64,000 bases of DNA, taken from the NCBI GenBank assembly GCA_018262795.1, contig JADFDM010000007.1:1-64000 (forward strand). Direction: 5' to 3'. Under the pieces are notes generated by a model. That model saw nothing but the letters and a program-made list of their open reading frames with translations. It was not told the origin of the DNA and made no database searches. A program made the position numbers and the translations under genes. The DNA is from Sphingobacteriales bacterium. Lineage in GTDB: Bacteria > Bacteroidota > Bacteroidia > Chitinophagales > LD1. Below, piece by piece: positions 1 to 64,000 of this stretch (position 1 is the first letter of the stretch; each line of letters starts with the position of its first letter).

Positions 1-97
1 TCCATATCCTCGATGACGAACAGCGAAAGAAGAAATTGTACTTTTTCCTCAATTTTTTTTTGGAATATCTTGGAGGGAGGTATTTTCACAGTCTGAC
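1..97 (-). mobile_element. End of an IS1182-like insertion sequence, cut by the window edge
   Basis: Read on the minus strand, 97 down to 1 matches the plus strand 10713-10808 with about ten mismatches and one single-base gap. Similarity begins abruptly at GTCAGACTGTGAAAATACC in both copies, and the bases outside are unrelated, as expected at a transposon terminus. In both copies an ATGGA follows about 92 nt inside. In the other copy this ATG opens a transposase remnant; here the start codon would be the complement of 3-5 and the rest of the element lies left of the window. The family assignment rests on the other copy, so it is indirect. Confidence 0.55.
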
Positions 98-340
98 GCT
101 CTCCGCAATTTGTATAAGAAGAAGAGTAGGATGTTGTGTAGGTAAAAACCAACAAAAGCAAAAAGGTTATTGCATTCTTTTTCAACTGGCAAACTCTACA
201 AATAATTTGAGTCAAGTTTCTTATGTCTTCAGGTAGAACACCATTTGTCATTTTATTCAACACCCTTCCCATTCGAATTCTACCTGCGAATTGCCAGCAT
301 TTGCGGGTAATATAAATGAGTAATCTTTGATTGGGACAAA

Positions 341-925
341 TTACTTTCTCTTGAATACCCAACTTTTTATGCCACTGCTCTCCACTACTGTTTCATATAT
401 CAATTCAAAACCGAGTTTTTGATAAATGGCTACATTTTTCGAATCCTCCGTTTTAAGCCAGAACTCATTCATGCCTTGCGCACGCATTTGAGCAATACTC
501 TTGTCAACTAACAATCGGCAGTAGCCTTTACCCCTGGAAGATATGTGAACACCAACGCACCAGATGTAGCCCATCTTTTTTCCAGCATTTTTTTGTATCC
601 ATCCTTCGGGTACGCTATCGTGCTTCATTAAGCGCAATGTTGTTTTAGCGCCCAGCTTAAAAGGGATAGCCCCCATACCCGATTTGATTTCTCGTAGTAA
701 GCCTAGAGGGAAATGTTTTCCGGGCAACCAGATTAAAGCTCCTTTGTTATCTTCTGTAGTTATTACTCCGCCATACATAGCAGAAGCCGCAGCGCAACGG
801 CTGTAAAGGGTATTCACTCCTTCGCTTCTTTCCGTTTCTGTGCGCCCTTCAAAAGCGTACTTCATTAATGGATACTGCAAAAAAGCATTGGCAAGTATAG
901 TGCCTGCTTGTTGGTAGGGTTGCAT
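341..925 (-). CDS. GNAT-family N-acetyltransferase
   Basis: This 194-residue protein has the layout of a GCN5-related N-acetyltransferase that moves an acetyl group from acetyl-CoA to an unknown small molecule or protein amine. The acetyl-CoA pyrophosphate loop is RGKGYC at about 131-136. The typical late segment NVAIYQKLGFELI lies at about 164-176. The N-terminal 110 residues are less conserved and give no substrate clue. The start lies three bases after the stop of the upstream DEAD-box helicase gene, so the two are almost certainly one transcript. The family call is solid; the substrate is unknown. Confidence 0.85.
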   Translation of the reverse strand: MQPYQQAGTILANAFLQYPLMKYAFEGRTETERSEGVNTLYSRCAAASAMYGGVITTEDNKGALIWLPGKHFPLGLLREIKSGMGAIPFKLGAKTTLRLMKHDSVPEGWIQKNAGKKMGYIWCVGVHISSRGKGYCRLLVDKSIAQMRAQGMNEFWLKTEDSKNVAIYQKLGFELIYETVVESSGIKSWVFKRK

Positions 926-928
926 AGA

Positions 929-2269
929 TTATCTTTTCCGTTTTGGCTTCTGTCCCCGGGTTTTGGGCTTGCCGTACTTGGCGCGCTGCTTATCTGCTCG
1001 AGTTACTTTTTTGCCTACTACCTTTTTATTCTTTTCTGACTTTTCATGAAATGCCGGGCCCGAAGGAGCTTTTTTCGGTGCTTTAATATCCATATTGGGT
1101 TGATACACCTTTGGCCTTTCATCGCGGGTAAGTTGTTCTGAAATAGCAAGTGTTTCGGGCAAGGACGCTTCCGCAATTTTTTGATTCATCAGCGCTTCGA
1201 TATTTTCGCGCGCGGCACTATCCTTTGGAGTAATAAAAGTAATAGCTACTCCTTTTTTATCGGCACGGCCTGTGCGCCCGATTCGATGGATATAGTTTTC
1301 GGGCACTTCAGGAATGTCGAAATTGATCACGTGCGTTACCTCCGAAATATCAATACCCCTCGCCACAATATCAGTGGCTATCAGCACGCGATGCTCGCCT
1401 GCATAAAACTGCCGCACGGCCTCAAAGCGATGGTTCTGCGATTTGTTGGAATGAATAATTCCTAATTGCTCCTGAAAAGTTCCCTCCAACTGATCGAATA
1501 CTTCATCGGCCAATTTTTTAGTGGCGGTAAACACCAGCACCTTGCTCATTGTTTCCTCTTTCAGCAAAAGCTGCAACAGATTTATTTTGGTATAAAAATT
1601 AGGAACCTCATAAGCCATTTGAATAATGTTGGCGAGCGGAGTGCCGGTGGGGGCCGCCTCTATTTTTATTGGCTGATTAAAAAAATCATGAATCAGCGCT
1701 TCTACTTCATTCGTCATGGTGGCGGAGAACATGATGTTCTGTCGCTTGAGGGGAAGCAAGTCTAAAATAAGTTTTAGCTGCGCTCTAAAACCCAGATTCA
1801 GCATTTCATCTACTTCATCAATCACTAATTTTTTGATAGTCTTTAATTTAAGAGCTCCTTTCAGCACCAAATCCATCAAGCGCCCGGGAGTAGCCACTAT
1901 AATTTCGACACCCCGCATCAAGTTGTCTATTTGCGTGTTGATGTTGGTGCCGCCATAAACTCCCGTAGAACTTACCGGTATGTACTTGCTCAACTTCTGA
2001 ATTTCTTCTAGCACCTGCACCACTAATTCGCGGGTAGGCACCAGAATTAAAATTTGCGGTACTTTATCTTTTGAGAATTTCCATTGCCGAAGGCAGGGAA
2101 GCAGGTAAGCAAAGGTTTTACCGGTTCCTGTTTGCGCGATGCCCACCACATCGCGACCCGACATAATAACAGGGAACGCTCTTTCTTGAATGATAGTTGC
2201 CTCGGCATAACCTAAATCGTTGAGTGCATTTAGGAGGGGAGTGTTCAGATTCAATTCGGCAAAAGTCAT
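929..2269 (-). CDS. DEAD-box RNA helicase, RhlE-like, with DEVD in motif II
   Basis: A 446-residue ATP-dependent RNA helicase. Visible motifs in order are a Q-motif region (about 20-40), Walker A AQTGTGKT (45-52), PTREL (78-82), TPGR (127-130), motif II DEVD (151-154), SAT (182-184), ATDIVARGID (298-307) and HRIGRTGR (328-335). The tail from about 390 is rich in lysine and arginine and probably binds RNA. Motif II reads DEVD instead of DEAD; the acidic residues needed for Mg-ATP are kept, so it should be active. Likely roles are ribosome assembly or RNA turnover. It is the first gene of a two-gene operon with the acetyltransferase. Confidence 0.93.
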   Translation of the reverse strand: MTFAELNLNTPLLNALNDLGYAEATIIQERAFPVIMSGRDVVGIAQTGTGKTFAYLLPCLRQWKFSKDKVPQILILVPTRELVVQVLEEIQKLSKYIPVSSTGVYGGTNINTQIDNLMRGVEIIVATPGRLMDLVLKGALKLKTIKKLVIDEVDEMLNLGFRAQLKLILDLLPLKRQNIMFSATMTNEVEALIHDFFNQPIKIEAAPTGTPLANIIQMAYEVPNFYTKINLLQLLLKEETMSKVLVFTATKKLADEVFDQLEGTFQEQLGIIHSNKSQNHRFEAVRQFYAGEHRVLIATDIVARGIDISEVTHVINFDIPEVPENYIHRIGRTGRADKKGVAITFITPKDSAARENIEALMNQKIAEASLPETLAISEQLTRDERPKVYQPNMDIKAPKKAPSGPAFHEKSEKNKKVVGKKVTRADKQRAKYGKPKTRGQKPKRKR

Positions 2270-2613
2270 GCAGGATATTTTGCGCGAATGTAGCCTACAT
2301 ATATTAAGATGATGTAGCCATAGTATGTAACGGGAAGTTAAGGCCGAGCTAAAAGCAGGATTTAATATTTTTAGAACGTTAAGTGCATTTTCAGAAGAAG
2401 GGTAGTAGGTTCCGACATTAGGTGTTATCGAGAAGTTAGTATTCGACTTAATCAGGCTTTAAAAAGCATGGCTCCGCTCCCCGCTCCTCAAAGTATGTGA
2501 AATGCCGATGGGCTATCTTTTGTCAGTAAACTATTCCTTTATATTCGCGCCTATACTTCCACAATTAAGGAAGCTCTTTTATAAACTATCGTCTGTGGAC
2601 TATTAACTACCCT
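2270..2613. other. Divergent intergenic region
   Basis: These 344 bases separate the leftward helicase operon from the rightward gldF operon. I see no convincing reading frame. A box TACATTCG on the minus strand (complement of 2285-2292) lies 15 bases before the helicase start, and a two-part promoter for gldF lies at 2518-2547. The middle shows nothing recognisable. Confidence 0.5.
2518..2547 (+). promoter_or_regulatory. Candidate Bacteroidota-type promoter for gldF-gldG
   Basis: TTTTG at 2518-2522 and TATATTCG at 2540-2547 are separated by 17 bases. This fits the Bacteroidota pattern TTTG-N17-19-TAnnTTTG with one mismatch in the -7 box. It is the best two-part promoter I can see in the window. 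The leader to the gldF start is about 60 bases. Confidence 0.5.
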
Positions 2614-3345
2614 ATGTTCGCCATATTTAAAAAGGAAGTTCGCCAGTTTTTCAGTTCGCTGATTGGTTATATCGCCATCATTGTATTCCTATTGGTATTA
2701 GGGCTGTTCATGTGGATTTTCCCGGACACAAATATTCTAGACTCCAATTATGCCACGCTTGATTCCTTCTTTTACATCGCCCCTTACATTTTCATTTTCT
2801 TGATTCCCGCCATTACCATGCGCTCTTTTGCAGAGGAAATAAACACCGGCACGATTGAACTACTGAGCACTCGCCCGGTAACAGAGTTGCAGATTGTATT
2901 GGGTAAATATTTTGCTGCCTTGCTCCTAGTGTTTTTTGCTATCGTGCCCACGGTGGTATATTTCATTACTATTTATTTACTGGCTTCTCCTGTTGGGAAT
3001 GTAGATGTGGGAGGAATTATCGGTTCTTATTTCGGACTATTTTTTCTCGGAGCTGTGTTTGTAGCTATCGGTATTTTCTGCTCCAGCATTACTTCCAATC
3101 AAATTGTTGCTTTCATTGCAGGCGTGTTTCTCTGTTTCTTTCTCTATCTCGCTTTCGATTACATTTCGCAATTCGGAGTTTTTGTGGGCAAGAGCGATTA
3201 CTTCGTGGAATCGCTCGGCATGAGCGCCCACTACGATGCCATTGGCAAAGGAGTGGTGGATAGCCGCGATGTGGTATATTTCCTCAGCCTTATTTCTCTC
3301 TTTATTCTTTTCACCCGCACCTCATTGGCCGGCAGAAGATGGTAA
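2614..3345 (+). CDS. gldF: ABC transporter permease, GldF type
   Basis: A 243-residue ABC-2-type permease with about six hydrophobic segments, matching the size and N-terminal pattern of GldF, a membrane subunit of the Gld ABC transporter first linked to gliding in Flavobacterium. After the first membrane segment comes the conserved segment FAEEINTGTIELLSTRP, typical of this family. Its stop overlaps the gldG start by seven bases, which implies translational coupling. The ATPase GldA is not encoded next to it. GldF/GldG-like pairs also occur in non-gliding bacteria, so motility is not shown by this gene alone. Confidence 0.9.
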   Translation: MFAIFKKEVRQFFSSLIGYIAIIVFLLVLGLFMWIFPDTNILDSNYATLDSFFYIAPYIFIFLIPAITMRSFAEEINTGTIELLSTRPVTELQIVLGKYFAALLLVFFAIVPTVVYFITIYLLASPVGNVDVGGIIGSYFGLFFLGAVFVAIGIFCSSITSNQIVAFIAGVFLCFFLYLAFDYISQFGVFVGKSDYFVESLGMSAHYDAIGKGVVDSRDVVYFLSLISLFILFTRTSLAGRRW

Positions 3346-5063
3346 AACGCCAGAAAAATATTCTGCTCAATCGCAGAGACGCTTTCATTCGCCTCGGGCT
3401 GATGATAGTCATTTTAGTGTTGCTGAATGTGGTGGCGCGGTTCTGGTACTTCCGCTGGGACTTAACAGCCGAAAAGCGCTATTCCATTTCGAAGCCCACC
3501 GAAAAAATGGTAGAGAATCTGAAAGATGTAGTGACCATAAAAGTATATCTGTCGGGCGATTTGAATGCAGGGTTTACCCGGCTGAAAGAATCTACGCGCA
3601 ACATGCTCAAGGAGTTTCAGGCCTATGGTGGGCGCAACATTGATTTCTCATTTATTGACCCGATGGCGATAGAGAACTTGGAGGAGCGAAAAGCACTGAT
3701 GACCGACCTGATGCAGCGGGGTCTTTCGCCTACAAACCTCACCACCAAATCGAAAACAGATACGAAACAACAACTAATTTTTCCCGGAGCTATTGTAACC
3801 TATGGAGGCAGAGATATGGCGGTGAATCTGCTCGAAAATCAAATCGGTTTTTCCCCACAGCAAATTTTGAACAATTCTGTCATTTTGCTCGAATACAAAT
3901 TTGCCAATGCCATTGAAAAGCTCACCCAGTACCGCCCTCCTCGGATAGGGTTTGTGACCGGCAATGGCGAACTCGATAATTTAGAAACTGCCGACATCCG
4001 CCAAACCTTAGTGAACCTACAATACGAGGTAAAGGAATTTGATTTAAGCACCAACTATTACATTCCCGAGCGCTTAGATGAAATTGTAATTGCTAAACCC
4101 GAAAGTGCTTTTAATGAAAAGGATAAATACAAGATTGATCAATACATCATGCACGGAGGGAAAGTGCTTTGGCTATTGGACGGAACAAACGCCTCGATGG
4201 ACAGCCTGCGCAGAAGCCCTACCGGACAGTTTATTATTGGCTTAGACCTGAACTTAGACGATATGTTATTCAAATATGGCGTTCGGGTAAATACGGATGT
4301 TTTGCAAGACATAAACCTGAACAACCCCATTCCTTTGGTAGTAGGCAAAATGGGCGATGCCCCGCAAACCGAAATGTTTCCCTGGTATTATTTCCCGCTC
4401 TTAGTGTCAGATAATAACCATGCTATTGTTCGAAACTTAGATCCTGTGGCCGCATTTTTTGCCAGCAGTATTGACACTGTGAAAAACCCCGAAGTGCATA
4501 AAACTATTTTGCTGCATACTTCGGCAAATGCAAAGGCACAGTTAGCTCCCAGTCGCGTACACTTCGGAATATTGCAAAGCAAACCCAACCCGGCTTATTT
4601 CAATCAACCCAATATTCCGGTGGCGGTTTTGCTGGAAGGAGAATTTGAAAGTGTTTACAAAAATCGCTTAGCTCCCGAGTATCTCTCGGCCACCGATACC
4701 ATCGCTAATTTGAAATTTAAAGAACAAAGCCCTAAAAGCCGCATGATAGTTATTGCCGATGGCGATATTATCCGCAGCGAAGTGCGAAACGACAGTTCGG
4801 CTTATCCCTTGGGCTATTACATGTACACCCGTCAACAGTTTGCCAACAAGGATTTTATTCTCAACTGCATCGAATACTTGATAGATGAAAGCGGGATTCT
4901 GGAAACAAGAAATAAGGAAGTGAAGCTGCGCCTGTTGAACAGCGTAAAAGTAGAAGATGAAAAACTGCAATGGCAGCTCATCAATATTGCTTTACCCATC
5001 GGGCTGATTGTGTTGTTTGGTTTGGGTTTTGGCTATTACCGCAAAAAGAAATACACTGCTTGA
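3339..5063 (+). CDS. gldG: Gld ABC transporter auxiliary protein, GldG type
   Basis: A 574-residue protein with one membrane segment near residues 14-33, a long extracytoplasmic domain of the ABC-transporter auxiliary family, and a second membrane segment at about 548-568 followed by a short basic tail. The segment after the first helix (FRWDLTAEKRYSISKPT) is characteristic of GldG. Length is close to known GldG proteins. The start ATG lies inside the last codons of gldF. GldG probably forms the periplasmic part of the GldF complex; its cargo is not known. It is followed by the DUF4340 gene, a common partner. Confidence 0.9.
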   Translation: MVKRQKNILLNRRDAFIRLGLMIVILVLLNVVARFWYFRWDLTAEKRYSISKPTEKMVENLKDVVTIKVYLSGDLNAGFTRLKESTRNMLKEFQAYGGRNIDFSFIDPMAIENLEERKALMTDLMQRGLSPTNLTTKSKTDTKQQLIFPGAIVTYGGRDMAVNLLENQIGFSPQQILNNSVILLEYKFANAIEKLTQYRPPRIGFVTGNGELDNLETADIRQTLVNLQYEVKEFDLSTNYYIPERLDEIVIAKPESAFNEKDKYKIDQYIMHGGKVLWLLDGTNASMDSLRRSPTGQFIIGLDLNLDDMLFKYGVRVNTDVLQDINLNNPIPLVVGKMGDAPQTEMFPWYYFPLLVSDNNHAIVRNLDPVAAFFASSIDTVKNPEVHKTILLHTSANAKAQLAPSRVHFGILQSKPNPAYFNQPNIPVAVLLEGEFESVYKNRLAPEYLSATDTIANLKFKEQSPKSRMIVIADGDIIRSEVRNDSSAYPLGYYMYTRQQFANKDFILNCIEYLIDESGILETRNKEVKLRLLNSVKVEDEKLQWQLINIALPIGLIVLFGLGFGYYRKKKYTA

Positions 5064-5286
5064 GAATTTAGCATCGGGTCATTTCACTTCTCTTAAAGTT
5101 TCTTTTGAAGCGGATGAACTTTTTAAAAGCATCTTCCTTCGCCACAGCAGGGTACCACGCAATATCTCTGCGCTATTCTGTTCTAAAAGCGCGAACTTCT
5201 TTTTTGTTCCAATAATTTCTAAAACTTACAATTCTGTGACCGTCATAAATTCCTCCTCTGTAAAAAATTACACTAATTAGCGACCG

Positions 5287-6312
5287 ATGAAAAAATATCT
5301 TCCTTACGCAGCAATTATTATAGTTTTTGTAGTGGCCATCGGCTGGTATATTCATAGCCAGTCGGCTGAAAGTATTAATCAGCGGGAAGGAGATTTTGCG
5401 GTGAAAGGAAACATCACCAAAATTGTGCTGGACGATACCGAGAAGAAGCATTTGGAACTGACAAAGAAGGGTGACATTTGGTTGGTAAACGGCAAGTATG
5501 AAGCCCGCGAAGAACTGATAAAGCTGCTGCTCGAAGCGCTCAACAGAGTTACTTCCTTAGCTCCGGTGCCGCATAACGGCCACGACCATGTGATTCGTGA
5601 AATGATGGCGAGCGATGTCAAAGTGCAAGTATTTAAGGGGAGCGATAAGCCTTCGAAAGTGTACTATGTGGGTGGCCCCACCGTGGATAGTCGCGGTACT
5701 TATATGCTGCTGGAAATGAATGGCAAAACTGCTTCGCGCCCGCATATTACCTATCTGCCCGGCTACAACGGCTACCTGACTCCCCGCTTTAATACCGATG
5801 AGGAAAATTGGCGCACCCGCATTGCCTTTAATGAACAAGAAAACGATTTTGTAAAATTGAGTGTAGAATATCCCTATGCCGAACAGAATTCATTCAGCAT
5901 TACTCGCGTGGCCGATGATTCATTTGCGGTAGCACCTCTCGATGAAAAATATCGGATAACAGCCCCCTACGAGCAGAAGTATGTGAAGCAGTATCTCTCT
6001 TTTTACAATCCTATTTATATCGAGGCTTTTGAAAACAGCAATAGCAAAAAAGATTCTATTATGAACACTACGCCTTACTGTCGGTTTCGTATTACTAAAA
6101 GAGATGGCTCTCTCAAATCTGTGAACCTGTATTACCTGCCGCTTAATAAGCGGAGCAAAACTGAATTTGATTTAAACGACAAGAAACTGAGCCACGATAT
6201 AGATCACTATTACGCCTCTCTAAACGACACCGACTTTGCGCTGGTGCAATACTATGTTTTCGGCAAATTGCTTCGGAGCTATAAAGATTTTTATTTCAAG
6301 CCGAAGCAATAG
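5287..6312 (+). CDS. DUF4340-like membrane-anchored protein
   Basis: A 341-residue protein with an N-terminal membrane anchor (about 4-24) and an extracytoplasmic domain. It opens with a KNGDIWLVNG-like segment (here KKGDIWLVNG, about 60-69), which resembles DUF4340 proteins. Such genes are often found directly after GldG-type auxiliary genes, and here the order is gldF-gldG-DUF4340 with a 223-base gap. The function is unknown; by context it should work with the GldFG transporter. The gap before it has no obvious gene, so it may be transcribed with gldFG or from its own promoter. Confidence 0.75.
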   Translation: MKKYLPYAAIIIVFVVAIGWYIHSQSAESINQREGDFAVKGNITKIVLDDTEKKHLELTKKGDIWLVNGKYEAREELIKLLLEALNRVTSLAPVPHNGHDHVIREMMASDVKVQVFKGSDKPSKVYYVGGPTVDSRGTYMLLEMNGKTASRPHITYLPGYNGYLTPRFNTDEENWRTRIAFNEQENDFVKLSVEYPYAEQNSFSITRVADDSFAVAPLDEKYRITAPYEQKYVKQYLSFYNPIYIEAFENSNSKKDSIMNTTPYCRFRITKRDGSLKSVNLYYLPLNKRSKTEFDLNDKKLSHDIDHYYASLNDTDFALVQYYVFGKLLRSYKDFYFKPKQ

Positions 6313-6336
6313 TGCACGCCATCTTGTAATCAATTC

Positions 6337-6344
6337 TAAATTTG
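6337..6344 (+). promoter_or_regulatory. Candidate -7 promoter box for recG
   Basis: TAAATTTG is a perfect TAnnTTTG box 29 bases before the recG start. No TTG lies at the usual 17-19-base distance upstream, so only the -7 half is supported. Confidence 0.35.
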
Positions 6345-6373
6345 GATTTTCAAACGGGTAAGACTGATTCTGA

Positions 6374-8476
6374 ATGTCCGCTGTATTACAAACTCCGATC
6401 GAATATCTTAAAGGTGTGGGCCCTCAACGCGGAGAGTTGTTGCGGAAGGAATTGGATATTCAAGTATTTGGTGATCTGCTGAAATACTATCCGTTCCGCT
6501 ATGTGGATCGAAGTATTATTCATCAGGTAAAAGAAATCACCCCTCTCACTCAGTACATTCAGTTAAAGGGACACATCACCGGCTTTCGGCAAGCAGGCAC
6601 AGGACGGCAGAAACGCCTGATGGCCACCTTCAGAGATGAGACGGGCGAAATAGAATTAGTGTGGTTTCAGGGAGCTGACTGGATTTTGAAGACGCTGAAA
6701 GTAAATACCGCGTATCTCATTTTTGGCAAACCCAATTTATTCAATGGTGAGTTCAATATCCCTCATCCGGAGATAGAGGCATTTACAGACGAAATTAAAA
6801 CCTCCGGAAAAGGATTGCAGCCGGTATATTCCTCCTCAGAGAAGGCGAAGAAGAAATACCTCGACTCGAAAGGCATCACTAAACTGACCCATGCACTTCT
6901 TACTCAGTTAGTGCCGAAAGAGGTACCGGAGTTTTTACCTGCGGAAGTGCTACAGCAATACCGTTTGATTTCGCGATACGAGGCGATGGCGAATATTCAT
7001 TTTCCGAAAAATGAAGCCTTGCTCCATGAGGCCGTTCGCAGGCTCAAATTTGAAGAGTTGTTTCTGATTCAGTTGCAACTGCTGAAAGTAAAAGCCAATC
7101 GAGGCAAGGTAGTCAAAGGTTTTATTTTCGAAAAAATTGACAACAAATTCGACCGCTTCTACAAGGAAGGGCTACATTTTGAATTGACGGGAGCGCAGAA
7201 AAGAGTGCTCAAGGAAATACGAAGAGATACCCTGTCGGGCACACAGATGAACCGTCTGTTGCAAGGGGATGTGGGCAGTGGCAAAACCATCGTTGCGCTG
7301 CTCACTATGCTCATGGGGGTTGACAACGGTTTTCAGGCTTGCCTGATGGCCCCTACTGAAATTCTTGCCAATCAGCATTACGAGAACACGGTGGAACTGC
7401 TTCGCGGATTAAAGGTTGAAGTAGCGCTGCTTACCGGCAGTGTAAAAGGAAAAGCACGGAAGTATATTCTGGCAAATCTGGCCGAGGGTAATATTGACTT
7501 GGTGATAGGCACTCATGCCCTTATTGAAGACACCGTTGTTTTCAAAAACCTCGGTATGGTGGTGATTGATGAGCAGCACCGTTTCGGAGTAGCGCAACGC
7601 GCCAGCTTGTGGACCAAAAACGAACATCCTCCTCATATTTTGGTGATGACCGCTACCCCTATTCCGCGCACCTTGGCGATGACCGTTTATGGGGATCTGG
7701 ATGTATCCGTTATTGACGAACTTCCCCCGGGACGAAAGGCCATCAAAACTATTCACCGTACGGATGCTGCGCGAATGCAGGTATTTGGTTTTCTGCGCGA
7801 TGAAATAGAAAAAGGCCGACAGGTGTACATCGTTTATCCATTGATTGAAGAGAGTGAAACCCTGGATTTAAAGCACCTGATGGATGGGTACGAAAGCCTT
7901 TCACGAGCATTCCCCAAACCCAAGTATCAGATAAGCATTGTGCACGGCAAAATGCGGCCTGCCGATAAAGATTTTGAAATGCAGCGCTTTGTGAAACACG
8001 AAACACAAATCATGATAGCTACCACAGTGATAGAGGTAGGCGTGAATGTGCCCAATGCCAGTGTGATGGTGATCGAAAATGCCGAACGCTTCGGGCTGGC
8101 GCAGTTGCATCAGTTGCGAGGTCGCGTGGGTCGCGGAGCCGATCAGTCGTACTGCCTGCTGATGACCGGCAACAAACAATCGAATGAAAGCAAACAGCGA
8201 ATCTCGGTCTTATGTCAAACCAATGACGGCTTTGTAATTGCCGAGGAAGATTTGAAACTGCGCGGTCCCGGTGACCTCGAAGGCACGCGACAAAGTGGAA
8301 TGCTCCACTTAAGATTAGCCGACCTTGCATCAGACGGGAATGTATTAGAAGCCGCTCGAAAAACCGCGCAACAAATAATAGAAGAAGATCCCGCTCTGGC
8401 AAAGGCCGAACATCAACCCTTGTTGAATTTTTTAAGAGAGAATTTGAAGCAGATGATTTGGGCAAAAATCAGTTGA
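6374..8476 (+). CDS. recG: ATP-dependent DNA helicase RecG
   Basis: A 700-residue RecG, the monomeric branch-migration helicase that remodels stalled forks and Holliday junctions. The N-terminal wedge and OB-fold region covers about 1-260. The helicase part shows Walker A GDVGSGKT (298-305), MAPTEILA (325-332), motif II DEQH (399-402), TATPIPR (426-432) and, in the C-terminal lobe, the QLHQLRGRVGRG motif. Length is normal for the family. It is a single-gene unit facing the leftward copper ATPase gene, with a short perfect hairpin between them (8560-8578). Confidence 0.96.
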   Translation: MSAVLQTPIEYLKGVGPQRGELLRKELDIQVFGDLLKYYPFRYVDRSIIHQVKEITPLTQYIQLKGHITGFRQAGTGRQKRLMATFRDETGEIELVWFQGADWILKTLKVNTAYLIFGKPNLFNGEFNIPHPEIEAFTDEIKTSGKGLQPVYSSSEKAKKKYLDSKGITKLTHALLTQLVPKEVPEFLPAEVLQQYRLISRYEAMANIHFPKNEALLHEAVRRLKFEELFLIQLQLLKVKANRGKVVKGFIFEKIDNKFDRFYKEGLHFELTGAQKRVLKEIRRDTLSGTQMNRLLQGDVGSGKTIVALLTMLMGVDNGFQACLMAPTEILANQHYENTVELLRGLKVEVALLTGSVKGKARKYILANLAEGNIDLVIGTHALIEDTVVFKNLGMVVIDEQHRFGVAQRASLWTKNEHPPHILVMTATPIPRTLAMTVYGDLDVSVIDELPPGRKAIKTIHRTDAARMQVFGFLRDEIEKGRQVYIVYPLIEESETLDLKHLMDGYESLSRAFPKPKYQISIVHGKMRPADKDFEMQRFVKHETQIMIATTVIEVGVNVPNASVMVIENAERFGLAQLHQLRGRVGRGADQSYCLLMTGNKQSNESKQRISVLCQTNDGFVIAEEDLKLRGPGDLEGTRQSGMLHLRLADLASDGNVLEAARKTAQQIIEEDPALAKAEHQPLLNFLRENLKQMIWAKIS

Positions 8477-8559
8477 CGGGTGGGTAGGAGCAAGGGGTAA
8501 AAGATTTTTAAAACCACTGTTCGTGATGTTAGCGAAACGCATCGTGAACGTAAGATAGC

Positions 8560-8578
8560 AAGCGATTTTTAATCGCTT
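8560..8578. terminator. Hairpin between convergent recG and copper ATPase genes
   Basis: AAGCGATT (8560-8567) and AATCGCTT (8571-8578) form a perfect 8-bp stem with a TTT loop between two convergent genes. There is no clear run of T after either arm, so intrinsic termination is possible but unproven. Confidence 0.35.
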
Positions 8579-8661
8579 ATTTGCAGATTATAAATTACTA
8601 CAACCAACGTTGATTACCGGCATGTGCTTCTCCTCTTGTTGTCTATTTTGATTAAAATCTG

Positions 8662-10674
8662 TCAAGTCAACCGTCTTTTTAATAGTTGTGCATTTATAGC
8701 TACTACAATGGTGCTTAAACTCATTAACACAGCACCAATTGCTGGACTTAATATAAAACCCCAATTATATAATACACCTGCCGCCAAAGGAATTGCGAGA
8801 ATATTGTATCCTGCTGCCCACCAAAGGTTTTGTATCATTTTGTTGTAAGTAGCTCTACCAAACAAAATCAGGTTAGCAATGTCTTTCGGGTCAGAATTTA
8901 CCAAAATAATATCTGCTGTTTCTGCAGCTACATCAGTTCCTGAACCAACAGCAATGCCAACATCTGCTTGCGCGAGGGCAGGGGCATCATTTACCCCATC
9001 ACCTGTCATGGCAACGTATTCCCCTTTTTCCTGAAGTTCTTTAACTTTCTCTAATTTGTGGTGCGGTAATACATTGGCTAAAAAGCCGTCCATTTTTAAC
9101 TCATCACTTACTTTCTTTGCGACCTTTTCATTGTCTCCTGTGAGCAGTAAATTTTTAATTCCCGCTTCTCTAAGAATTTGAATGGCTTCAAAAGAACTTT
9201 CTCTTATTTGGTCGGAGAAAGTAAAATACCCTGCTATTTCTTTGTCTATCAAAATATAGACAACTGTTCCTGTGAAATCATCGGTAGTTTTTGGAAGGCT
9301 GATGTTTTGTTCTTTCAGGTAATTCGGCCCTACTACTTTTATTTCTTTTCCTTCCACACTTCCTTCCAAACCCATTCCCGGCAAATAATTAAAGTTTTTT
9401 GATTTTGGAATTTTAATGTTTAATTCTCTTGTTTTTCTTAATAATCCTTCTGCGATATAATGTTCCGAATGTTGTTCAATGCCCGATGCCAAACGAAGTA
9501 ATTCTTTGTCATCAAATTTTTGACTCAATACTTTCACTTCCTGTAATTCATGCGAACCCTTTGTTAGTGTTCCTGTCTTGTCGAAAATGATGAGTGTAAT
9601 TAATCGCGCATTTTCAAAAGCTGTCCTGTTACGAATGAGTAAACCTTTTTGAGCTGAAATTGAAGTTGAAATAGCTACCACTAAAGGCACGGCTAAACCT
9701 AAGGCGTGAGGACAGGAAATAATCATTACAGTAACCATTCTTTCCAATGCAAACACAAACGGAAAACCTAACAGAAGCCAAACAGCAAGAGTTATTACCC
9801 CACCACCCAAGGCAACAAAAGTTAGAATCTTTGCGGCACGGTCTGCAAAATTTTGTGTTTTTGATTTTATTTTTTGAGCATCTTCAACGAGTTTCACTAC
9901 TTTATTCAAATAGCTGTCTTGTCCTGTGCTGCTTACTTTAATTGTCAAAGACCCATTGCTATTTACTGCCCCACCAATCACTTTGCTGTCTTTTTCTTTT
10001 TTTACGGGCTTGCTCTCGCCTGTGAGCATACTCTCATCCACATAACTCTCCCCTTCAGTTACAACTCCGTCCACAGGAACCTTTTCGCCTGGCCTCACCA
10101 TTACCATGTCTCCAATTTTTAATTCGCTGACCGGTATGATGTGAACTTGTCCATCCTTAATATGATGAGCAGTTGAAGGCATCATTTTGATAAGCAATTC
10201 CAACGAACGGGAAGCCCCCATAACTGACTTCATCTCAAAGTAATGACCAATAAGCATGATATCTATTAGAGTTACCATTTCCCAATAGAAGTCCATGCCC
10301 TGCAGACCAAAAGTGATGGCGACACTATAAGCCCATGCCACTGTAATAGCTATACCAATCAGCGTCATCATGCCAATGGCTTTGTCCTTTACTTCGTCAT
10401 AAAGTCCTTTGAGAAAAGGATACCCGCCATAAACAAAAATGAAAGTCGAAAGAATAGCCAAAACATATTTGTCCCCAGCAAACATTAATTCAAATCTTAA
10501 CCATTGCTGTATCATGGGCGATAGAGCAAGCACAGGAATAGAGATTATCGAACAGATTACAAATCGTTTCCAAAAATCAGCAACATGATGTCCTGCATGT
10601 TTGTCGTGTCCGCTCTCGCTATGATTGGAATGTTCATGATGCTCGTGTGCTATATGTGAAGTATGTTTTTCCAT
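8662..10674 (-). CDS. copB: Copper/silver-type P1B-3 ATPase (CopB-like)
   Basis: A 670-residue heavy-metal P-type ATPase that should export copper or silver from the cytoplasm at the cost of ATP. It begins with a histidine-rich tail (about 1-30, some ten His) instead of a CxxC metal-binding domain. It then shows the actuator TGES (218-221), membrane motif CPH (321-323), phosphorylation site DKTGTLT (365-371) and GDGVND (558-563). CPH with a His-rich N-terminus is the CopB or P1B-3 pattern. No chaperone, regulator or other metal gene is adjacent. The gene looks AT-richer than its neighbours by eye and starts 39 bases from a decayed insertion sequence, which suggests acquisition by transfer. 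Confidence 0.9.
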
Positions 10675-10712
10675 TTTTTTTCCATTGTTTATGTTTTAGC
10701 ATGACCGCTAAT

Positions 10713-10808
10713 GTCAGACTGTGAAAATACCACCCTCCAAGATATTCCGAAAAAAATTGAAGAAAGAGTACAATTTCTTCTTTAGCTGTTAGGCATCAAG
10801 TGTATGGA
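10713..10808 (+). mobile_element. Decayed end of an IS1182-like insertion sequence
   Basis: This is the second copy of the 97-base end found at the left window edge, in opposite orientation. Against that copy it has about ten substitutions and one lost base in the A-run. It begins sharply at GTCAGACTGTGAAAATACC and leads into an ATG at 10804. I searched onward for the matching opposite terminus and did not see one before uppS, so this is a truncated remnant. Confidence 0.55.
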
Positions 10809-10947
10809 ATATATACCAGCACAGAACCGGCATGAACTGCCATTTACTGTTACTACGTTCAAGACCGAAGGCTGCCCGCCTTTTCATCCTACTGTATTTT
10901 TTAAAATCTGGCACTATGGTAATCACCGACAGGGCTTTCGTGTTTGA
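10804..10947 (+). pseudogene. Transposase N-terminal remnant, IS1182/DUF772-like
   Basis: An open frame of 47 codons begins MEYIPAQNRHELPF and later reads GCPPFHPTVFFKIWHYG. Transposases of the IS1182 group start with a pattern such as M-x-x-I-x-G-x-x-R-x-Q and then carry GRPPYHPxxLLKLxIYGY. The remnant keeps recognisable versions of both, but roughly 30 residues between them are missing and a stop follows at 10945. The family match is from memory of the motif, so it is likely but not certain. It marks an old insertion next to the copper ATPase gene. Confidence 0.5.
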
Positions 10948-10996
10948 CCCGAGACCCCTATTCTCTAATAGACACCGCCACTGTAAGCTATTTTCT

Positions 10997-11004
10997 TATT
11001 TTTG
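10997..11004 (+). promoter_or_regulatory. Candidate -7 box for the uppS-bamA operon
   Basis: TATTTTTG fits TAnnTTTG and lies 69 bases before the GTG start of uppS. No clear TTG is seen at the expected distance upstream. Confidence 0.35.
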
Positions 11005-11073
11005 CCCGCTTTGTTAAATCCAAATTTCGGTCTAAAATAAATTTGATTAACAGCGTTTAAACAATCTTGTAGA

Positions 11074-11820
11074 GTGAGTTTGAAAGAGCAAATTGATGTC
11101 ACGCGACTACCGGCCCATATTGCTATCATTATGGATGGTAATGGACGATGGGCAAGGCAGCAGGGGAAAAACCGAATATTTGGCCACCGAAGCGGGGTAC
11201 AATCGGTGCGCGAAACATCAGAAGCTTGTGCTGAATTGGGGGTAAAATACCTGACCTTATATGCGTTTAGCACCGAGAACTGGAGCCGCCCGCATACCGA
11301 AGTAACTGCCCTGATGACCCTGCTGTTAAAAACCATTAACGGAGAGTTGAAGACGCTGTTGAAAAATGATATTCGCCTCGGAGCCATTGGTGATTTAGAC
11401 ACCCTGCCAAAGAGCGTGGCGAAGGAGTTGAGACAGAGCATTGAAAGAACAGCTCATTGCCAGCGGATGCAGTTGACCCTGGCATTGAGTTATAGTGGAA
11501 AGAGTGAACTGCTGAGGGCTGTAAAACAAATAGCCCTTAAATTTCAACAGGGAGAAATAGGAATGCACGAGCTAACAGAACAATTGATCACCGACAATTT
11601 ATATACAGCCGGCATGCCCGACCCGGAGTTGCTTATTCGCACCAGTGGCGAAAAACGTATCAGCAATTTCTTGCTGTGGCAATTAGCCTATGCCGAATTT
11701 TACTTTACAGAAATATTTTGGCCCGAATTCACCAAAGAAGAGCTGTATAAAGCGATACTTGAATTTCAAAACCGCGAACGCAGATTCGGAAAAACGAGCG
11801 AACAGCTAACCACTAAATGA
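11074..11820 (+). CDS. uppS: Isoprenyl (undecaprenyl) diphosphate synthase
   Basis: A 248-residue cis-prenyltransferase that condenses isopentenyl diphosphate onto farnesyl diphosphate to make the C55 lipid carrier for peptidoglycan and surface polysaccharides. It has HIAIIMDGNGRWA at 15-27 with the catalytic Asp, YAFSTENWSRP in the middle and RTSGEKRISNFLLWQ near the C-terminus. The start is GTG; no in-frame ATG gives the complete N-terminal motif. The stop overlaps the bamA start (ATGA), so the envelope genes are translationally coupled. Confidence 0.95.
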   Translation: MSLKEQIDVTRLPAHIAIIMDGNGRWARQQGKNRIFGHRSGVQSVRETSEACAELGVKYLTLYAFSTENWSRPHTEVTALMTLLLKTINGELKTLLKNDIRLGAIGDLDTLPKSVAKELRQSIERTAHCQRMQLTLALSYSGKSELLRAVKQIALKFQQGEIGMHELTEQLITDNLYTAGMPDPELLIRTSGEKRISNFLLWQLAYAEFYFTEIFWPEFTKEELYKAILEFQNRERRFGKTSEQLTTK

Positions 11821-14489
11821 GACTTTCCCTGAAACAACTATTCCTGTTTGCCGCTCTTATCACAGTCGTTTGCCTTTCGGCCCAAACCGAAAACAATCTG
11901 TTTGACTACAGTAAAGGAGGCGAGTACGAAATTGCTGCTATCCGCGTAGAAGGTGCCAAGTACTTAGACACCAAAATTCTAGCGACTCTTTCGGGACTTA
12001 CCAAAGGAGAAAAAATAAAGATACCCGGAGAGGATATTCCCAAAGCGATTAAAGCACTTTGGAAGCAGCGCCTATTTACCAACGTGTCTATCGAAGCGGA
12101 TAAAATACTGAGCGATAAAATTTACTTGGTGATAAGAGTAGAGGAGCGCCCGCGCGTTTCGCGGTATTCTATCAAAGGAATTAAAAACAGTGAGTCGGAA
12201 GAACTGCGGAAGAAACTCGACCTGCGAGCCGGACAAATTTTTACCGAAAACCTGCGCAGCATTACCATCAATACTTGTAAGGATTACTTTATTGATAAGG
12301 GATTTCTGTCCGTCACCGTAGATGTAGAGGAACAGCCCGATTCGCTGCTTTCAAACAGTGTGTTAGTCAAGATTCGGATTGATAAAGGAAGCCATGTAAA
12401 AATCAACCAGATAAATTTTTATGGCGATCATAGTGTGCCCGAAGCCATGCTGAAGCGCCAGATGAAGGATACCCATGAAAAAGTAAAGTTTGACTTAGAC
12501 GGCCTTTTTCGCTTTAAGAAAAACTTTGCGCGCGATTCTATGCACGTCAAATGGTACGAAGCAATCGGCAATCTGTCGCCCACCCGCTCTTGGGAGTATG
12601 CTTCGCGCCACGTGAACCTCAACATCTTTAAAGCCTCTAAGTTTAAGCGCGATTCGTATGAAGACGACAAGCATAAAGTGATTGATTTTCTCAACTCAAA
12701 GGGCTACCGCGATGCGCAAATCGTTCACGATTCGGTGTATATGATTGACTCTAAAAATCTGAATATTGACTTGGTCATTAGTGAAGGAAAGAAATACTAC
12801 TTCCGCAATATTTACTTCAACGGCAACACCAAGTATGCCGATTCAGTGCTGGCAAAAATTGTCAATATCAAGCGGGGCGAAGTGTACAACCAGAAGTTAC
12901 TGGACGAGCGTATTTTTATGAACCCCAACGGAGGCGACCTCAGCTCTCTCTATATGGATGACGGCTATCTGTTTTTCAGTGTAACTCCTTTAGAAGTAAA
13001 AGTAGAAGGCGATTCTATAGATATAGAGTTGCGGGTGAATGAAGGCGCGCAGGCGACCATTCGCGAAGTGCGGATAGTGGGCAACACCAAAACCAACGAG
13101 AAGGTGATCCGAAGAGAACTGCGCACGCTTCCCGGAAATAAGTTTAGTCGCACAGATTTGATTCGTTCCCAGCGTGAAATTGTAAACCTTGGCTACTTTG
13201 ACCCGGCACAGTTAGATGTGGTGCCTATTCCGAACCCCGAAAAAGGAACGGTAGATATTGAGTATCGCGTAGTAGAAAAGCCATCCGACCAGTTTGAACT
13301 TTCAGCGGGGTGGGGCGGAACCGGAGCTAGCGGTGGTCTATTTGGCACTGTGGGAATCAATTTCACTAACTTCTCTTTACGAAACATTATTGATAAGAAG
13401 GCTTGGACTCCACTTCCTTCCGGTGACGGGCAACGCCTCGGTATTCGTATGAACTCTAACGGAAAGGCTTATCAATCCTACAGTGTATCATTTACCGAAC
13501 CGTGGTTGGGCGGCAAAAAACCTTTAGCGCTCGACTTTGCCTTTAACCGTTTACGAGCCAATAATTTTGGCGATTTTATTGATGTAAACAAAATCACCGG
13601 AAAGTATTACTCTACCAGTGTTTACCTCGGTCTTACTACCCGCCTCAAATGGCCCGATGATTTCTTTACCATCTCTACCGGCTTAGAATTTCAGCATTAT
13701 ATACTCGATAACTATAGCTCGGTATTCATTTTTGATAAGGGAAAGGCTACCAACCTAAACTTACAGATAGCACTGGCTCGCGATTCGCGCGAATTACAGG
13801 CTCCTACCTATTATAACAGAGGTATCTATTTCTCGGTACAGGGCAAGTTCACTCTACCTTACTCATTGATGTTCCCCGGTCGCAAAAACTTAGATTATTC
13901 TTCTCCTACACTATCCGATGCCGATCGCTACAAATTTGTAGAATACCACAAGTGGAAAATCATGTTTGAGTGGTACACGCCCATCTGGAAAAATTTGGTG
14001 TTGAAAGCTTCGGCTGATATGTCGTTCTTAGGATTCTATAACTCCAAAATCGGCTACTCTCCATTTGAGCGGGTTGAGTTTGGAGGCGATGGACTGACCA
14101 ACTTGAATAATGGAACGCAGTTGGGTCGAGATATAATTTCAATGCGCGGCTATCCGGTGGTAACTCCTGCCGGAGGCTCTCCTATTTTTAACAAATTCTC
14201 TTTAGAGCTTCGCTATCCTATTTCACTGAACCAGTCGGCCACTATTTATGCCTTGGCCTTTATGGATGCCGGAAACTACTGGAACCGTATCAGCGATTAT
14301 AAACCGTATAACTTGGCGCGTTCAGCCGGTCTTGGGGTTCGCGTATTCTTACCGATGTTTGGTTTGCTTGGCTTCGACTATGGTTTAGGGTTCGACCGCG
14401 ATAAATTTGGATTAGAGCCAAAACCGGGGAAGAATATTTTTGCTAAGTATGGAGAGTTCAGAATTATTCTCGGTCGCGAGCCTGAATAA
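11817..14489 (+). CDS. bamA: Outer-membrane assembly factor BamA (Omp85)
   Basis: An 890-residue Omp85 protein with a signal peptide (about 1-22), a series of POTRA domains to about residue 500, and a C-terminal 16-strand barrel beginning near the segment QFELSAGWGG. It inserts beta-barrel proteins into the outer membrane. A longer than usual stretch between POTRA domains (about 215-290, rich in Lys, Asp and Ser) is typical of Bacteroidota homologs and makes it longer than the E. coli protein. It follows uppS with a 4-base overlap and precedes three OmpH/Skp genes, so the block supplies both the insertion machine and its periplasmic chaperones. Confidence 0.94.
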   Translation: MRLSLKQLFLFAALITVVCLSAQTENNLFDYSKGGEYEIAAIRVEGAKYLDTKILATLSGLTKGEKIKIPGEDIPKAIKALWKQRLFTNVSIEADKILSDKIYLVIRVEERPRVSRYSIKGIKNSESEELRKKLDLRAGQIFTENLRSITINTCKDYFIDKGFLSVTVDVEEQPDSLLSNSVLVKIRIDKGSHVKINQINFYGDHSVPEAMLKRQMKDTHEKVKFDLDGLFRFKKNFARDSMHVKWYEAIGNLSPTRSWEYASRHVNLNIFKASKFKRDSYEDDKHKVIDFLNSKGYRDAQIVHDSVYMIDSKNLNIDLVISEGKKYYFRNIYFNGNTKYADSVLAKIVNIKRGEVYNQKLLDERIFMNPNGGDLSSLYMDDGYLFFSVTPLEVKVEGDSIDIELRVNEGAQATIREVRIVGNTKTNEKVIRRELRTLPGNKFSRTDLIRSQREIVNLGYFDPAQLDVVPIPNPEKGTVDIEYRVVEKPSDQFELSAGWGGTGASGGLFGTVGINFTNFSLRNIIDKKAWTPLPSGDGQRLGIRMNSNGKAYQSYSVSFTEPWLGGKKPLALDFAFNRLRANNFGDFIDVNKITGKYYSTSVYLGLTTRLKWPDDFFTISTGLEFQHYILDNYSSVFIFDKGKATNLNLQIALARDSRELQAPTYYNRGIYFSVQGKFTLPYSLMFPGRKNLDYSSPTLSDADRYKFVEYHKWKIMFEWYTPIWKNLVLKASADMSFLGFYNSKIGYSPFERVEFGGDGLTNLNNGTQLGRDIISMRGYPVVTPAGGSPIFNKFSLELRYPISLNQSATIYALAFMDAGNYWNRISDYKPYNLARSAGLGVRVFLPMFGLLGFDYGLGFDRDKFGLEPKPGKNIFAKYGEFRIILGREPE

Positions 14490-14559
14490 TTTGTGAAAAA
14501 ATGAAAATGTATTTTTACGTTGGCAAGGAAATTGGTCTAACAAAGAAAATCGAAAAATT

Positions 14560-15081
14560 ATGAAGAAGATTCTTATTGCTGTGGCGGCTTTACTGGTTGG
14601 CACAGCTACCTATGCGCAGAAATTTGCTTTTGTAGATATGGATTACATCCTCAACAAAATGCCGCAATACACTGATGCGCAGAAACAGTTGGATAAAATT
14701 GCCGAAGGCTGGCAAAAAGAGGTAGAAGCCAAAATGAAAGAAGTGGACGATATGTATAAGCAGTTTCAGGCAGAGCAGGTGCTGATGACTGATGCGATGA
14801 AACAACAGAAGATGAAAGACATTGAAACGAAAGAGAAAGATGTAAAACAGTTTCAGAAAGATAAGTTTGGGCCTACCGGAGAGTTGTTTACCAAGCGTCA
14901 GGAGTTGATTAAACCAATTCAGGACAAGATTTATAACGAAATACAGAAGTACTGTTCTGCCAAAGGACTCGATTTTATATTCGATCGTTCCAGTGGTCCT
15001 ACTATGCTATATGCCAGCGACCGTTACAATAAAAGTGACGATATTCTTTCCGCCTTAGGGATAGCTCAAAAGGGCAATTAA
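14560..15081 (+). CDS. OmpH/Skp-family periplasmic chaperone, copy 1
   Basis: A 173-residue secreted protein with a signal peptide ending near TYAQ (about 19), the N-terminal strand KFAFVDMDYILNKMPQY, a long charged coiled coil (about 40-125) and a C-terminal cap with DFIFDRSSG. This is the Skp/OmpH layout: a trimeric holdase that keeps unfolded outer-membrane proteins soluble. It is the first of three tandem paralogs behind bamA and lies 70 bases after it. The three differ clearly in sequence, so they are old duplicates and may have different clients. Confidence 0.9.
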   Translation: MKKILIAVAALLVGTATYAQKFAFVDMDYILNKMPQYTDAQKQLDKIAEGWQKEVEAKMKEVDDMYKQFQAEQVLMTDAMKQQKMKDIETKEKDVKQFQKDKFGPTGELFTKRQELIKPIQDKIYNEIQKYCSAKGLDFIFDRSSGPTMLYASDRYNKSDDILSALGIAQKGN

Positions 15082-15099
15082 GCGATTCGGCTAAAAACT

Positions 15100-15107
15100 T
15101 ATCTTTG
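15100..15107 (+). promoter_or_regulatory. Candidate -7 box abutting the second OmpH gene
   Basis: TATCTTTG followed by CGC matches TAnnTTTG and ends only 8 bases before the ATG at 15116. If used, the transcript would have almost no leader. Confidence 0.35.
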
Positions 15108-15115
15108 CGCGCCTG

Positions 15116-15625
15116 ATGATGAAAAATATCATATTACTCGGTTCGTTCTTTTTTTTCGTGTTACCATTGATGGCGCAGCAAAAATATGGCCACATCAACT
15201 CACAAGAAGTGCTTGTTTCTATGCCGGAGTACAAACAAATGATGACGGCATTGGAAAAGAAGAGAAATGAGCAGAGCAACCGCTTAAATGCGATGTATAA
15301 AGACTATCAAAAAAGGCAAAAGGAACTGACCGATTACGGGGCAGGCCTGATGGAAGCAGTGCGAGAGGAAAAGATGATAGAGATGGACAGCTTAGAAAAA
15401 GCTATTACCGCTTATCAAGAAAGTATGGATGCCGATTTGCAAAGCTTTCAGCGAAAGCTGCTACAGCCGCTAAATGATAAATATCTGAAAATAGTAGCCG
15501 CTGTGGCGAAGGAAAATGGCTACAGTTATATCTTTGATATTACCACCGGCTCAGTAGCTTACTATCCGGAAAAAAATGGCAACATCACTGATTTGGTTAA
15601 AAAGAAAATGGGAATTACACAGTAA
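15116..15625 (+). CDS. OmpH/Skp-family periplasmic chaperone, copy 2
   Basis: A 169-residue paralog with a signal peptide (cleavage after about residue 21, LMAQ), the segment KYGHINSQEVLVSMPEY, a coiled-coil middle and a C-terminal SYIFDITTGSVAYYP. It resembles copy 3 (KLGHLNSVEVLSAMPEF) more than copy 1, so copies 2 and 3 probably arose from a later duplication. Two adjacent ATGs (15116 and 15119) could start it. The function should be that of Skp, holding outer-membrane protein precursors in the periplasm. Confidence 0.9.
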   Translation: MMKNIILLGSFFFFVLPLMAQQKYGHINSQEVLVSMPEYKQMMTALEKKRNEQSNRLNAMYKDYQKRQKELTDYGAGLMEAVREEKMIEMDSLEKAITAYQESMDADLQSFQRKLLQPLNDKYLKIVAAVAKENGYSYIFDITTGSVAYYPEKNGNITDLVKKKMGITQ

Positions 15626-15656
15626 ATTTTATTATTCAATAAACACAAAAACAGAA

Positions 15657-16214
15657 ATGAGGAAATCAATTTTAGTATTCGCGGCAGCCATGTTTACCTT
15701 CATAGGAACTACACAGGCACAACAGAAGTTAGGTCATCTTAATTCCGTAGAGGTGCTTTCTGCGATGCCAGAGTTTAAGCAAATGCAAGCTGACCTTCAG
15801 AAACAAAAAGATTCGTATCAGAAAGTGCTGGAGGGCATGTATCAGGACTACGACAAAAAGCAAAAGGATCTTCAAGATAAATCACAAGACAAAGCCACTC
15901 CTGATGCCATTATTGAAACGCTGGTGCAAGAGTTGCAGCAATTGCAACAACGCATCACCGACTTTCAGGACAAGGTAAATACTGATTTGCAGAAAATGCA
16001 AACAGACAAAATGAAGCCGATTAACGATAAATACTTAAAAGCGGTGAAAGAAGTGGCAGAAGCAAGCGGTTACTCTTATGTCATTGATGTGGCTTCGGGG
16101 GCAGTAGCTTATTTTCCCGACAAAACCAACGATGTAACAGACTTAGTGATGAAAAAAATGGGGATTACAGCAGCTCCGTCTAATGTAACTCCGGCTCCTA
16201 AAACGGGAAACTAA
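15657..16214 (+). CDS. OmpH/Skp-family periplasmic chaperone, copy 3
   Basis: A 185-residue Skp-like protein. The open frame extends back to 15576 inside the previous gene, but the ATG at 15657 is chosen because it opens a clean signal peptide (MRKSILVFAAAMFTFIG, cleavage near TQAQ). After the opening strand KLGHLNSVEVLSAMPEF comes a Gln- and Lys-rich coiled coil and then SYVIDVASGAVAYFP. A short proline- and threonine-rich tail is unique to this copy. It lies 31 bases after copy 2 and just before murI. Confidence 0.9.
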   Translation: MRKSILVFAAAMFTFIGTTQAQQKLGHLNSVEVLSAMPEFKQMQADLQKQKDSYQKVLEGMYQDYDKKQKDLQDKSQDKATPDAIIETLVQELQQLQQRITDFQDKVNTDLQKMQTDKMKPINDKYLKAVKEVAEASGYSYVIDVASGAVAYFPDKTNDVTDLVMKKMGITAAPSNVTPAPKTGN

Positions 16215-16239
16215 TTTCGCGTCAGCCTCTTTCAGATAG

Positions 16240-17067
16240 ATGAAAATGCAAGGGGATAAAAATAGAACCATAGGAATTTTTGATTCGGGTATTGGCGGCC
16301 TTACGGTCGCCAATGCTGTTTCTAAGATATTGCCCAACGAACAGTTGATTTACTTTGGCGATACCGCTCACCTTCCCTATGGCGACAAATCAAAGGAACT
16401 GATACAGCGGTATGCGCTGCGTATTACCGATTTTTTGTTGCACGAAAAAAATTGCAAGGCCATTGTCATTGCCTGCAACACCGCATCGGCAGCCGCCTAC
16501 GAAGCACTCCGCGATAAATACAAAGGAGTAGTACCGGTGCTGAATGTAATTGACCCGATGATAGAAGCCGTTATTGCAGAGGAATCTATTCAAAAAGTAG
16601 GCATCATTGCTACCAAGACTACGATTACTTCAGGAGTATATCAAGAGAAATTTACTCGTAGAAAGCCAACCCTACAATTTGCAGCATTGGCTACTCCCTT
16701 ATTGGCATCTATGATTGAGGAGGGGTTCTATAACAACAATATCAGCCGTGCCGTGCTGGAAAGTTATCTGGAAAATGACTCCTTAAAAGATATTGATGCT
16801 TTGGTGCTGGCCTGCACTCATTATCCGCTTATTAAAACAGAGATCAATAACTTCTATAAAGGAAAGGTGAAGATTTTTGATTCGGCTGAAGTGGTAGCTA
16901 AAAAACTGAAATTGATTTTAGAGAAGGAAGGGCTGGCAAGCGAGACAAAATCCGGAAAGGATATTTTTTATGTAACAGATTATACCCAAGCTTTCGAGCA
17001 AACCACCAGAATATTTTACGGCACGGAAATTTATTTGCAACAAAGTGAAATATGGAAAGAGGTATAA
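16240..17067 (+). CDS. murI: Glutamate racemase
   Basis: A 275-residue cofactor-independent racemase that supplies D-glutamate for peptidoglycan. The opening segment IGIFDSGIGGLTV (about 11-23) is the family signature. The two catalytic cysteines are in ACNTASA (Cys79) and ACTHYPL (Cys192). It lies 25 bases behind the third OmpH gene, inside the envelope block with uppS and bamA. Two starts (16240 and 16246) are possible; the first is used here. Confidence 0.95.
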   Translation: MKMQGDKNRTIGIFDSGIGGLTVANAVSKILPNEQLIYFGDTAHLPYGDKSKELIQRYALRITDFLLHEKNCKAIVIACNTASAAAYEALRDKYKGVVPVLNVIDPMIEAVIAEESIQKVGIIATKTTITSGVYQEKFTRRKPTLQFAALATPLLASMIEEGFYNNNISRAVLESYLENDSLKDIDALVLACTHYPLIKTEINNFYKGKVKIFDSAEVVAKKLKLILEKEGLASETKSGKDIFYVTDYTQAFEQTTRIFYGTEIYLQQSEIWKEV

Positions 17068-17113
17068 CCGGTGGCTCTTTCAGATTATTGGCCATTTGTA
17101 ATAAATTCGAGGC

Positions 17114-18301
17114 ATGAAAAAGTTCATTCTAATCGCAACGATTTTTCTTTTTGTCGGCTTTCAATTAAAGGCGGAGGGTATTGAGTTCCACCATGACAAA
17201 AGTTTTCAAGAGCTGCTGGATATGGCGAAAGCACAGAACAAGTTGATCTTTATGGACTGCTATACTTCATGGTGCGGTCCCTGCAAGCGCCTTTCGGCTA
17301 TGGTTTTCCCCGATTCGGCTGTAGGAGTTTATTTCAATGAGCAGTTCATCAACTGTAAATTTGATATGGAGAAGGATGAGGGCGTGACCATTGCCGGTAA
17401 ATATAGCATTAGAGCTTACCCCACATTACTTTGGATAGATGGCAGCGGTGAAGTGAAACACAAAGTAGTAGGGGGGCTTGACCCGCACGGATTAATCCAA
17501 AACGGACAGCAAGCCTTAGACCCTACACCGGGAATATTGAGTGGTATGCACCGTCAATTTAATGAGGGGAACCGAGATGTGAATTTTCTCTCTGACTTTG
17601 TAAATACCATGAATAAAGCAGGAGAGAATTACTCAGATGTGTTTAAGATATACATGGAGAAATTGACCGAAAGAGATTTGAATGATCCTAAGCATACCAA
17701 AACCGTTTTTAATCTCACAAAAGATATTCATTCTCCCGGGCTGGATTATTTGCTAAAAAATAAAGCCTATTACAGTGGCTTAATGGGAGCGGAGACTTAC
17801 GATTCAAAAATTAACCAATTAGCCGATAAGGCAACAGCAGAGGCGGTGCAGAAAAAAGATGCTGCTTTATTTAATCGCGCGCTTGATTTAGTAAAAGGGA
17901 ATAAAGGAAAGGATGCCCATCAGAAATCATTACAACTCAGCATGGACTACTATTTGCAGATGAATGACTGGAGTAATTACGATAAGAACGCAACACAGTA
18001 TCTCAAGAAATATGCTTCAAAGAATGCTTCGGCTCTCAACGATATTGCTTGGAATTATTACATCAACGTGAATGATAAAGCACAACTAACGAAGGCATCG
18101 AAATGGGCTTTTCAAGCTTTGAATATGGATAACAAGTACACCTACAATCTCACGTATGCTTATCTACTTTATAAACTCAATGATTTGAAAGAATCGGAGA
18201 AAGCCTGCGATTATGCCATTATTCGCGCCAATGACGAGAACGTGCAGCCCACCTCGGCAAACGCTTTGAAAGAGGCCATCCGGAAGGCTGCTACCCCTTA
18301 A
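17114..18301 (+). CDS. Secreted thioredoxin-like protein with helical C-terminal domain
   Basis: A 395-residue protein with a signal peptide (about 1-20) and a thioredoxin fold whose active site is WCGPC (53-57), followed by the cis-proline segment AYPTLLW (about 96-102). The remaining 270 residues are helical, with a repeat-like pattern near the end that resembles TPR units. It is probably a periplasmic disulfide oxidoreductase; the partner bound by the helical part is unknown. An imperfect -7 box, TAAATTCG, lies at 17102-17109, ending 4 bases before the start. It is the last gene of the envelope block. Confidence 0.8.
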   Translation: MKKFILIATIFLFVGFQLKAEGIEFHHDKSFQELLDMAKAQNKLIFMDCYTSWCGPCKRLSAMVFPDSAVGVYFNEQFINCKFDMEKDEGVTIAGKYSIRAYPTLLWIDGSGEVKHKVVGGLDPHGLIQNGQQALDPTPGILSGMHRQFNEGNRDVNFLSDFVNTMNKAGENYSDVFKIYMEKLTERDLNDPKHTKTVFNLTKDIHSPGLDYLLKNKAYYSGLMGAETYDSKINQLADKATAEAVQKKDAALFNRALDLVKGNKGKDAHQKSLQLSMDYYLQMNDWSNYDKNATQYLKKYASKNASALNDIAWNYYINVNDKAQLTKASKWAFQALNMDNKYTYNLTYAYLLYKLNDLKESEKACDYAIIRANDENVQPTSANALKEAIRKAATP

Positions 18302-18635
18302 TAATAATTTTAACTTTTAGCGGCTTCGACTGCCCTACCCATTTGGAATTAGAAATGGCTCTTACATTCAGTTGGATGAAAATCCATTATTTCAAATCGC
18401 GACTAATCGCACTCTGATGGCGGGAGGATTTTTGAAGCCGCTTGCTCCATTCCATTTCCCGAACCAGTTATCCTATCTTTTGGGTCTCTCCGGTCGCTTT
18501 GAAATTGCTGAAAACTAAAAACTAACCATTGGCAACCAAATCTTAAAACAAGTTCTAAATGCGACCTATAATCTCTTCTCTTCTCTATTTTCCACATATT
18601 AATATTATCATTGCCGCGTAAAGCACGCTACCAAA
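18302..18635. other. Intergenic region without a visible gene
   Basis: These 334 bases contain no convincing frame. The only structure I see is a separated inverted pair, AGCGGCTTC at 18319-18327 and GAAGCCGCT at 18434-18442, which could fold as a long-loop stem. The following gene probably has its promoter here, but no TAnnTTTG box is evident. Confidence 0.4.
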
Positions 18636-20171
18636 ATGCTTCTATCCGTAAAAAAAAATATTTCCTTACAGGAGGCCGCTGAAGTCATCTTTCAGGGAGA
18701 AAAAATTGATATTTCAGAAGACCTGCTAAAAGAGTTAGAAGACAATTTTCACTTTCTGCGCGACTTCGCATCCGACAAGGTGATATACGGTATCAATACC
18801 GGCTTTGGCCCTATGGCACAGCATAAAATACCCTTTACCGATCGCCTAAATTTACAGTATAACCTAATCCGCAGCCATGCGGCCGGCTGTGGCAAACCTA
18901 TCCCGGTTAGCTATTCAAGAGCGATGTTGTTTGACCGCCTCATCACTTTTTGTCAGTGCAAAAGTGGGGTGCATCCCGATCTGGTGCTTTTGATAAAAGA
19001 TATGCTCAACGCGGGTTTAACCCCCGTTATTTATGAGCATGGCGGAGTAGGGGCCAGTGGCGATTTGGTGCAATTGGCACACATGGCACTGGCCATTATC
19101 GGAGAAGGGGAGTTGCATGACGGGGTAGAAATAGGCCCCGCAAGCGATATGCTGCTAAAACATCACCTCACTCCTTTTGCCATCCGAATTCGCGAAGGAT
19201 TATCAATGATGAATGGCACTTCGTGTATGACCGGTATCGGCCTCATTAATATTGAAAAAGCCAAACGCTTATTAAACTGGATGGTGCTGATCTCCGCCTC
19301 CATCAATGAAATTTTTGAAGCGTTTGACGATCACATTGCCGAACCTCTGAATGCGGTTAAACTACACCTCGGGCAAGGAGTAGTGGCAGCCTCTATGCGT
19401 GATATTTTGAGTAACAGCACTTTGCTGCGCAGTCGCAAAGAGTGCCTGTATTACGATACCAGCGAAACTCACTTTAAGGAAAAGGTGCAGGAATACTATT
19501 CGCTTCGTTGCATTCCACAAATACTCGGGCCGGTGTACGACACCATTGCCCATGCCGAAAAAGTAGTGGTGAATGAGTTGAATTCGGTGAGTGATAATCC
19601 GGTAGTAGATCATGAACAACAAAATATTTATCACGGTGGAAATTTTCACGGAGACTATGTCTCTCTCGAAATGGATAAGCTGAAAATTGCCATTACCAAG
19701 TTGTCTATGATGTCCGAAAGGCAATTAAATTATTTGTTGAACGATAAGCTGAACGGCAAGCTGCCCGCTTTTATTAATACCGAAACTATTGGTCTTAATT
19801 TTGGTTTACAGGGTATTCAATACACGGCTACCAGTACCGTAGCAGAGAACCAAACACTGTCAAACCCCATGTATGTGCACAGCATTCCAAACAATAACGA
19901 TAATCAGGATATTGTGAGCATGGGCACTAATGCTGCTTTAATAGCTGCTCGAGTCATTGACAATTCTTTTGAAGTGCTGGCGGTAGAGATGCTGGCCCTC
20001 ATGCAAGCGGTAGATTGCCTTAAAAAAGTGGAGGCACTTTCAGCCAAGCCCAAAGAACTGTATCATCAAATCCGACAAATTTCTACCAAAATAGATTTGG
20101 ATATTCCTCGGTTTGCCGATCTTCAGGCGGTGGCCGATTTTCTTAGAACCAACCATCCAAACGTTATCTAA
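18636..20171 (+). CDS. Aromatic amino acid ammonia-lyase, probably tyrosine ammonia-lyase
   Basis: A 511-residue MIO enzyme that removes ammonia from an aromatic amino acid. The MIO-forming triad is Ala140-Ser141-Gly142 in HGGVGASGDLVQLAH, and the catalytic Tyr is in YGINTGFGP (Tyr51). Long stretches, such as KVQEYYSLRC, YHGGNFHGDY and VHSIPNNNDNQDIVSMGTN, match my recollection of the tyrosine ammonia-lyase of Flavobacterium johnsoniae. The substrate-selectivity pair is Ser80-His81, which bacterial histidase also has, so histidase cannot be excluded from this pair alone. No other histidine-degradation gene is nearby, and a ketoreductase gene follows after 15 bases, as in flexirubin pigment clusters. 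The likely product is 4-coumarate as pigment starter. Confidence 0.85.
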   Translation: MLLSVKKNISLQEAAEVIFQGEKIDISEDLLKELEDNFHFLRDFASDKVIYGINTGFGPMAQHKIPFTDRLNLQYNLIRSHAAGCGKPIPVSYSRAMLFDRLITFCQCKSGVHPDLVLLIKDMLNAGLTPVIYEHGGVGASGDLVQLAHMALAIIGEGELHDGVEIGPASDMLLKHHLTPFAIRIREGLSMMNGTSCMTGIGLINIEKAKRLLNWMVLISASINEIFEAFDDHIAEPLNAVKLHLGQGVVAASMRDILSNSTLLRSRKECLYYDTSETHFKEKVQEYYSLRCIPQILGPVYDTIAHAEKVVVNELNSVSDNPVVDHEQQNIYHGGNFHGDYVSLEMDKLKIAITKLSMMSERQLNYLLNDKLNGKLPAFINTETIGLNFGLQGIQYTATSTVAENQTLSNPMYVHSIPNNNDNQDIVSMGTNAALIAARVIDNSFEVLAVEMLALMQAVDCLKKVEALSAKPKELYHQIRQISTKIDLDIPRFADLQAVADFLRTNHPNVI

Positions 20172-20186
20172 TTAAATAAGCAGAGA

Positions 20187-20915
20187 ATGAAATACGCTTT
20201 AGTGACAGGCGGCTCGCGTGGAATCGGCCGAGCCATTAGTTTAAAACTGGCAGAACAGGGATATGCCGTTTTGGTCAATTACAACAGTAACGAAACCGAA
20301 GCGGCAAAAACCGTAGCAGCTATACAGTTAAAAGGAGGAACTGCGCAGGCGATACGGTTTAATGTAGGGTCAAAGGAAGAGGTAAGTAATGCACTTGGTG
20401 GTTGGATAGAAGCGAATAAGGATAAAGTCATAGAAGTGTTGGTGAATAATGCGGGTATCCGCAAGGATAATTTGATGATGATGATGCCCGAAGAAGAGTG
20501 GCATTCAGTGATTCAAACCAACTTAGATTCCTTTTACTACATCACTAAACTGATTCTCTCCGGCATGTTGTTTCAGCGCTATGGACGAATCATTAATGTA
20601 GTGTCGCTTTCGGGAGTCAAAGGCATGGCGGGACAAACGAACTACTCGGCCTCCAAGGCCGGTGTGATTGCCGCCACTAAATCATTGGCGCAGGAAATAG
20701 GCCGCAGAGGTATTACGGTAAATGCGGTGGCTCCCGGCTTTATCAAAACCGATATGACCGAAGGGATTAGCGAACAACAGTATCGCAACTTTATTCCCAT
20801 GCAGCGCTTTGGTGAACCGGAGGAGGTGGCAGAGGTAGTAAGTTTTCTGGCTTCGAAAGGGGCTTCGTATATTACGGGAGAAGTGATGAACGTAAATGGC
20901 GGTCTTTATACCTGA
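20187..20915 (+). CDS. FabG-like 3-oxoacyl-ACP reductase
   Basis: A 242-residue short-chain dehydrogenase with the NADP-binding TGGSRGIG (7-14), NNAG (87-90), and catalytic Tyr153 and Lys157 in YSASK. It should reduce 3-oxoacyl thioesters on an acyl carrier protein. It follows the aromatic ammonia-lyase with a 15-base gap, so it is probably the dedicated reductase of an aryl-polyene (flexirubin-type) pathway and not the housekeeping FabG. The ketosynthases and carrier protein of such a pathway are not in this window. Confidence 0.88.
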   Translation: MKYALVTGGSRGIGRAISLKLAEQGYAVLVNYNSNETEAAKTVAAIQLKGGTAQAIRFNVGSKEEVSNALGGWIEANKDKVIEVLVNNAGIRKDNLMMMMPEEEWHSVIQTNLDSFYYITKLILSGMLFQRYGRIINVVSLSGVKGMAGQTNYSASKAGVIAATKSLAQEIGRRGITVNAVAPGFIKTDMTEGISEQQYRNFIPMQRFGEPEEVAEVVSFLASKGASYITGEVMNVNGGLYT

Positions 20916-20967
20916 AAAATTTCTGCCCCTGCCTTTTTTAGCTTTTCGTGCTACTCCCAAAAAATTC

Positions 20968-20975
20968 TAAGTTTG
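20968..20975 (+). promoter_or_regulatory. Candidate -7 box for the M42 peptidase gene
   Basis: TAAGTTTG is a perfect TAnnTTTG box 66 bases before the start of the peptidase gene. The leader ends with ATGGCCTAATG, in which a two-codon reading frame overlaps the real start. Confidence 0.4.
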
Positions 20976-21041
20976 CCCGTCAACTGAAAATCGTTCGATA
21001 AGCATTTTCGGTACTTTTATAACTTAAACCATCATGGCCTA

Positions 21042-22094
21042 ATGATTAACGTAGCTCTCCTAAAGAAAATTTGCGAAACGCCCGGTGTGCCCGGTCACGA
21101 ACAAAAAGTCAGAGAACTCATCACCAAAGAACTCAAAGGCTTGGTAGATGATATTTCAGTGGACAATATGGGCAACCTTATCGCTTTTAAAAAAGGGAAA
21201 AGCGATGCTAAAAAAGTAATGGCTGCCGCCCACATGGATGAAATTGGTTTTATTGTTCATCACATTGACGAAAATGGGTTCCTCCGTTTTCATCCGCTGG
21301 GTGGCTTTGACCCCAAAACCTTAACAGCACAGCGCGTGGTAGTGCATGGTAAGAAAGATGTGATTGGCGTAATGGGCACTAAACCCATTCACTTAATGAC
21401 TGCCGAAGAGCGCGGTAAAAATTTGGTGTTGAACGATTACTTCATTGATTTAGGAATGAAGCGAAGTGAAGTCATAAAAATTATAGCCGTAGGCGATGTG
21501 GTCACCCGCGAACGTGAATTGATTGAAATGGGAGATTGTGTCAACTGCAAAAGCATTGACAATCGGGTAGCCGTTTTTATTTTAATAGAAACACTGCGCG
21601 AGTTGAAAGGAAAAACTATTCCTTACGATTTTTACGGGGTATTTACAGTACAGGAAGAGGTAGGAATTCGCGGAGCACAAGTAGCCGCTCATCACATCGG
21701 TGCCGATTTCAGTTTTTGCATTGATACCACTATTGCATTTGACACTCCCGGAGCTAAGCCTGAGGAAAGTGTGACCAAACTGGGCGAAGGCGTGGCTATT
21801 AAAATCATGGATTCCTCTGCCATCTGCGATTATCGGATGGTGAAATACATGAAAGAGCTGGCCAACAAAAACAAAATAAAATGGCAACCTGAATTACTGC
21901 CTGCCGGAGGAACCGACACTGCCGGTTTGCAGCGGATGGCAAAGTACGGAACGATTGCCGGGGCGGTTTCTATTCCTACGCGCCACATTCACTCCGTTAT
22001 TGAAATGGCCGACAAAGCCGACATCAGAGGCAATATTGATTTGCTGAAAATTTGCTTGAGTAATCTCGATAAATACAATTGGGACTTTAAATAA
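21042..22094 (+). CDS. M42-family metallo-aminopeptidase
   Basis: A 350-residue co-catalytic metalloprotease of family M42 (deblocking or glutamyl aminopeptidase type), forming large cytosolic particles in known members. Metal-binding and catalytic segments are visible: AAHMDEIGF (about 62-70, His and Asp ligands), SIDNRVAVF (about 175), QEEVGIRGA (about 205-213, base and ligand) and a final TRHIHS with the last His ligand. Its length is normal. It has its own promoter box and a terminator-like hairpin (22105-22125), so it is probably a single-gene unit. Confidence 0.93.
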   Translation: MINVALLKKICETPGVPGHEQKVRELITKELKGLVDDISVDNMGNLIAFKKGKSDAKKVMAAAHMDEIGFIVHHIDENGFLRFHPLGGFDPKTLTAQRVVVHGKKDVIGVMGTKPIHLMTAEERGKNLVLNDYFIDLGMKRSEVIKIIAVGDVVTRERELIEMGDCVNCKSIDNRVAVFILIETLRELKGKTIPYDFYGVFTVQEEVGIRGAQVAAHHIGADFSFCIDTTIAFDTPGAKPEESVTKLGEGVAIKIMDSSAICDYRMVKYMKELANKNKIKWQPELLPAGGTDTAGLQRMAKYGTIAGAVSIPTRHIHSVIEMADKADIRGNIDLLKICLSNLDKYNWDFK

Positions 22095-22104
22095 GTTACA
22101 TCCC

Positions 22105-22125
22105 TCTCCCGCACGGAGATTTTTT
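22105..22125 (+). terminator. Short intrinsic terminator after the M42 peptidase gene
   Basis: TCTCC (22105-22109) and GGAGA (22115-22119) form a 5-bp stem with a CGCAC loop, followed directly by a run of six T. The stem is short but position and T-run fit termination. Confidence 0.5.
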
Positions 22126-22312
22126 ATTTTTGAACGAATAAACCTCATGGAATAAAATAGAGTCGCTATAGAAGCCGAAGCCTTGTGCAAAAGCATGAGT
22201 GCGAGTTTTAGGTTTTAGTGGGTTCTTTTTCGAAGAGAACTTATATTAATAAAGCGATGTTGAATTACTCCAAGAAGTGAGTGCCATTCTCGATAAAAAT
22301 AAACCTTAAGCT

Positions 22313-22546
22313 ATGTGGACAGAAGAAAATAACTCCCTCAAACGCACTTTCACCTTCAAAGATTTCTCTGAAGCATTTGCATTTATGACGCGAGTCGCTT
22401 TGTTAGCAGAGAAAAATGACCATCACCCCTATTGGGTAAATGTTTGGAACCGGGTGGAGATAACACTCAACACGCATAGCGAAGGCGACATTGTTACAGA
22501 AAAGGATAGAAACCTGGCGGCAGAAATTGACAAGTTGCTACCGTAG
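22313..22546 (+). CDS. 4a-hydroxytetrahydrobiopterin dehydratase (PCD/DCoH family)
   Basis: A 77-residue pterin-4a-carbinolamine dehydratase, which regenerates the pterin cofactor after aromatic amino acid hydroxylation. The family signature is clear: [18 protein letters not shown] (about 24-41) with the two active-site histidines, then VEITLNTH and a third conserved region [10 protein letters not shown]. The length is slightly short but complete for bacterial members. No pterin-dependent hydroxylase gene is in the window, so its partner must be elsewhere or it has a different role. A TATTTTTG box at 22125-22132 could be its promoter. Confidence 0.93.
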
Positions 22547-22589
22547 TTTTTCTTCGAGCAAATAGTGTCTTTGTGATAAAATTGCAGCC

Positions 22590-24689
22590 GTGTATTCAAC
22601 CGAGCAACAACAGCAACTTCATCTACTCTCGCAGCAGCTACTTAAAGAGGCCGCTCATTTTACTTTAGAAGAAAAAATTAGGTCAATACGCCAAGTCATC
22701 AACTACCACGACTGGCGGTATTATGTTTTAAGCGAACCGGTAATTACTGATTTCGATTACGATTCTCTTTTTGCTCAACTCCAACAACTCGAAAAGGAAC
22801 ACCCATCACTGATAACTGCCGACTCTCCCACTCAAAGAATTGCCCGCGGCTTAACCAATGAGTTTGAATCTGTTTTGCATTTGGCGAGTATGCTTTCGCT
22901 GGAGAACTCTTACAACATTGGCGACATTGAAGAGTTTAATAGAAGAGTAGCCGGACTCACCAACACGACCGAAGTAGAATATTGTGTGGAGCCGAAATTT
23001 GATGGCGCAAGTATTGCCTTGGTGTACGAAAATGATTTGCTCATACGCGCAGCCACCCGTGGCGATGGAACGGTGGGCGAAGACATCACCAACAACGCCA
23101 AAGCTATTCCTTCGATTCCGCTTGCTGCTGCCTTCTCAAAATTTGGAATTTATAAAGTGGAGTTGCGAGGCGAAGTCATTATTACTAAAGAAACTTTCGA
23201 GCGCAAAAATGCAGAACGAATAGCTAAGGGCGAAAAGGCATTTCAAAATTCGCGCAACACCGCCTCCGGTTCTTTGCGCATGAAAGACCCGAACGAAGTA
23301 GCGCAGCGCGGATTGGAAGCTATCTTGTATCACATCAGTTATGCGGTGGATAAAGATGGGAACCATCTCATCGCCACCAAACTTCAATCTCACTTTGGCA
23401 ATATCGAAATGTTGTATCAGTGCGGTTTTAAAACTCCACTTCAAGAGATGAGCGTGTGCATAGGCCCGCAAGCGGTAGATGATTTCATTCATACTTGGGA
23501 AACTAAACGGCTGACGTATAACATCGAAACGGATGGCATGGTAGTGAAAGTCAACTCACTCAAAATGCAACAACAATGCGGTAGCACCTCGCATCATCCC
23601 CGCTGGGCTATTGCTTACAAGTTTGCTGCGAAACAGGCGCAGAGCAAATTGCTGAAAGTAGAGTTTCAGGTAGGGCGCACCGGTGCCGTTACTCCTGTGG
23701 CAAAAATTGAACCGGTGCCGCTGGCGGGCGTTACCATTTCTTCTATTTCGCTGCACAACGAAGATTTTATTCTCGAAAAAGATTTGTTGCTGGGCGATAC
23801 CGTAATTGTAGAAAGAGCCGGTGAGGTGATTCCTTACATTGTTGGCTCCGTTCCAGATTTGCGCAATGGCAGCGAATTAAAAATCGAGTTTCCGCGCGAT
23901 TGCCCTTCTTGTCATTCTCCGTTGGTAAAGCCCGAAGAGGAAGCAATATGGCGCTGCGATAATGTGGACTGCCCCGCGCAAACCGAAGAGCGAGCTATTC
24001 ACTTTGTGAGCAAAGAGGCAATGGATATTGACGGCTGTGGAAGTTCTACCATCATTGAATTTATTCAGCGTGGCTTTATCAAAAATATCGAAGATCTCTA
24101 TCGCTTGCCTTATCCCGAGATTTTAAAGTTAGAAGGCTGGAAAGAAAAAAGTGTGAGCAACCTGAAAGCAGGGATTGAAGATTCAAAGAACCGCCCGCTG
24201 TGGCGCTTGCTTAATGCACTCGGCATTCGCCATGTGGGCGTTACCACTTCAAAAGATATTGCCAAGCACATCACGTGCATTTTCGATTTAGAAAAAATGA
24301 GCTTAGAAGATTTGACAAACATCGAAGGCATTGGCCCCAAAGTGGCACACAGTATTTTTGATTTCTTTCAGAACCAAAGCAATATTCATTTGCTGCACGA
24401 ACTGGAAAATTTTGGCGTAAATACTCAAAACCGCCCCGAAGATGCACGCAACAAAAACAATAAACTCGAAGGCAAAACTTTTCTCTTTACCGGTTCGCTA
24501 CAACAATTTACCCGCGACCGCGCCAAGCAATTAGTAGAAGAAAACGGAGGCAAACTACTCAGTGGAGTTTCTGCCAATTTGAATTACTTAGTAGTGGGTG
24601 AAGATGCCGGCAGCAAACTCACTAAAGCACAAAAAATTCCTTCTGTTGTGGTGTTGACGGAGGAGGAGTTTTTGGGAATGTTGGAGTAA
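22590..24689 (+). CDS. ligA: NAD-dependent DNA ligase
   Basis: A 699-residue LigA that seals nicks in replication and repair with NAD as adenyl donor. Domains in order are the Ia domain with the Tyr-rich HDWRYYVL segment (about 40-47), the adenylation domain with the nucleophile in KFDG (Lys136), the OB fold, a four-cysteine zinc finger (CPSC and CDNVDC), helix-hairpin-helix repeats including IEGIGPKVA, and a C-terminal BRCT domain (about 620-699). The start is GTG; it gives a normal-length N-terminus. TGTCTTTG, one base off the -7 consensus, lies 16 bases upstream of the start. Confidence 0.96.
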   Translation: MYSTEQQQQLHLLSQQLLKEAAHFTLEEKIRSIRQVINYHDWRYYVLSEPVITDFDYDSLFAQLQQLEKEHPSLITADSPTQRIARGLTNEFESVLHLASMLSLENSYNIGDIEEFNRRVAGLTNTTEVEYCVEPKFDGASIALVYENDLLIRAATRGDGTVGEDITNNAKAIPSIPLAAAFSKFGIYKVELRGEVIITKETFERKNAERIAKGEKAFQNSRNTASGSLRMKDPNEVAQRGLEAILYHISYAVDKDGNHLIATKLQSHFGNIEMLYQCGFKTPLQEMSVCIGPQAVDDFIHTWETKRLTYNIETDGMVVKVNSLKMQQQCGSTSHHPRWAIAYKFAAKQAQSKLLKVEFQVGRTGAVTPVAKIEPVPLAGVTISSISLHNEDFILEKDLLLGDTVIVERAGEVIPYIVGSVPDLRNGSELKIEFPRDCPSCHSPLVKPEEEAIWRCDNVDCPAQTEERAIHFVSKEAMDIDGCGSSTIIEFIQRGFIKNIEDLYRLPYPEILKLEGWKEKSVSNLKAGIEDSKNRPLWRLLNALGIRHVGVTTSKDIAKHITCIFDLEKMSLEDLTNIEGIGPKVAHSIFDFFQNQSNIHLLHELENFGVNTQNRPEDARNKNNKLEGKTFLFTGSLQQFTRDRAKQLVEENGGKLLSGVSANLNYLVVGEDAGSKLTKAQKIPSVVVLTEEEFLGMLE

Positions 24690-24698
24690 TTTTCTAAT

Positions 24699-24735
24699 AG
24701 AACCAAGAGAAAAGAATCAAGAACCAAGAGATAAA
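24699..24735. repeat. Short direct repeat after ligA
   Basis: AGAACCAAGAGA occurs twice, separated by an A-rich spacer that partly resembles it. It lies in the 105-base gap between ligA and the leftward TIR-like gene. It is probably slippage-derived; no function is evident. Confidence 0.5.
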
Positions 24736-24794
24736 ATGCTGGCACCCGACATCCGAATAATTATTCCACGATTCACCAATAACTACCCCTCCCC

Positions 24795-25307
24795 TCACAC
24801 AATCACTCGATGTTCGGCTCTTCGGGCGGCTAAGTCTATCCAGTAGGCGAAGTCAGAGTTGCCGTAATCTTCTACCCAATCATAAGTTTTAAATCTATCC
24901 CAGAAATACAGTTTGTCATCTCGGTTACTTTTAAAGATGGGGCCAAAGGTGTTGTTTCCTTTTATGGCGGTGTGGCCGTTTTGGTCTTTGAGCTGATGAA
25001 TATAAATGCCTACCATGCCATTGCCTTGCTCCCAACTTTTTTGTAAGGCATATTTTATATAGGGCTTGGTGTTAGAGTCGGCCCCTATCAATATTACGGT
25101 GACGGAGGTCCCTTCGAGTTGTTCATCTATCCATCTTTTAACGGCTTTGATCCCTTCTCGTTCTACCTCCTCAAAGGCAGCCGTCTCCACAAAACCGGCT
25201 GCTTCGTGTTGGTGGTTATTGGCCAGCCAACTGCTTACTACCTGACTTGCCCGGTAATGATCGGGTCTATAGTAAAAGCTGAAAAATACTTTCATATCCA
25301 TCACCAT
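24795..25307 (-). CDS. Stand-alone TIR-like (DUF1863) protein
   Basis: About 170 residues forming one TIR-like domain of the DUF1863 or MTH538 kind. It begins MKVFFSFYYRPDHYRASQV, has the acidic loop TAAFEEVEREG, the helix AVKRWIDEQLEG, then the core strand SVTVILIGADSNTKPYIKYA, and ends with an aromatic-rich segment. Such proteins make or respond to nucleotide signals; the ThsB subunit of Thoeris phage defence is of this type. No ThsA-like effector or other partner is adjacent, so a defence role is inference. The open frame extends to 25406, but upstream codons look non-coding; start at 25307 has an A/T-rich leader, and 25295 is an alternative. It sits alone, facing ligA. Confidence 0.75.
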   Translation of the reverse strand: MVMDMKVFFSFYYRPDHYRASQVVSSWLANNHQHEAAGFVETAAFEEVEREGIKAVKRWIDEQLEGTSVTVILIGADSNTKPYIKYALQKSWEQGNGMVGIYIHQLKDQNGHTAIKGNNTFGPIFKSNRDDKLYFWDRFKTYDWVEDYGNSDFAYWIDLAARRAEHRVIV

Positions 25308-25402
25308 TTTATTTAGACAAAGCGTCATCGCAATTCGTGCGTTAAAAACCCTGCTTCGTCTATTTCTTATCGGTGGAGGAAGCTTCCACCAATAAAAAGA
25401 TT

Positions 25403-25448
25403 GCATTTTAAACCTCGAAGATTTTTAAGCCTTCGAGGTTTAAAATGC
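25403..25448. repeat. Perfect 18-bp inverted repeat with 10-base loop
   Basis: GCATTTTAAACCTCGAAG (25403-25420) is the exact reverse complement of 25431-25448, with a 10-base loop. The core AACCTCGAAG/CTTCGAGGTT resembles short repeats I associate with other Bacteroidota genomes. It could be a bidirectional terminator between the leftward TIR-like gene's upstream region and the remnant, or a mobile REP-like palindrome. Confidence 0.75.
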
Positions 25449-25470
25449 CCGCTCTGTTTATTTCTATATC

Positions 25471-25662
25471 TTACTCACCCGTTACGGCAATGCTCACCTC
25501 ATCGCTCCAACTGCCCGCCTGCTCATCTTTGTACAGATAAATCATGCGGTAGATAAAAGTTTTGCTTTCGCCCGATGGAACGTTGACAGAATTGTCAACA
25601 TAGTAGGGGCGCAGGTCCACTCCTATTTGGGCAAACGTGCCGCCTCCCTCTATTTTTATTCC
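25471..25662 (-). pseudogene. C-terminal remnant of a secreted-protein gene
   Basis: On the minus strand a frame of 63 codons ends at TAA (complement of 25471-25473). It reads like real protein, including YYVDNSVNVPSGESKTFIYR and YKDEQAGSWSDEVSIAVTG, which resembles the last strands of a beta-sandwich (fibronectin-III-like) domain. There is no proper start: a TGA stop precedes the frame at 25663-25665, and the region upstream is a structured repeat. I read it as the tail of a deleted gene. Confidence 0.5.
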
Positions 25663-25690
25663 TCAAAGAACATGCTGCATTTAAAAAAGG

Positions 25691-25754
25691 GCTTGCAACA
25701 CTGCTTCCCGATAAAAAGATTATCGAATTTCGGGGGTGAAGCAGCACTGCAAGC
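25691..25754. repeat. Foldable 64-base element
   Basis: The arms 25691-25707 and 25738-25754 pair at 14 of 17 positions, with the three mismatches grouped in the middle. Between them CGATAA (25709-25714) and TTATCG (25720-25725) form an inner 6-bp hairpin. The whole would fold as a long stem with an internal loop and a branched tip. It could be a REP-like repeat, a small RNA or a folded recombination site; nothing else in the sequence decides. Confidence 0.5.
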
Positions 25755-25855
25755 AGACCCAACATCTGTACTTCCCATGAAAAAGAACCCTTTTTGTGCC
25801 GAACAGTACAACTATCAGGCATCTGAAGCAAGTGTACTGAGCTTTGCAGACGCAG

Positions 25856-25884
25856 GCAAAGACAGATTATGCCGTTTTTTGTAT
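25856..25884 (+). repeat. 29-base direct repeat, copy A
   Basis: This sequence, starting GCAAAGACAGATTATGCCG and running into TTTTTTGTAT, recurs at 28030-28058 with one mismatch and the same orientation. The two copies flank the genes at 26086-27552 and 27567-27896. Confidence 0.7.
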
Positions 25885-26085
25885 AAACGGAGTAAATCTA
25901 ACGATGTCATATTCGACAATTAATCTGCTGAACCCTTTGCCCACACTATATTTTGGTGCTTAGCGAAAAAAGGCGACCTCTTGTATAAAAGAGTTCCGTA
26001 TTTAAGTATATTTGGAATAGCAAAAAGGGTGGAAAGGCATGTGTAACGGTGCCTGATTGTTTTTAAAACCTATCAAACAGTAGCC

Positions 26086-27552
26086 ATGCACTTAGAAAAA
26101 TTAGTGACCACATTACAGGCATTTAACGGCTTCGACCTTGCCCGCCTCCGCAAATATGTGAATGCTCCCTATTTTAAAATGCCCCGCTGTAGCGTGATAC
26201 TCCTAAACTACCTGTATCCGCTGCACCCCAAGTTCAGCGAGCGAAAGGTAAATGAGGAAGCCATTGCCCAATTAGACGAAAACCTCTCCACCGCGGCCAA
26301 GCAAAGCTGGGCGGCTACCAAAATACTCGGTGCCATAGACAATATGCTGGCCTACGAGCAATGGCAGCAAAACCCGCAAGAGGTGCTGCGCTACACCCTC
26401 AGCGGCTTAAAAGAAAAACATTTGTTTGCGGAATTTAAAAGGCAATATGTCGCTGCTCAGGCAGCCCTCGACCGGCCGGAAGGCCACGATTTTGAAACCC
26501 TGTTTCAGCGGCATTTGCTCACTGAGGCTTCTCTCAATGGTTTCGATGCCAAGCTGAAGCGCAGTTGTCAAAATGATTTGGAGCCGGTGCTGAAAACCCT
26601 CGATGAGTTTTACGCGCTTAAAAAGCTGCGCTATATGGTGGAACTGATGGAGCGGCAACGCATTTTCGGCTCTTCGTACAAGCAGGAAACCGTATTCCCG
26701 CTCCTCGATATTCTGAAACCCTACACCAACGAAAGCCACCCTTATGTGTATCTGTTTGTTCACGTTTTTTTAATGCTGAATGCCGATACTTACGAGGATA
26801 GCAAAGGCCCGTATGAGGTGATAAAGCAGTATGCAGAGACACATTCGGAGGGAGGGCTATCGCAGAGTTTGGAGGAGAGTGTTGACTATACCCTGAACCG
26901 TTGCATGCGTTGGCATAACAAAGGGTATGAAGAAGCAAGCGATGAATACCTGTGGTGGATGGATTTGCGCATGAAGAAAAATCTATTGTTGGAGAATGGA
27001 AAAATACTACCGGTCACCTTCCGCAATATTGTGAGCGTTGCCGCCATCAGCAAAAATAATCCCGATTGGATGAAGCGCTTTATAGAGTGCTACGCTCCCC
27101 TGCTGCCCGATACTCATCGCGATGCCTCACATAGTTTTGCCAATGGCCTGTATGCCTACAAGCGCGGGCGCTACAAAGAAGCCATTAGGTATTTTATGGT
27201 AGCACAAGCAGGCGAAGAGGCAATCTTTAATTGCATGATTAGAAGGTGGCAATTTATGGCGCTTTACAATTGTGATAATCAGGAAACTGAAACCCTGCTT
27301 AATCATCTATCATCCTTCGAAAAATTCCTAATAAGACATGCCAAGCCTGTAGCAAACATCAAGCAGATTTATGAAAAGTTTATTCACTACTGCCAGCAAT
27401 TAATAAAAGTTGCTCCGCACGAGATAGGAGAAACACTGCTGCTGACTTTGCAGGCCGAGGAACATTTCCCCGGCAAACCCTGGCTGGTGCGGCAATTTGA
27501 AGCCAAACTGCCCACCGCCAGAGCGAAACGCCATCAAGTGAATAGTAGGTAG
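26086..27552 (+). CDS. Uncharacterised helical-repeat protein
   Basis: A 488-residue soluble protein without signal peptide or membrane segment. It is rich in Leu, Tyr, Trp and Lys, and its hydrophobic spacing suggests stacked helix pairs; the segment SFANGLYAYKRGRYKEAIRYF (split as SFANGLYAYKR and GRYKEAIRYF) reads like one TPR unit. The opening LARLRKYVNAPYFKM resembles an N-terminal motif seen in Bacteroidota-only hypothetical proteins. I do not recognise a function. The gene sits alone between the two copies of the 29-base repeat. Confidence 0.8.
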   Translation: MHLEKLVTTLQAFNGFDLARLRKYVNAPYFKMPRCSVILLNYLYPLHPKFSERKVNEEAIAQLDENLSTAAKQSWAATKILGAIDNMLAYEQWQQNPQEVLRYTLSGLKEKHLFAEFKRQYVAAQAALDRPEGHDFETLFQRHLLTEASLNGFDAKLKRSCQNDLEPVLKTLDEFYALKKLRYMVELMERQRIFGSSYKQETVFPLLDILKPYTNESHPYVYLFVHVFLMLNADTYEDSKGPYEVIKQYAETHSEGGLSQSLEESVDYTLNRCMRWHNKGYEEASDEYLWWMDLRMKKNLLLENGKILPVTFRNIVSVAAISKNNPDWMKRFIECYAPLLPDTHRDASHSFANGLYAYKRGRYKEAIRYFMVAQAGEEAIFNCMIRRWQFMALYNCDNQETETLLNHLSSFEKFLIRHAKPVANIKQIYEKFIHYCQQLIKVAPHEIGETLLLTLQAEEHFPGKPWLVRQFEAKLPTARAKRHQVNSR

Positions 27553-27566
27553 AGGAAGGTTCTTCC

Positions 27567-27896
27567 CTATTCTGAAATGTAAAATAACTCGGAGTATTGG
27601 GTCATGGTACAGGTGACCGTTACCTTATAATTACCGGCAGGCAGTTCGCCTATATAAGCCTCGCAAGTGTATCGGCCACCGCAATACTCAATCTGCACCA
27701 CCTGTTGTTCTGAATTCGTTATCACCATCTTCATTATAGGCCCATCCTTCTGTTCAGAAAAGGCCCGCAAAGCATCTTCCGCTAAATTGCAATCCACTTT
27801 TATCTGCTTCTTAACTAATTCCCTTGCTGCGGTTTGTTTTACGGGCAACAGCAGTCCCATTACGCCTAAAAGGCATACTACTAAAATCTTTTTCAT
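27567..27896 (-). CDS. Small secreted protein of unknown function
   Basis: A 109-residue protein with a strong signal peptide (about 1-24, MKKILVVCLLGVMGLLLPV then TAARE). The mature part has about 85 residues and four cysteines (in VDCNL, EYCGG, YTCEA and VTCTM), possibly two disulfides. The end pattern ELPAGNYKVTVTC suggests a small beta-sandwich, as in bacterial proteins that end with a GxYxV strand. It faces the preceding gene, with 14 bases between the stops. No family was recognised. Confidence 0.65.
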   Translation of the reverse strand: MKKILVVCLLGVMGLLLPVKQTAARELVKKQIKVDCNLAEDALRAFSEQKDGPIMKMVITNSEQQVVQIEYCGGRYTCEAYIGELPAGNYKVTVTCTMTQYSELFYISE

Positions 27897-28029
27897 AAAT
27901 TTTGTTTGGCCCTCTTGTTAGGGAGGGTGGTTAATAAAAAATGTACGCAGCCGGCTAGCACGGCATGGTGTCCTTTATACTGCGTTTCAGCAGTTTGTGT
28001 TACAAGGGTAGGCAGGGGCGGTGGGCTGC

Positions 28030-28058
28030 GCAAAGACAGATTTTGCCGTTTTTTGTAT
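28030..28058 (+). repeat. 29-base direct repeat, copy B
   Basis: It matches 25856-25884 at 28 of 29 positions, same strand. Similarity fades on both sides within a few bases. See copy A. Confidence 0.7.
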
Positions 28059-28221
28059 TGGCGGAACCTTCTTTCGGCACTTCGCAAGATTTGAAAAAAT
28101 GGGATTCCCGCCTATGAAAAACATTTTTTATGCCACTTGTTTTGGAGCCTTTGCTCTTGTATAAATGGGAGCAGAAAAAGAGCTAAAAATCGAGAAAAAA
28201 GACACGATTAACCATTCACTA

Positions 28222-28281
28222 ATAACCATTACACCTATAACCATTACACCTATAACCATTACACCTATAACCATTACCCGA
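28222..28281. repeat. 15-bp tandem repeat
   Basis: Three exact copies of ATAACCATTACACCT start at 28222, 28237 and 28252, followed by one degenerate copy from 28267 and related TTAACC-rich sequence to about 28320. The units are contiguous with no spacers. Confidence 0.85.
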
Positions 28282-28504
28282 TTAACCCTTACCCCATGCA
28301 CGAATAACCGTTAACCATCAGAAGCCGTAATGCTCCTTGTGTTTCAACCTTTGTGCCCTTGGCGGTAAAAAAATCAGCGAGTAGAAAGTGAATCCTCGAA
28401 ACCTCGCCAACCACGCCTTGCTTTCAGCACTGGTTTACCCCTCTGCTCAAGAAGAAAAAGCAGGGGAGGGGAGGCGTTTATAAAAAAATAACCAAGCCGG
28501 AGGC

Positions 28505-28535
28505 GGTTTGGCAATATCTTCTATATTTGCCAACC
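28505..28535 (+). promoter_or_regulatory. Promoter region overlapped by an inverted repeat
   Basis: TATATTTG at 28522-28529 is a perfect -7 box 35 bases before the lipoprotein start. It lies in the right arm of an imperfect inverted repeat, GGTTTGGCAATAT and ATATTTGCCAACC around CTTCT. This could be a repressor site or a leader hairpin controlling the transporter. Confidence 0.4.
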
Positions 28536-28564
28536 TCATAAATAACCTAACAAAAACAAAGGCT

Positions 28565-30307
28565 ATGGCTTATTCCGGTTCAAAAAAATTTCTTCTGATT
28601 GCCCTCGCATGTCTTACTTTTTTCGGCTGCGACAGAAAAAAAAATAAAAACGAAGTAGTGGTGCATGAGTTGAGCGATACCGACATGCTGAACCCCACCA
28701 ATTACCAGTCGGCCGAAGCCGGCTATTACCTCGGTAAAATATTCTCTGCCTTACTATCCCGCGATCCTAAATCCTTAGACCTTATTCCCTACGTGGCTAA
28801 GTCATTGCCCGAAGCCAGCGTAGATACGGTGACAAAAATATGCCGCTACACGTTTGAAATACGCGAAGGCGCTACTTGGGACAATGGCCAGCAAATGACC
28901 GGATATGATGCTGACTTCTCAGTGAAAGTGGTCAAATGCCCCTTGGTGGATTGCGAGCCGGTGAAACCTTACTTTGAATCTATCTCGTCCATTGAAGTGG
29001 ACTCTACCAATCCGAGAAAATTCACCGTAGTGTGCAATAAACTCTATCACCTCAACCTCGAAATTGCCGGCACCTTTACTTTAATTCCGGCTTATGTGTA
29101 CGACCCGAAAGGCTTGTTGAGCGGCTTTAGCATTCAGGATATGAACACCAAGGCCGATGCCCTGGCCAATGATCCTAAAATAAAGGAGTTTGCCAACGAC
29201 TATAACTCAGAGAAGTACCAGCGTGAAAAAGGCTATATCGTAGGCTCCGGCCCTTATGCCTTCGAAAGCTGGCAGCCGGGAGTAAAAGTGGTGCTGACCA
29301 AGAAAAAGAACTGGTGGGGCGAAAAATTCCAAAGCGAAGGAGTGGCCTTTGCAAATCATCCTGAAAAATTAGTGTATCAAACTATCAATGACCAAACCGC
29401 TGCTTTGGTGGCCTTAAAGGGATTGAAGTTAGATGTGATGTATGGCATCAAAGCGAAAGACTGGGTGACTGATGTGACCAAGTCTGACAAAATAAAAGAG
29501 AACTTCCAGCTTTCTACGCCTCCTTCTATGAGCTACTCCTACTTCGGCTTAAATCTTCGCAATCCCAAGTTTTCTGACAAGCGCGTGCGCCACGCCTTAG
29601 CTCACTTGGTGGACGTGAATAAAATCATTCACGTGGTGGGCTACGATTTAGGCCAACGAGTGACCGGCTTTGTGCACCCTTCTAAAAAGATTTATTACAA
29701 CGACACCTTAGTGCCTTACGATTTCAATATCGAAAAGGCGAAAGCACTTTTGGCCGATGCCGGATGGAAGGACAGCAACGGCAACGGCACCTTAGATAAA
29801 ATGATTAACGGTCAACTCACCGAGTTCAACATCATGTTTACCTACAACAGCGGCAACGATGCCAGACGCGATGCGGCACTCATTTTTAAAGAAGCGGCCC
29901 GCGAGGCCGGTATCAGTGTAGATGTGGTGCCGCAGGAGTGGAGTATTTACTTGCAAAATCAGAAGAACCACAACTTTGAAATGTTTTACGGTGCCTGGAT
30001 AAGCGGGGTAGGCGAAAGTGACCCTAAGCAGATATTCCACACCGAGTCTATCAATGGCGGCAGCAATTACTGCTACTTTGGCAATGCCGAATCGGATGCT
30101 ATTATTGATGCCCTGCGCAGCGAAATGGATCAGAACAAAAGGGTGTATTACTACAAAAAATTGCAAGCCATTATTTTTGACGAGTGCCCTTATATTTTCC
30201 TAAGCGCTCCGAAAGAAAGAATCGCCATCAGCAAGCGGTTTAACGATGTAGAAACAAGCCCTTTACGGCCGGGTTTCTTTGAAGAAACATTTACCCTGAG
30301 AGACTGA
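28565..30307 (+). CDS. Peptide-type ABC transporter substrate-binding lipoprotein
   Basis: A 580-residue family 5 solute-binding protein (DppA/OppA type) that captures peptides or similar ligands for import. The start at 28565 is chosen over the longer frame from 28508 because it opens a lipoprotein signal with the lipobox ending at Cys22 (LTFFGC). The segment LSDTDMLNPTNYQSAEAGYY and later GSGPYAFESWQPG and FGLNLRNPKFSDKRVRHAL are typical of this family. It heads an operon with two permeases; no ATPase gene follows, so the ATPases must be encoded elsewhere. Confidence 0.92.
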   Translation: MAYSGSKKFLLIALACLTFFGCDRKKNKNEVVVHELSDTDMLNPTNYQSAEAGYYLGKIFSALLSRDPKSLDLIPYVAKSLPEASVDTVTKICRYTFEIREGATWDNGQQMTGYDADFSVKVVKCPLVDCEPVKPYFESISSIEVDSTNPRKFTVVCNKLYHLNLEIAGTFTLIPAYVYDPKGLLSGFSIQDMNTKADALANDPKIKEFANDYNSEKYQREKGYIVGSGPYAFESWQPGVKVVLTKKKNWWGEKFQSEGVAFANHPEKLVYQTINDQTAALVALKGLKLDVMYGIKAKDWVTDVTKSDKIKENFQLSTPPSMSYSYFGLNLRNPKFSDKRVRHALAHLVDVNKIIHVVGYDLGQRVTGFVHPSKKIYYNDTLVPYDFNIEKAKALLADAGWKDSNGNGTLDKMINGQLTEFNIMFTYNSGNDARRDAALIFKEAAREAGISVDVVPQEWSIYLQNQKNHNFEMFYGAWISGVGESDPKQIFHTESINGGSNYCYFGNAESDAIIDALRSEMDQNKRVYYYKKLQAIIFDECPYIFLSAPKERIAISKRFNDVETSPLRPGFFEETFTLRD

Positions 30308-30331
30308 TTTGAGGACTGTTAGAAATCTTAC

Positions 30332-31804
30332 ATGCTAAAATATATTTTCACAAGGGTCTTATTCTTTATCCCTACCATTTTTGCCATTTCACTGCTCACG
30401 TTTGTGCTTATGTCGAATGCTCCCGGAGATCCGGTAGAAAACATGCTCACCCGAAATCAGGGCGGTGAGGGCGGACAATCGGCTGATAAAATTGCCGGTG
30501 AAAAAGCTTACGACAATCTGCGCAAGAAATTAGGTCTTAATCTGCCTATGTTTTATTTCTCGCTATCGAGCAAAGCATCGTCTGATACGCTGTACAAAAT
30601 TGCCAAGCCCGATTACCGCAAAACTTTAGAACGTCTGAGTTACGAAACCGGCAACTGGCCATTAGTGCAAGATTACTACCAAAGTGTTCGCCAGTTGGAA
30701 TTTGCCATTTTAGATCTTCCTAAAGATTCCTCCACGGTTACCCCGTTGATTACCTTGCGATCGGCCATCAGCAATCTCTATCTGAACTATCAGGATGCGG
30801 TGATTACTCACTCGTTGGATAACATGACGAAGGTGCTGCATCAGCAACCCTCCTTACAAGGCGCTTTACCCGCCCTTAAAAATGTGACCGGAGCTTATGC
30901 CAACCTGATGAACCATAAAACCTTCTGGAAAAATTACATCCCTTCTCTTTTCTGGAATGGTACTAAGTGTCAGTATCACCGCTGGCTTTTTGGCGATGCT
31001 CCGTGGTTTTCAAAATCAGAGGATGAAACACTTTCCTCCGGTTTTCTTCGGGGCGATTTCGGCATCTCTTATTTCGCCAAGCGCCCGGTAAGTTCTATGA
31101 TTTGGGAAAGTATTTGGTACACCATGCTGATTAGCTTTGTGGCTATTTTACTCACCTATGTGATTTCTATTCCGCTGGGGGTTTACTCCGCAGTAAATAA
31201 AGACACCCCCGCAGATCAGGCTATCAGCACCTCCCTGTTTGTGTTGTATTCCCTGCCCAATTTTTGGATTGCTACCCTCGGTATTTTCTTTTTATGCGGA
31301 GGCGATTATCTGAATATTTTCCCTCCCACCGGAGTAGCAGATTACGATGTTTCCGACCCGCTGTTTCTGAAAATTGGGATGCAGGCTTATTACTTAGCCT
31401 TGCCGCTTATCTGCTGGACCTATGGTTCTTTTGCTTATCTCTCTCGCCAAATGCGCGGAGGTATGCTGGCGGTGCTTCGGCAAGATTATATCCGCACAGC
31501 TCAATCGAAAGGATTAGAAAAGAAAAAGGTAGTGTGGAAACACGCTTTCAGAAACTCGCTATTGCCGGTTATTACCATTTTCTCTTCGGTGTTTCCGGCT
31601 ATGATTGGCGGCTCGGTAGTGCTCGAGTTTATCTTCACTATTCCGGGAATGGGGAAACTCGGTTTTGGTGCCGTGCTGCAAAGAGACTATCCGGTTATCC
31701 TAACGGTGACCATGTTCTCTGCCATACTTACCCTCGTGGGGTATTTAGTTTCTGATATTCTTTATGCAGTAGTGGATCCGAGAATTTCGTATTCCAAAAA
31801 ATAA
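30332..31804 (+). CDS. ABC transporter permease, DppB type, with a long insertion
   Basis: A 490-residue permease of the peptide/nickel type. The first membrane helix (about 5-25) ends in the family motif LMSNAPGDP. Then about 200 mostly polar residues (roughly 40-250) occur before the main transmembrane block, which carries the EAA-like loop RTAQSKGLEKKKVVWKHAF. Standard DppB proteins are about 310-340 residues, so the insertion accounts for the extra length and should lie in the periplasm, where it could dock the binding lipoprotein. It lies 24 bases after the lipoprotein gene. Confidence 0.92.
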   Translation: MLKYIFTRVLFFIPTIFAISLLTFVLMSNAPGDPVENMLTRNQGGEGGQSADKIAGEKAYDNLRKKLGLNLPMFYFSLSSKASSDTLYKIAKPDYRKTLERLSYETGNWPLVQDYYQSVRQLEFAILDLPKDSSTVTPLITLRSAISNLYLNYQDAVITHSLDNMTKVLHQQPSLQGALPALKNVTGAYANLMNHKTFWKNYIPSLFWNGTKCQYHRWLFGDAPWFSKSEDETLSSGFLRGDFGISYFAKRPVSSMIWESIWYTMLISFVAILLTYVISIPLGVYSAVNKDTPADQAISTSLFVLYSLPNFWIATLGIFFLCGGDYLNIFPPTGVADYDVSDPLFLKIGMQAYYLALPLICWTYGSFAYLSRQMRGGMLAVLRQDYIRTAQSKGLEKKKVVWKHAFRNSLLPVITIFSSVFPAMIGGSVVLEFIFTIPGMGKLGFGAVLQRDYPVILTVTMFSAILTLVGYLVSDILYAVVDPRISYSKK

Positions 31805-31822
31805 TTGATCAAGATTTGATAC

Positions 31823-33118
31823 ATGAGTGGGAATAAGCCAAATAAACAAGCCGGTCAAAGTTACTGGGCAACGGTAGGCCGACAGTTTCGGAAGAAAAAA
31901 GTGGCAGTGGCATCTATGTATATCGCCTGCTTCTTGGCATTGGTGGCGGTGTTGGCTCCGTTTTTGGCCAACGAAAAACCATTGATGTGCAAATATGACG
32001 GCAGCCTCTATTTCCCGGTGTTTAAACAAATAGGCGTTGATTTTGGCTTGGGTCAGTTTCCCAAAGAGTTAAACAATGTGGACTGGAAAGATTTGAAGTT
32101 TGATTTTGCCATCTGGCCACCGGTTCCCTATTCTCCGCTCAATCAGGATGCAAAAAATATCCACTCCGTAAGTCCATTAAAGGGGCAGAACGTACCCTCG
32201 AAAAGATGGTATCATTGGGCGGGCACCGATGAGTTGGGCCGCGATGTATTGGCCGGTCTTATTTATGGCACCAAAACCGCTTTCACGGTAGGGATTGTGT
32301 CTATGTTTATTTCCACCATCATCGGTATTTTCTTTGGTGCATTAGCCGGTTTCTTTGGAGATGAAAATTTTAAGGTGAGCAGGGTTCGCCTTTGGCTGAA
32401 TCTTATCTTCTTCTTCTTGGGGCTGTTCTATGCTTATGGCGTTCGCGGATATATTTTATCCGATGCCTTGTCCAATTCTCTAGCTGAATTTATGTGGCAG
32501 TTTGTAATCAGCCTGTTCGTTTTCTTAGCGATTATGGGAGTTGCCAACTTATTAGCGAGTTTACTCAAAAAGATTCCGGTGTTATCCAAGCAGGTATCCT
32601 TCCCTTTAGACATGGTGATTTCGCGCGGTATCGAAATCTTGGTTTGTATTCCTACTTTCTTCCTCATCTTGTTGGTGTTGGCCACCATTAAAAAGCCAAA
32701 CATCTATATCATCATGGTCATCATCGGCCTTACTTCTTGGACGGGAATTGCGCGCTACATCCGAGCCGAGTTGTTGCGTATTCGCAATCTGGAATACATT
32801 GAAGCGGCTCAGGCCTTAGGCTACAGCGGTTGGCGTATCATGCTGCGCCATGCGATCCCGAATGCTCTATCACCGGTCTTGATTGCCGTGGCCTTTGGTA
32901 TTGCCTCCGCCATTCTGGTAGAGTCCACCCTTTCGTTCCTCGGATTCGGCAGCGGTGAAATGATTACTTGGGGTTCCTTACTATCCAGCGCCCGCGCAAC
33001 GCCCAGTGCTTGGTGGTTAGCTATTTTCCCGGGCTTTGCCATCTTCATCACCGTTACCGTATTCAACTTAATTGGAGAAGGCCTCACCGATGCCTTAGAT
33101 CCGCGCTTAAAGCAATAA
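31823..33118 (+). CDS. ABC transporter permease, DppC type
   Basis: A 431-residue second permease. The N-terminal helix VASMYIACFLALVAVLAPFL is followed by a periplasmic stretch, then the conserved HWAGTDELGRDVLAGLIYG (about 132-150) and the EAA loop EAAQALGYSGWRIMLRHAI. It is longer than typical DppC (about 290-300), mainly from the periplasmic segment and an extra pair of helices near 190-240. It forms the transporter channel with the preceding permease, 18 bases upstream. Confidence 0.92.
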   Translation: MSGNKPNKQAGQSYWATVGRQFRKKKVAVASMYIACFLALVAVLAPFLANEKPLMCKYDGSLYFPVFKQIGVDFGLGQFPKELNNVDWKDLKFDFAIWPPVPYSPLNQDAKNIHSVSPLKGQNVPSKRWYHWAGTDELGRDVLAGLIYGTKTAFTVGIVSMFISTIIGIFFGALAGFFGDENFKVSRVRLWLNLIFFFLGLFYAYGVRGYILSDALSNSLAEFMWQFVISLFVFLAIMGVANLLASLLKKIPVLSKQVSFPLDMVISRGIEILVCIPTFFLILLVLATIKKPNIYIIMVIIGLTSWTGIARYIRAELLRIRNLEYIEAAQALGYSGWRIMLRHAIPNALSPVLIAVAFGIASAILVESTLSFLGFGSGEMITWGSLLSSARATPSAWWLAIFPGFAIFITVTVFNLIGEGLTDALDPRLKQ

Positions 33119-33142
33119 TCTATCTTTCATTTTCTAAATTCT

Positions 33143-33150
33143 TAGTTTTG
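33143..33150 (+). promoter_or_regulatory. Candidate -7 box abutting the next gene
   Basis: TAGTTTTG fits TAnnTTTG and ends 5 bases before the ATG at 33156. Use of this box would give a leaderless or nearly leaderless transcript. Confidence 0.35.
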
Positions 33151-33155
33151 GGCGA

Positions 33156-34598
33156 ATGAGATTTTTGCCACTACTATTTTCGATTTGTTGGTGCTTGTAT
33201 GCTGCGGCACAGGAGGTGGAAATTTCAAATCCTTCTAAGCTGCCGGCAAAAACCGGAAAATTTAAAATCATCGGGAAAAACAATGATGGCACCGTGGTGC
33301 GGCTGTACGGAACCGAAGATGTGATCAATGTATATAACGAGGATATGAAATTGGCTTTCTCCAAAACGCTGGATTTCAAAAATCAGGATGGCTTACTGCA
33401 AAACATACTGCTGAATAAAACCGGAGCCGTAGTGTTTTATCTCGTGCAGGATAAAAGATTTTCGGTGCTGTTAGCCCAGCCGGTCAATTCAAAATTTATA
33501 GAAATGGGGAAACCGGTAACTATAGATACCATCTACGACCATCGCGATTTGGTAGCCTCTAATCTCCGTTACAGCCTTTCTGCCGACCAGAACTATCTCT
33601 TTATTTATTATCCTTTTTTTGAGGGAAGTACGGTGCAAACCATTCGCTACCTCTGTGTGGATCATGCACTGCATACACTCTATAATCGCAATGTGCCCAT
33701 CAACAGAAACGAGAAGGAGTTGTATGAATCGAAGGCTTTGATAGATAATGAAGGCAATGCCAGCATTGCGCTAAAGCCGGAGCTGACCGGCAGTAGTGAA
33801 GAATATGATGTGTTCAGAATAACGAAAGAGGGCGATTTGAAAATGTACAGCATTATCACCCATCGAAAATTTTTCGGCTCTGCTTCTTTTGAAGTGGATG
33901 ATAAAAACAAAACACTGACTCTGTGTGCTTTTTATGAGGACGGCAGTAATCCAAAAGGGGAAAGCGCGGCCAACGGATTCTTTTTTGGAACCTATAAACC
34001 GGAAACGGGGGAAATTATCAGTGAACGGTATATCCCTTTTTCGTCCTCCTTTATCAATGAACTAACGGGGCGAGACATGGGGGATAAAAGATGGCTGTAC
34101 ACTTTCAATATCAAAAAGACGGTGCTGCGAAATGATGGCGGGGCACTTATTGTGGCCGAATCTTTTATTAAAGATACCCGAGAATCGGCCGTGCCCGTAG
34201 GCATTCAGCCGGGGTATAACAGTTATAGGGAATCTACCGTCTATCAGTTTAACGACATTATTGCTTTTTCCTTTAATGCAAAAGGAGAAATGGAGTGGAA
34301 TAATATGATGCGCAAAAAGCAGGCGAGTGAAGATGATAATGGGGCTTACTCTTCCTTCCTGCTGATGAACCAAAAAGACAAGCTGCGCTTTATATATCTG
34401 GATGAGATCAGCACCTCGGGGGCTTTAGTGCAATATGTGCTCAGCAGCGATGGAAAAAGTGAGCGCAAAAATATCATGAATCAAGAAGATCACGATTTGA
34501 TGTTTTTGCCCAAGTTAGGTCGGCAACTATCTCCTGCAGAGGTAGTGTTGCCGAGTTATAAAAACGGTACACTCCAGTTAGTGAAAATCAGTTTCTAA
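33156..34598 (+). CDS. Secreted protein of unknown function
   Basis: A 480-residue protein with a signal peptide (about 1-19, MRFLPLLFSICWCLYAAAQ). The mature part is beta-rich, with repeated short strands ending in Asp-Gly or Asn-Gly turns (KNNDGTVVRLYG, NDGGALIVAES), suggesting a propeller or similar fold. No membrane anchor, lipobox or T9SS tail is present. I do not recognise the family. It lies 37 bases after the permease gene and 10 bases before the next membrane-protein gene, so it could be read with either. Confidence 0.75.
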   Translation: MRFLPLLFSICWCLYAAAQEVEISNPSKLPAKTGKFKIIGKNNDGTVVRLYGTEDVINVYNEDMKLAFSKTLDFKNQDGLLQNILLNKTGAVVFYLVQDKRFSVLLAQPVNSKFIEMGKPVTIDTIYDHRDLVASNLRYSLSADQNYLFIYYPFFEGSTVQTIRYLCVDHALHTLYNRNVPINRNEKELYESKALIDNEGNASIALKPELTGSSEEYDVFRITKEGDLKMYSIITHRKFFGSASFEVDDKNKTLTLCAFYEDGSNPKGESAANGFFFGTYKPETGEIISERYIPFSSSFINELTGRDMGDKRWLYTFNIKKTVLRNDGGALIVAESFIKDTRESAVPVGIQPGYNSYRESTVYQFNDIIAFSFNAKGEMEWNNMMRKKQASEDDNGAYSSFLLMNQKDKLRFIYLDEISTSGALVQYVLSSDGKSERKNIMNQEDHDLMFLPKLGRQLSPAEVVLPSYKNGTLQLVKISF

Positions 34599-34608
34599 AC
34601 CTTTTGAT

Positions 34609-35598
34609 GTGTTCAGCCTTTTCAAATCGAGTAATCCCGGAGTTGTTGTTTTCTACTGGATTTATCTGATTCTCTTTCGCCTTTGCTTTTTCTTTTCGTC
34701 TGCCCACAGCGATTTTGTTTTTCATCCCAATGAACCGCTCAGTCATTTCTTATTCGGACTACTGCCTGCTAACTCCGCAAGGTTGGAGATCACTTCCCTT
34801 TCACTTTCGGCATTGCTCACTTTTATTCAGGCAATACTGATAAACGGAATAGTGAATGAGAACAAGATGACTTTTAAAAAGAATTACTTGGCGGGCTTTG
34901 TTTTTATTATTTACGCCTCTTTCTTCCGGCAAACGTTACTGCTCAGTCCGGCTGCTTTGGCCTTCACTTTTATCATCCTTTCTGTAGCGGCTATTTTTCG
35001 CCTTAGCAAAAAAGAAAAAGCGCACAGCGATGTGTTTGATGTGGGATTTTTGGCAGCCGTAGCCTGCCTGTTTTATTTCCCCTCCGTTATCTTCATTTTT
35101 TTCGCCTACATCGCCATGGGGAGTGTTCGCAGTTTCAGCTACCGAGAATGGATGGCCGTACTGTTGGGGTTTTTCTCTCCTCTTTTCTTAGCCTTTACCT
35201 ATTACTATTTTACGGATACCGGGCTTTACAATTTTCTACCCGTTGCACTTTTTAACGGGGCGGTAGTCACTTCTATTGACTGGGCCTTGATGGCAGCTTT
35301 CGCATTTTGTTCATTCACCGCCTTTGTGATGTTGCAAGGGGTGTTGTATTCTTCGCTTATTCAGGTGCGTAAATTCACCACATTGCTCATTTCACTTTTC
35401 ATTCTTTTTGCGCTGGCTATTATACTGCAACGAGATTTTAGTCTGAGCCATTTGATCCTGCTTACTTTACCCTCTGCCATTATATCCGCTATGGTTTTTC
35501 TGCAAATGAAACGGAAAGTCATTGTGGAAGTGATTCATTTAATCCTAATTTTGCTGGTGCTAACGGGGCAATATTTACCCTTGTTCAATATCCTTTAA
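34609..35598 (+). CDS. Multi-pass membrane protein, DUF6427-like
   Basis: A 329-residue protein with about nine or ten hydrophobic segments and little polar sequence. The opening [20 protein letters not shown] and its place among Bacteroidota core genes recall the DUF6427 family, but this is a tentative memory match. The start is GTG at 34609, giving the N-terminal [11 protein letters not shown]. Function is unknown. It is followed after 14 bases by purQ, so the two may share a transcript. Confidence 0.7.
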
Positions 35599-35612
35599 AT
35601 TCAAAAAACTAT

Positions 35613-36332
35613 ATGAAATTCGGAGTTGTTGTTTTCCCAGGTTCTAATTGTGACAGAGATATACACCATGTGCTTAGTAAAGTGGTAGGTTGTGAAACCC
35701 GATACTTGTGGCACAAAGATTCTAACCTTGAAGATTTTACTACGGACGATTGTATTGTGCTGCCGGGCGGTTTCAGTTATGGGGACTATCTGCGCACCGG
35801 ATCCATCGCCCGATTTTCTCCTATCATGGAAGCGGTTATAAAGTTTGCCAATGATGGCGGCAAGGTATTGGGAATTTGTAATGGTTTTCAGATTCTGTGC
35901 GAATCGCATTTGCTTCCCGGAGTTCTGCTGCCAAATGAAAACATGAAATATATCTGCAAGAATATTTACCTGAAACCCTACACCAGTAAAACCCTGCTCA
36001 CCTGCAAAATTGATGAAGATGCCGTGTTAAGGATTCCTATTGCTCATGGCGATGGTCGGTATTATTGTGATGAAGAAACGCTGAAAGCACTCTATGAGAA
36101 TGATCAAGTTCTCTTTAAATATTGTGATGAAAATGGGGAGATTACACCTGAAGCAAACCCCAATGGCTCTATAGATAACATAGCCGGTATTTGCAATGTC
36201 GGAAGAAATGTTTTTGGCATGATGCCTCACCCCGAAAGATCTTCGGAAGAAGCCTTGGCCAATACCGATGGCAAAATTCTGTTTGAATCGCTCATCAGCA
36301 AAGTGTTGGAAATGACGGTAACCTTCAGTTAG
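35613..36332 (+). CDS. purQ: Phosphoribosylformylglycinamidine synthase, glutaminase subunit
   Basis: A 239-residue class I glutamine amidotransferase that hydrolyses glutamine and passes ammonia to PurL in purine synthesis. The opening [14 protein letters not shown] is the PurQ signature. The nucleophile is Cys89 in GICNGFQ, and the His-Glu pair is in PHPERSSE near residue 214. PurL and PurS are not in the window. A separate PurQ implies a small-subunit PurL type instead of the fused enzyme. Confidence 0.95.
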
Positions 36333-36373
36333 AAGATGCCTTTCTCCGCTTAAGTTTTACTGCCGTTAATCTC

Positions 36374-37291
36374 GTGAACTGGAAAATAAAATTAGTACTG
36401 CTGTTTGCTCGTTTGCGCAAGCCGATTGATTCGGCCAGCGTAAAAAGCATTGCCGATTTACGCAAAAAGTCAGACCGAGCCGCTTGGTTAGGCTCCTTGT
36501 TGTTCGATAAAAAATTACCTGTTGAAAGTGTTACAGATTTAAGCGCAAACGGCACGCCCATTCGCATTTACAAAAACAACGATAGCCCTCAGCAGCGAGT
36601 AATCATTTTTTATCACGGAGGTGGTTTTGTGCTATACGGAATCTACTCTCACGATAATGCTTGCCGAAGATTATGCCGCATGAATGATTGTATGGTGGTG
36701 TCGGTAGATTACCGCTTGGCTCCCGAATATGTTTGGCCTGCTGCCCATGAGGATGCTTTTGCAGCCTTGCAATGGGTGCGAGAAAATATTACTGCATACG
36801 GTGGAAATCCAAAAGACTTAGTGGTGGCAGGCGACAGTGCCGGAGGAAATTTATCAGCCTGTATGGCGCATCGCTGCAAAAAAGAAAACATTCTACTAAC
36901 AGCACAGGTGCTTATTTATCCTTGGACTGATGGCAAGTTGAATAACCCTTCAATTGAAAAGAATGGGAAAGGATATTTATTGGAGAAGGATACTATGTTC
37001 TGGTTTCAACAACAATACACTCCGCGCAAGGAAGATCAATGCTTACCTGAATTATCGCCTACTTACGAAACTGACAGCACCGGTTTGGCTCCTGCATTTA
37101 TTTTGACGGCACAGTTTGATCCGTTGAGAGATGATGGCTATAAATATTACCTGCAACTAAAAGAGGCCGGGAACCATGTTCGATATCAGGAGTACCCTTA
37201 TCTATTTCATGGATTTTTCAATATTCCCGGAGTGCATCCTATGGCTTTGAAAGCCTATGATGATGTTCGAGATTTTCTAAAGAGCGTGTAG
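36374..37291 (+). CDS. Alpha/beta hydrolase, hormone-sensitive-lipase family
   Basis: A 305-residue esterase. The oxyanion-hole motif HGGG is at 81-84, the nucleophile Ser155 is in GDSAGG, and the remaining triad residues are probably the Asp in FDPLRDDGY and the His in FHGFFN. This is the HSL or acetyl-esterase family, acting on short acyl esters. There is no signal peptide. The start is GTG at 36374; an in-frame alternative is not obvious. It lies 41 bases after purQ. Confidence 0.9.
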   Translation: MNWKIKLVLLFARLRKPIDSASVKSIADLRKKSDRAAWLGSLLFDKKLPVESVTDLSANGTPIRIYKNNDSPQQRVIIFYHGGGFVLYGIYSHDNACRRLCRMNDCMVVSVDYRLAPEYVWPAAHEDAFAALQWVRENITAYGGNPKDLVVAGDSAGGNLSACMAHRCKKENILLTAQVLIYPWTDGKLNNPSIEKNGKGYLLEKDTMFWFQQQYTPRKEDQCLPELSPTYETDSTGLAPAFILTAQFDPLRDDGYKYYLQLKEAGNHVRYQEYPYLFHGFFNIPGVHPMALKAYDDVRDFLKSV

Positions 37292-37636
37292 CCTTACTTT
37301 CGGAGGAATGATTGGAATCCGGCAAGCGGAAACAGCCTCTATGTTCACTTGGAACAAACAGCCTTTTAACTGCCGACCTCTGTAGATAGTGTAAGAGGTT
37401 TGCGGTTAGTGCAGCCACAGCATGGCTTTCATTTGCGCTGCTCTTTATTCTACATTCACCCAAAGATACGTGTGAGGAACCCTTAGGAAAGTGATTAAGT
37501 CACCTATTGCATAACAGGGTTTAAAAGTAGAACACGCCTGCATCCGGACATTTAAGTTTTGAACTATTTCAGGATGAAGATTCATCGGAGAAGCGCTATA
37601 GATTAATGCGTCTTCGTTCTTCGAGAAGTGCTATAT
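37292..37636. other. Intergenic region without a visible gene
   Basis: These 345 bases separate the rightward esterase from the end of the leftward transketolase half. I see no supported frame, strong hairpin or repeat. Confidence 0.4.
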
Positions 37637-38482
37637 TCAATAATCGCCCAATGTTTCTTCCAATTGACCGAGTGCTATGACTAATTGCTCATCATTCGGT
37701 GCTACCCCATGCCACTTATGGTCATTCACCATAAAATCTACCCCATGTCCCATCTCGGTGTGCATGAGTATAAAAACAGGCTTTCCTTTGCCTGTGCGAG
37801 ATTTAGCCACTTTGAGGGATGATACCATTGTTTCTATATTATTTCCATCCAACACTTCCAATACATCCCAACCAAATTCCCTGATTTTGGCACTCAAGTC
37901 GCGGTGACTCAGCACTACATCGCAGTCACCATCAATCTGCTTGTTGTTGTAATCAATGCAGCAAATAAGATTGTCCACCTTATTGTGCGGGGCAAACATC
38001 AGTGCTTCCCAAATCTGCCCTTCTTGAAATTCACCATCGCCATGCAAAGTATAAACGAGCGAACTATCTCCATTCAGTTTTTTGGCAAGAGCCGCACCAA
38101 TGGCCACACTCATGCCCTGCCCCAGTGAGCCGGAGGCTTCGCGAATACCCGGCAGATGTTCAGCCGTTGCCGGATGCCCTTGCATACGAGAATTCAACTT
38201 GCGAAAAGTAGCCAGTTCGCTCTTATCAAAATAACCCGCATGAGCCAGCACGCTGTACCAAACCGGACAAATATGCCCCTGCGAAAGGAAGAACACATCT
38301 TCGCCCATCGCATCCATGTTGAATTGGTTGCTGTGATTCATCGCTTCGAAATAAAGCGCCACCATATATTCTGTGCAGCCGAGCGACCCCCCCGGATGAC
38401 CGGAAGAAGCTCCGTTGGTCATACGAACAATATCTCTTCTAACTTGTGAACAGATGCGTTTGAGTTCTTCCACCGATGCCAT
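37637..38482 (-). CDS. Transketolase, N-terminal (thiamine-diphosphate) subunit
   Basis: A 281-residue protein equal to the first half of transketolase, which binds the diphosphate of thiamine diphosphate. The motif GDGEFQEGQ followed 26 or so residues later by NN (DYNNKQ) is the ThDP signature, and SSGHPGGSLG marks the opening. The frame extends upstream to 38545, but the ATG at 38482 gives the usual start MASVEELKR. The matching C-terminal half is encoded at 51935-52891, 13 kb away on the other strand. Both halves must combine for activity. Confidence 0.93.
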   Translation of the reverse strand: MASVEELKRICSQVRRDIVRMTNGASSGHPGGSLGCTEYMVALYFEAMNHSNQFNMDAMGEDVFFLSQGHICPVWYSVLAHAGYFDKSELATFRKLNSRMQGHPATAEHLPGIREASGSLGQGMSVAIGAALAKKLNGDSSLVYTLHGDGEFQEGQIWEALMFAPHNKVDNLICCIDYNNKQIDGDCDVVLSHRDLSAKIREFGWDVLEVLDGNNIETMVSSLKVAKSRTGKGKPVFILMHTEMGHGVDFMVNDHKWHGVAPNDEQLVIALGQLEETLGDY

Positions 38483-38628
38483 GCTAATAGTTTTGTGGCG
38501 AATATAAAAGCCGCCATCAGGCAGGTGTAAAAATGTTTCTAACAATGGTGGGTAAGCGCCCCTTTGTCAGGGTCTCCTTAACTGGCACAATATTCGAGCA
38601 GTGAGGGCGTATCATTAAAAATGAAATC

Positions 38629-39081
38629 ATGTTGTTAGAGATAGCGGGATATAGTTTGTTTCAGGGAGCAGAAGTGGCGGCTACCACCATCGCAAAAGTA
38701 GCGGTCGGAATACTTGGTTTATTTTTTGGGGGAATTATGTTGGTCGCCTTTTTTCTGCTGGCGCTTGCTTTAATCACGTTCTTTTCAATTCGTAGAGGAG
38801 TGATCTATCGGTCGGTGCCAAAAACTATCGGTGCATTTTTCAGGTTAAGCGGTATCTTATTAGGCGCGGTTGTCGTTCTTCTGCTGCTGCCACTTGCACT
38901 ACTGCTAAAGGCTTCCTTGCTCACATTCACCCTTCTTGCCGGTGCACTGCTACTAATCGGATTTCTGCTGGGGCGAACCGTCAGCCGAGTAATAGGATTT
39001 AGGCTTAGACGCTACAGCTACTATCTCCATACTTTTGATAATTTGCGCAGTAAAATTGTTCGCATTGTCCGCTACATCTAA
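38629..39081 (+). CDS. Small membrane protein of unknown function
   Basis: A 150-residue protein with three hydrophobic segments (about 24-50, 68-92, 93-112) and a basic C-terminal tail ending RSKIVRIVRYI. No family is recognised. The frame is clean and the base use is like that of its neighbours, which supports a real gene. Its stop lies 32 bases before the start chosen for tag, so both may be co-transcribed. Confidence 0.6.
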   Translation: MLLEIAGYSLFQGAEVAATTIAKVAVGILGLFFGGIMLVAFFLLALALITFFSIRRGVIYRSVPKTIGAFFRLSGILLGAVVVLLLLPLALLLKASLLTFTLLAGALLLIGFLLGRTVSRVIGFRLRRYSYYLHTFDNLRSKIVRIVRYI

Positions 39082-39112
39082 AAAAGGAGTTCCGGTAAAA
39101 ATTAAGTCGGTG

Positions 39113-39712
39113 ATGAAAGAAAAATACTCCGGGCCTGCCGATGGCAAGGTGCGCTGCAAATGGTGTCTAAGTGATCCCATCTATGTAAAATACCACGATG
39201 AAGAATGGGGGCGACCACTTCATGACGATAAACAGCTTTTTGAATTTTTAGTGCTCGAAAGCTTTCAAGCAGGGCTAAGTTGGCTCACGATTTTAAAAAA
39301 GCGCGAAAACTTTCGCAAAGCCTTTGCCGATTTTGAAGTAAAGAAGGTGGCTAAGTTCGATGAAAAGAAATACGAAGCGCTGATGCAGGATGCAGGTATT
39401 ATTCGCAATCAACTCAAGATTCGCGCAGCCATTAATAATGCACAACGGTTTTTGGAAATTCAAAAGGAGTTTGGCTCGTTCGATAAATATGTCTGGAGCT
39501 TTGTAGGTGGGAAGCCGCTGAAAAATTCCTTGTTATCTCTTCACGAAATTCAACCGAGCACTGCCATCAGTGATACGATGAGCAAAGATATGGGGAAACG
39601 CGGATTTAAGTTTCGAGGCACTACTATTTGTTATGCGTTTATGCAGGCCGTTGGCATGGTAGATGACCATGTAAATGATTGCTGGTGCAAATCAAAAAAG
39701 AAAAGGAATTAG
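39113..39712 (+). CDS. tag: DNA-3-methyladenine glycosylase I
   Basis: A 199-residue Tag enzyme that removes 3-methyladenine from alkylated DNA. Zinc ligands are visible as Cys15 and His28 in RCKWCLSDPIYVKYHDEEWG and as the His and Cys of DDHVNDC near the C-terminus. The open frame reaches back to 39035, overlapping the upstream gene, but the ATG at 39113 gives the normal Tag N-terminus. Its last 21 bases overlap the 3' end of the opposite-strand methyltransferase-like gene. Confidence 0.95.
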   Translation: MKEKYSGPADGKVRCKWCLSDPIYVKYHDEEWGRPLHDDKQLFEFLVLESFQAGLSWLTILKKRENFRKAFADFEVKKVAKFDEKKYEALMQDAGIIRNQLKIRAAINNAQRFLEIQKEFGSFDKYVWSFVGGKPLKNSLLSLHEIQPSTAISDTMSKDMGKRGFKFRGTTICYAFMQAVGMVDDHVNDCWCKSKKKRN

Positions 39713-40276
39713 CATTCTTACACGGCTTTGATACAGCCGGTATTCCTCACCAAACTCTTCGAGCAGTTTTCGCTCTTCTAACTTTACGCCTATGTAGATG
39801 TAGGCGTAAATAATGAGCAGCGACACCAAATTCATTTGGGTAGGCTGCCAAAGAAAGAAACCCAGCACAAATAGAATGAGACCAAAATAAAGTGGGTTGC
39901 GCACATAGGCATTGAGCCCGGTAACTACCAATATAGAGGGGCGATGAATTTTTTCAACCAACTGCTTTATGCCCGTAAACTCCTGTAAGTCATAACTGCG
40001 AAAAGCTAAAACAGAAATAATACCTCCGGTTAATAGCAACAAAACAGCTACTGCCTTAGACCATGCGCTCGACAGAAAAATATAATTCGCTTGTTGCCGA
40101 AAAAACAGCAAGTAAAAAATGCCGGCCAAAAAAATTATCGAAAGCAGATTAAACCCCAATCGGTAAAATCGGTAACACTTGCCCATCCATCGTTCGGCTA
40201 TTGCCTTCACCGAGTTAGCTGCCAGCAAACTGTGCGATACAAAAAACAACACCCAAAGTGTGATGAGCAAAGTCAT
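39692..40276 (-). CDS. Membrane methyltransferase, isoprenylcysteine/phospholipid methyltransferase-like
   Basis: A 194-residue protein with about five membrane helices. The C-terminal signature AYVRNPLYFG (about 125-134) and LEERKLLEEFGEEYRLY (about 166-182) belong to the ICMT/PEMT superfamily, which uses S-adenosylmethionine inside the membrane. The early part resembles NnrU-like proteins (the HSLLAANSVK segment). The substrate is unknown. It converges on tag, with a 21-base overlap of the 3' ends. Confidence 0.85.
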   Translation of the reverse strand: MTLLITLWVLFFVSHSLLAANSVKAIAERWMGKCYRFYRLGFNLLSIIFLAGIFYLLFFRQQANYIFLSSAWSKAVAVLLLLTGGIISVLAFRSYDLQEFTGIKQLVEKIHRPSILVVTGLNAYVRNPLYFGLILFVLGFFLWQPTQMNLVSLLIIYAYIYIGVKLEERKLLEEFGEEYRLYQSRVRMLIPFLF

Positions 40277-40304
40277 GTGATAAAGGTAAGAGAAGATAAA
40301 TGAA

Positions 40305-41867
40305 TTATGCTTTCAGCGCATTGGCACAAGCCATGCCATCCATTGCCGCGCTTACAATACCTCCCGCATATCCGGCTCCCTCTCCACAAGGCAACAGATT
40401 ACTTATTTGCGGATGGCGGTAGGTTTCTTTGCTGCGCGGAATTCGCACCGGACTGGAGGTGCGGCTTTCGACCCCAACTAATACTGCTTCATTGGTTCGA
40501 TATCCTTTATTTCCATTGCGGCCCGGCATTTTCTTATCGAAATCAAGTAGTGCCTGACGCAGGCTTTTATCAATAAAGCCGGGAAGTATTTCGCGAAGGT
40601 CATAAGAGGTAATTCCCGGCAAATACGAAGTGCGCGGCAGGTTCACCGATGTTTTCTTTTGTATAAAATCTTCCATGCGTTGGGCGGGGGCTTCAATACT
40701 TCCCGTAGCGGCAAAGGCTTTCTGCTCCACTCGTTTCTGAAACTCTAAAGCAGCCATGGGGCCATACTGCTTCAAGTGCGCCCAGTCCGGCTCATTCACT
40801 GCCACTACTACCCCGCTATTGGCATAAGGGCCGTTGCGTTGACTGCTGCTCCAACCGTTGACCACGGTTTCATTATCATTGGTGGCTGCCGGACAAATAA
40901 CACCACCGGGACACATACAGAACGAAAAAACACCATGCCCTTCCACTTGAGTCACTAAGTTATAAGATGCCGGAGGAAGAAATTCTCCCCTTGTGCTACA
41001 CTTATATTGAATGGTATCAATCACCTCCTGCGGATGCTCTATTCGCACCCCTATCGCAAAGGGCTTTGCTTCTATAAAAATATTGTGTTGATGAAGTAGT
41101 TCAAAAATATCGCGAGCAGAGTGACCGGTAGCCAAAATCACTTGTTGGCAAGGCCATTCCTTTCCCCCGGCACACTGCAAAGCTGTAATCATCTCTTTCT
41201 CTATAACGAAACCCGTCAGTTTGGTATTGAAATGAATTTCGCCTCCTTGCTCCAATATGCTCTGGCGCATGTTTTCAATAATGCGCGGAAGTTTGTTTGT
41301 GCCGATATGCGGATGAGCTTCATAGGCAATTCGCTCGTCCGCACCGTGTTGTATCAATACATCGAGCACTTTCTTCAAATCGCCCCGCTTGGTGCTGCGG
41401 GTGTAAAGTTTGCCATCGCTGTAAGTGCCTGCCCCACCTTCGCCAAAGCAGTAATTGCTTTCGGGATTCACGATGCGTTTGCGATTTAAATCTGAAAGGT
41501 CTTTGACCCGCTCTCGCGAGGGCTTGCCTCTTTCTAGAATAATAGGTTTAATTCCCAATTCGAGTAACTGAAAGGCGGCATAAATACCGGCCGGCCCCAT
41601 TCCTATAATATGGCAGGTCTTGGTTTCACTGACCGGATGATAGGCAAAGGTGCGCAGTGAATGATTGGGCATTTCGTCTCCTACATACACCTCTAATTTC
41701 AACAGAAAAACAATTTGCGGCTGTCGTGCATCCAAAGACTTCCTAAGAATTTTAATATGGCTGATTTGCTGCGCTGGCAGGTGCAGTTCTTCAGCCGCTA
41801 TATCTTTAATTGCATCGGTCCAAGCGACCTGTTCGGGGCTTATTTTAATTTCTATCTGATGAGGCAT
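40305..41867 (-). CDS. FAD-dependent oxidoreductase, COG2509 family
   Basis: A 520-residue flavoprotein of the uncharacterised dehydrogenase group COG2509. A small N-terminal domain (about 1-80) precedes the FAD-binding segment HIIGMGPAGIYAAFQLLELG (about 87-106) and ILERG. A second conserved segment is CFGEGGAGTYSDGKLYTRS, and the C-terminus has LLPCGEGAGYAGGIVSAAMD. The reaction is unknown in this family. It lies 28 bases upstream of the methyltransferase-like gene, so they may be co-transcribed. Confidence 0.9.
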   Translation of the reverse strand: MPHQIEIKISPEQVAWTDAIKDIAAEELHLPAQQISHIKILRKSLDARQPQIVFLLKLEVYVGDEMPNHSLRTFAYHPVSETKTCHIIGMGPAGIYAAFQLLELGIKPIILERGKPSRERVKDLSDLNRKRIVNPESNYCFGEGGAGTYSDGKLYTRSTKRGDLKKVLDVLIQHGADERIAYEAHPHIGTNKLPRIIENMRQSILEQGGEIHFNTKLTGFVIEKEMITALQCAGGKEWPCQQVILATGHSARDIFELLHQHNIFIEAKPFAIGVRIEHPQEVIDTIQYKCSTRGEFLPPASYNLVTQVEGHGVFSFCMCPGGVICPAATNDNETVVNGWSSSQRNGPYANSGVVVAVNEPDWAHLKQYGPMAALEFQKRVEQKAFAATGSIEAPAQRMEDFIQKKTSVNLPRTSYLPGITSYDLREILPGFIDKSLRQALLDFDKKMPGRNGNKGYRTNEAVLVGVESRTSSPVRIPRSKETYRHPQISNLLPCGEGAGYAGGIVSAAMDGMACANALKA

Positions 41868-41977
41868 GTTTAGGTTTTTATCCTACAAGGGCGATAAAAA
41901 TAAGAATCCACTATGCAGCCGGTACTTTATTTACCCAAGCATAATAGCGTTTTCGCTTCTAAATTCCCCGCAAATGA

Positions 41978-41985
41978 TATATTTG
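41978..41985 (+). promoter_or_regulatory. Candidate -7 box for hppA
   Basis: TATATTTG followed by CGC is a perfect TAnnTTTG box 28 bases before the hppA start. A weak TTC lies upstream; no exact TTG is at the expected distance. Confidence 0.45.
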
Positions 41986-42013
41986 CGCTCCATTTTTAAA
42001 AACGAGATCTATC

Positions 42014-44245
42014 ATGGAAAACCTGATTTACATTCTTCCCGTGTTCGGGCTTATAGCACTGGCTTACATGGCCTATTTATCGAGCTGGGTGACTAAACAA
42101 GATGCCGGTGATGCAAAAATGAGCGGTATTGCTCAACACATTGCCGAGGGGGCAATGGCTTTTCTGAAAGCTGAATACAGAATATTGGGCATTTATGTGG
42201 TGGTGGCAGGTATTGGTTTGGGTATTCTTTCACAAGTTCCCAAAGTAGCGGCTCATTCCAGCTTGCTGATTGTAGGAGCCTTTGTAGTGGGCTGTTTTTT
42301 CTCTGCTCTGGCTGGCTTTTTGGGAATGCGTATTGCTACCAAAGCCAACGTGCGCACTACTCAAGCTGCTAAAACATCTTTAGCGAAAGCGTTGAAAGTT
42401 TCTTTTGGCGGTGGAACCGTGATGGGATTAGGTGTTGCCGGATTGGCGGTGCTTGGGCTTAGCTCCCTCTTCATTATTTTCTTCCATCAGTTTATGGGGG
42501 GCAATTTTACTACCGGTGGAGGATACGACACCATGACTAAAGTATTAGAAGTGCTGGCAGGCTTTTCACTCGGTGCAGAATCTATCGCGTTGTTTGCCCG
42601 TGTGGGGGGCGGTATTTACACCAAAGCGGCTGACGTAGGTGCCGACTTAGTTGGTAAAGTAGAAGCCGGAATTCCGGAAGACGATCCGCGCAACCCGGCC
42701 ACTATTGCCGATAACGTAGGCGATAATGTAGGAGACGTAGCCGGTATGGGTGCCGACCTTTTCGGCTCTTATGTAGCTACCGTGTTAGCTTCGATGGTGT
42801 TGGGGAACTACATCATCCGGGATAATGGTGGAAGCATTGCCGACAACTTCGGAGGCATAGGCCCCATTTTATTGCCCATCGCTATTGCAGCGGTAGGTAT
42901 TATTGCCTCCATTATTGGAAGTTTTTTAGTAAGCATTAAGGAAGATGCCAAAGCAGATGTAAGCACCGTTCAAGGCGCTTTAAACAGAGGAAATAATGTG
43001 GCGATGTTGTTGGCACTTGCGGCCGCTTTTGGACTGATCAAACTGATGTTGCCCGATTCTATTGCTATGAATGTGTTTAATGCAGGCAAGTTTAGCTCGA
43101 TGACCACTTCTTCGCTGAATGTGTTCTTTGCGGTGTGTATAGGTATGACGGTGGGCTATTTGATTTCTTTCATTACCGAATACTATACCGGTTTGGGTGG
43201 CAAGCCCGTAAATGATATCGTGCAGAAATCGGCCACAGGCGCAGCTACCAATATTATTGCCGGCCTCGGCACCGGAATGCTTTCTACTGCTTTTCCCGTA
43301 ATTATTTTTGCCGGAGCGATTTGGAGCGCTTATTTCTTAGCGGGATTTTATGGAGTAGGAATTGCTGCCTCTGCAATGATGGCCACTACTGCTATGCAGT
43401 TGGCGGTGGATGCTTTCGGCCCTATTGCCGACAATGCCGGAGGGATTGCCGAGATGAGCGAATTGCCAAAAGAAGTTCGTGAGAAAACAGATGTGTTAGA
43501 TTCTGTAGGTAACACCACTGCTGCCGTAGGCAAAGGATTTGCCATTGCTTCTGCGGCTCTTACTGCATTGGCTCTTTTTGCCGCTTATGTTACCCTCACA
43601 GGAATCGAAGGCATCAATATTTTCGATGCAAAAGTGTTGGCTGCATTATTTATTGGAGGAATGATTCCGGTGGTATTCTCTGCGCTGGCTATGAACAGCG
43701 TGGGTAAAGCTGCTATGGATATGGTGAATGAAGTGCGCAGACAGTTTCGCGAAATTCCGGGCATATTGGAAGGAACCGGAAAACCCGAATACGGCAAGTG
43801 TGTAGAAATTTCGACTCAGGCAGCTTTGCGCGAAATGCTGGCTCCGGGAGTTATCACGATTGTAACGCCAATAATTATTGGGATAGCGATGGGTGCTGAG
43901 GCGCTGGGGGCTTACATGGCCGGGGTTACCGTGAGCGGTGTGCTTTGGGCTATCTTCCAAAACAATGCCGGTGGTGCTTGGGACAATGCTAAAAAATCGT
44001 TCGAGAAAGGTGTTGAAATTGAAGTGAATGGCAAAAAAGAAATGTTCTACAAAAAATCAGACCCGCACAAAGCGGCTGTAGTAGGCGATACCGTAGGGGA
44101 TCCGTTCAAAGATACTTCCGGCCCGTCCATGAACATCTTGATTAAACTTTCATCGCTGGTGGGCTTAACCATTGCTCCGCTAATTGCAGTGAATAGCCAT
44201 GAAGCAACCTCGCTGATAGAATTTATTAAAAGTCTATTCGCTTAA
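42014..44245 (+). CDS. hppA: Membrane-bound proton- or sodium-pumping pyrophosphatase
   Basis: A 743-residue integral pyrophosphatase that pumps cations while splitting pyrophosphate. The catalytic segment [19 protein letters not shown] (about 216-234) and the second substrate loop near 465-500 are intact. The motif GNTTA at 499-503 has Ala where potassium-independent enzymes have Lys, so it should need potassium. At the TM6 position, where sodium pumps typically have Glu (LFES), it has LFGS (Gly251). A Glu instead occurs in TM5 (GAES, Glu189). I recall this shifted-Glu pattern from Flavobacterium-type enzymes reported to pump protons, so proton pumping is the inferred mode. Confidence 0.95.
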
Positions 44246-44266
44246 AAATATTCTAAACCCCATCTT

Positions 44267-44641
44267 GTGAAAAAGCTCTTTGTAATAATGTTCAGTGTAG
44301 CTTTGGCCTTCAGCACTATTGAAAGTTGCACCGCTGCGCAGGGGGGTTCAACTTCTACGATTGGCAATGAGATTAAAAATTCGCTGATTACTTATCTGAT
44401 TCAATATCTGAGCAACAATACTTCCTTATCGGGAGTGATGAAAGGAGTTACTGCGACTACTCCGCTCACTTCTTTTTTAAAGACCAATACCAACATTGAT
44501 ACTTTCAAGAATCTGATTTCTTCGAAATTCCAAATCCCTGCTACTAAAGTCAGCAATGCTTACAGCAGTTTTGGCAACCTAACAGATGTCGCAAATTTTA
44601 TAAACAAGAACGGTAGCCTTTCCGGATTAGGCTTAAATTAA
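44267..44641 (+). CDS. Small secreted or lipoprotein of unknown function
   Basis: A 124-residue protein with a signal peptide and a possible lipobox ending at Cys21 (TIESC). The mature part is rich in Ser, Thr and Asn and lacks other cysteines. The start is GTG at 44267, the only one that keeps the signal peptide. It lies 21 bases after hppA and may be co-transcribed. I do not recognise a family. Confidence 0.6.
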   Translation: MKKLFVIMFSVALAFSTIESCTAAQGGSTSTIGNEIKNSLITYLIQYLSNNTSLSGVMKGVTATTPLTSFLKTNTNIDTFKNLISSKFQIPATKVSNAYSSFGNLTDVANFINKNGSLSGLGLN

Positions 44642-44857
44642 TTTTTGTCGTTTTGTCAATTTCCAAAAAGTAAGCTGCCAGCAATATCCATCACTTAGGC
44701 ATCCACATATCCTTAAAGATGAAATCATCGAATTAAAAACAAGACTTCGGGAATGAGTTTTGCAGCAAGAAAAGCGCTTGGCGAAGCGAGGGAAATCAAG
44801 ATAGAAAACTCCGGAATGAATTCTGTAAGCAGAAAAATAAAAACCGGAACAAGAGGT

Positions 44858-47188
44858 TTATTGCACCACCAATTTCTTGTGAACCTGTCGGCCATCAGTT
44901 TTTACAATCAGCGAATAGACCCCGGCACTCCAGCCTCTTAAAGAGATAAGTTCCTTTTGCTGCGTAGCTTCTTTGCGCAATAACAGTCTTCCTGTATTGT
45001 CAAAAATTTCAACGGTTGTTTGAGTTGGGCTATTGAAATGAATCTCCACAAAATCTTTCGCGGGATTGGGATAAATCACGATCTCCTGTTCCTCTATTTC
45101 CCGTAGCCCAACATACACAAATGTAAAGTTGGGCGAAAGAGAACTGCAGCCTGAAGCATTGCTACCAAGCACCGAGTAAACCCCCGATTGCTGTGGGGTA
45201 TAAACCGCTCCTGAAACTGCCGAAAGCAGTTGCCCATTATAAAACCATTCATAATCAGCACCTCCGCTTGCGGTTAAATCATTACCATTTTGCGACAGGC
45301 TTATCACAGGTGTATCCAACACCGCTACGTTCAACACAAGCAAGTTGCTGCTTCCGCATTCATTAAAAGCATTTACAGAAATAACTCCTGAAGAAGCGGC
45401 AATGACCAATACGGATGCTGCGGTATCGGTGCCTGAAAACATCCAGCCGACAGGAAGGTTCCAGTGAAAACTATCCGCTTGCGTTGAATCGCTAAGTGCA
45501 AAATTCAATGCGAGTGAATTATTGAGGCATACCGAATCTTCTCCAACAATAATTCCCGAAAGAACCGGAGGTGTATTCACCGTGACCAGCAGCGAAGTGG
45601 GAACGCTTTGCCCGCACTCGTTTTCGGCCTGCACGGTGAGGGTGCCGGTACTCGCTGCCAAAGCAGTAATGCTATCCGCATTCAAGGGGGTGCCCGACCA
45701 GCCTGCGGGTAAATTCCACACATAATTATTAGCTCCGCTCACCGGCTGAATAGCGTAGGAAACAGTCGTGCCTTCGCACACCGAAGTATCGCCCGCAATA
45801 AGCCCCGGGGTTCCAAGATTGGAGGGGATAACGGAAATGTTTTTCTGCACCGCTGGTGAAAGACCGCATAAGTTTTCAGCACTGACACTCACTGCGCCAC
45901 CGGCACCTCCCGAAGTAATGGTGACTTCATGAGTGCTATCTCCTTGCGTAATCGCCCAGCCCGATGGCAGCAGCCAGTTGTAATGAGCAACTGTGGTATC
46001 GTTCACCACTGACAAAGTAATGTTGGCAATGCCTGAACAAACTGTATCGGCACTTATAATAGCCGATGGAGCCACAGGAGGGAATGCTTCGCTCACATTA
46101 AGCGGAGGGGAAACGAGCGAGCACACTCCATTGCTCACCGTGAAGGAATAAGTGCCCACCTGTGACACCTGAATAGTGGAACTATTGCCCCCATTGCTCC
46201 ACACATAATTAAAGCCCGATGGCAAAGCCGTAAGAGTGGTGGCTGCTCCGTTGCAATAAGCACTATTGCCGCTTACTTGCGGAATAGCGGGTATCGAATT
46301 GCTGCAACTCTGCTGCAAGACATCTACGGCATCAGAAGCGTAGCGGCTTTCAAACAAAGTCCAAGCACTGCAATTTCCTTTCAAATAATAATCTAAGAAA
46401 GGAAGGAGGAAGAAAAGCGTTTTGTTGATTTGATCGGCACGAGCCAGCGGAGTGGCGGCACAACCCGAAAATCCTTCTCCGAAGTTGCACTGAAAGTTTC
46501 CGCTGCCGAACTGGCAATGAGTAGCATCGGTGATATTGATAAGTGTTTTACACACTGAATTAGAGGAATCATACATCGGCTGCTGATTGGTGGCAATGGG
46601 AGCAATGCAATCGCGGGTTCCGGCAAAACCCAAATAAGGTTTAGTCATGTTAGGTGCTGCCGTAATAGAAGAGGGGTTAGTAGTAGCAGCAGCAAAAGTG
46701 AAATAGCAAGTGGCGGGGTTTCCATACTGGCAGGAAAGCACCGTAGCACCTCCACCCATAGAGTGTCCACCCAAAGCGCCCTTCGCCACCACATGGAGAT
46801 AAAAAGGGGAGGTGCTGTTCGTATTGCTTTCCGCAATCAGTTTGTTATAAACAAAGATGAGATCCTGTGCAAAATCAGCATGACTGGGCGAGAGGCTTGT
46901 TTCGGTGGTGAGCAAGCCAACGATATATCCGCGCTTGGCCAGTGAATCGGCATAGGGATAATACGGAGTTTGATCCATTTGAAAGCCGTGGGCGAAAATG
47001 ACAAAAGGAAAAGAGTCGCTGGCCACTGTAGCATTAGTGCCCGGATAGTGAAACTCTATTCCCACCGCGCGATTGCTTCGTGCAGGGTCGGTATAGCTGA
47101 GGGTTTTAGTGCCTACGGTATAAGTTTGCGAATACAGCATGTTACCGGTAAGCAGCAGAGCAATGGAGGTTAAATACCTTCTCATCAT
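44858..47188 (-). CDS. Secreted alpha/beta hydrolase with Ig/PKD-like repeats and T9SS sorting domain
   Basis: A 776-residue exported enzyme. The start at 47188 (MMRRYLTSIALLLTGNM) is chosen because it opens a signal peptide cut near LYSQ. The catalytic domain (about 20-320) has the nucleophile Ser143 in GHSMGGG, a probable acid Asp193 in GTRDCIAP and His224 in DATHCQFG. These match the spacing and wording of cutinase and PETase-like polyesterases (GxSMGGG, DxIAP, SHxxF). Four or so Cys-containing Ig/PKD-like repeats follow, with recurring YVWNLPAGW-type segments. The end has the T9SS sorting motif IVIYPNPAKDFVEIHF and a terminal KKLVVQ. It should be secreted to the cell surface or medium. 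Confidence 0.85.
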   Translation of the reverse strand: MMRRYLTSIALLLTGNMLYSQTYTVGTKTLSYTDPARSNRAVGIEFHYPGTNATVASDSFPFVIFAHGFQMDQTPYYPYADSLAKRGYIVGLLTTETSLSPSHADFAQDLIFVYNKLIAESNTNSTSPFYLHVVAKGALGGHSMGGGATVLSCQYGNPATCYFTFAAATTNPSSITAAPNMTKPYLGFAGTRDCIAPIATNQQPMYDSSNSVCKTLINITDATHCQFGSGNFQCNFGEGFSGCAATPLARADQINKTLFFLLPFLDYYLKGNCSAWTLFESRYASDAVDVLQQSCSNSIPAIPQVSGNSAYCNGAATTLTALPSGFNYVWSNGGNSSTIQVSQVGTYSFTVSNGVCSLVSPPLNVSEAFPPVAPSAIISADTVCSGIANITLSVVNDTTVAHYNWLLPSGWAITQGDSTHEVTITSGGAGGAVSVSAENLCGLSPAVQKNISVIPSNLGTPGLIAGDTSVCEGTTVSYAIQPVSGANNYVWNLPAGWSGTPLNADSITALAASTGTLTVQAENECGQSVPTSLLVTVNTPPVLSGIIVGEDSVCLNNSLALNFALSDSTQADSFHWNLPVGWMFSGTDTAASVLVIAASSGVISVNAFNECGSSNLLVLNVAVLDTPVISLSQNGNDLTASGGADYEWFYNGQLLSAVSGAVYTPQQSGVYSVLGSNASGCSSLSPNFTFVYVGLREIEEQEIVIYPNPAKDFVEIHFNSPTQTTVEIFDNTGRLLLRKEATQQKELISLRGWSAGVYSLIVKTDGRQVHKKLVVQ

Positions 47189-47387
47189 TTTTTCAAGTGG
47201 ATGATTCAACATTAAAAGAAACAATAAAACCTTAGAGATCTTTCATTTATTTACCGGATAGTGCGGCATCAACAATCAAGGTATAGTTTTGGCAAGTGAT
47301 TGAAGAACATTTATCTGTAACTTGCATTTGTTTAAACGTTGGCATCAAAGCCCGAATACAACAGCGTATCACTAATAAAAAGATAAA

Positions 47388-48059
47388 ATGATTGGTTGGA
47401 GTGAGATAGTAATACGATTGTCCTTAGCTTCTTTGTTGGGAGCGCTTATCGGATTAGAGAGAGAAAGAAAAGATTGGACGGCAGGCTTGAGAACGCACAT
47501 GATGGTTTGCGTTGGTGCTTGCTTAATCATGATGGTTTCTGCATTCGGGTTTTCAGATATTTTAGGAACTGCCCATGTTGTGCTCGACCCTTCAAGAATA
47601 GCGGCTCAAGTAGTGAGCGGAATAGGGTTTATTGGTGCAGGCACCATTCTATTTTCGAAGCAGGGAACTATTCGCGGCCTAACCACGGCTTCGGGTTTAT
47701 GGACCGTGGCTGCTATTGGGCTTGCCACCGGTAGCGGAATGTATTTTGCAGCAGGCATCACCACCATTATTGCTTTGATTATTCTTTGGGCCTTACAGCC
47801 ACTGGAACGGATATATGCCAAAAAATTTAAGCAACGAACACTAAAAATAGTTACGAACCTGAACGTAAATAATGCCGCCTTACTCAGTGATTTATTGCAT
47901 AAGGATGATTTGAAAATTGAAACCTTTACGCTTGAAAAAAATGGCGATGAGTTTGTTTTTGAATTAAAGTTTGACAGCTTAGACCTAACAAAAACAAACA
48001 TCATCATAGATGAATTGAAAAAAGATCCCTCCATCAAAGAGATTTTTTGGAGCCAATAG
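47388..48059 (+). CDS. MgtC/SapB-family membrane protein
   Basis: A 223-residue protein with four or five membrane helices and a cytosolic C-terminal domain. The N-terminal LLGALIGLERERKDWTAGLR and the later IRGLTTASGLWTVAAIGLA are MgtC family signatures. The last 80 residues look like an ACT-type domain (beta-alpha-beta pattern), as in the longer MgtC proteins. MgtC-like proteins affect magnesium homeostasis and ATP synthase activity in some pathogens; the role here is unknown. Confidence 0.88.
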   Translation: MIGWSEIVIRLSLASLLGALIGLERERKDWTAGLRTHMMVCVGACLIMMVSAFGFSDILGTAHVVLDPSRIAAQVVSGIGFIGAGTILFSKQGTIRGLTTASGLWTVAAIGLATGSGMYFAAGITTIIALIILWALQPLERIYAKKFKQRTLKIVTNLNVNNAALLSDLLHKDDLKIETFTLEKNGDEFVFELKFDSLDLTKTNIIIDELKKDPSIKEIFWSQ

Positions 48060-48189
48060 TTGCGATGGTGAAGAGCCGAATAAAAACAGTGAAGCAGCTC
48101 ATTCACTTTTTCTCTCCCCTATTTTCTTTAGCTAAAGTTCAGTGTTTTCAGCAATCACAAGTTCGCAGCAAAATGTGAACTGTATGTAT

Positions 48190-48792
48190 TTAAATAGACG
48201 CAGGTTCTTGTAGCGCTTGCCTGACATAAATGCGTGAGGTAGCGACATACATTGCTAAATCAGCCAACATTTTAAGCACAAGAAACAAACCAAGTTGAGG
48301 AATAAAACCAAAAAACTGTGGCAGCAGAATAGTCAGGTGCATGGGCAGAACGCGGGCATAGGGCAGAGAAAAAATGGTGCCCACATTGGGGTGATGAGTT
48401 TGCTCCCATTGCTTATACTGTATAAAATTCCAAAGCTGATCTAAGCTAAAGGCCCCCAGCGAAAACCAAAATAATTGCCAATCAAAAACTTCTTGCGCAT
48501 CGGTAATGGTGAATATAAAAATGAAATATATCAGATGAAAAAGTCCGAAATGCAGGACGAAGAATCCGGCTGAGTAGCCCGCTGATTCTGAGGTGCCATC
48601 TTTTGCTTTCTCTTCTTTAAGAGTGGCTAATTGTAAAAAGGTAAAAAAGCCTATCAACACACTTTGTATCCAGTAAATCCAGACCAGCGTTTTAAACCCG
48701 GTGCCGTTTTGCAGATAGTAAACTACAATCGCAAGATTGATAGTAAACAGCGACCAAAAGGAAGAGGTTCTATAAAATGGTTTCGGCTTCAT
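48190..48792 (-). CDS. Multi-pass membrane protein of unknown function
   Basis: About 200 residues with five or six hydrophobic segments. The longer frame (to 48870) is rejected because its extra codons are polar and start inside an unrelated region; the ATG at 48792 gives MKPKPFYRTSSFWSLF. The pattern of paired helices with a short HFGLFHLIYFIF core recalls DUF6498 proteins, a weak match. No function is suggested by the neighbours. Confidence 0.6.
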   Translation of the reverse strand: MKPKPFYRTSSFWSLFTINLAIVVYYLQNGTGFKTLVWIYWIQSVLIGFFTFLQLATLKEEKAKDGTSESAGYSAGFFVLHFGLFHLIYFIFIFTITDAQEVFDWQLFWFSLGAFSLDQLWNFIQYKQWEQTHHPNVGTIFSLPYARVLPMHLTILLPQFFGFIPQLGLFLVLKMLADLAMYVATSRIYVRQALQEPASI

Positions 48793-49069
48793 TTTGAAAA
48801 ATAAAATTAGTTCATCATTTTTCGATCTTCCAAGCGTTTTCGCAGAACGAAGTTGCGCGCCTCTCCTCATTCAGCCTCATCGGCAGCTAAGTTCGAGCAG
48901 GGATGGCGTGTAGAAAGAGTGAATCGTAAAAAGTTCTCGATGTCCTTCGCCTGAGTTGGCATCCTGCCACTATAAAGTAAAGAAGCAATTTTATTAGCGA
49001 AGGGAATGGTGCGCAGAAATACACTAACTATCATAATCTGCCTTACCTTACGCTCTGAAAAAAATATCA

Positions 49070-50506
49070 TTGTTGCTCTGTTGTCGCTTTCGTGTTTGGC
49101 TGCTTATTCTGAGATTCACTTTTATCTCGTCCCTCTTTCTTATTCCCGCATTTGTGAGCGCCCAACTAAATCAGATTTACAAACCCACCGTCAGCCGCAT
49201 CTTATTTGTGCTCGATGGCTCCGGAAGTATGAAGCAGAAGTGGGGCGACAAAACCAAATTTGAAACGGCTAAAGAGTTGTTGTTTAAAATTATTGATTCG
49301 GTGGAACGCAAAAATCCAAGTGTAGAATTTGCGGTAAGAGTATTCGGCTATCAATATCCCAACGAGCAAAGGAATTGCCGCGACTCGCGCCTGCTGATTC
49401 CCTTTGCTAAGAACAACGGAACAAAAATAAACTCGATACTCGGAAGTATCCGCCCAAAAGGTATGTCACCGATAGCGTATTCCATTGAGCAGGGAGCAAA
49501 GGATTTTCCGGAGGATGTAAAAAGTCTCAATTCGCTGGTGCTGATTACCGATGGAGAGGAGAATTGCGCAGGAGATCCTTGCAAAGCTTCCAAAGAATTA
49601 GTGGCCAAGCGAATTTCGCTCAAGCCATTTATCATCGGGCTGAATGTAGATTCTGCCAGCTATCAAAAATTCAACTGCATTGGCACCTTTTACGATGCGA
49701 AGGACGAGCCTTCTTTATATAAAACGGTGGGCGTTATCATTCGTCAAACGCTGAATACTACCACTGCTCAAATCAATTTGTTAGATAGAAATAATGAACC
49801 TACGGTCACCAATCTTCCATTTACGCTCTACGATCATTACAGTGGAAAAATCGAATACAACTTTATCCATACTATGAATGAAAAGGGCAACCCCGACACC
49901 CTATACTTAGACCCGGTAGGGATTTATGATTTGGAACTACACACTTTTCCGCCCGTGCGAAAAGAGAGTATTGAATTGGTGCCGGGCAAGCATAACATTA
50001 TTGCACTCGATGTGCCGGCCGGTGATTTAATGGTGGAATGTTACGGAGCTTCGGTGGCTAACAATGATGCGCAAGTGTTGGTGAGGCCTGTAAAAAAGCC
50101 GGACAAAGCTGCGCTGACAGATGAAAGTATTCTGAACGTTCAAAATCTGAATGAGCCAGTGAAATACTTAGCCGATGATTATCACTTAGAGATACTCACC
50201 ACCCCCGAAACGCTGATTGATACCGGCATTCCGGCTTTTGGCGAAACCAATTTGCGCATTGCCCCTTATGGCACTTTAACGCTGTTGGCTTCGGCTGATT
50301 TATTAGTGAGTATTTATACCGATACGAAGGATGAACTGCAAATGGCCGATCGCTTTGAGATGACCGGGAAAACCGAAAACAGAAGGCTGCAACCGGGGTC
50401 GTATCGCTTGGTGTATAAGCCTAAGAATAATTATCATAGTGAGTCCACCCGCTCGCAGCAATTCAAAATAGAAGATGGGCGAGCGCTTGTTATTAATTTA
50501 CAATGA
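49070..50506 (+). CDS. Secreted von Willebrand A domain protein, tandem copy 1
   Basis: A 478-residue exported protein. The signal peptide (about 1-31) needs a TTG start at 49070; a CTG at 49055 is an alternative. The vWA domain starts at about 43 and has the metal-binding motif DGSGS (Asp49-Ser53) and later LITDGEE. Conserved cysteines in NCRDS, ENCAGDPC and FNCIG likely form disulfides. About 250 further residues form beta-sandwich-like domains. It overlaps the next gene by 4 bases (ATGA). The ligand is unknown. The pair is a tandem duplication. Confidence 0.85.
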   Translation: MLLCCRFRVWLLILRFTFISSLFLIPAFVSAQLNQIYKPTVSRILFVLDGSGSMKQKWGDKTKFETAKELLFKIIDSVERKNPSVEFAVRVFGYQYPNEQRNCRDSRLLIPFAKNNGTKINSILGSIRPKGMSPIAYSIEQGAKDFPEDVKSLNSLVLITDGEENCAGDPCKASKELVAKRISLKPFIIGLNVDSASYQKFNCIGTFYDAKDEPSLYKTVGVIIRQTLNTTTAQINLLDRNNEPTVTNLPFTLYDHYSGKIEYNFIHTMNEKGNPDTLYLDPVGIYDLELHTFPPVRKESIELVPGKHNIIALDVPAGDLMVECYGASVANNDAQVLVRPVKKPDKAALTDESILNVQNLNEPVKYLADDYHLEILTTPETLIDTGIPAFGETNLRIAPYGTLTLLASADLLVSIYTDTKDELQMADRFEMTGKTENRRLQPGSYRLVYKPKNNYHSESTRSQQFKIEDGRALVINLQ

Positions 50507-51900
50507 AGTTTAGGAAGCAGATACCGAACCATGAGCCGTGGGCGCTGAGAACGCTCCTGCTGCTGCTTGCTGTGTTCTATTCGCTGCTCACCTATTCGCA
50601 AGAGCGCACCCGCATTCTTTTTTTGGTGGATGCTTCGTTGAGTATGCGCAATCAGTGGCCGGGAGGCACCAAGTGGAACACCGCCATGAATTCGCTCAAC
50701 GATATTGCCGATAGCATTGCCACCATTCCGAATGTGGAGATGGGGATGCGCGTGTTTGGCCATCTGCACCCCGAGCCGGATAAAAACTGTTACGATTCAC
50801 GATTAGAAGTACCGATTGATTCAAACAATGCTGCGCGCATAAAAAAGAAGCTCAGTGAAATTCGCCCGAAGGGCATAACTCCCTTAGTATACTCTATTGA
50901 AAAAAGTGCCAGCGATTTCGGTAAAGTGCCGGCTAAAAATATATTAATAGTGATTACCGATGGCGAAGATGCCTGCGAAGGGGACCCCTGCGGTATTTCA
51001 CTGATGCTTCAGCGCAACAATATTATTCTCCGTCCTTTTATTATCGGGATGCAGTTGCAGCAGAAAAGTCTTGACAAAATGAACTGTGTAGGCAAGCTGT
51101 TCAATACCATTTCTGCCGATGATTTCTCCACCACGCTGAAAAAGGTGGTACTGGAATCTATTGCTAAAACCACCCTGCAAGTAAACTTGAACGATAAGGA
51201 TGGCAAGCCCACTGAAACAGATGTGAACATGACCTTTTACGATTCAGAAACCGGCATTGCCAAATACAATCTCTATCATACTTTGAACAGTCGCGGCCTA
51301 CCCGATACTCTTACTATCTCGCCCATGTTTCGTTACAAATTACAGGTGCATACCGTACCTCCTATTATGCTGGATAATATTGAACTGCGCGAAAATCACC
51401 ACAACATCATCAACCTGAATGCCCCGCAGGGCTACCTTCGCTTCACTTTGCAGGGGATGATTTCGAAATCGAATATTATCAGCCGCATCAAATGTCTGGT
51501 GCATCTTCCCGGCAGCGTGCAAACTATTTATGTGCAGAAACTAAATACTACCGAAAAATATCTGACCGGCAAGTATGATTTGGAGGTGCTTACTCTTCCG
51601 AGAATGATGATTAGAAGTGTGCAGATAGATCAAAGTAAAACTACCGATGTGCAAATTCCCGCTCCGGGCATTCTCACCATCAACAAAAACTTTGAAGCTT
51701 ACGGAGCTATATTGATGGCTGAAAAAGGGCGAATGAAAAAGATATATGATCTCAAAACGAAGGATCGCCAAGAGACTGTGGCACTGCAACCCGGCAAATA
51801 CATGCTGGTGTATCGCTCGAAATATGCCAAAACTATCCACACCACCGTTGAAAAAGAATTTGAAGTTACTTCGGGCGGAACTGTAAGTTTGACACTTTAA
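50503..51900 (+). CDS. Secreted von Willebrand A domain protein, tandem copy 2
   Basis: A 465-residue paralog of the preceding protein with the same layout: signal peptide or anchor (about 16-32), vWA domain from about 36, and C-terminal beta-rich domains. The metal-site motif is DASLS (Asp43-Ser47), which keeps the DxSxS ligands. ITDGEDACEGDPC and MNCVG keep the cysteine pattern. Long blocks align with copy 1 (for example IRPKGITPLVYSIE against IRPKGMSPIAYSIE), but overall divergence is high, so the duplication is old. The ATGA overlap suggests both are made in equal amounts, perhaps as a hetero-complex. Confidence 0.85.
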   Translation: MKFRKQIPNHEPWALRTLLLLLAVFYSLLTYSQERTRILFLVDASLSMRNQWPGGTKWNTAMNSLNDIADSIATIPNVEMGMRVFGHLHPEPDKNCYDSRLEVPIDSNNAARIKKKLSEIRPKGITPLVYSIEKSASDFGKVPAKNILIVITDGEDACEGDPCGISLMLQRNNIILRPFIIGMQLQQKSLDKMNCVGKLFNTISADDFSTTLKKVVLESIAKTTLQVNLNDKDGKPTETDVNMTFYDSETGIAKYNLYHTLNSRGLPDTLTISPMFRYKLQVHTVPPIMLDNIELRENHHNIINLNAPQGYLRFTLQGMISKSNIISRIKCLVHLPGSVQTIYVQKLNTTEKYLTGKYDLEVLTLPRMMIRSVQIDQSKTTDVQIPAPGILTINKNFEAYGAILMAEKGRMKKIYDLKTKDRQETVALQPGKYMLVYRSKYAKTIHTTVEKEFEVTSGGTVSLTL

Positions 51901-51934
51901 TACGCTTCGGTAGGAGACACAAAAAAGTTGGAAC

Positions 51935-52891
51935 ATGGCACTATCTGATTATGCAGTGACGGGTAAAAAAGATACTCGTTCGGGATTTGGAGCAGGAATG
52001 CTGGAACTTGGCAGAACTAATCCCAATGTGGTAGCACTGTGTGCCGATTTAGTAGGCTCGCTTAAACTCGATGCTTTTATCAAAGAATTTCCAGAAAGGT
52101 TTTTTCAGTGCGGAGTAGCGGAGGCGAACATGACCGGCATCGCAGCCGGCTTAACCATCGGGGGTAAAATTCCCTTTGCGACCACCTTTGCCAACTTTGC
52201 TACCGGCAGAGTGTATGATCAGATTCGGCAGTCAGTCGCTTACTCGAACAAGAATGTGAAAATTGCTGCCTCTCATGCCGGGCTTACACTGGGCGAAGAT
52301 GGAGCTACTCACCAGATTCTCGAAGATATTGGTTTGATGCAGATGCTGCCGGGAATGGTTGTGATGAACCCCTGCGATTACAATCAAACGAAAGCGGCCA
52401 CCATGGCCGCAGCTAATTATGTCGGCCCGGTTTATCTGCGCTTTGGCCGCCCCGTATGGCCCATTTTTATGCCTGAAGGTAATTTTGAAATAGGGAAGGC
52501 AATTGTGATGAATGAAGGCCAGGATGTAAGCATTTTTGCCACCGGCCACTTAGTTTGGAAAAGTCTTGAAGCGGCTCGCCAACTCGAAGCGGAAGGAGTA
52601 TCTGTAGAACTCATCAACATCCACACCATAAAGCCCTTAGATGCAGCAGCAATTTTAAAGAGCGTTGCAAAAACTAAATGCGCGGTAGTTTGCGAAGAGC
52701 ACAATCGCATTGGCGGTTTGGGTTCTTCGGTAGCATCGCTGCTGTCGCAACAGCTTCCTACTCCTTTAGAATATGTGGCTGTAAACGATTCCTTTGGTGA
52801 AAGTGGCACTCCCGATCAACTGCTGACTAAATACGGATTAGATACCCCAAATGTGGTAGAAGCAGTGAAGAAGGTGATAAAGAGGAAATGA
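51935..52891 (+). CDS. Transketolase, C-terminal (pyrimidine-binding) subunit
   Basis: A 318-residue protein corresponding to the second half of transketolase. It contains the pyrimidine-binding domain (VALCADLVGS and RFFQCGVAEANM, with the activating Glu) and GLTLGEDGATHQ, then a C-terminal domain (about 190-318). It lies 34 bases after the second vWA gene, an unlikely functional partner. The N-terminal half is at 37637-38482. Split transketolases of this type are common in Bacteroidota and Archaea, usually adjacent; here they are separated. Confidence 0.93.
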   Translation: MALSDYAVTGKKDTRSGFGAGMLELGRTNPNVVALCADLVGSLKLDAFIKEFPERFFQCGVAEANMTGIAAGLTIGGKIPFATTFANFATGRVYDQIRQSVAYSNKNVKIAASHAGLTLGEDGATHQILEDIGLMQMLPGMVVMNPCDYNQTKAATMAAANYVGPVYLRFGRPVWPIFMPEGNFEIGKAIVMNEGQDVSIFATGHLVWKSLEAARQLEAEGVSVELINIHTIKPLDAAAILKSVAKTKCAVVCEEHNRIGGLGSSVASLLSQQLPTPLEYVAVNDSFGESGTPDQLLTKYGLDTPNVVEAVKKVIKRK

Positions 52892-52915
52892 GAAAATAAA
52901 ATTGCCGGAACTTTC

Positions 52916-55747
52916 TCAATGCGCTTCTAACCAATTAGCGCCCATTCCTATTTCAGCCTCAATAGGTACTTTTGTTTTGATGGCATTCACCATCTTTTCA
53001 TAAATAATTGGTCGAATAATTTCTACCTCGTCCTTGTGGGCATCAAACACCAATTCATCATGCACTTGCAGAGTCATTTTTGATTTCAGGTGGCGCTGTA
53101 AAAACTCTCGGTGAATATCAATCATGGCAATTTTAATGAGGTCAGCCGCACTGCCTTGCACCGGTGAGTTGATGGCGTTTCTTTCTGCAAAACTGCGCAC
53201 CGTAAAATTTTTAGAGTTAATGTCTTTGAGATAGCGCCTTCGGCCTTTGATAGTTTGCACATAACCATGTTCGCGCGCAAACTGAATATTGCGATTCATG
53301 TATTCCTTAATCTTCGGAAACTGGAGAAAGTAATTTTCGATAATCTCTTTCGCCTCCCCACGCGAAGTGCCTATATTTTCAGCCAATCCGAAAGCCCCTT
53401 GTCCGTAGATGATTCCGAAGTTAACACTCTTGGCCTTGTATCGCATCTCTTTTGTCACTTCTTCTAAGGGCACCCCGTACACTTTAGCAGCAGTGGCGGC
53501 ATGTATGTCTATTTTCTTTTGAAATGCATCCGACATATTTTCATCGCCACTCAACTCGGCCACAATCCGCAACTCAATTTGTGAATAGTCGGCAGAGATG
53601 AGCACGTAGTTCTCATCGCGGGCAACAAAAGCCTTTCGCACTTCTTGCCCGCGTTCAGAGCGAATGGGGATGTTCTGAAGATTTGGATTATCAGAACTCA
53701 ATCGTCCCGTAGCTGCAATAGCCTGACGAAATGAAGTATGCACGCGACCTGTTTTTGGATGTATCATTCTCGGCAGTGCATCTACATACGTGGATTTGAG
53801 TTTGGTGATTTCGCGATAGTCCAGAATTTTCTCTGCGATAGGGTGATGCTTTTTGAGTAACTGAAGGGCATCTTCATTGGTAGAAAGCTGACCGGTGGAG
53901 GTCTTCTTTCCTTCAAACGGAAGTTTCATGTGGCCATATAGCACATCGGCTAATTGCTTGGGGGAATCCATGTTGAAATCAACACCCGCCATGGCGTGAA
54001 TCTCATCTCGCACTTTCAGCATATCGCGCTCGAGATCTTTCGAAAAATTATTCAGAAATCCTTCGTCAATTTTCACTCCTTCGTATTCCATAGCGGCCAG
54101 CACTTCTATGAGCGGATGTTCTATCTCCTGCAACACACTTTCTACCTCCTGTAGCTTTACCAATGGTGCCAGTTTGTGCTTTAGCTGAAGTGTGATGTCG
54201 GCATCTTCGGCTGCATATTCTTTTATTTTGTCCAACTCTACATCGCGCATACTCCCTTGGTTCTTCCCTTTCTTTCCAATCAGTTCTTCGATGGGAACTG
54301 GCGTGTAGCCCAAGTAAGTTTCGCTCAGGTAATCCATGCCGTGTTTCAAATCAGGCTCTATGAGATAGTGAGCCAGCATGGTATCGTACACCGGCAATGA
54401 AACCTGCACTTCGTACCGCTTCAACACCAACAAGTCGAACTTTACATTCTGACCTATCTTTATTAATTGGCTGCTCTCTAACAAAGGCTTGAAGTGAGTC
54501 ACTATCTTTTTAGTTTCCTCAAAGTCTTTAGGGCAGGGCACATAATAGGCCTCTCCTTCTTTCACAGAAAAACTAATTCCCACTAAATCGAGGGTGAAAT
54601 AATCTAAGGAAGAGGTTTCAGTATCGAAACAAAACTCGCTGTGCGACTCTAACTCCTTCGCTAAATTTTTAATGGCCTCTTCGCCCTCGACCATCTGGTA
54701 TTGGTGAGGAATGTTCTGAATATTCTTGCCCCTCTCTATCGGGTCTGCTACTAAGTCTTGCGAGGCTACAGTGTGACCAAACAAATTTCCCTGAGCACCC
54801 GAAGTAGGCGGAGTGGTTGCGCTCGGCTCGTTATTTCCCTGCTGATTGACAGAATAATTGTTTCCCAAAATTCTTTTTCCCAAGGTGCGAAACTCCAACT
54901 CTGAGAAAATGGAAGCGAGCTTTTCTTTGTCCGGCTCATCCATTTTCAAATCATCGTCACTCACTTCAATGGGAACGGCCAGGTTGATAGTGGCCAATCG
55001 CTTACTCATTAATCCTTGCTCGGCATATTGTTTCACATTCTCCCCCAACTTACCTTTTATCTTATCGGCATTGGCAATGATGTTTTCTACTGAAGCATAC
55101 TCCTTTATCAGTTTTTTGGCTGTTACTTCTCCCACTTTCGGAATGCCGGGAATATTGTCAACGGCATCTCCCATCAGTCCCAGAATATCAATGACCTGAA
55201 GTGGAGATTCTATTTCCCATTTTTTCTTGATCTCTTCTACTCCCATTATCTCTACTGCTCCTCCCGAACGAGCAGGTTTGTAGATGTAAATATTTTTCTC
55301 CACTAATTGTCCGTAATCCTTGTCGGGAGTTACCATATACACAATATGTCCTTCAGCCGCTTTCTTTTTTGCGATAGTGCCAATGATATCATCCGCCTCA
55401 TATCCGGCATATTCCAAAATGGGGATGCGAAACCCTTTGATGATCTCTTTAATGTAAGGCACGGCAAACAGAATATCCTCGGGGGGATCTTGGCGGTTGG
55501 CCTTGTATTCGGCATACTCTGCCTCGCGATCAACTGAACCGCCCAAGTCAAATACCACCGCGAGATGAGTGGGTTTTTCTTTCTGAATTAATTCCATCAA
55601 AGTGGAAGTGAAACCACTGATAGCCGACACGTTCTGCCCTTTTGAGTTAAGAAGGGGGTTGCGACTAAAAGCAAAATACGAGCGAAAAATAAGCGCGTAC
55701 GCATCGAGCAGGAATAATTTTTCAGCGTGATTAGAAGTATGTGCCAT
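52916..55747 (-). CDS. polA: DNA polymerase I
   Basis: A 943-residue PolA. The start at 55747 (MAHTSNHAEKLFLLDAYALI) is chosen over the frame from 55771 because the extra residues are unlike the family. The 5'-nuclease domain covers about 1-300. The 3'-5' exonuclease domain keeps its metal ligands (DTETSS with Asp375 and Glu377, GQNVKFD and YAAEDAD), so proofreading is expected. The polymerase domain has SADYSQIELR, the O-helix KSVNFGIIYGQ and QVHDELVFD. It should remove primers and fill gaps, with ligA elsewhere in the window. Confidence 0.96.
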   Translation of the reverse strand: MAHTSNHAEKLFLLDAYALIFRSYFAFSRNPLLNSKGQNVSAISGFTSTLMELIQKEKPTHLAVVFDLGGSVDREAEYAEYKANRQDPPEDILFAVPYIKEIIKGFRIPILEYAGYEADDIIGTIAKKKAAEGHIVYMVTPDKDYGQLVEKNIYIYKPARSGGAVEIMGVEEIKKKWEIESPLQVIDILGLMGDAVDNIPGIPKVGEVTAKKLIKEYASVENIIANADKIKGKLGENVKQYAEQGLMSKRLATINLAVPIEVSDDDLKMDEPDKEKLASIFSELEFRTLGKRILGNNYSVNQQGNNEPSATTPPTSGAQGNLFGHTVASQDLVADPIERGKNIQNIPHQYQMVEGEEAIKNLAKELESHSEFCFDTETSSLDYFTLDLVGISFSVKEGEAYYVPCPKDFEETKKIVTHFKPLLESSQLIKIGQNVKFDLLVLKRYEVQVSLPVYDTMLAHYLIEPDLKHGMDYLSETYLGYTPVPIEELIGKKGKNQGSMRDVELDKIKEYAAEDADITLQLKHKLAPLVKLQEVESVLQEIEHPLIEVLAAMEYEGVKIDEGFLNNFSKDLERDMLKVRDEIHAMAGVDFNMDSPKQLADVLYGHMKLPFEGKKTSTGQLSTNEDALQLLKKHHPIAEKILDYREITKLKSTYVDALPRMIHPKTGRVHTSFRQAIAATGRLSSDNPNLQNIPIRSERGQEVRKAFVARDENYVLISADYSQIELRIVAELSGDENMSDAFQKKIDIHAATAAKVYGVPLEEVTKEMRYKAKSVNFGIIYGQGAFGLAENIGTSRGEAKEIIENYFLQFPKIKEYMNRNIQFAREHGYVQTIKGRRRYLKDINSKNFTVRSFAERNAINSPVQGSAADLIKIAMIDIHREFLQRHLKSKMTLQVHDELVFDAHKDEVEIIRPIIYEKMVNAIKTKVPIEAEIGMGANWLEAH

Positions 55748-55804
55748 AGAATAAAAGTAAGGAACAAACAAAATACAAAAATTCAGAAGCGGAGGAAAAG
55801 AGGG

Positions 55805-56962
55805 TTAAAACTCTTTGTCAAAGCCAAACTCATCCATAATATCTCCCAGTTCATTATAGATGTATTCCTTGCTCAGTCCAAATTCCTCTAAGGAATATTC
55901 GTGAGTGCTGTGATAACTGACGCTGCGCTTTTTCTCCAACGATAAGGCCTGCGTAAACTTTTCTGAAGCTTCCCATCCAAAATGCGCATAAATTTTCAGC
56001 ACCGTATTTTTCGACTCGGCCAGCATTTCATCAAAGGTAACTGCCACGAACTGTGAAGCGGGAATTTCCTGGCGCATCTCTTTGGAATATTTGAAAAAAT
56101 CAATGCCGTAGCGTGCCCACACGCTTTTGCTTGGAGAGTCTTTGGGCACTTCGGGAGAATGAAAATTATACATGGCGGTGAACATGCTGGCCATACTGGG
56201 CACCGCATCGTAAGGGTGGCGCGCTATGTATATGATCTTGGCATCGGGAAAACGTTTCAGAAGTGTTTTGAAACGGGCAGTGCTCATCACATTCTTCGCG
56301 AGATAAGTTTTGTTTTTTCCTGCGCGAAACAGGAAGCGTTTCACACTACTTTCATAAAAATCCATCACATTTTTTTTGACGGATTCATCTTCATCATCAA
56401 GAAATTTATTGTCATTATGCAAGTGGAAATAGGGGAAAGGGATGAACACTCCGGGACTCATCAACATTTGCGCAAACACCAATTCATCTTCTTCGGCCTT
56501 GTTGAATCCCATGGGGTGAATCTCGTCCCAACCACTCCAAAACACATCATCCAATTTATTCACTATCCTTCGTAAGGAGCCAAACATCAATCGCTTGTCC
56601 AACCATTTTAATACGTTGTAGAGCTGTACAAAAGAAGAGGACATGAAAAAAGTATGTGTGTTTTTAGTGTACACAAAGCGCTCTGTGTCATGGGCAATCA
56701 GACGATGCAGAAAAGTAGTGCCACTGCGCGGATTAGCGATAATGAAAACAGGTTGCTCCACCTGCACTTTCTTATACCCCCGATGAAAAATTTCATCTAA
56801 CAAACGGAAAATGAGAGAAAGAAACTGGTGGAGGAAAAACAGGAATATGAATAGTACACTCAACAACCACACCTGCCACCGAAACCTTCGATAAGTTTCT
56901 GCGATAATGTTGCCCAAGACCTTGTAGCGAACGTAATAAAAGGAGGCGCTGAAATAAACCAT
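55805..56962 (-). CDS. Sulfotransferase-family protein
   Basis: A 385-residue protein with a membrane segment at about 30-52 and then a PAPS-type sulfotransferase fold. The 5'-phosphosulfate loop is PRSGTT (78-83), and the 3'-phosphate-binding region is IYIARHPYDAVPSMASM. It should transfer sulfate from PAPS to a hydroxyl or amine, possibly a sulfonolipid or surface sugar made at the inner membrane. It lies 57 bases upstream of polA on the same strand. The substrate is unknown. Confidence 0.85.
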   Translation of the reverse strand: MVYFSASFYYVRYKVLGNIIAETYRRFRWQVWLLSVLFIFLFFLHQFLSLIFRLLDEIFHRGYKKVQVEQPVFIIANPRSGTTFLHRLIAHDTERFVYTKNTHTFFMSSSFVQLYNVLKWLDKRLMFGSLRRIVNKLDDVFWSGWDEIHPMGFNKAEEDELVFAQMLMSPGVFIPFPYFHLHNDNKFLDDEDESVKKNVMDFYESSVKRFLFRAGKNKTYLAKNVMSTARFKTLLKRFPDAKIIYIARHPYDAVPSMASMFTAMYNFHSPEVPKDSPSKSVWARYGIDFFKYSKEMRQEIPASQFVAVTFDEMLAESKNTVLKIYAHFGWEASEKFTQALSLEKKRSVSYHSTHEYSLEEFGLSKEYIYNELGDIMDEFGFDKEF

Positions 56963-57050
56963 AAAGCGAATTGCAAATGAAGTGGATTAGTGTATAATAG
57001 CCAAGATTATTTTCTTTGATTGAGTAGAACTTTTTACCGATAGCTTAATT

Positions 57051-58235
57051 ATGATGACAAACCGACAACTTTTTTTGAATTATGTGGCGCAAACCAGCAC
57101 TGCCCCGCTGATGCTGGAAATCGAACGGGCGCAAGGGGTATATTTATATGCCGCAGAGGGGAAAAAGTATCTCGATCTAATTGCCGGCATTTCTGTCAGC
57201 AATCTCGGCCACTCACACCCACAGGTGGTAGAAGCCGTAAAAAATCAGGCTGAAAAATATATGCACTTGATGGTGTATGGCGAGTTTGTCGAGAGTCCAC
57301 AGGTGAGGTATGCTAAGCGACTTTCCGAAATATTGCCGCCACATTTAAGCAATGTTTACTTCACTAATTCAGGAGCAGAGGCAACTGAAGGCGCACTTAA
57401 ATTGGCGAAGAGATTTACCGGTAGAACGGGGATCGTATCTTTTAAAAATGCTTATCACGGCAGCACACACGGAGCCTTGAGCGTGATGGGTGATGAAAGT
57501 CTTAAAAGGAAATTTCGCCCTCTGCTACCCGATACGCTTCAACTGAATTTTGGAGAGACGGATGAAATAGAAAAAATAACTTGCCACCATGCAGTGGTCA
57601 TTGTAGAAACTATTCAAGGAGAGGCGGGGGTACATCTCCCTTCTAAGGAATTTATGCAACAACTGCGGAAGCGCTGCACTGAAACGGGAACATTGCTCAT
57701 TCTCGATGAAATACAAACGGGAATGGGACGCACCGGAAAATTATTTGCTTTTGAACATTATGGAATAACTCCCGATATCCTGTTACTGGCGAAAGCCTTT
57801 GGAGGCGGAATGCCTCTCGGTGCTTTTATTTCCTCGAAAGACATCATGCAATCTCTTTCCGAAAATCCGGTGTTGGGGCACATCACCACCTTTGGCGGGC
57901 ATCCGGTATGTTGCGCTGCCGGTTTAGCCGCGCTGAATGTTTTATTGGAAACTAAACTGACCGCGCAAGTAGAAGCAAAGGGAGCGTTCATGGAAGCGCT
58001 TCTGAAACATCCTAAGATAAAGGCTATCCGAAGAAAGGGATTACTGATGGCTCTTGAGTTCGACAGCTTTGAGCAGAATAAAAAAATTATTGACCGATGT
58101 ATAGAGGTGGGAGTGCTCACCGACTGGTTTTTATTTGCCCCACAATGTATGCGCATTGCCCCTCCACTTATTATTTCTGAAGTGGAAATACGAGAAGCCT
58201 GCCGCGTTATTCTTCAGGGGATAGAGGAGTGTTGA
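57051..58235 (+). CDS. Class III PLP aminotransferase (ornithine/acetylornithine type)
   Basis: A 394-residue fold-type I aminotransferase. The PLP lysine is Lys248 in LLLAKAFGGGMPLGAF, the Asp is in LILDEIQTGMGRTG, and HGSTHGALS lies near 136-144. Sequence and size fit the ArgD/ornithine aminotransferase/GABA aminotransferase group; exact substrate cannot be read. It converges on ctlX, which makes ornithine from citrulline, with a 22-base overlap of the 3' ends. This suggests, but does not prove, an ornithine or citrulline breakdown role. Two adjacent ATGs can start it. Confidence 0.9.
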   Translation: MMTNRQLFLNYVAQTSTAPLMLEIERAQGVYLYAAEGKKYLDLIAGISVSNLGHSHPQVVEAVKNQAEKYMHLMVYGEFVESPQVRYAKRLSEILPPHLSNVYFTNSGAEATEGALKLAKRFTGRTGIVSFKNAYHGSTHGALSVMGDESLKRKFRPLLPDTLQLNFGETDEIEKITCHHAVVIVETIQGEAGVHLPSKEFMQQLRKRCTETGTLLILDEIQTGMGRTGKLFAFEHYGITPDILLLAKAFGGGMPLGAFISSKDIMQSLSENPVLGHITTFGGHPVCCAAGLAALNVLLETKLTAQVEAKGAFMEALLKHPKIKAIRRKGLLMALEFDSFEQNKKIIDRCIEVGVLTDWFLFAPQCMRIAPPLIISEVEIREACRVILQGIEEC

Positions 58236-59146
58236 GTGCTTTTCTCGGACAAGAAAATTTCGGTGAGCATACAACGGGCACTGCCGCCACCCACTTTTTC
58301 AATCGTGGTTAAATCAGAAGATAGGATGTTAGAAGACTTCTCGATACTTGAGAGTTGCTTTGGAGTAAAAAAACTGTGCGCTCTTTCGCTCATCACGGTA
58401 AATTTTTGACCTTCAGAATTTTGTAACATCAAAATATTACCGCAAAAATTCTCCATCTGTTCGAATGAAATTTCAATTATTTCTTTTTCTGTGGCACCAA
58501 GTGTTTTTATTACCTCCTCTTTTCTTTCTGTCATGCAATCAAGACAAATTACTGCCCAATCCTCCGCTATGCTCATCACCACATTCGTATGGTAAATAGG
58601 TTTCCCATTCCTGTCATCGGCACAGAAAGACTGTAAAGCATAGTTCAATTTGTGCGCTACTTGGCGCAATAATTCCAATTCAGTTCTCGAAGAGAGGCAG
58701 GCGTATATTACCCTTTGCTCATGATCCGTTACCATACTTCCGGTGCCTTCCAAAAAGCGATTTTCAATTTCTGCCTCCGTTAAATCAATTTGCTGCTTCA
58801 CATCAAATGTTTGCAGTAACCAATTAATTATGTCCGCTCTTCTTTCTGCTCTGCGCAGTGGCGATAGCATAGGATATAGAAATACTTTCCCATCCGAATG
58901 AGTGCTAAACCAGTTGTTGGGAAATACGGCATCGGGCTTTGCCGGAATGGCGGTATCGTTGAAAATTTTTACGTCAATTCCTGCGGCTGCTAATTTTTGT
59001 GCCAGGTTTTCAAATTCATGCAGTGCCTTTTGGCCGACTTCTGTTCCCAAAAACGCACCACTGAACTGAAAGCCGTTACTCTCCTCCGTTTCGGGGTTAT
59101 ATGTGAAAGCCGAAGGGCGAATCATAATAATTTGAGAAGCAATCAC
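58214..59146 (-). CDS. ctlX: Citrulline hydrolase CtlX, amidinotransferase superfamily
   Basis: A 310-residue guanidino-modifying enzyme of the CtlX type, which in Francisella converts citrulline to ornithine. Key segments are PDAVFPNNWFSTH (71-83), LEGTGSMV with the acid pair (132-139), the active-site His186 in YHTNVVM, and the nucleophile Cys292 in GGGSARCMLTEIFL. The length is normal. The start at 59146 may be replaced by the later ATG (about 59125). It faces the aminotransferase gene, with which it overlaps by 22 bases. Confidence 0.9.
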   Translation of the reverse strand: MIASQIIMIRPSAFTYNPETEESNGFQFSGAFLGTEVGQKALHEFENLAQKLAAAGIDVKIFNDTAIPAKPDAVFPNNWFSTHSDGKVFLYPMLSPLRRAERRADIINWLLQTFDVKQQIDLTEAEIENRFLEGTGSMVTDHEQRVIYACLSSRTELELLRQVAHKLNYALQSFCADDRNGKPIYHTNVVMSIAEDWAVICLDCMTERKEEVIKTLGATEKEIIEISFEQMENFCGNILMLQNSEGQKFTVMSERAHSFFTPKQLSSIEKSSNILSSDLTTIEKVGGGSARCMLTEIFLSEKSTQHSSIP

Positions 59147-59274
59147 AAAACAGCGATTTAGTTAAGTATAAAGGTAAAAACCAAAGGCATACTCAGGCTG
59201 AGATTCTGCTGGTTTCTCTGTCACTCATAAATAGATAAATGTCTTTTTAACTTTACAAAAATCTAAGCACACAC

Positions 59275-59916
59275 ATGAGCAAGACGAATGACTGGTTCAA
59301 GACCCGTGGAGGTAAAATAGTTTCGTACTTTATGCAGGGTCTTTTATTGATAGCCCCCTTTATCGTTACGATCTATGCCATCTTCATTGTATTCGACTGG
59401 CTCGACTCGCGAGTTAGTTCGCTGTTCGAGCGCCTCTTCCATTTTTATTATCCGGGCATTGGTATATTGGTATTGGTTATCACTATCACCCTCATCGGGT
59501 TTTTCGGTTCGCTGGTGATTATGCAACCGCTGTTACACATTTTTGATACCCTGCTGGAGAAAACTCCGCTGGTAAAAGATCTGTACAGTTCGCTGAAAGA
59601 TTTTTTCGGAGCTTTTATGAGCAGCAAGAAAAAATTTAGTAGGCCCGTGATGTTTGAAATGGGAAAGGGTAGCGGTATTTTTAAACTCGGCTTTATTACC
59701 CAAGAGGATTTGAGTGAGATGAACATCTTAGATAAAGTGGCAGTGTACACTCCACTGTCGTATAACCTGTCGGGAATTTTGTATGTGGTAAATGCCGACC
59801 AGGTGCAAATACTAGAAGATGTGAAAGCGAGTGATATGATGAAATTTATTGTGAGTGGCGGGGTGACTGAGTTAGAGGAAGCAAACGGAGTAAAAGCGGA
59901 AGAATTGATACCATGA
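59275..59916 (+). CDS. DUF502 membrane protein
   Basis: A 213-residue protein with two membrane helices (about 17-38 and 58-82) and a conserved cytosolic part. Family signatures are the TPLVKDLYSSLKDFFGAF segment and FKLGFITQEDL, followed by VYTPLSYNLSGILYVV. DUF502 proteins occur widely but have no established function. Its stop overlaps the start of the next gene (ATGA). The preceding region has TAACTTTA near 59248, one base off the -7 consensus. Confidence 0.9.
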   Translation: MSKTNDWFKTRGGKIVSYFMQGLLLIAPFIVTIYAIFIVFDWLDSRVSSLFERLFHFYYPGIGILVLVITITLIGFFGSLVIMQPLLHIFDTLLEKTPLVKDLYSSLKDFFGAFMSSKKKFSRPVMFEMGKGSGIFKLGFITQEDLSEMNILDKVAVYTPLSYNLSGILYVVNADQVQILEDVKASDMMKFIVSGGVTELEEANGVKAEELIP

Positions 59917-60902
59917 GGCGGCTGCTGTTTTCACTACTATTCTTTTCTATTTGCCATACCTCTTTTGCCTGGGGGTTTTGGGCGCATCAGCGGATTAACC
60001 GAATTGCTGTTTTTCTACTCCCTCCCGAAATGATTGGTTTCTATAAACAGAACATCGAATACATTACCGAACATGCGGTGGATCCGGACAAACGCAGATA
60101 TGCTTCGGTGGAGGAAGCTCCGCGTCATTATATAGACCTCGACCATTATTGCGAATATCCCTGCAAAGATTTTCCGCGCAGTTGGAAGGATGCCGTAGCT
60201 AAATATTCAGAAGATACGCTGAAGGCTTATGGCATTGTGCCTTGGCGAATACAACAAATGATGTATTGGCTCACCGATGCTTTTAAAGAAAAGGATAAAG
60301 CAAAAATCTTGCGGCTGTCCACTGAAATGGGACATTACATTGCCGACTCAAATGTGCCCCTGCACACCACCGAAAATTATAACGGACAAATGACCCATCA
60401 GGTTGGCATCCACGGTTTTTGGGAGTCGCGCATACCGGAATTATTCGGAGCAGATTACGATTACTTCATCGGCAAGGCCGCGTATGTGTCAAAGCCTTCA
60501 GACAGAATTTGGCAAACCATTCTCGAAAGCCATCATGCGCTGGATACCGTTTTCGGATTTGAAAAATTGCTCAATAAAAATTTCAGCAGTGATAATAAAT
60601 ATGCTTTTGAAACTCGTGGGCAAACGATGGTAAAAGCCTACTCCTCTGATTATTCAAAAGCCTACAGCGACATGATGAATGGGATGGTGGAGCGAAGAAT
60701 GAGAGATGCTATAAAAATGGTAGCCGACTTTTGGTTTACTTGCTGGGTAAATGCCGGTTCGCCCGATTTGAATAAGCTGACTGATAAACCACTATCGGCA
60801 GAAGAACAAAAGGAAATACAAGCAGAACAAGACGCTTGGAAAGAAAGGAAGAAACAATACGGACACGATCATCCTGAAACGGGAACGGAGGGAGTGCATT
60901 AA
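59913..60902 (+). CDS. Secreted zinc-dependent phospholipase C/S1-P1 nuclease fold protein
   Basis: A 329-residue exported protein of the zinc-dependent phospholipase C family. The signal peptide ends SFA (17-19), which would leave Trp20 as the new N-terminus (WGFWAHQRIN). In this fold the N-terminal Trp itself binds a metal, which supports the cleavage site. Further ligands are in HYIDLDHY, EMGHYIADSNVPLH and the HQVGIHGFWE segment. Substrate may be phospholipid or nucleic acid; the two families share the fold. It overlaps the DUF502 gene by 4 bases, which implies coupled translation. Confidence 0.85.
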   Translation: MRRLLFSLLFFSICHTSFAWGFWAHQRINRIAVFLLPPEMIGFYKQNIEYITEHAVDPDKRRYASVEEAPRHYIDLDHYCEYPCKDFPRSWKDAVAKYSEDTLKAYGIVPWRIQQMMYWLTDAFKEKDKAKILRLSTEMGHYIADSNVPLHTTENYNGQMTHQVGIHGFWESRIPELFGADYDYFIGKAAYVSKPSDRIWQTILESHHALDTVFGFEKLLNKNFSSDNKYAFETRGQTMVKAYSSDYSKAYSDMMNGMVERRMRDAIKMVADFWFTCWVNAGSPDLNKLTDKPLSAEEQKEIQAEQDAWKERKKQYGHDHPETGTEGVH

Positions 60903-60911
60903 TCGTTGGAT

Positions 60912-62300
60912 TTACTCTTTCAAGAGATAATTTGCCAGGGTTACATACTTAGTTTCGGTATCACTCTTACTGATATTTTCTAAATAGGTTTTAGCCAAAT
61001 CATTCTGTTTTAGCTCCAACAAAATTTTTGCAGTGAAATATTCAGCCGCTTGTGCCATAAACTTATTGCCGGCATGAAGCAGCGGCTGAAACATCAATAA
61101 AGAACTTTTGTATTGCCCGCTTCGGTATAAGGCGAACCCATAGTTCAACTGCCAATAGGCCAACTGGCTGCTATCCATGTTGCAGTGTTCTCCTTCTTCA
61201 AAAAACTGTAGGGCAGCCGGATAGTTTTTTATGAAACTTTCAAATACCCCATATTGCAGAAAAGGTTCGCAGCTATGGCGAAACTGCTTCACCGCCCGCT
61301 GGTGAATGAGTACTTTGTAGTAGTCGGGAATATCGGTGCGTATCAGCGCAGCGTAATCTTGTACCGAAAAGGAATCCTTCAACTGAAGTAGCGTCTTTGC
61401 CAATTTTACTTCTGTGTAGTAGGCGTTGCTATCCACCATTTCCGAGAAATAATTCAGTACTTCGGGCCATCCTTTCGTAGCATCAGCAAACTGATGAAGT
61501 CCATTATAAAACTGATTCATCTTGCGATCAAACTTTTTGGAGTATTGGTCAAGCGCCTTTTGCGCATTATCAAAATAGCCCACGGTGCTATAAATAAAAG
61601 CGCCATTCAGATAAGTGGTCTCATCAATATCTTTTTGTGCAAAAGCGGAATCTAACCACTGCAAAGCCATTTTTATATCTCCATGATAAAAATATTCGGA
61701 GGCAATGTCGCAGCGAATGCCTGCCAGATGGGGATAAAGTTGTGCAATGAAATGGTATAACTCCATCGCTTCTTCAAACTTTCCGCGCTCTTTAAATTTG
61801 CGGGCATATTCAGCCGTGCGATACGCCTGTCCGCCATCTACATCCTTTTCTTGTTGCACCAATTTTTTTATTTCTGCCTCCAATTTTTCTTTTTCTAAGG
61901 CCATTCCATAAAGTGTGCAAAGTCCTTTCAGAATATCCAATCGGGTGCTGTCGGTTTTGAGGCATTGCAACCAGAGCGATTCTACTTGAGAAAGGGTGGT
62001 GTCGCTCACTACTTTCACCGGATGCTCTATATACTCAAGTTTGTTGTTGAAAATACTTTCATCCTCTTTTGTAAGCAGCGTTAGTGAAGGTGAGTTTTCT
62101 AAATCCCGATTCAAAATCACATTGCCTTTCATCATTAGCGCATCTACGTTCTTCTTATCTTTTTTCAAGATAGAATCTAGGTAGTGATTGGCTTCTTCGT
62201 ATTTCTTATCTACAATAAATTGAGTGGTCGCAGAAACAATTTGTTGCTGCGAAAACAGACGAGCGCTGATTAAAAGAAATGCCAGAGTATAAAGTCGCAT
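60912..62300 (-). CDS. Secreted TPR-repeat protein
   Basis: A 462-residue protein with a signal peptide (about 1-17, MRLYTLAFLLISARLFS) followed entirely by helical pairs with the Ala/Tyr/Leu spacing of tetratricopeptide repeats, for example RKFKERGKFEEAMELYHFI and NYGFALYRSGQYKSSLLMF. It is likely a periplasmic scaffold or adaptor. No enzyme domain is seen. It lies downstream of dnaN on the same strand but is separated by a strong terminator, so its own promoter is expected in 62301-62363. Confidence 0.8.
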   Translation of the reverse strand: MRLYTLAFLLISARLFSQQQIVSATTQFIVDKKYEEANHYLDSILKKDKKNVDALMMKGNVILNRDLENSPSLTLLTKEDESIFNNKLEYIEHPVKVVSDTTLSQVESLWLQCLKTDSTRLDILKGLCTLYGMALEKEKLEAEIKKLVQQEKDVDGGQAYRTAEYARKFKERGKFEEAMELYHFIAQLYPHLAGIRCDIASEYFYHGDIKMALQWLDSAFAQKDIDETTYLNGAFIYSTVGYFDNAQKALDQYSKKFDRKMNQFYNGLHQFADATKGWPEVLNYFSEMVDSNAYYTEVKLAKTLLQLKDSFSVQDYAALIRTDIPDYYKVLIHQRAVKQFRHSCEPFLQYGVFESFIKNYPAALQFFEEGEHCNMDSSQLAYWQLNYGFALYRSGQYKSSLLMFQPLLHAGNKFMAQAAEYFTAKILLELKQNDLAKTYLENISKSDTETKYVTLANYLLKE

Positions 62301-62304
62301 GTTG

Positions 62305-62337
62305 TAAAAATAAAAACCGCTGCGGGAAGGCAGCGGT
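62305..62337 (-). terminator. Intrinsic terminator of dnaN
   Basis: ACCGCTGC (62316-62323) and GCAGCGGT (62330-62337) form a perfect 8-bp GC-rich stem around a GGGAAG loop. On the minus strand it is followed by TTTTTATTTTT, a proper U-tract for leftward transcription from dnaN. This is the clearest terminator in the window. Confidence 0.85.
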
Positions 62338-62363
62338 CGGTTAAGTTTTATTGTGGAGGTAGC

Positions 62364-63482
62364 CTACGCATTAATCATCACCGGCATCACCAGCATCAGC
62401 AAGTCTTCATTTTCTTCTTTCTCCACGGGGCGAAGAATTCCGGCACGGGTGGGAACTGAAAGTTCAATTTCAATGTCGTTAGAATCGAGCACTCCGAGCA
62501 TTTCAATCAGAAAACGGGCGTTAAACGCAATCTCCATATCGCCACCTTCATAGCTACAGGTGAGTCTTTCATTGGCTTCATTGCTAAAGTCAATATCCTG
62601 AGCCGATATTTTTAGTTCGCTTCCCGCAATGGTCAGTATAACCTGATAGGTAGTTTTGTTAGAGTAAATAGAAATTCTGCGCAGCGCATTCTGAAATTCT
62701 AAGCGGCTGATAGAAAGTTTATTGGGGTTGTTTTGAGGAATCACCGCATTGTAGTCAGGGTAGTTGGCATCAATTAAACGGCAAATGAGTTTGGTGTTTT
62801 CAAAAGTGAAAAAGGCATTCGATTTATTGTAAGAAACGTTTACTCCTGAACCATCGGAAAGTAAGGCGCTTTTGAGCAAGTTGAGTGCTTTTTTAGGAAC
62901 AATAAACTGTGCTGCGTTTGCTGCTTTTACATCTGCACGGCTCATGCGAACTAACTTGTGCGCATCGGTAGAAACAAAGGTGATGCCCTCTGGCGCTACT
63001 TGAAAAAGCACCCCGGTCATAGCCGGACGCAAATCATCACTACTTACGGCAAATAAGGTTTTGGCGATAGCGTTGCTTAAAACCGAAGACGGAATATTGA
63101 TTTCGGTCACCGCTTCGGGTTGTGGTGTTTTGGGGAAATCATCCGGGTTTTCACCACTCAATTTATAGCGCCCTGTTTCGGAGGTAATCTCTACTCCAAA
63201 AGTTTTTTCATCCACTTTAAACGACAACGGCTGCTCGGGCAAAGTTTTCAATGTATCCAATAATATGCGTGCAGGAATAGCAATGCGGCCGTTATCTTTG
63301 GCTTCCACCTTCAGTTCGGTGCTCATGCTGGTTTCCAAATCGGTGGTGAGAATGCTCAATCTACCATCCTTTATTTCAAACAAAAAATCTTCGAGAATGG
63401 GTAATACCGGGTTGGAATTAATAACCCCGCTGATCATTTGCAAGCTCTTTAACAAGGAGGTGGTGGAAACTATGAATTTCAT
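62364..63482 (-). CDS. dnaN: DNA polymerase III sliding clamp
   Basis: A 372-residue beta clamp that rings the DNA and tethers the replicative polymerase. The three-domain layout is complete: MKFIVSTTSLLKSLQMISG at the start, a middle domain with FSSDDLRPAM-like wording (here VSSDDLRPAMTGV, about 150-162), and the C-terminal end with MLVMPVMI. Length is normal. dnaA and recF are not adjacent, so this is not the usual origin-linked cluster. Transcription ends at the hairpin 62305-62337. Confidence 0.96.
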   Translation of the reverse strand: MKFIVSTTSLLKSLQMISGVINSNPVLPILEDFLFEIKDGRLSILTTDLETSMSTELKVEAKDNGRIAIPARILLDTLKTLPEQPLSFKVDEKTFGVEITSETGRYKLSGENPDDFPKTPQPEAVTEINIPSSVLSNAIAKTLFAVSSDDLRPAMTGVLFQVAPEGITFVSTDAHKLVRMSRADVKAANAAQFIVPKKALNLLKSALLSDGSGVNVSYNKSNAFFTFENTKLICRLIDANYPDYNAVIPQNNPNKLSISRLEFQNALRRISIYSNKTTYQVILTIAGSELKISAQDIDFSNEANERLTCSYEGGDMEIAFNARFLIEMLGVLDSNDIEIELSVPTRAGILRPVEKEENEDLLMLVMPVMINA

Positions 63483-63541
63483 GTGTCTGTGGTTTATTTT
63501 TTAGGTACTGCAAGGCATCTTGCCTTCCGCGTAATTTTGGA

Positions 63542-63549
63542 CAAATATA
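63542..63549 (-). promoter_or_regulatory. Candidate -7 box for dnaN
   Basis: The minus strand reads TATATTTG here, a perfect TAnnTTTG box 59 bases before the dnaN start. The leader between them contains a 6-bp hairpin, AAGGCA (63512-63517) with TGCCTT (63521-63526). Confidence 0.45.
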
Positions 63550-63732
63550 ATTATTGGTTGAAATTGCCTTTTTCTAACTGCTAACAATAGAATGGCTCCC
63601 GGTGTGGAAAAGGAATAGTGTCGAAGGGTACATTTTCTCGGAATTTGCGAGGGAGAAGCGGGCTTGTTTTCTACCCCTGTTTTTGAAACCCTTACTTTTA
63701 CCCTTTTTATTCAGCGAAATTTAGGAGGAGAA

Positions 63733-64000
63733 ATGATAGATATAAAGGATTATGCCCAGTACTTTTTTGTGAGCTTAACAGGGATCTTTGTGATTGTAAA
63801 CCCCATTACCACTGCCTTTGCCTTTATGGCTCTTACCGGTAATTTTACTAAGGCTGAGAAAAAGGATGCTGCCCGAAAGGGAAGTATTATGGCCACATTT
63901 ATTCTATTCTTATTTGCCTTGGCGGGCAGTATTATTTTTCAATTATTCGGAATCACGCTCTATTCATTTCGCATTGCGGGAGGAATTATCCTGTTTGGCA
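63733..64000 (+). CDS. MarC-family membrane protein, partial
   Basis: The frame starts at the ATG 63733 and runs off the window after 89 codons. It encodes MIDIKDYAQYFFVSLTGIF, then VIVNPITTAFAFMALTG and a second helix MATFILFLFALAGSIIF, followed by the YSFRIAGGIILFG segment. The NP motif of the first helix and the RIAGGI-x-LF segment are those of the MarC/YchE (NAAT transporter) family, whose substrate is still debated. The AGGAGGAG sequence 4 bases upstream is an unusually strong ribosome-binding site for this genome. Confidence 0.85.
   Translation, partial: MIDIKDYAQYFFVSLTGIFVIVNPITTAFAFMALTGNFTKAEKKDAARKGSIMATFILFLFALAGSIIFQLFGITLYSFRIAGGIILFG

Follow-up and report, generated by a model that had tools for sequence, protein, structure and literature searches.

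A putative T9SS-exported esterase of the PETase-like family with a Phe-Met-Ala pocket motif in a Sphingobacteriales bacterium

Introduction

Does a gene that joins a PETase-like catalytic domain to a T9SS tail encode a degrader of solid polyesters, or a more common kind of surface esterase? The question is raised by a gene for a 776-residue protein (P0001) in the stretch of DNA analyzed here (the window), which comprises the first 64,000 nucleotides of contig JADFDM010000007.1 of a Sphingobacteriales bacterium (GCA_018262795.1). The initial annotation read the product as an exported hydrolase with a polyesterase-like active site, suited to attacking solid polymers outside the cell. Judged from its sequence, P0001 would be a serine carboxylesterase that is exported by the T9SS and belongs, within the PETase-like family PF12740, to a Bacteroidota subfamily whose pocket motif is Phe-Met-Ala; a probability of about 0.75 is assigned to this enzyme class and mode of export. 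The alternatives considered below are mostly readings of the substrate within the esterase class. Since the tryptophan that grips PET is absent and relatives are common in the order, P0001 is probably a rather common type of surface esterase and not a rare degrader of plastics.

Gene and domain organization

The open reading frame occupies positions 44858–47188 on the minus strand of the window, with its ATG at 47188 and a stop codon ending at 44858, and encodes 776 amino acids. The product begins with a putative Sec-type signal peptide (residues ~1–20, 47129–47188), which looks typical by eye, with the start MMRR, a hydrophobic stretch and an end at S-Q. The catalytic domain (residues 21–300, 46289–47128) is supported by PDB matches and by the Pfam model PF12740 (PETase) over residues 45–232; this model scored 45.7 bits in the full protein (7e-12) and 48.6 bits on the catalytic domain alone, against a cut-off of 28. 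The following Ig/PKD-like arm (residues ~300–697, 45098–46291), defined from Pfam, an AF2 model and Foldseek, comprises three PKD_6 modules (three stretches, 1.8e-46), one confident Ig-like module (~630–692) and a low-confidence stretch (~300–365); Ig_7 remained below its cut-off (24.6 vs 27.3 bits). A T9SS type A sorting domain closes the protein (residues 705–776, 44861–45076), matched by Por_Secre_tail (PF18962, residues 705–775, 9.4e-14) and by NCBIfam TIGR04183 (7.6e-15). The reading frame, the Ig/PKD-like repeats and the T9SS tail of the initial annotation were thus all borne out.

Parts of the corresponding export machinery were found in the same genome (3.48 Mb, 19 contigs, 98% complete), with PorU (1307 bits) and SprA_N (526 bits) both over their cut-offs. 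At least 146 Por-tail matches were detected, 139 of them over the cut-off, this count being a lower bound obtained from 150 scored candidates of 214.

Family of the catalytic domain

The best PDB sequence matches of the single protein were entries named PET hydrolase (1.1e-12; best 60 of 96 distinct sequences at E ≤ 1). A profile built from 31 catalytic regions (the window protein and 30 relatives, with the partial sequence L034 left out) also had PET hydrolases on top (1.2e-26; best 60 of 199 at E ≤ 0.001). When these regions were scanned alone, 31/31, including that of the window, matched PF12740 at E ≤ 0.001; the scan of whole proteins was weaker, with 23 of the 28 complete proteins matching at the same threshold, window included. 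The identity between the IsPETase-like core and the window protein was 31%. Both the PF12740 match and the single-sequence PDB matches stop near residue 232, which leaves the ~65 C-terminal residues of the domain almost or entirely without a template. The AF2 model of the catalytic domain, made from six sequences of which five are alike, was unusable (mean pLDDT 45.3), and in the full-length model (mean pLDDT 61.3) the catalytic core was low, with residues ~370–690 and the tail forming mostly confident beta modules. The fold and the triad therefore rest on sequence homology. A search of viral_contigs for further relatives returned 54 pattern matches and 0 relatives.

These comparisons bear directly on the strongest alternative, namely a lipase or small-ester esterase that, having no preference for polymers, would act on triglycerides, wax or phospholipid-like esters. 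It is consistent with the weaker matches of the same 31 regions to Chlorophyllase (24/31), Hydrolase_4 (23/31) and PAF-acetylhydrolase (18/31), and with the occurrence of 1jfr, deposited as a lipase, among the PDB matches listed for the single protein. However, PF12740 was the top-scoring model for the window protein, and over the 31 regions it matched more members than any other model and reached the lowest E-value; export on a stalk would suggest large or insoluble substrates. This alternative is thus a real contender, with somewhat less than even chances.

Active site and substrate pocket

The family alignment consisted of the window protein, 31 relatives and the IsPETase-like core; L003, L004 and L008 were dropped as copies, and L005 was represented by L012. 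In this alignment, the putative nucleophile S143 (46760–46762, minus strand, as are all codons given here) lies within GHSMGGG (residues 141–147), the catalytic acid D193 (46610–46612) opens DCIAP (193–197), and the catalytic base H224 (46517–46519) sits in the loop HCQFGSGNFQC. All three align with the triad of IsPETase and are invariant in 32/32 sequences, so that the earlier reading of these motifs as the triad regions of a cutinase/PETase-type enzyme holds at the level of sequence. Conserved cysteines directly follow the acid (C194) and the base (C225), and C234 lies in the same loop as the latter; the invariant positions (32/32) include C194, C225, C234, H67, G68, F69, A168, T170 and P172, among others. 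The oxyanion-hole positions are as in PET hydrolases: F69 (46982–46984; 32/32) corresponds to Tyr87 of IsPETase, which serves in the oxyanion hole and in substrate contact, and M144 (46757–46759; 31/32) stands next to the nucleophile.

The site of the tryptophan of PET hydrolases (W185 of IsPETase) gave a different result. It was placed opposite P172 in the 32-sequence alignment and opposite A168 (46685–46687) in a larger one; the latter was preferred because of the larger alignment and because an ungapped count from the nucleophile gives Ser+25 in both proteins. Placement at P172 was set aside on these grounds, and neither residue is aromatic. Trp or Tyr is thus absent from the site, the Ala168 column being invariant (32/32). 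Since residues 166–179 of P0001 contain no aromatic residue, the aromatic residue of PET hydrolases is lacking wherever W185 falls within them, and the pocket motif was accordingly read as Phe-Met-Ala. Of the polyesterase-like site proposed in the initial annotation, the family, the triad and the Phe/Met oxyanion positions stood, and the PETase-type substrate site did not.

In IsPETase (6EQE; compared through the chain of 7OSB), the triad, the methionine after the serine and, in 7OSB, GHSMGGG are shared with P0001. At the same time, Trp185 is replaced by Ala168 and Tyr87 by Phe69, the cysteines near the acid and the base are located elsewhere, and IsPETase has neither a T9SS tail nor an arm. 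The 7OSB chain is presumably an IsPETase variant. Substitution of this tryptophan in IsPETase is reported to be costly: W156A (equivalent to W185A) retained 13.33% of MHET and 2.77% of TPA production (PMC5727383), and W185A was tabulated at 5% activity on BHET (PMC10098701). Note that mutation of the pocket of PET30 towards the IsPETase motif is described as abolishing activity rather than raising it (PMC8767016), which suggests that single pocket residues do not decide activity alone.

The closest published counterparts are Bacteroidota enzymes with sorting domains. PET27 (Aequorivita) and PET30 (Kaistella; PDB 7PZJ) combine, as P0001 does, a PETase-like domain with a T9SS sorting domain; they differ from it in their published description by a length of ~365 aa, by the lack of a listed Ig/PKD arm and by activity on PET (PMC8767016). 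Their pocket motifs are given in the same source as Phe-Met-Trp and Phe-Met-Tyr, respectively, and that of PET38 as Phe-Met-Ala. PET38 (Fluviicola taffensis, WP_083800582.1) likewise comes from Bacteroidota and has a T9SS tail and a D-H-S triad, but it is 447 aa long with a shorter C-terminal part, and is described as poorly expressed and inactive on the substrates tested, with Impranil not determined (PMC8767016); it is also filed under inactive homologs in PMC9772341. Its inactivity is weak evidence because of the poor expression. We infer from the motif, rather than from the full sequence, that PET38 and P0001 belong to one subfamily; no active characterized member of a Phe-Met-Ala subfamily was found in the literature searched.

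The pocket and these counterparts bear most on a second alternative, that of a true polyesterase on solid polyesters, in which a PETase-like cleft would bind the polymer and the PKD/Ig stalk would give reach. It draws on PET hydrolases as the nearest solved structures by sequence and on the T9SS-tailed enzymes of PMC8767016, among which PET27 and PET30 are reported to hydrolyze both PET and PCL, and PET28 and PET29 to hydrolyze PCL but not PET foil. It is opposed by the alanine at the Trp185 column, by the low-expressed, inactive PET38 with the same motif, and by E96, H103 and D109, which are invariant (32/32) where the IsPETase row has the neutral residues Asn, Ser and Gln. A search of the genome for the tannase/MHETase family gave no match either, but its control was silent as well, so that this is not evidence. 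On balance, this alternative is doubtful, with odds below those of the lipase or small-ester reading. Slow action on PET is also reported for further Bacteroidota hydrolases whose structures differ from those of the T9SS-dependent esterases (PMC13188925), which counsels caution in ruling PET activity in or out by motif.

The disulfide reported to link the acid and base loops of IsPETase (PMC5727383) has no positional equivalent in P0001: the DS1 positions of IsPETase (D-3 and H+2) are not cysteines here, and C194 (D+1) and C225 (H+1) are found instead. Among 41 sequences, counted without the two reference sequences, C194, C213, C225 and C234 were all present in 33 and all absent in six, with C213 alone missing in one and C194 alone missing in one. 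The constant co-occurrence of C225 and C234 may point to their pairing within the His loop, although it is too weak to settle the matter. In L039–L042 (search group f55), which form a separate branch, the four cysteines are absent and the His loops read G[GA]NHTKF followed by DW(T/S)D.

The arm in P0001 and its relatives

Foldseek with the full-length model gave chains of GhpA, the grappling-hook protein of Aureispira, as the nearest structures (9flp, 1.7e-21), followed by many eukaryotic Ig/FN3 proteins. Since these hits lead and only the arm and tail of the model are usable, this result speaks for the arm only: the array of modules in GhpA (9FLP and others) resembles the arm of P0001, and the likeness excludes the catalytic domain. 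GhpA is a very large protein with an adhesion-type role. The likeness to GhpA might suggest that P0001 is an adhesin or a structural protein of the cell surface in which the hydrolase domain is a relict; this is nevertheless most improbable in view of the triad, invariant in 32/32 sequences, and of the relatives too short to hold the arm.

The lengths of the 28 complete proteins, window included, fell into 11 of 380–396 aa and 17 of 553–952 aa, and the 11 short ones have room only for a catalytic domain and a tail. This also weighs against a polyesterase that depends on a stalk for reach. The Por tail was present in 27 of the 28, PKD_6 in 11, Ig_7 in seven and SprB repeats in four. On a quick 43-row tree, the long/short state requires six changes when 40 rows are counted (omitting L034 and the two references), or five if seven more distant rows are dropped too, and the starred branches force at least three; the cut of 540 aa was set after the lengths had been seen, several lengths run from stop to stop, and the tree is limited by its long branches and the quick method used. 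Given the short proteins, the patchy PKD_6, Ig_7 and SprB matches and the repeated changes of state, the arm is best seen as an optional spacer rather than a defining part.

Distribution among Bacteroidota

A search with a 295-residue region found relatives at E ≤ 0.001 in 63 of 149 related genomes, own genome included, corresponding to 48 of 109 high-quality genomes and 29 of 77 genera. Three of these 63 genomes had best E-values of only 8e-8 to 2.5e-4, and the proteins matched there could be other hydrolases. Across 395 genomes of the phylum, PF12740 had matches at E ≤ 0.001 in 205, with 79 over the cut-off. Among 23 of these matches that were read, nine (L038–L045 and L047) carry the signature GHSMGGG...A-x-T-x-P, and the others are apparently other alpha/beta hydrolases or divergent (L046). 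The initial annotation had held that T9SS-tailed polyesterases of Bacteroidota are known but few. Rarity was rejected only near the own genome, where 63/149 related genomes have a relative; over the phylum the subfamily is sparser, with its signature in nine of the 23 matches read.

With the IsPETase-like core as query, matches at E ≤ 1e-4 came from 26 of the 395 genomes of the phylum, own genome included. Ala stands at the 168 column in each of the nine best places (L036/L045, L038–L044 and the window locus) and again in the eleventh (L047); the tenth place is taken by a different hydrolase (L051). No Trp-type PETase was seen among the core matches read, which comprised the best eleven and a few others of the 26.

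Probable function

P0001 would be exported by Sec and then pass through the T9SS, whereupon PorU would remove the tail and the protein, probably surface-anchored, would be attached to the cell surface, with the stalk keeping the catalytic domain away from that surface. The chemistry is likely to be ordinary ester hydrolysis, in which S143, activated by H224/D193, would form an acyl-enzyme from which water releases the product. The most likely substrates are, tentatively, extracellular aliphatic or lipid-like esters or soft biopolyesters, and not PET-type aromatic polyesters, which are disfavored by the alanine that stands in place of the aromatic clamp. P0001 may act on soft or aliphatic polyesters; it is unlikely to act well on PET.

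A bolder and rather improbable proposal is that the Phe-Met-Ala group forms a distinct Bacteroidota polyesterase clade, which would bind its substrate without the PETase Trp, by means of E96, H103 and D109 beside the cleft; the D+1 and H+1 cysteines would brace the catalytic loops, having arisen apart from DS1, and the target would be an as yet unnamed natural extracellular polyester or lipid polymer.

The results suggest that plastic degradation should not be read from a PETase-family match and a T9SS tail alone: the key aromatic residue is missing from the form found in relatives of this genome. A natural substrate, if found, would indicate the role of the PETase-like family outside plastics, and would help metagenome screens to tell genuine PET hydrolases apart from similar-looking proteins.

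Genomic neighborhood

Nothing seen in the genomic context points to a polyester pathway. The neighboring genes with other functions include those for a FAD-dependent protein, an H+-pyrophosphatase, MgtC, DUF6498, two vWA proteins and a transketolase-like protein, among others. The nine flanking genes had 0 counterparts at E ≤ 1e-5 in the available DNA around five related loci, two of which lie on contigs of only 5.8 and 3.2 kb. An operon-based assignment of function was set aside, the neighbors being functionally diverse and the flanks without counterparts at related loci. PF12740 has one match over the cut-off in this genome and one weak match below it, the latter on the same contig (19.3 bits, G000:C17:191554-191826, L002).

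Three further observations concern the surroundings of these genes. The H+-pyrophosphatase gene and the esterase gene are separated by an ORF of 124 aa (44267–44641, plus strand) that had no Pfam match at E ≤ 0.001 and whose start, judged by eye, resembles a signal peptide. Two tandem genes for vWA-domain proteins (49070–51900, plus strand; 478 and 465 aa, with a 4-base overlap), apparently paralogous by eye, lie beside the transketolase-like gene. Finally, in one related genome the esterase gene (L003:8568-12581) adjoins ORFs that we take, from their reading, to encode the T9SS proteins PorV and PorU.
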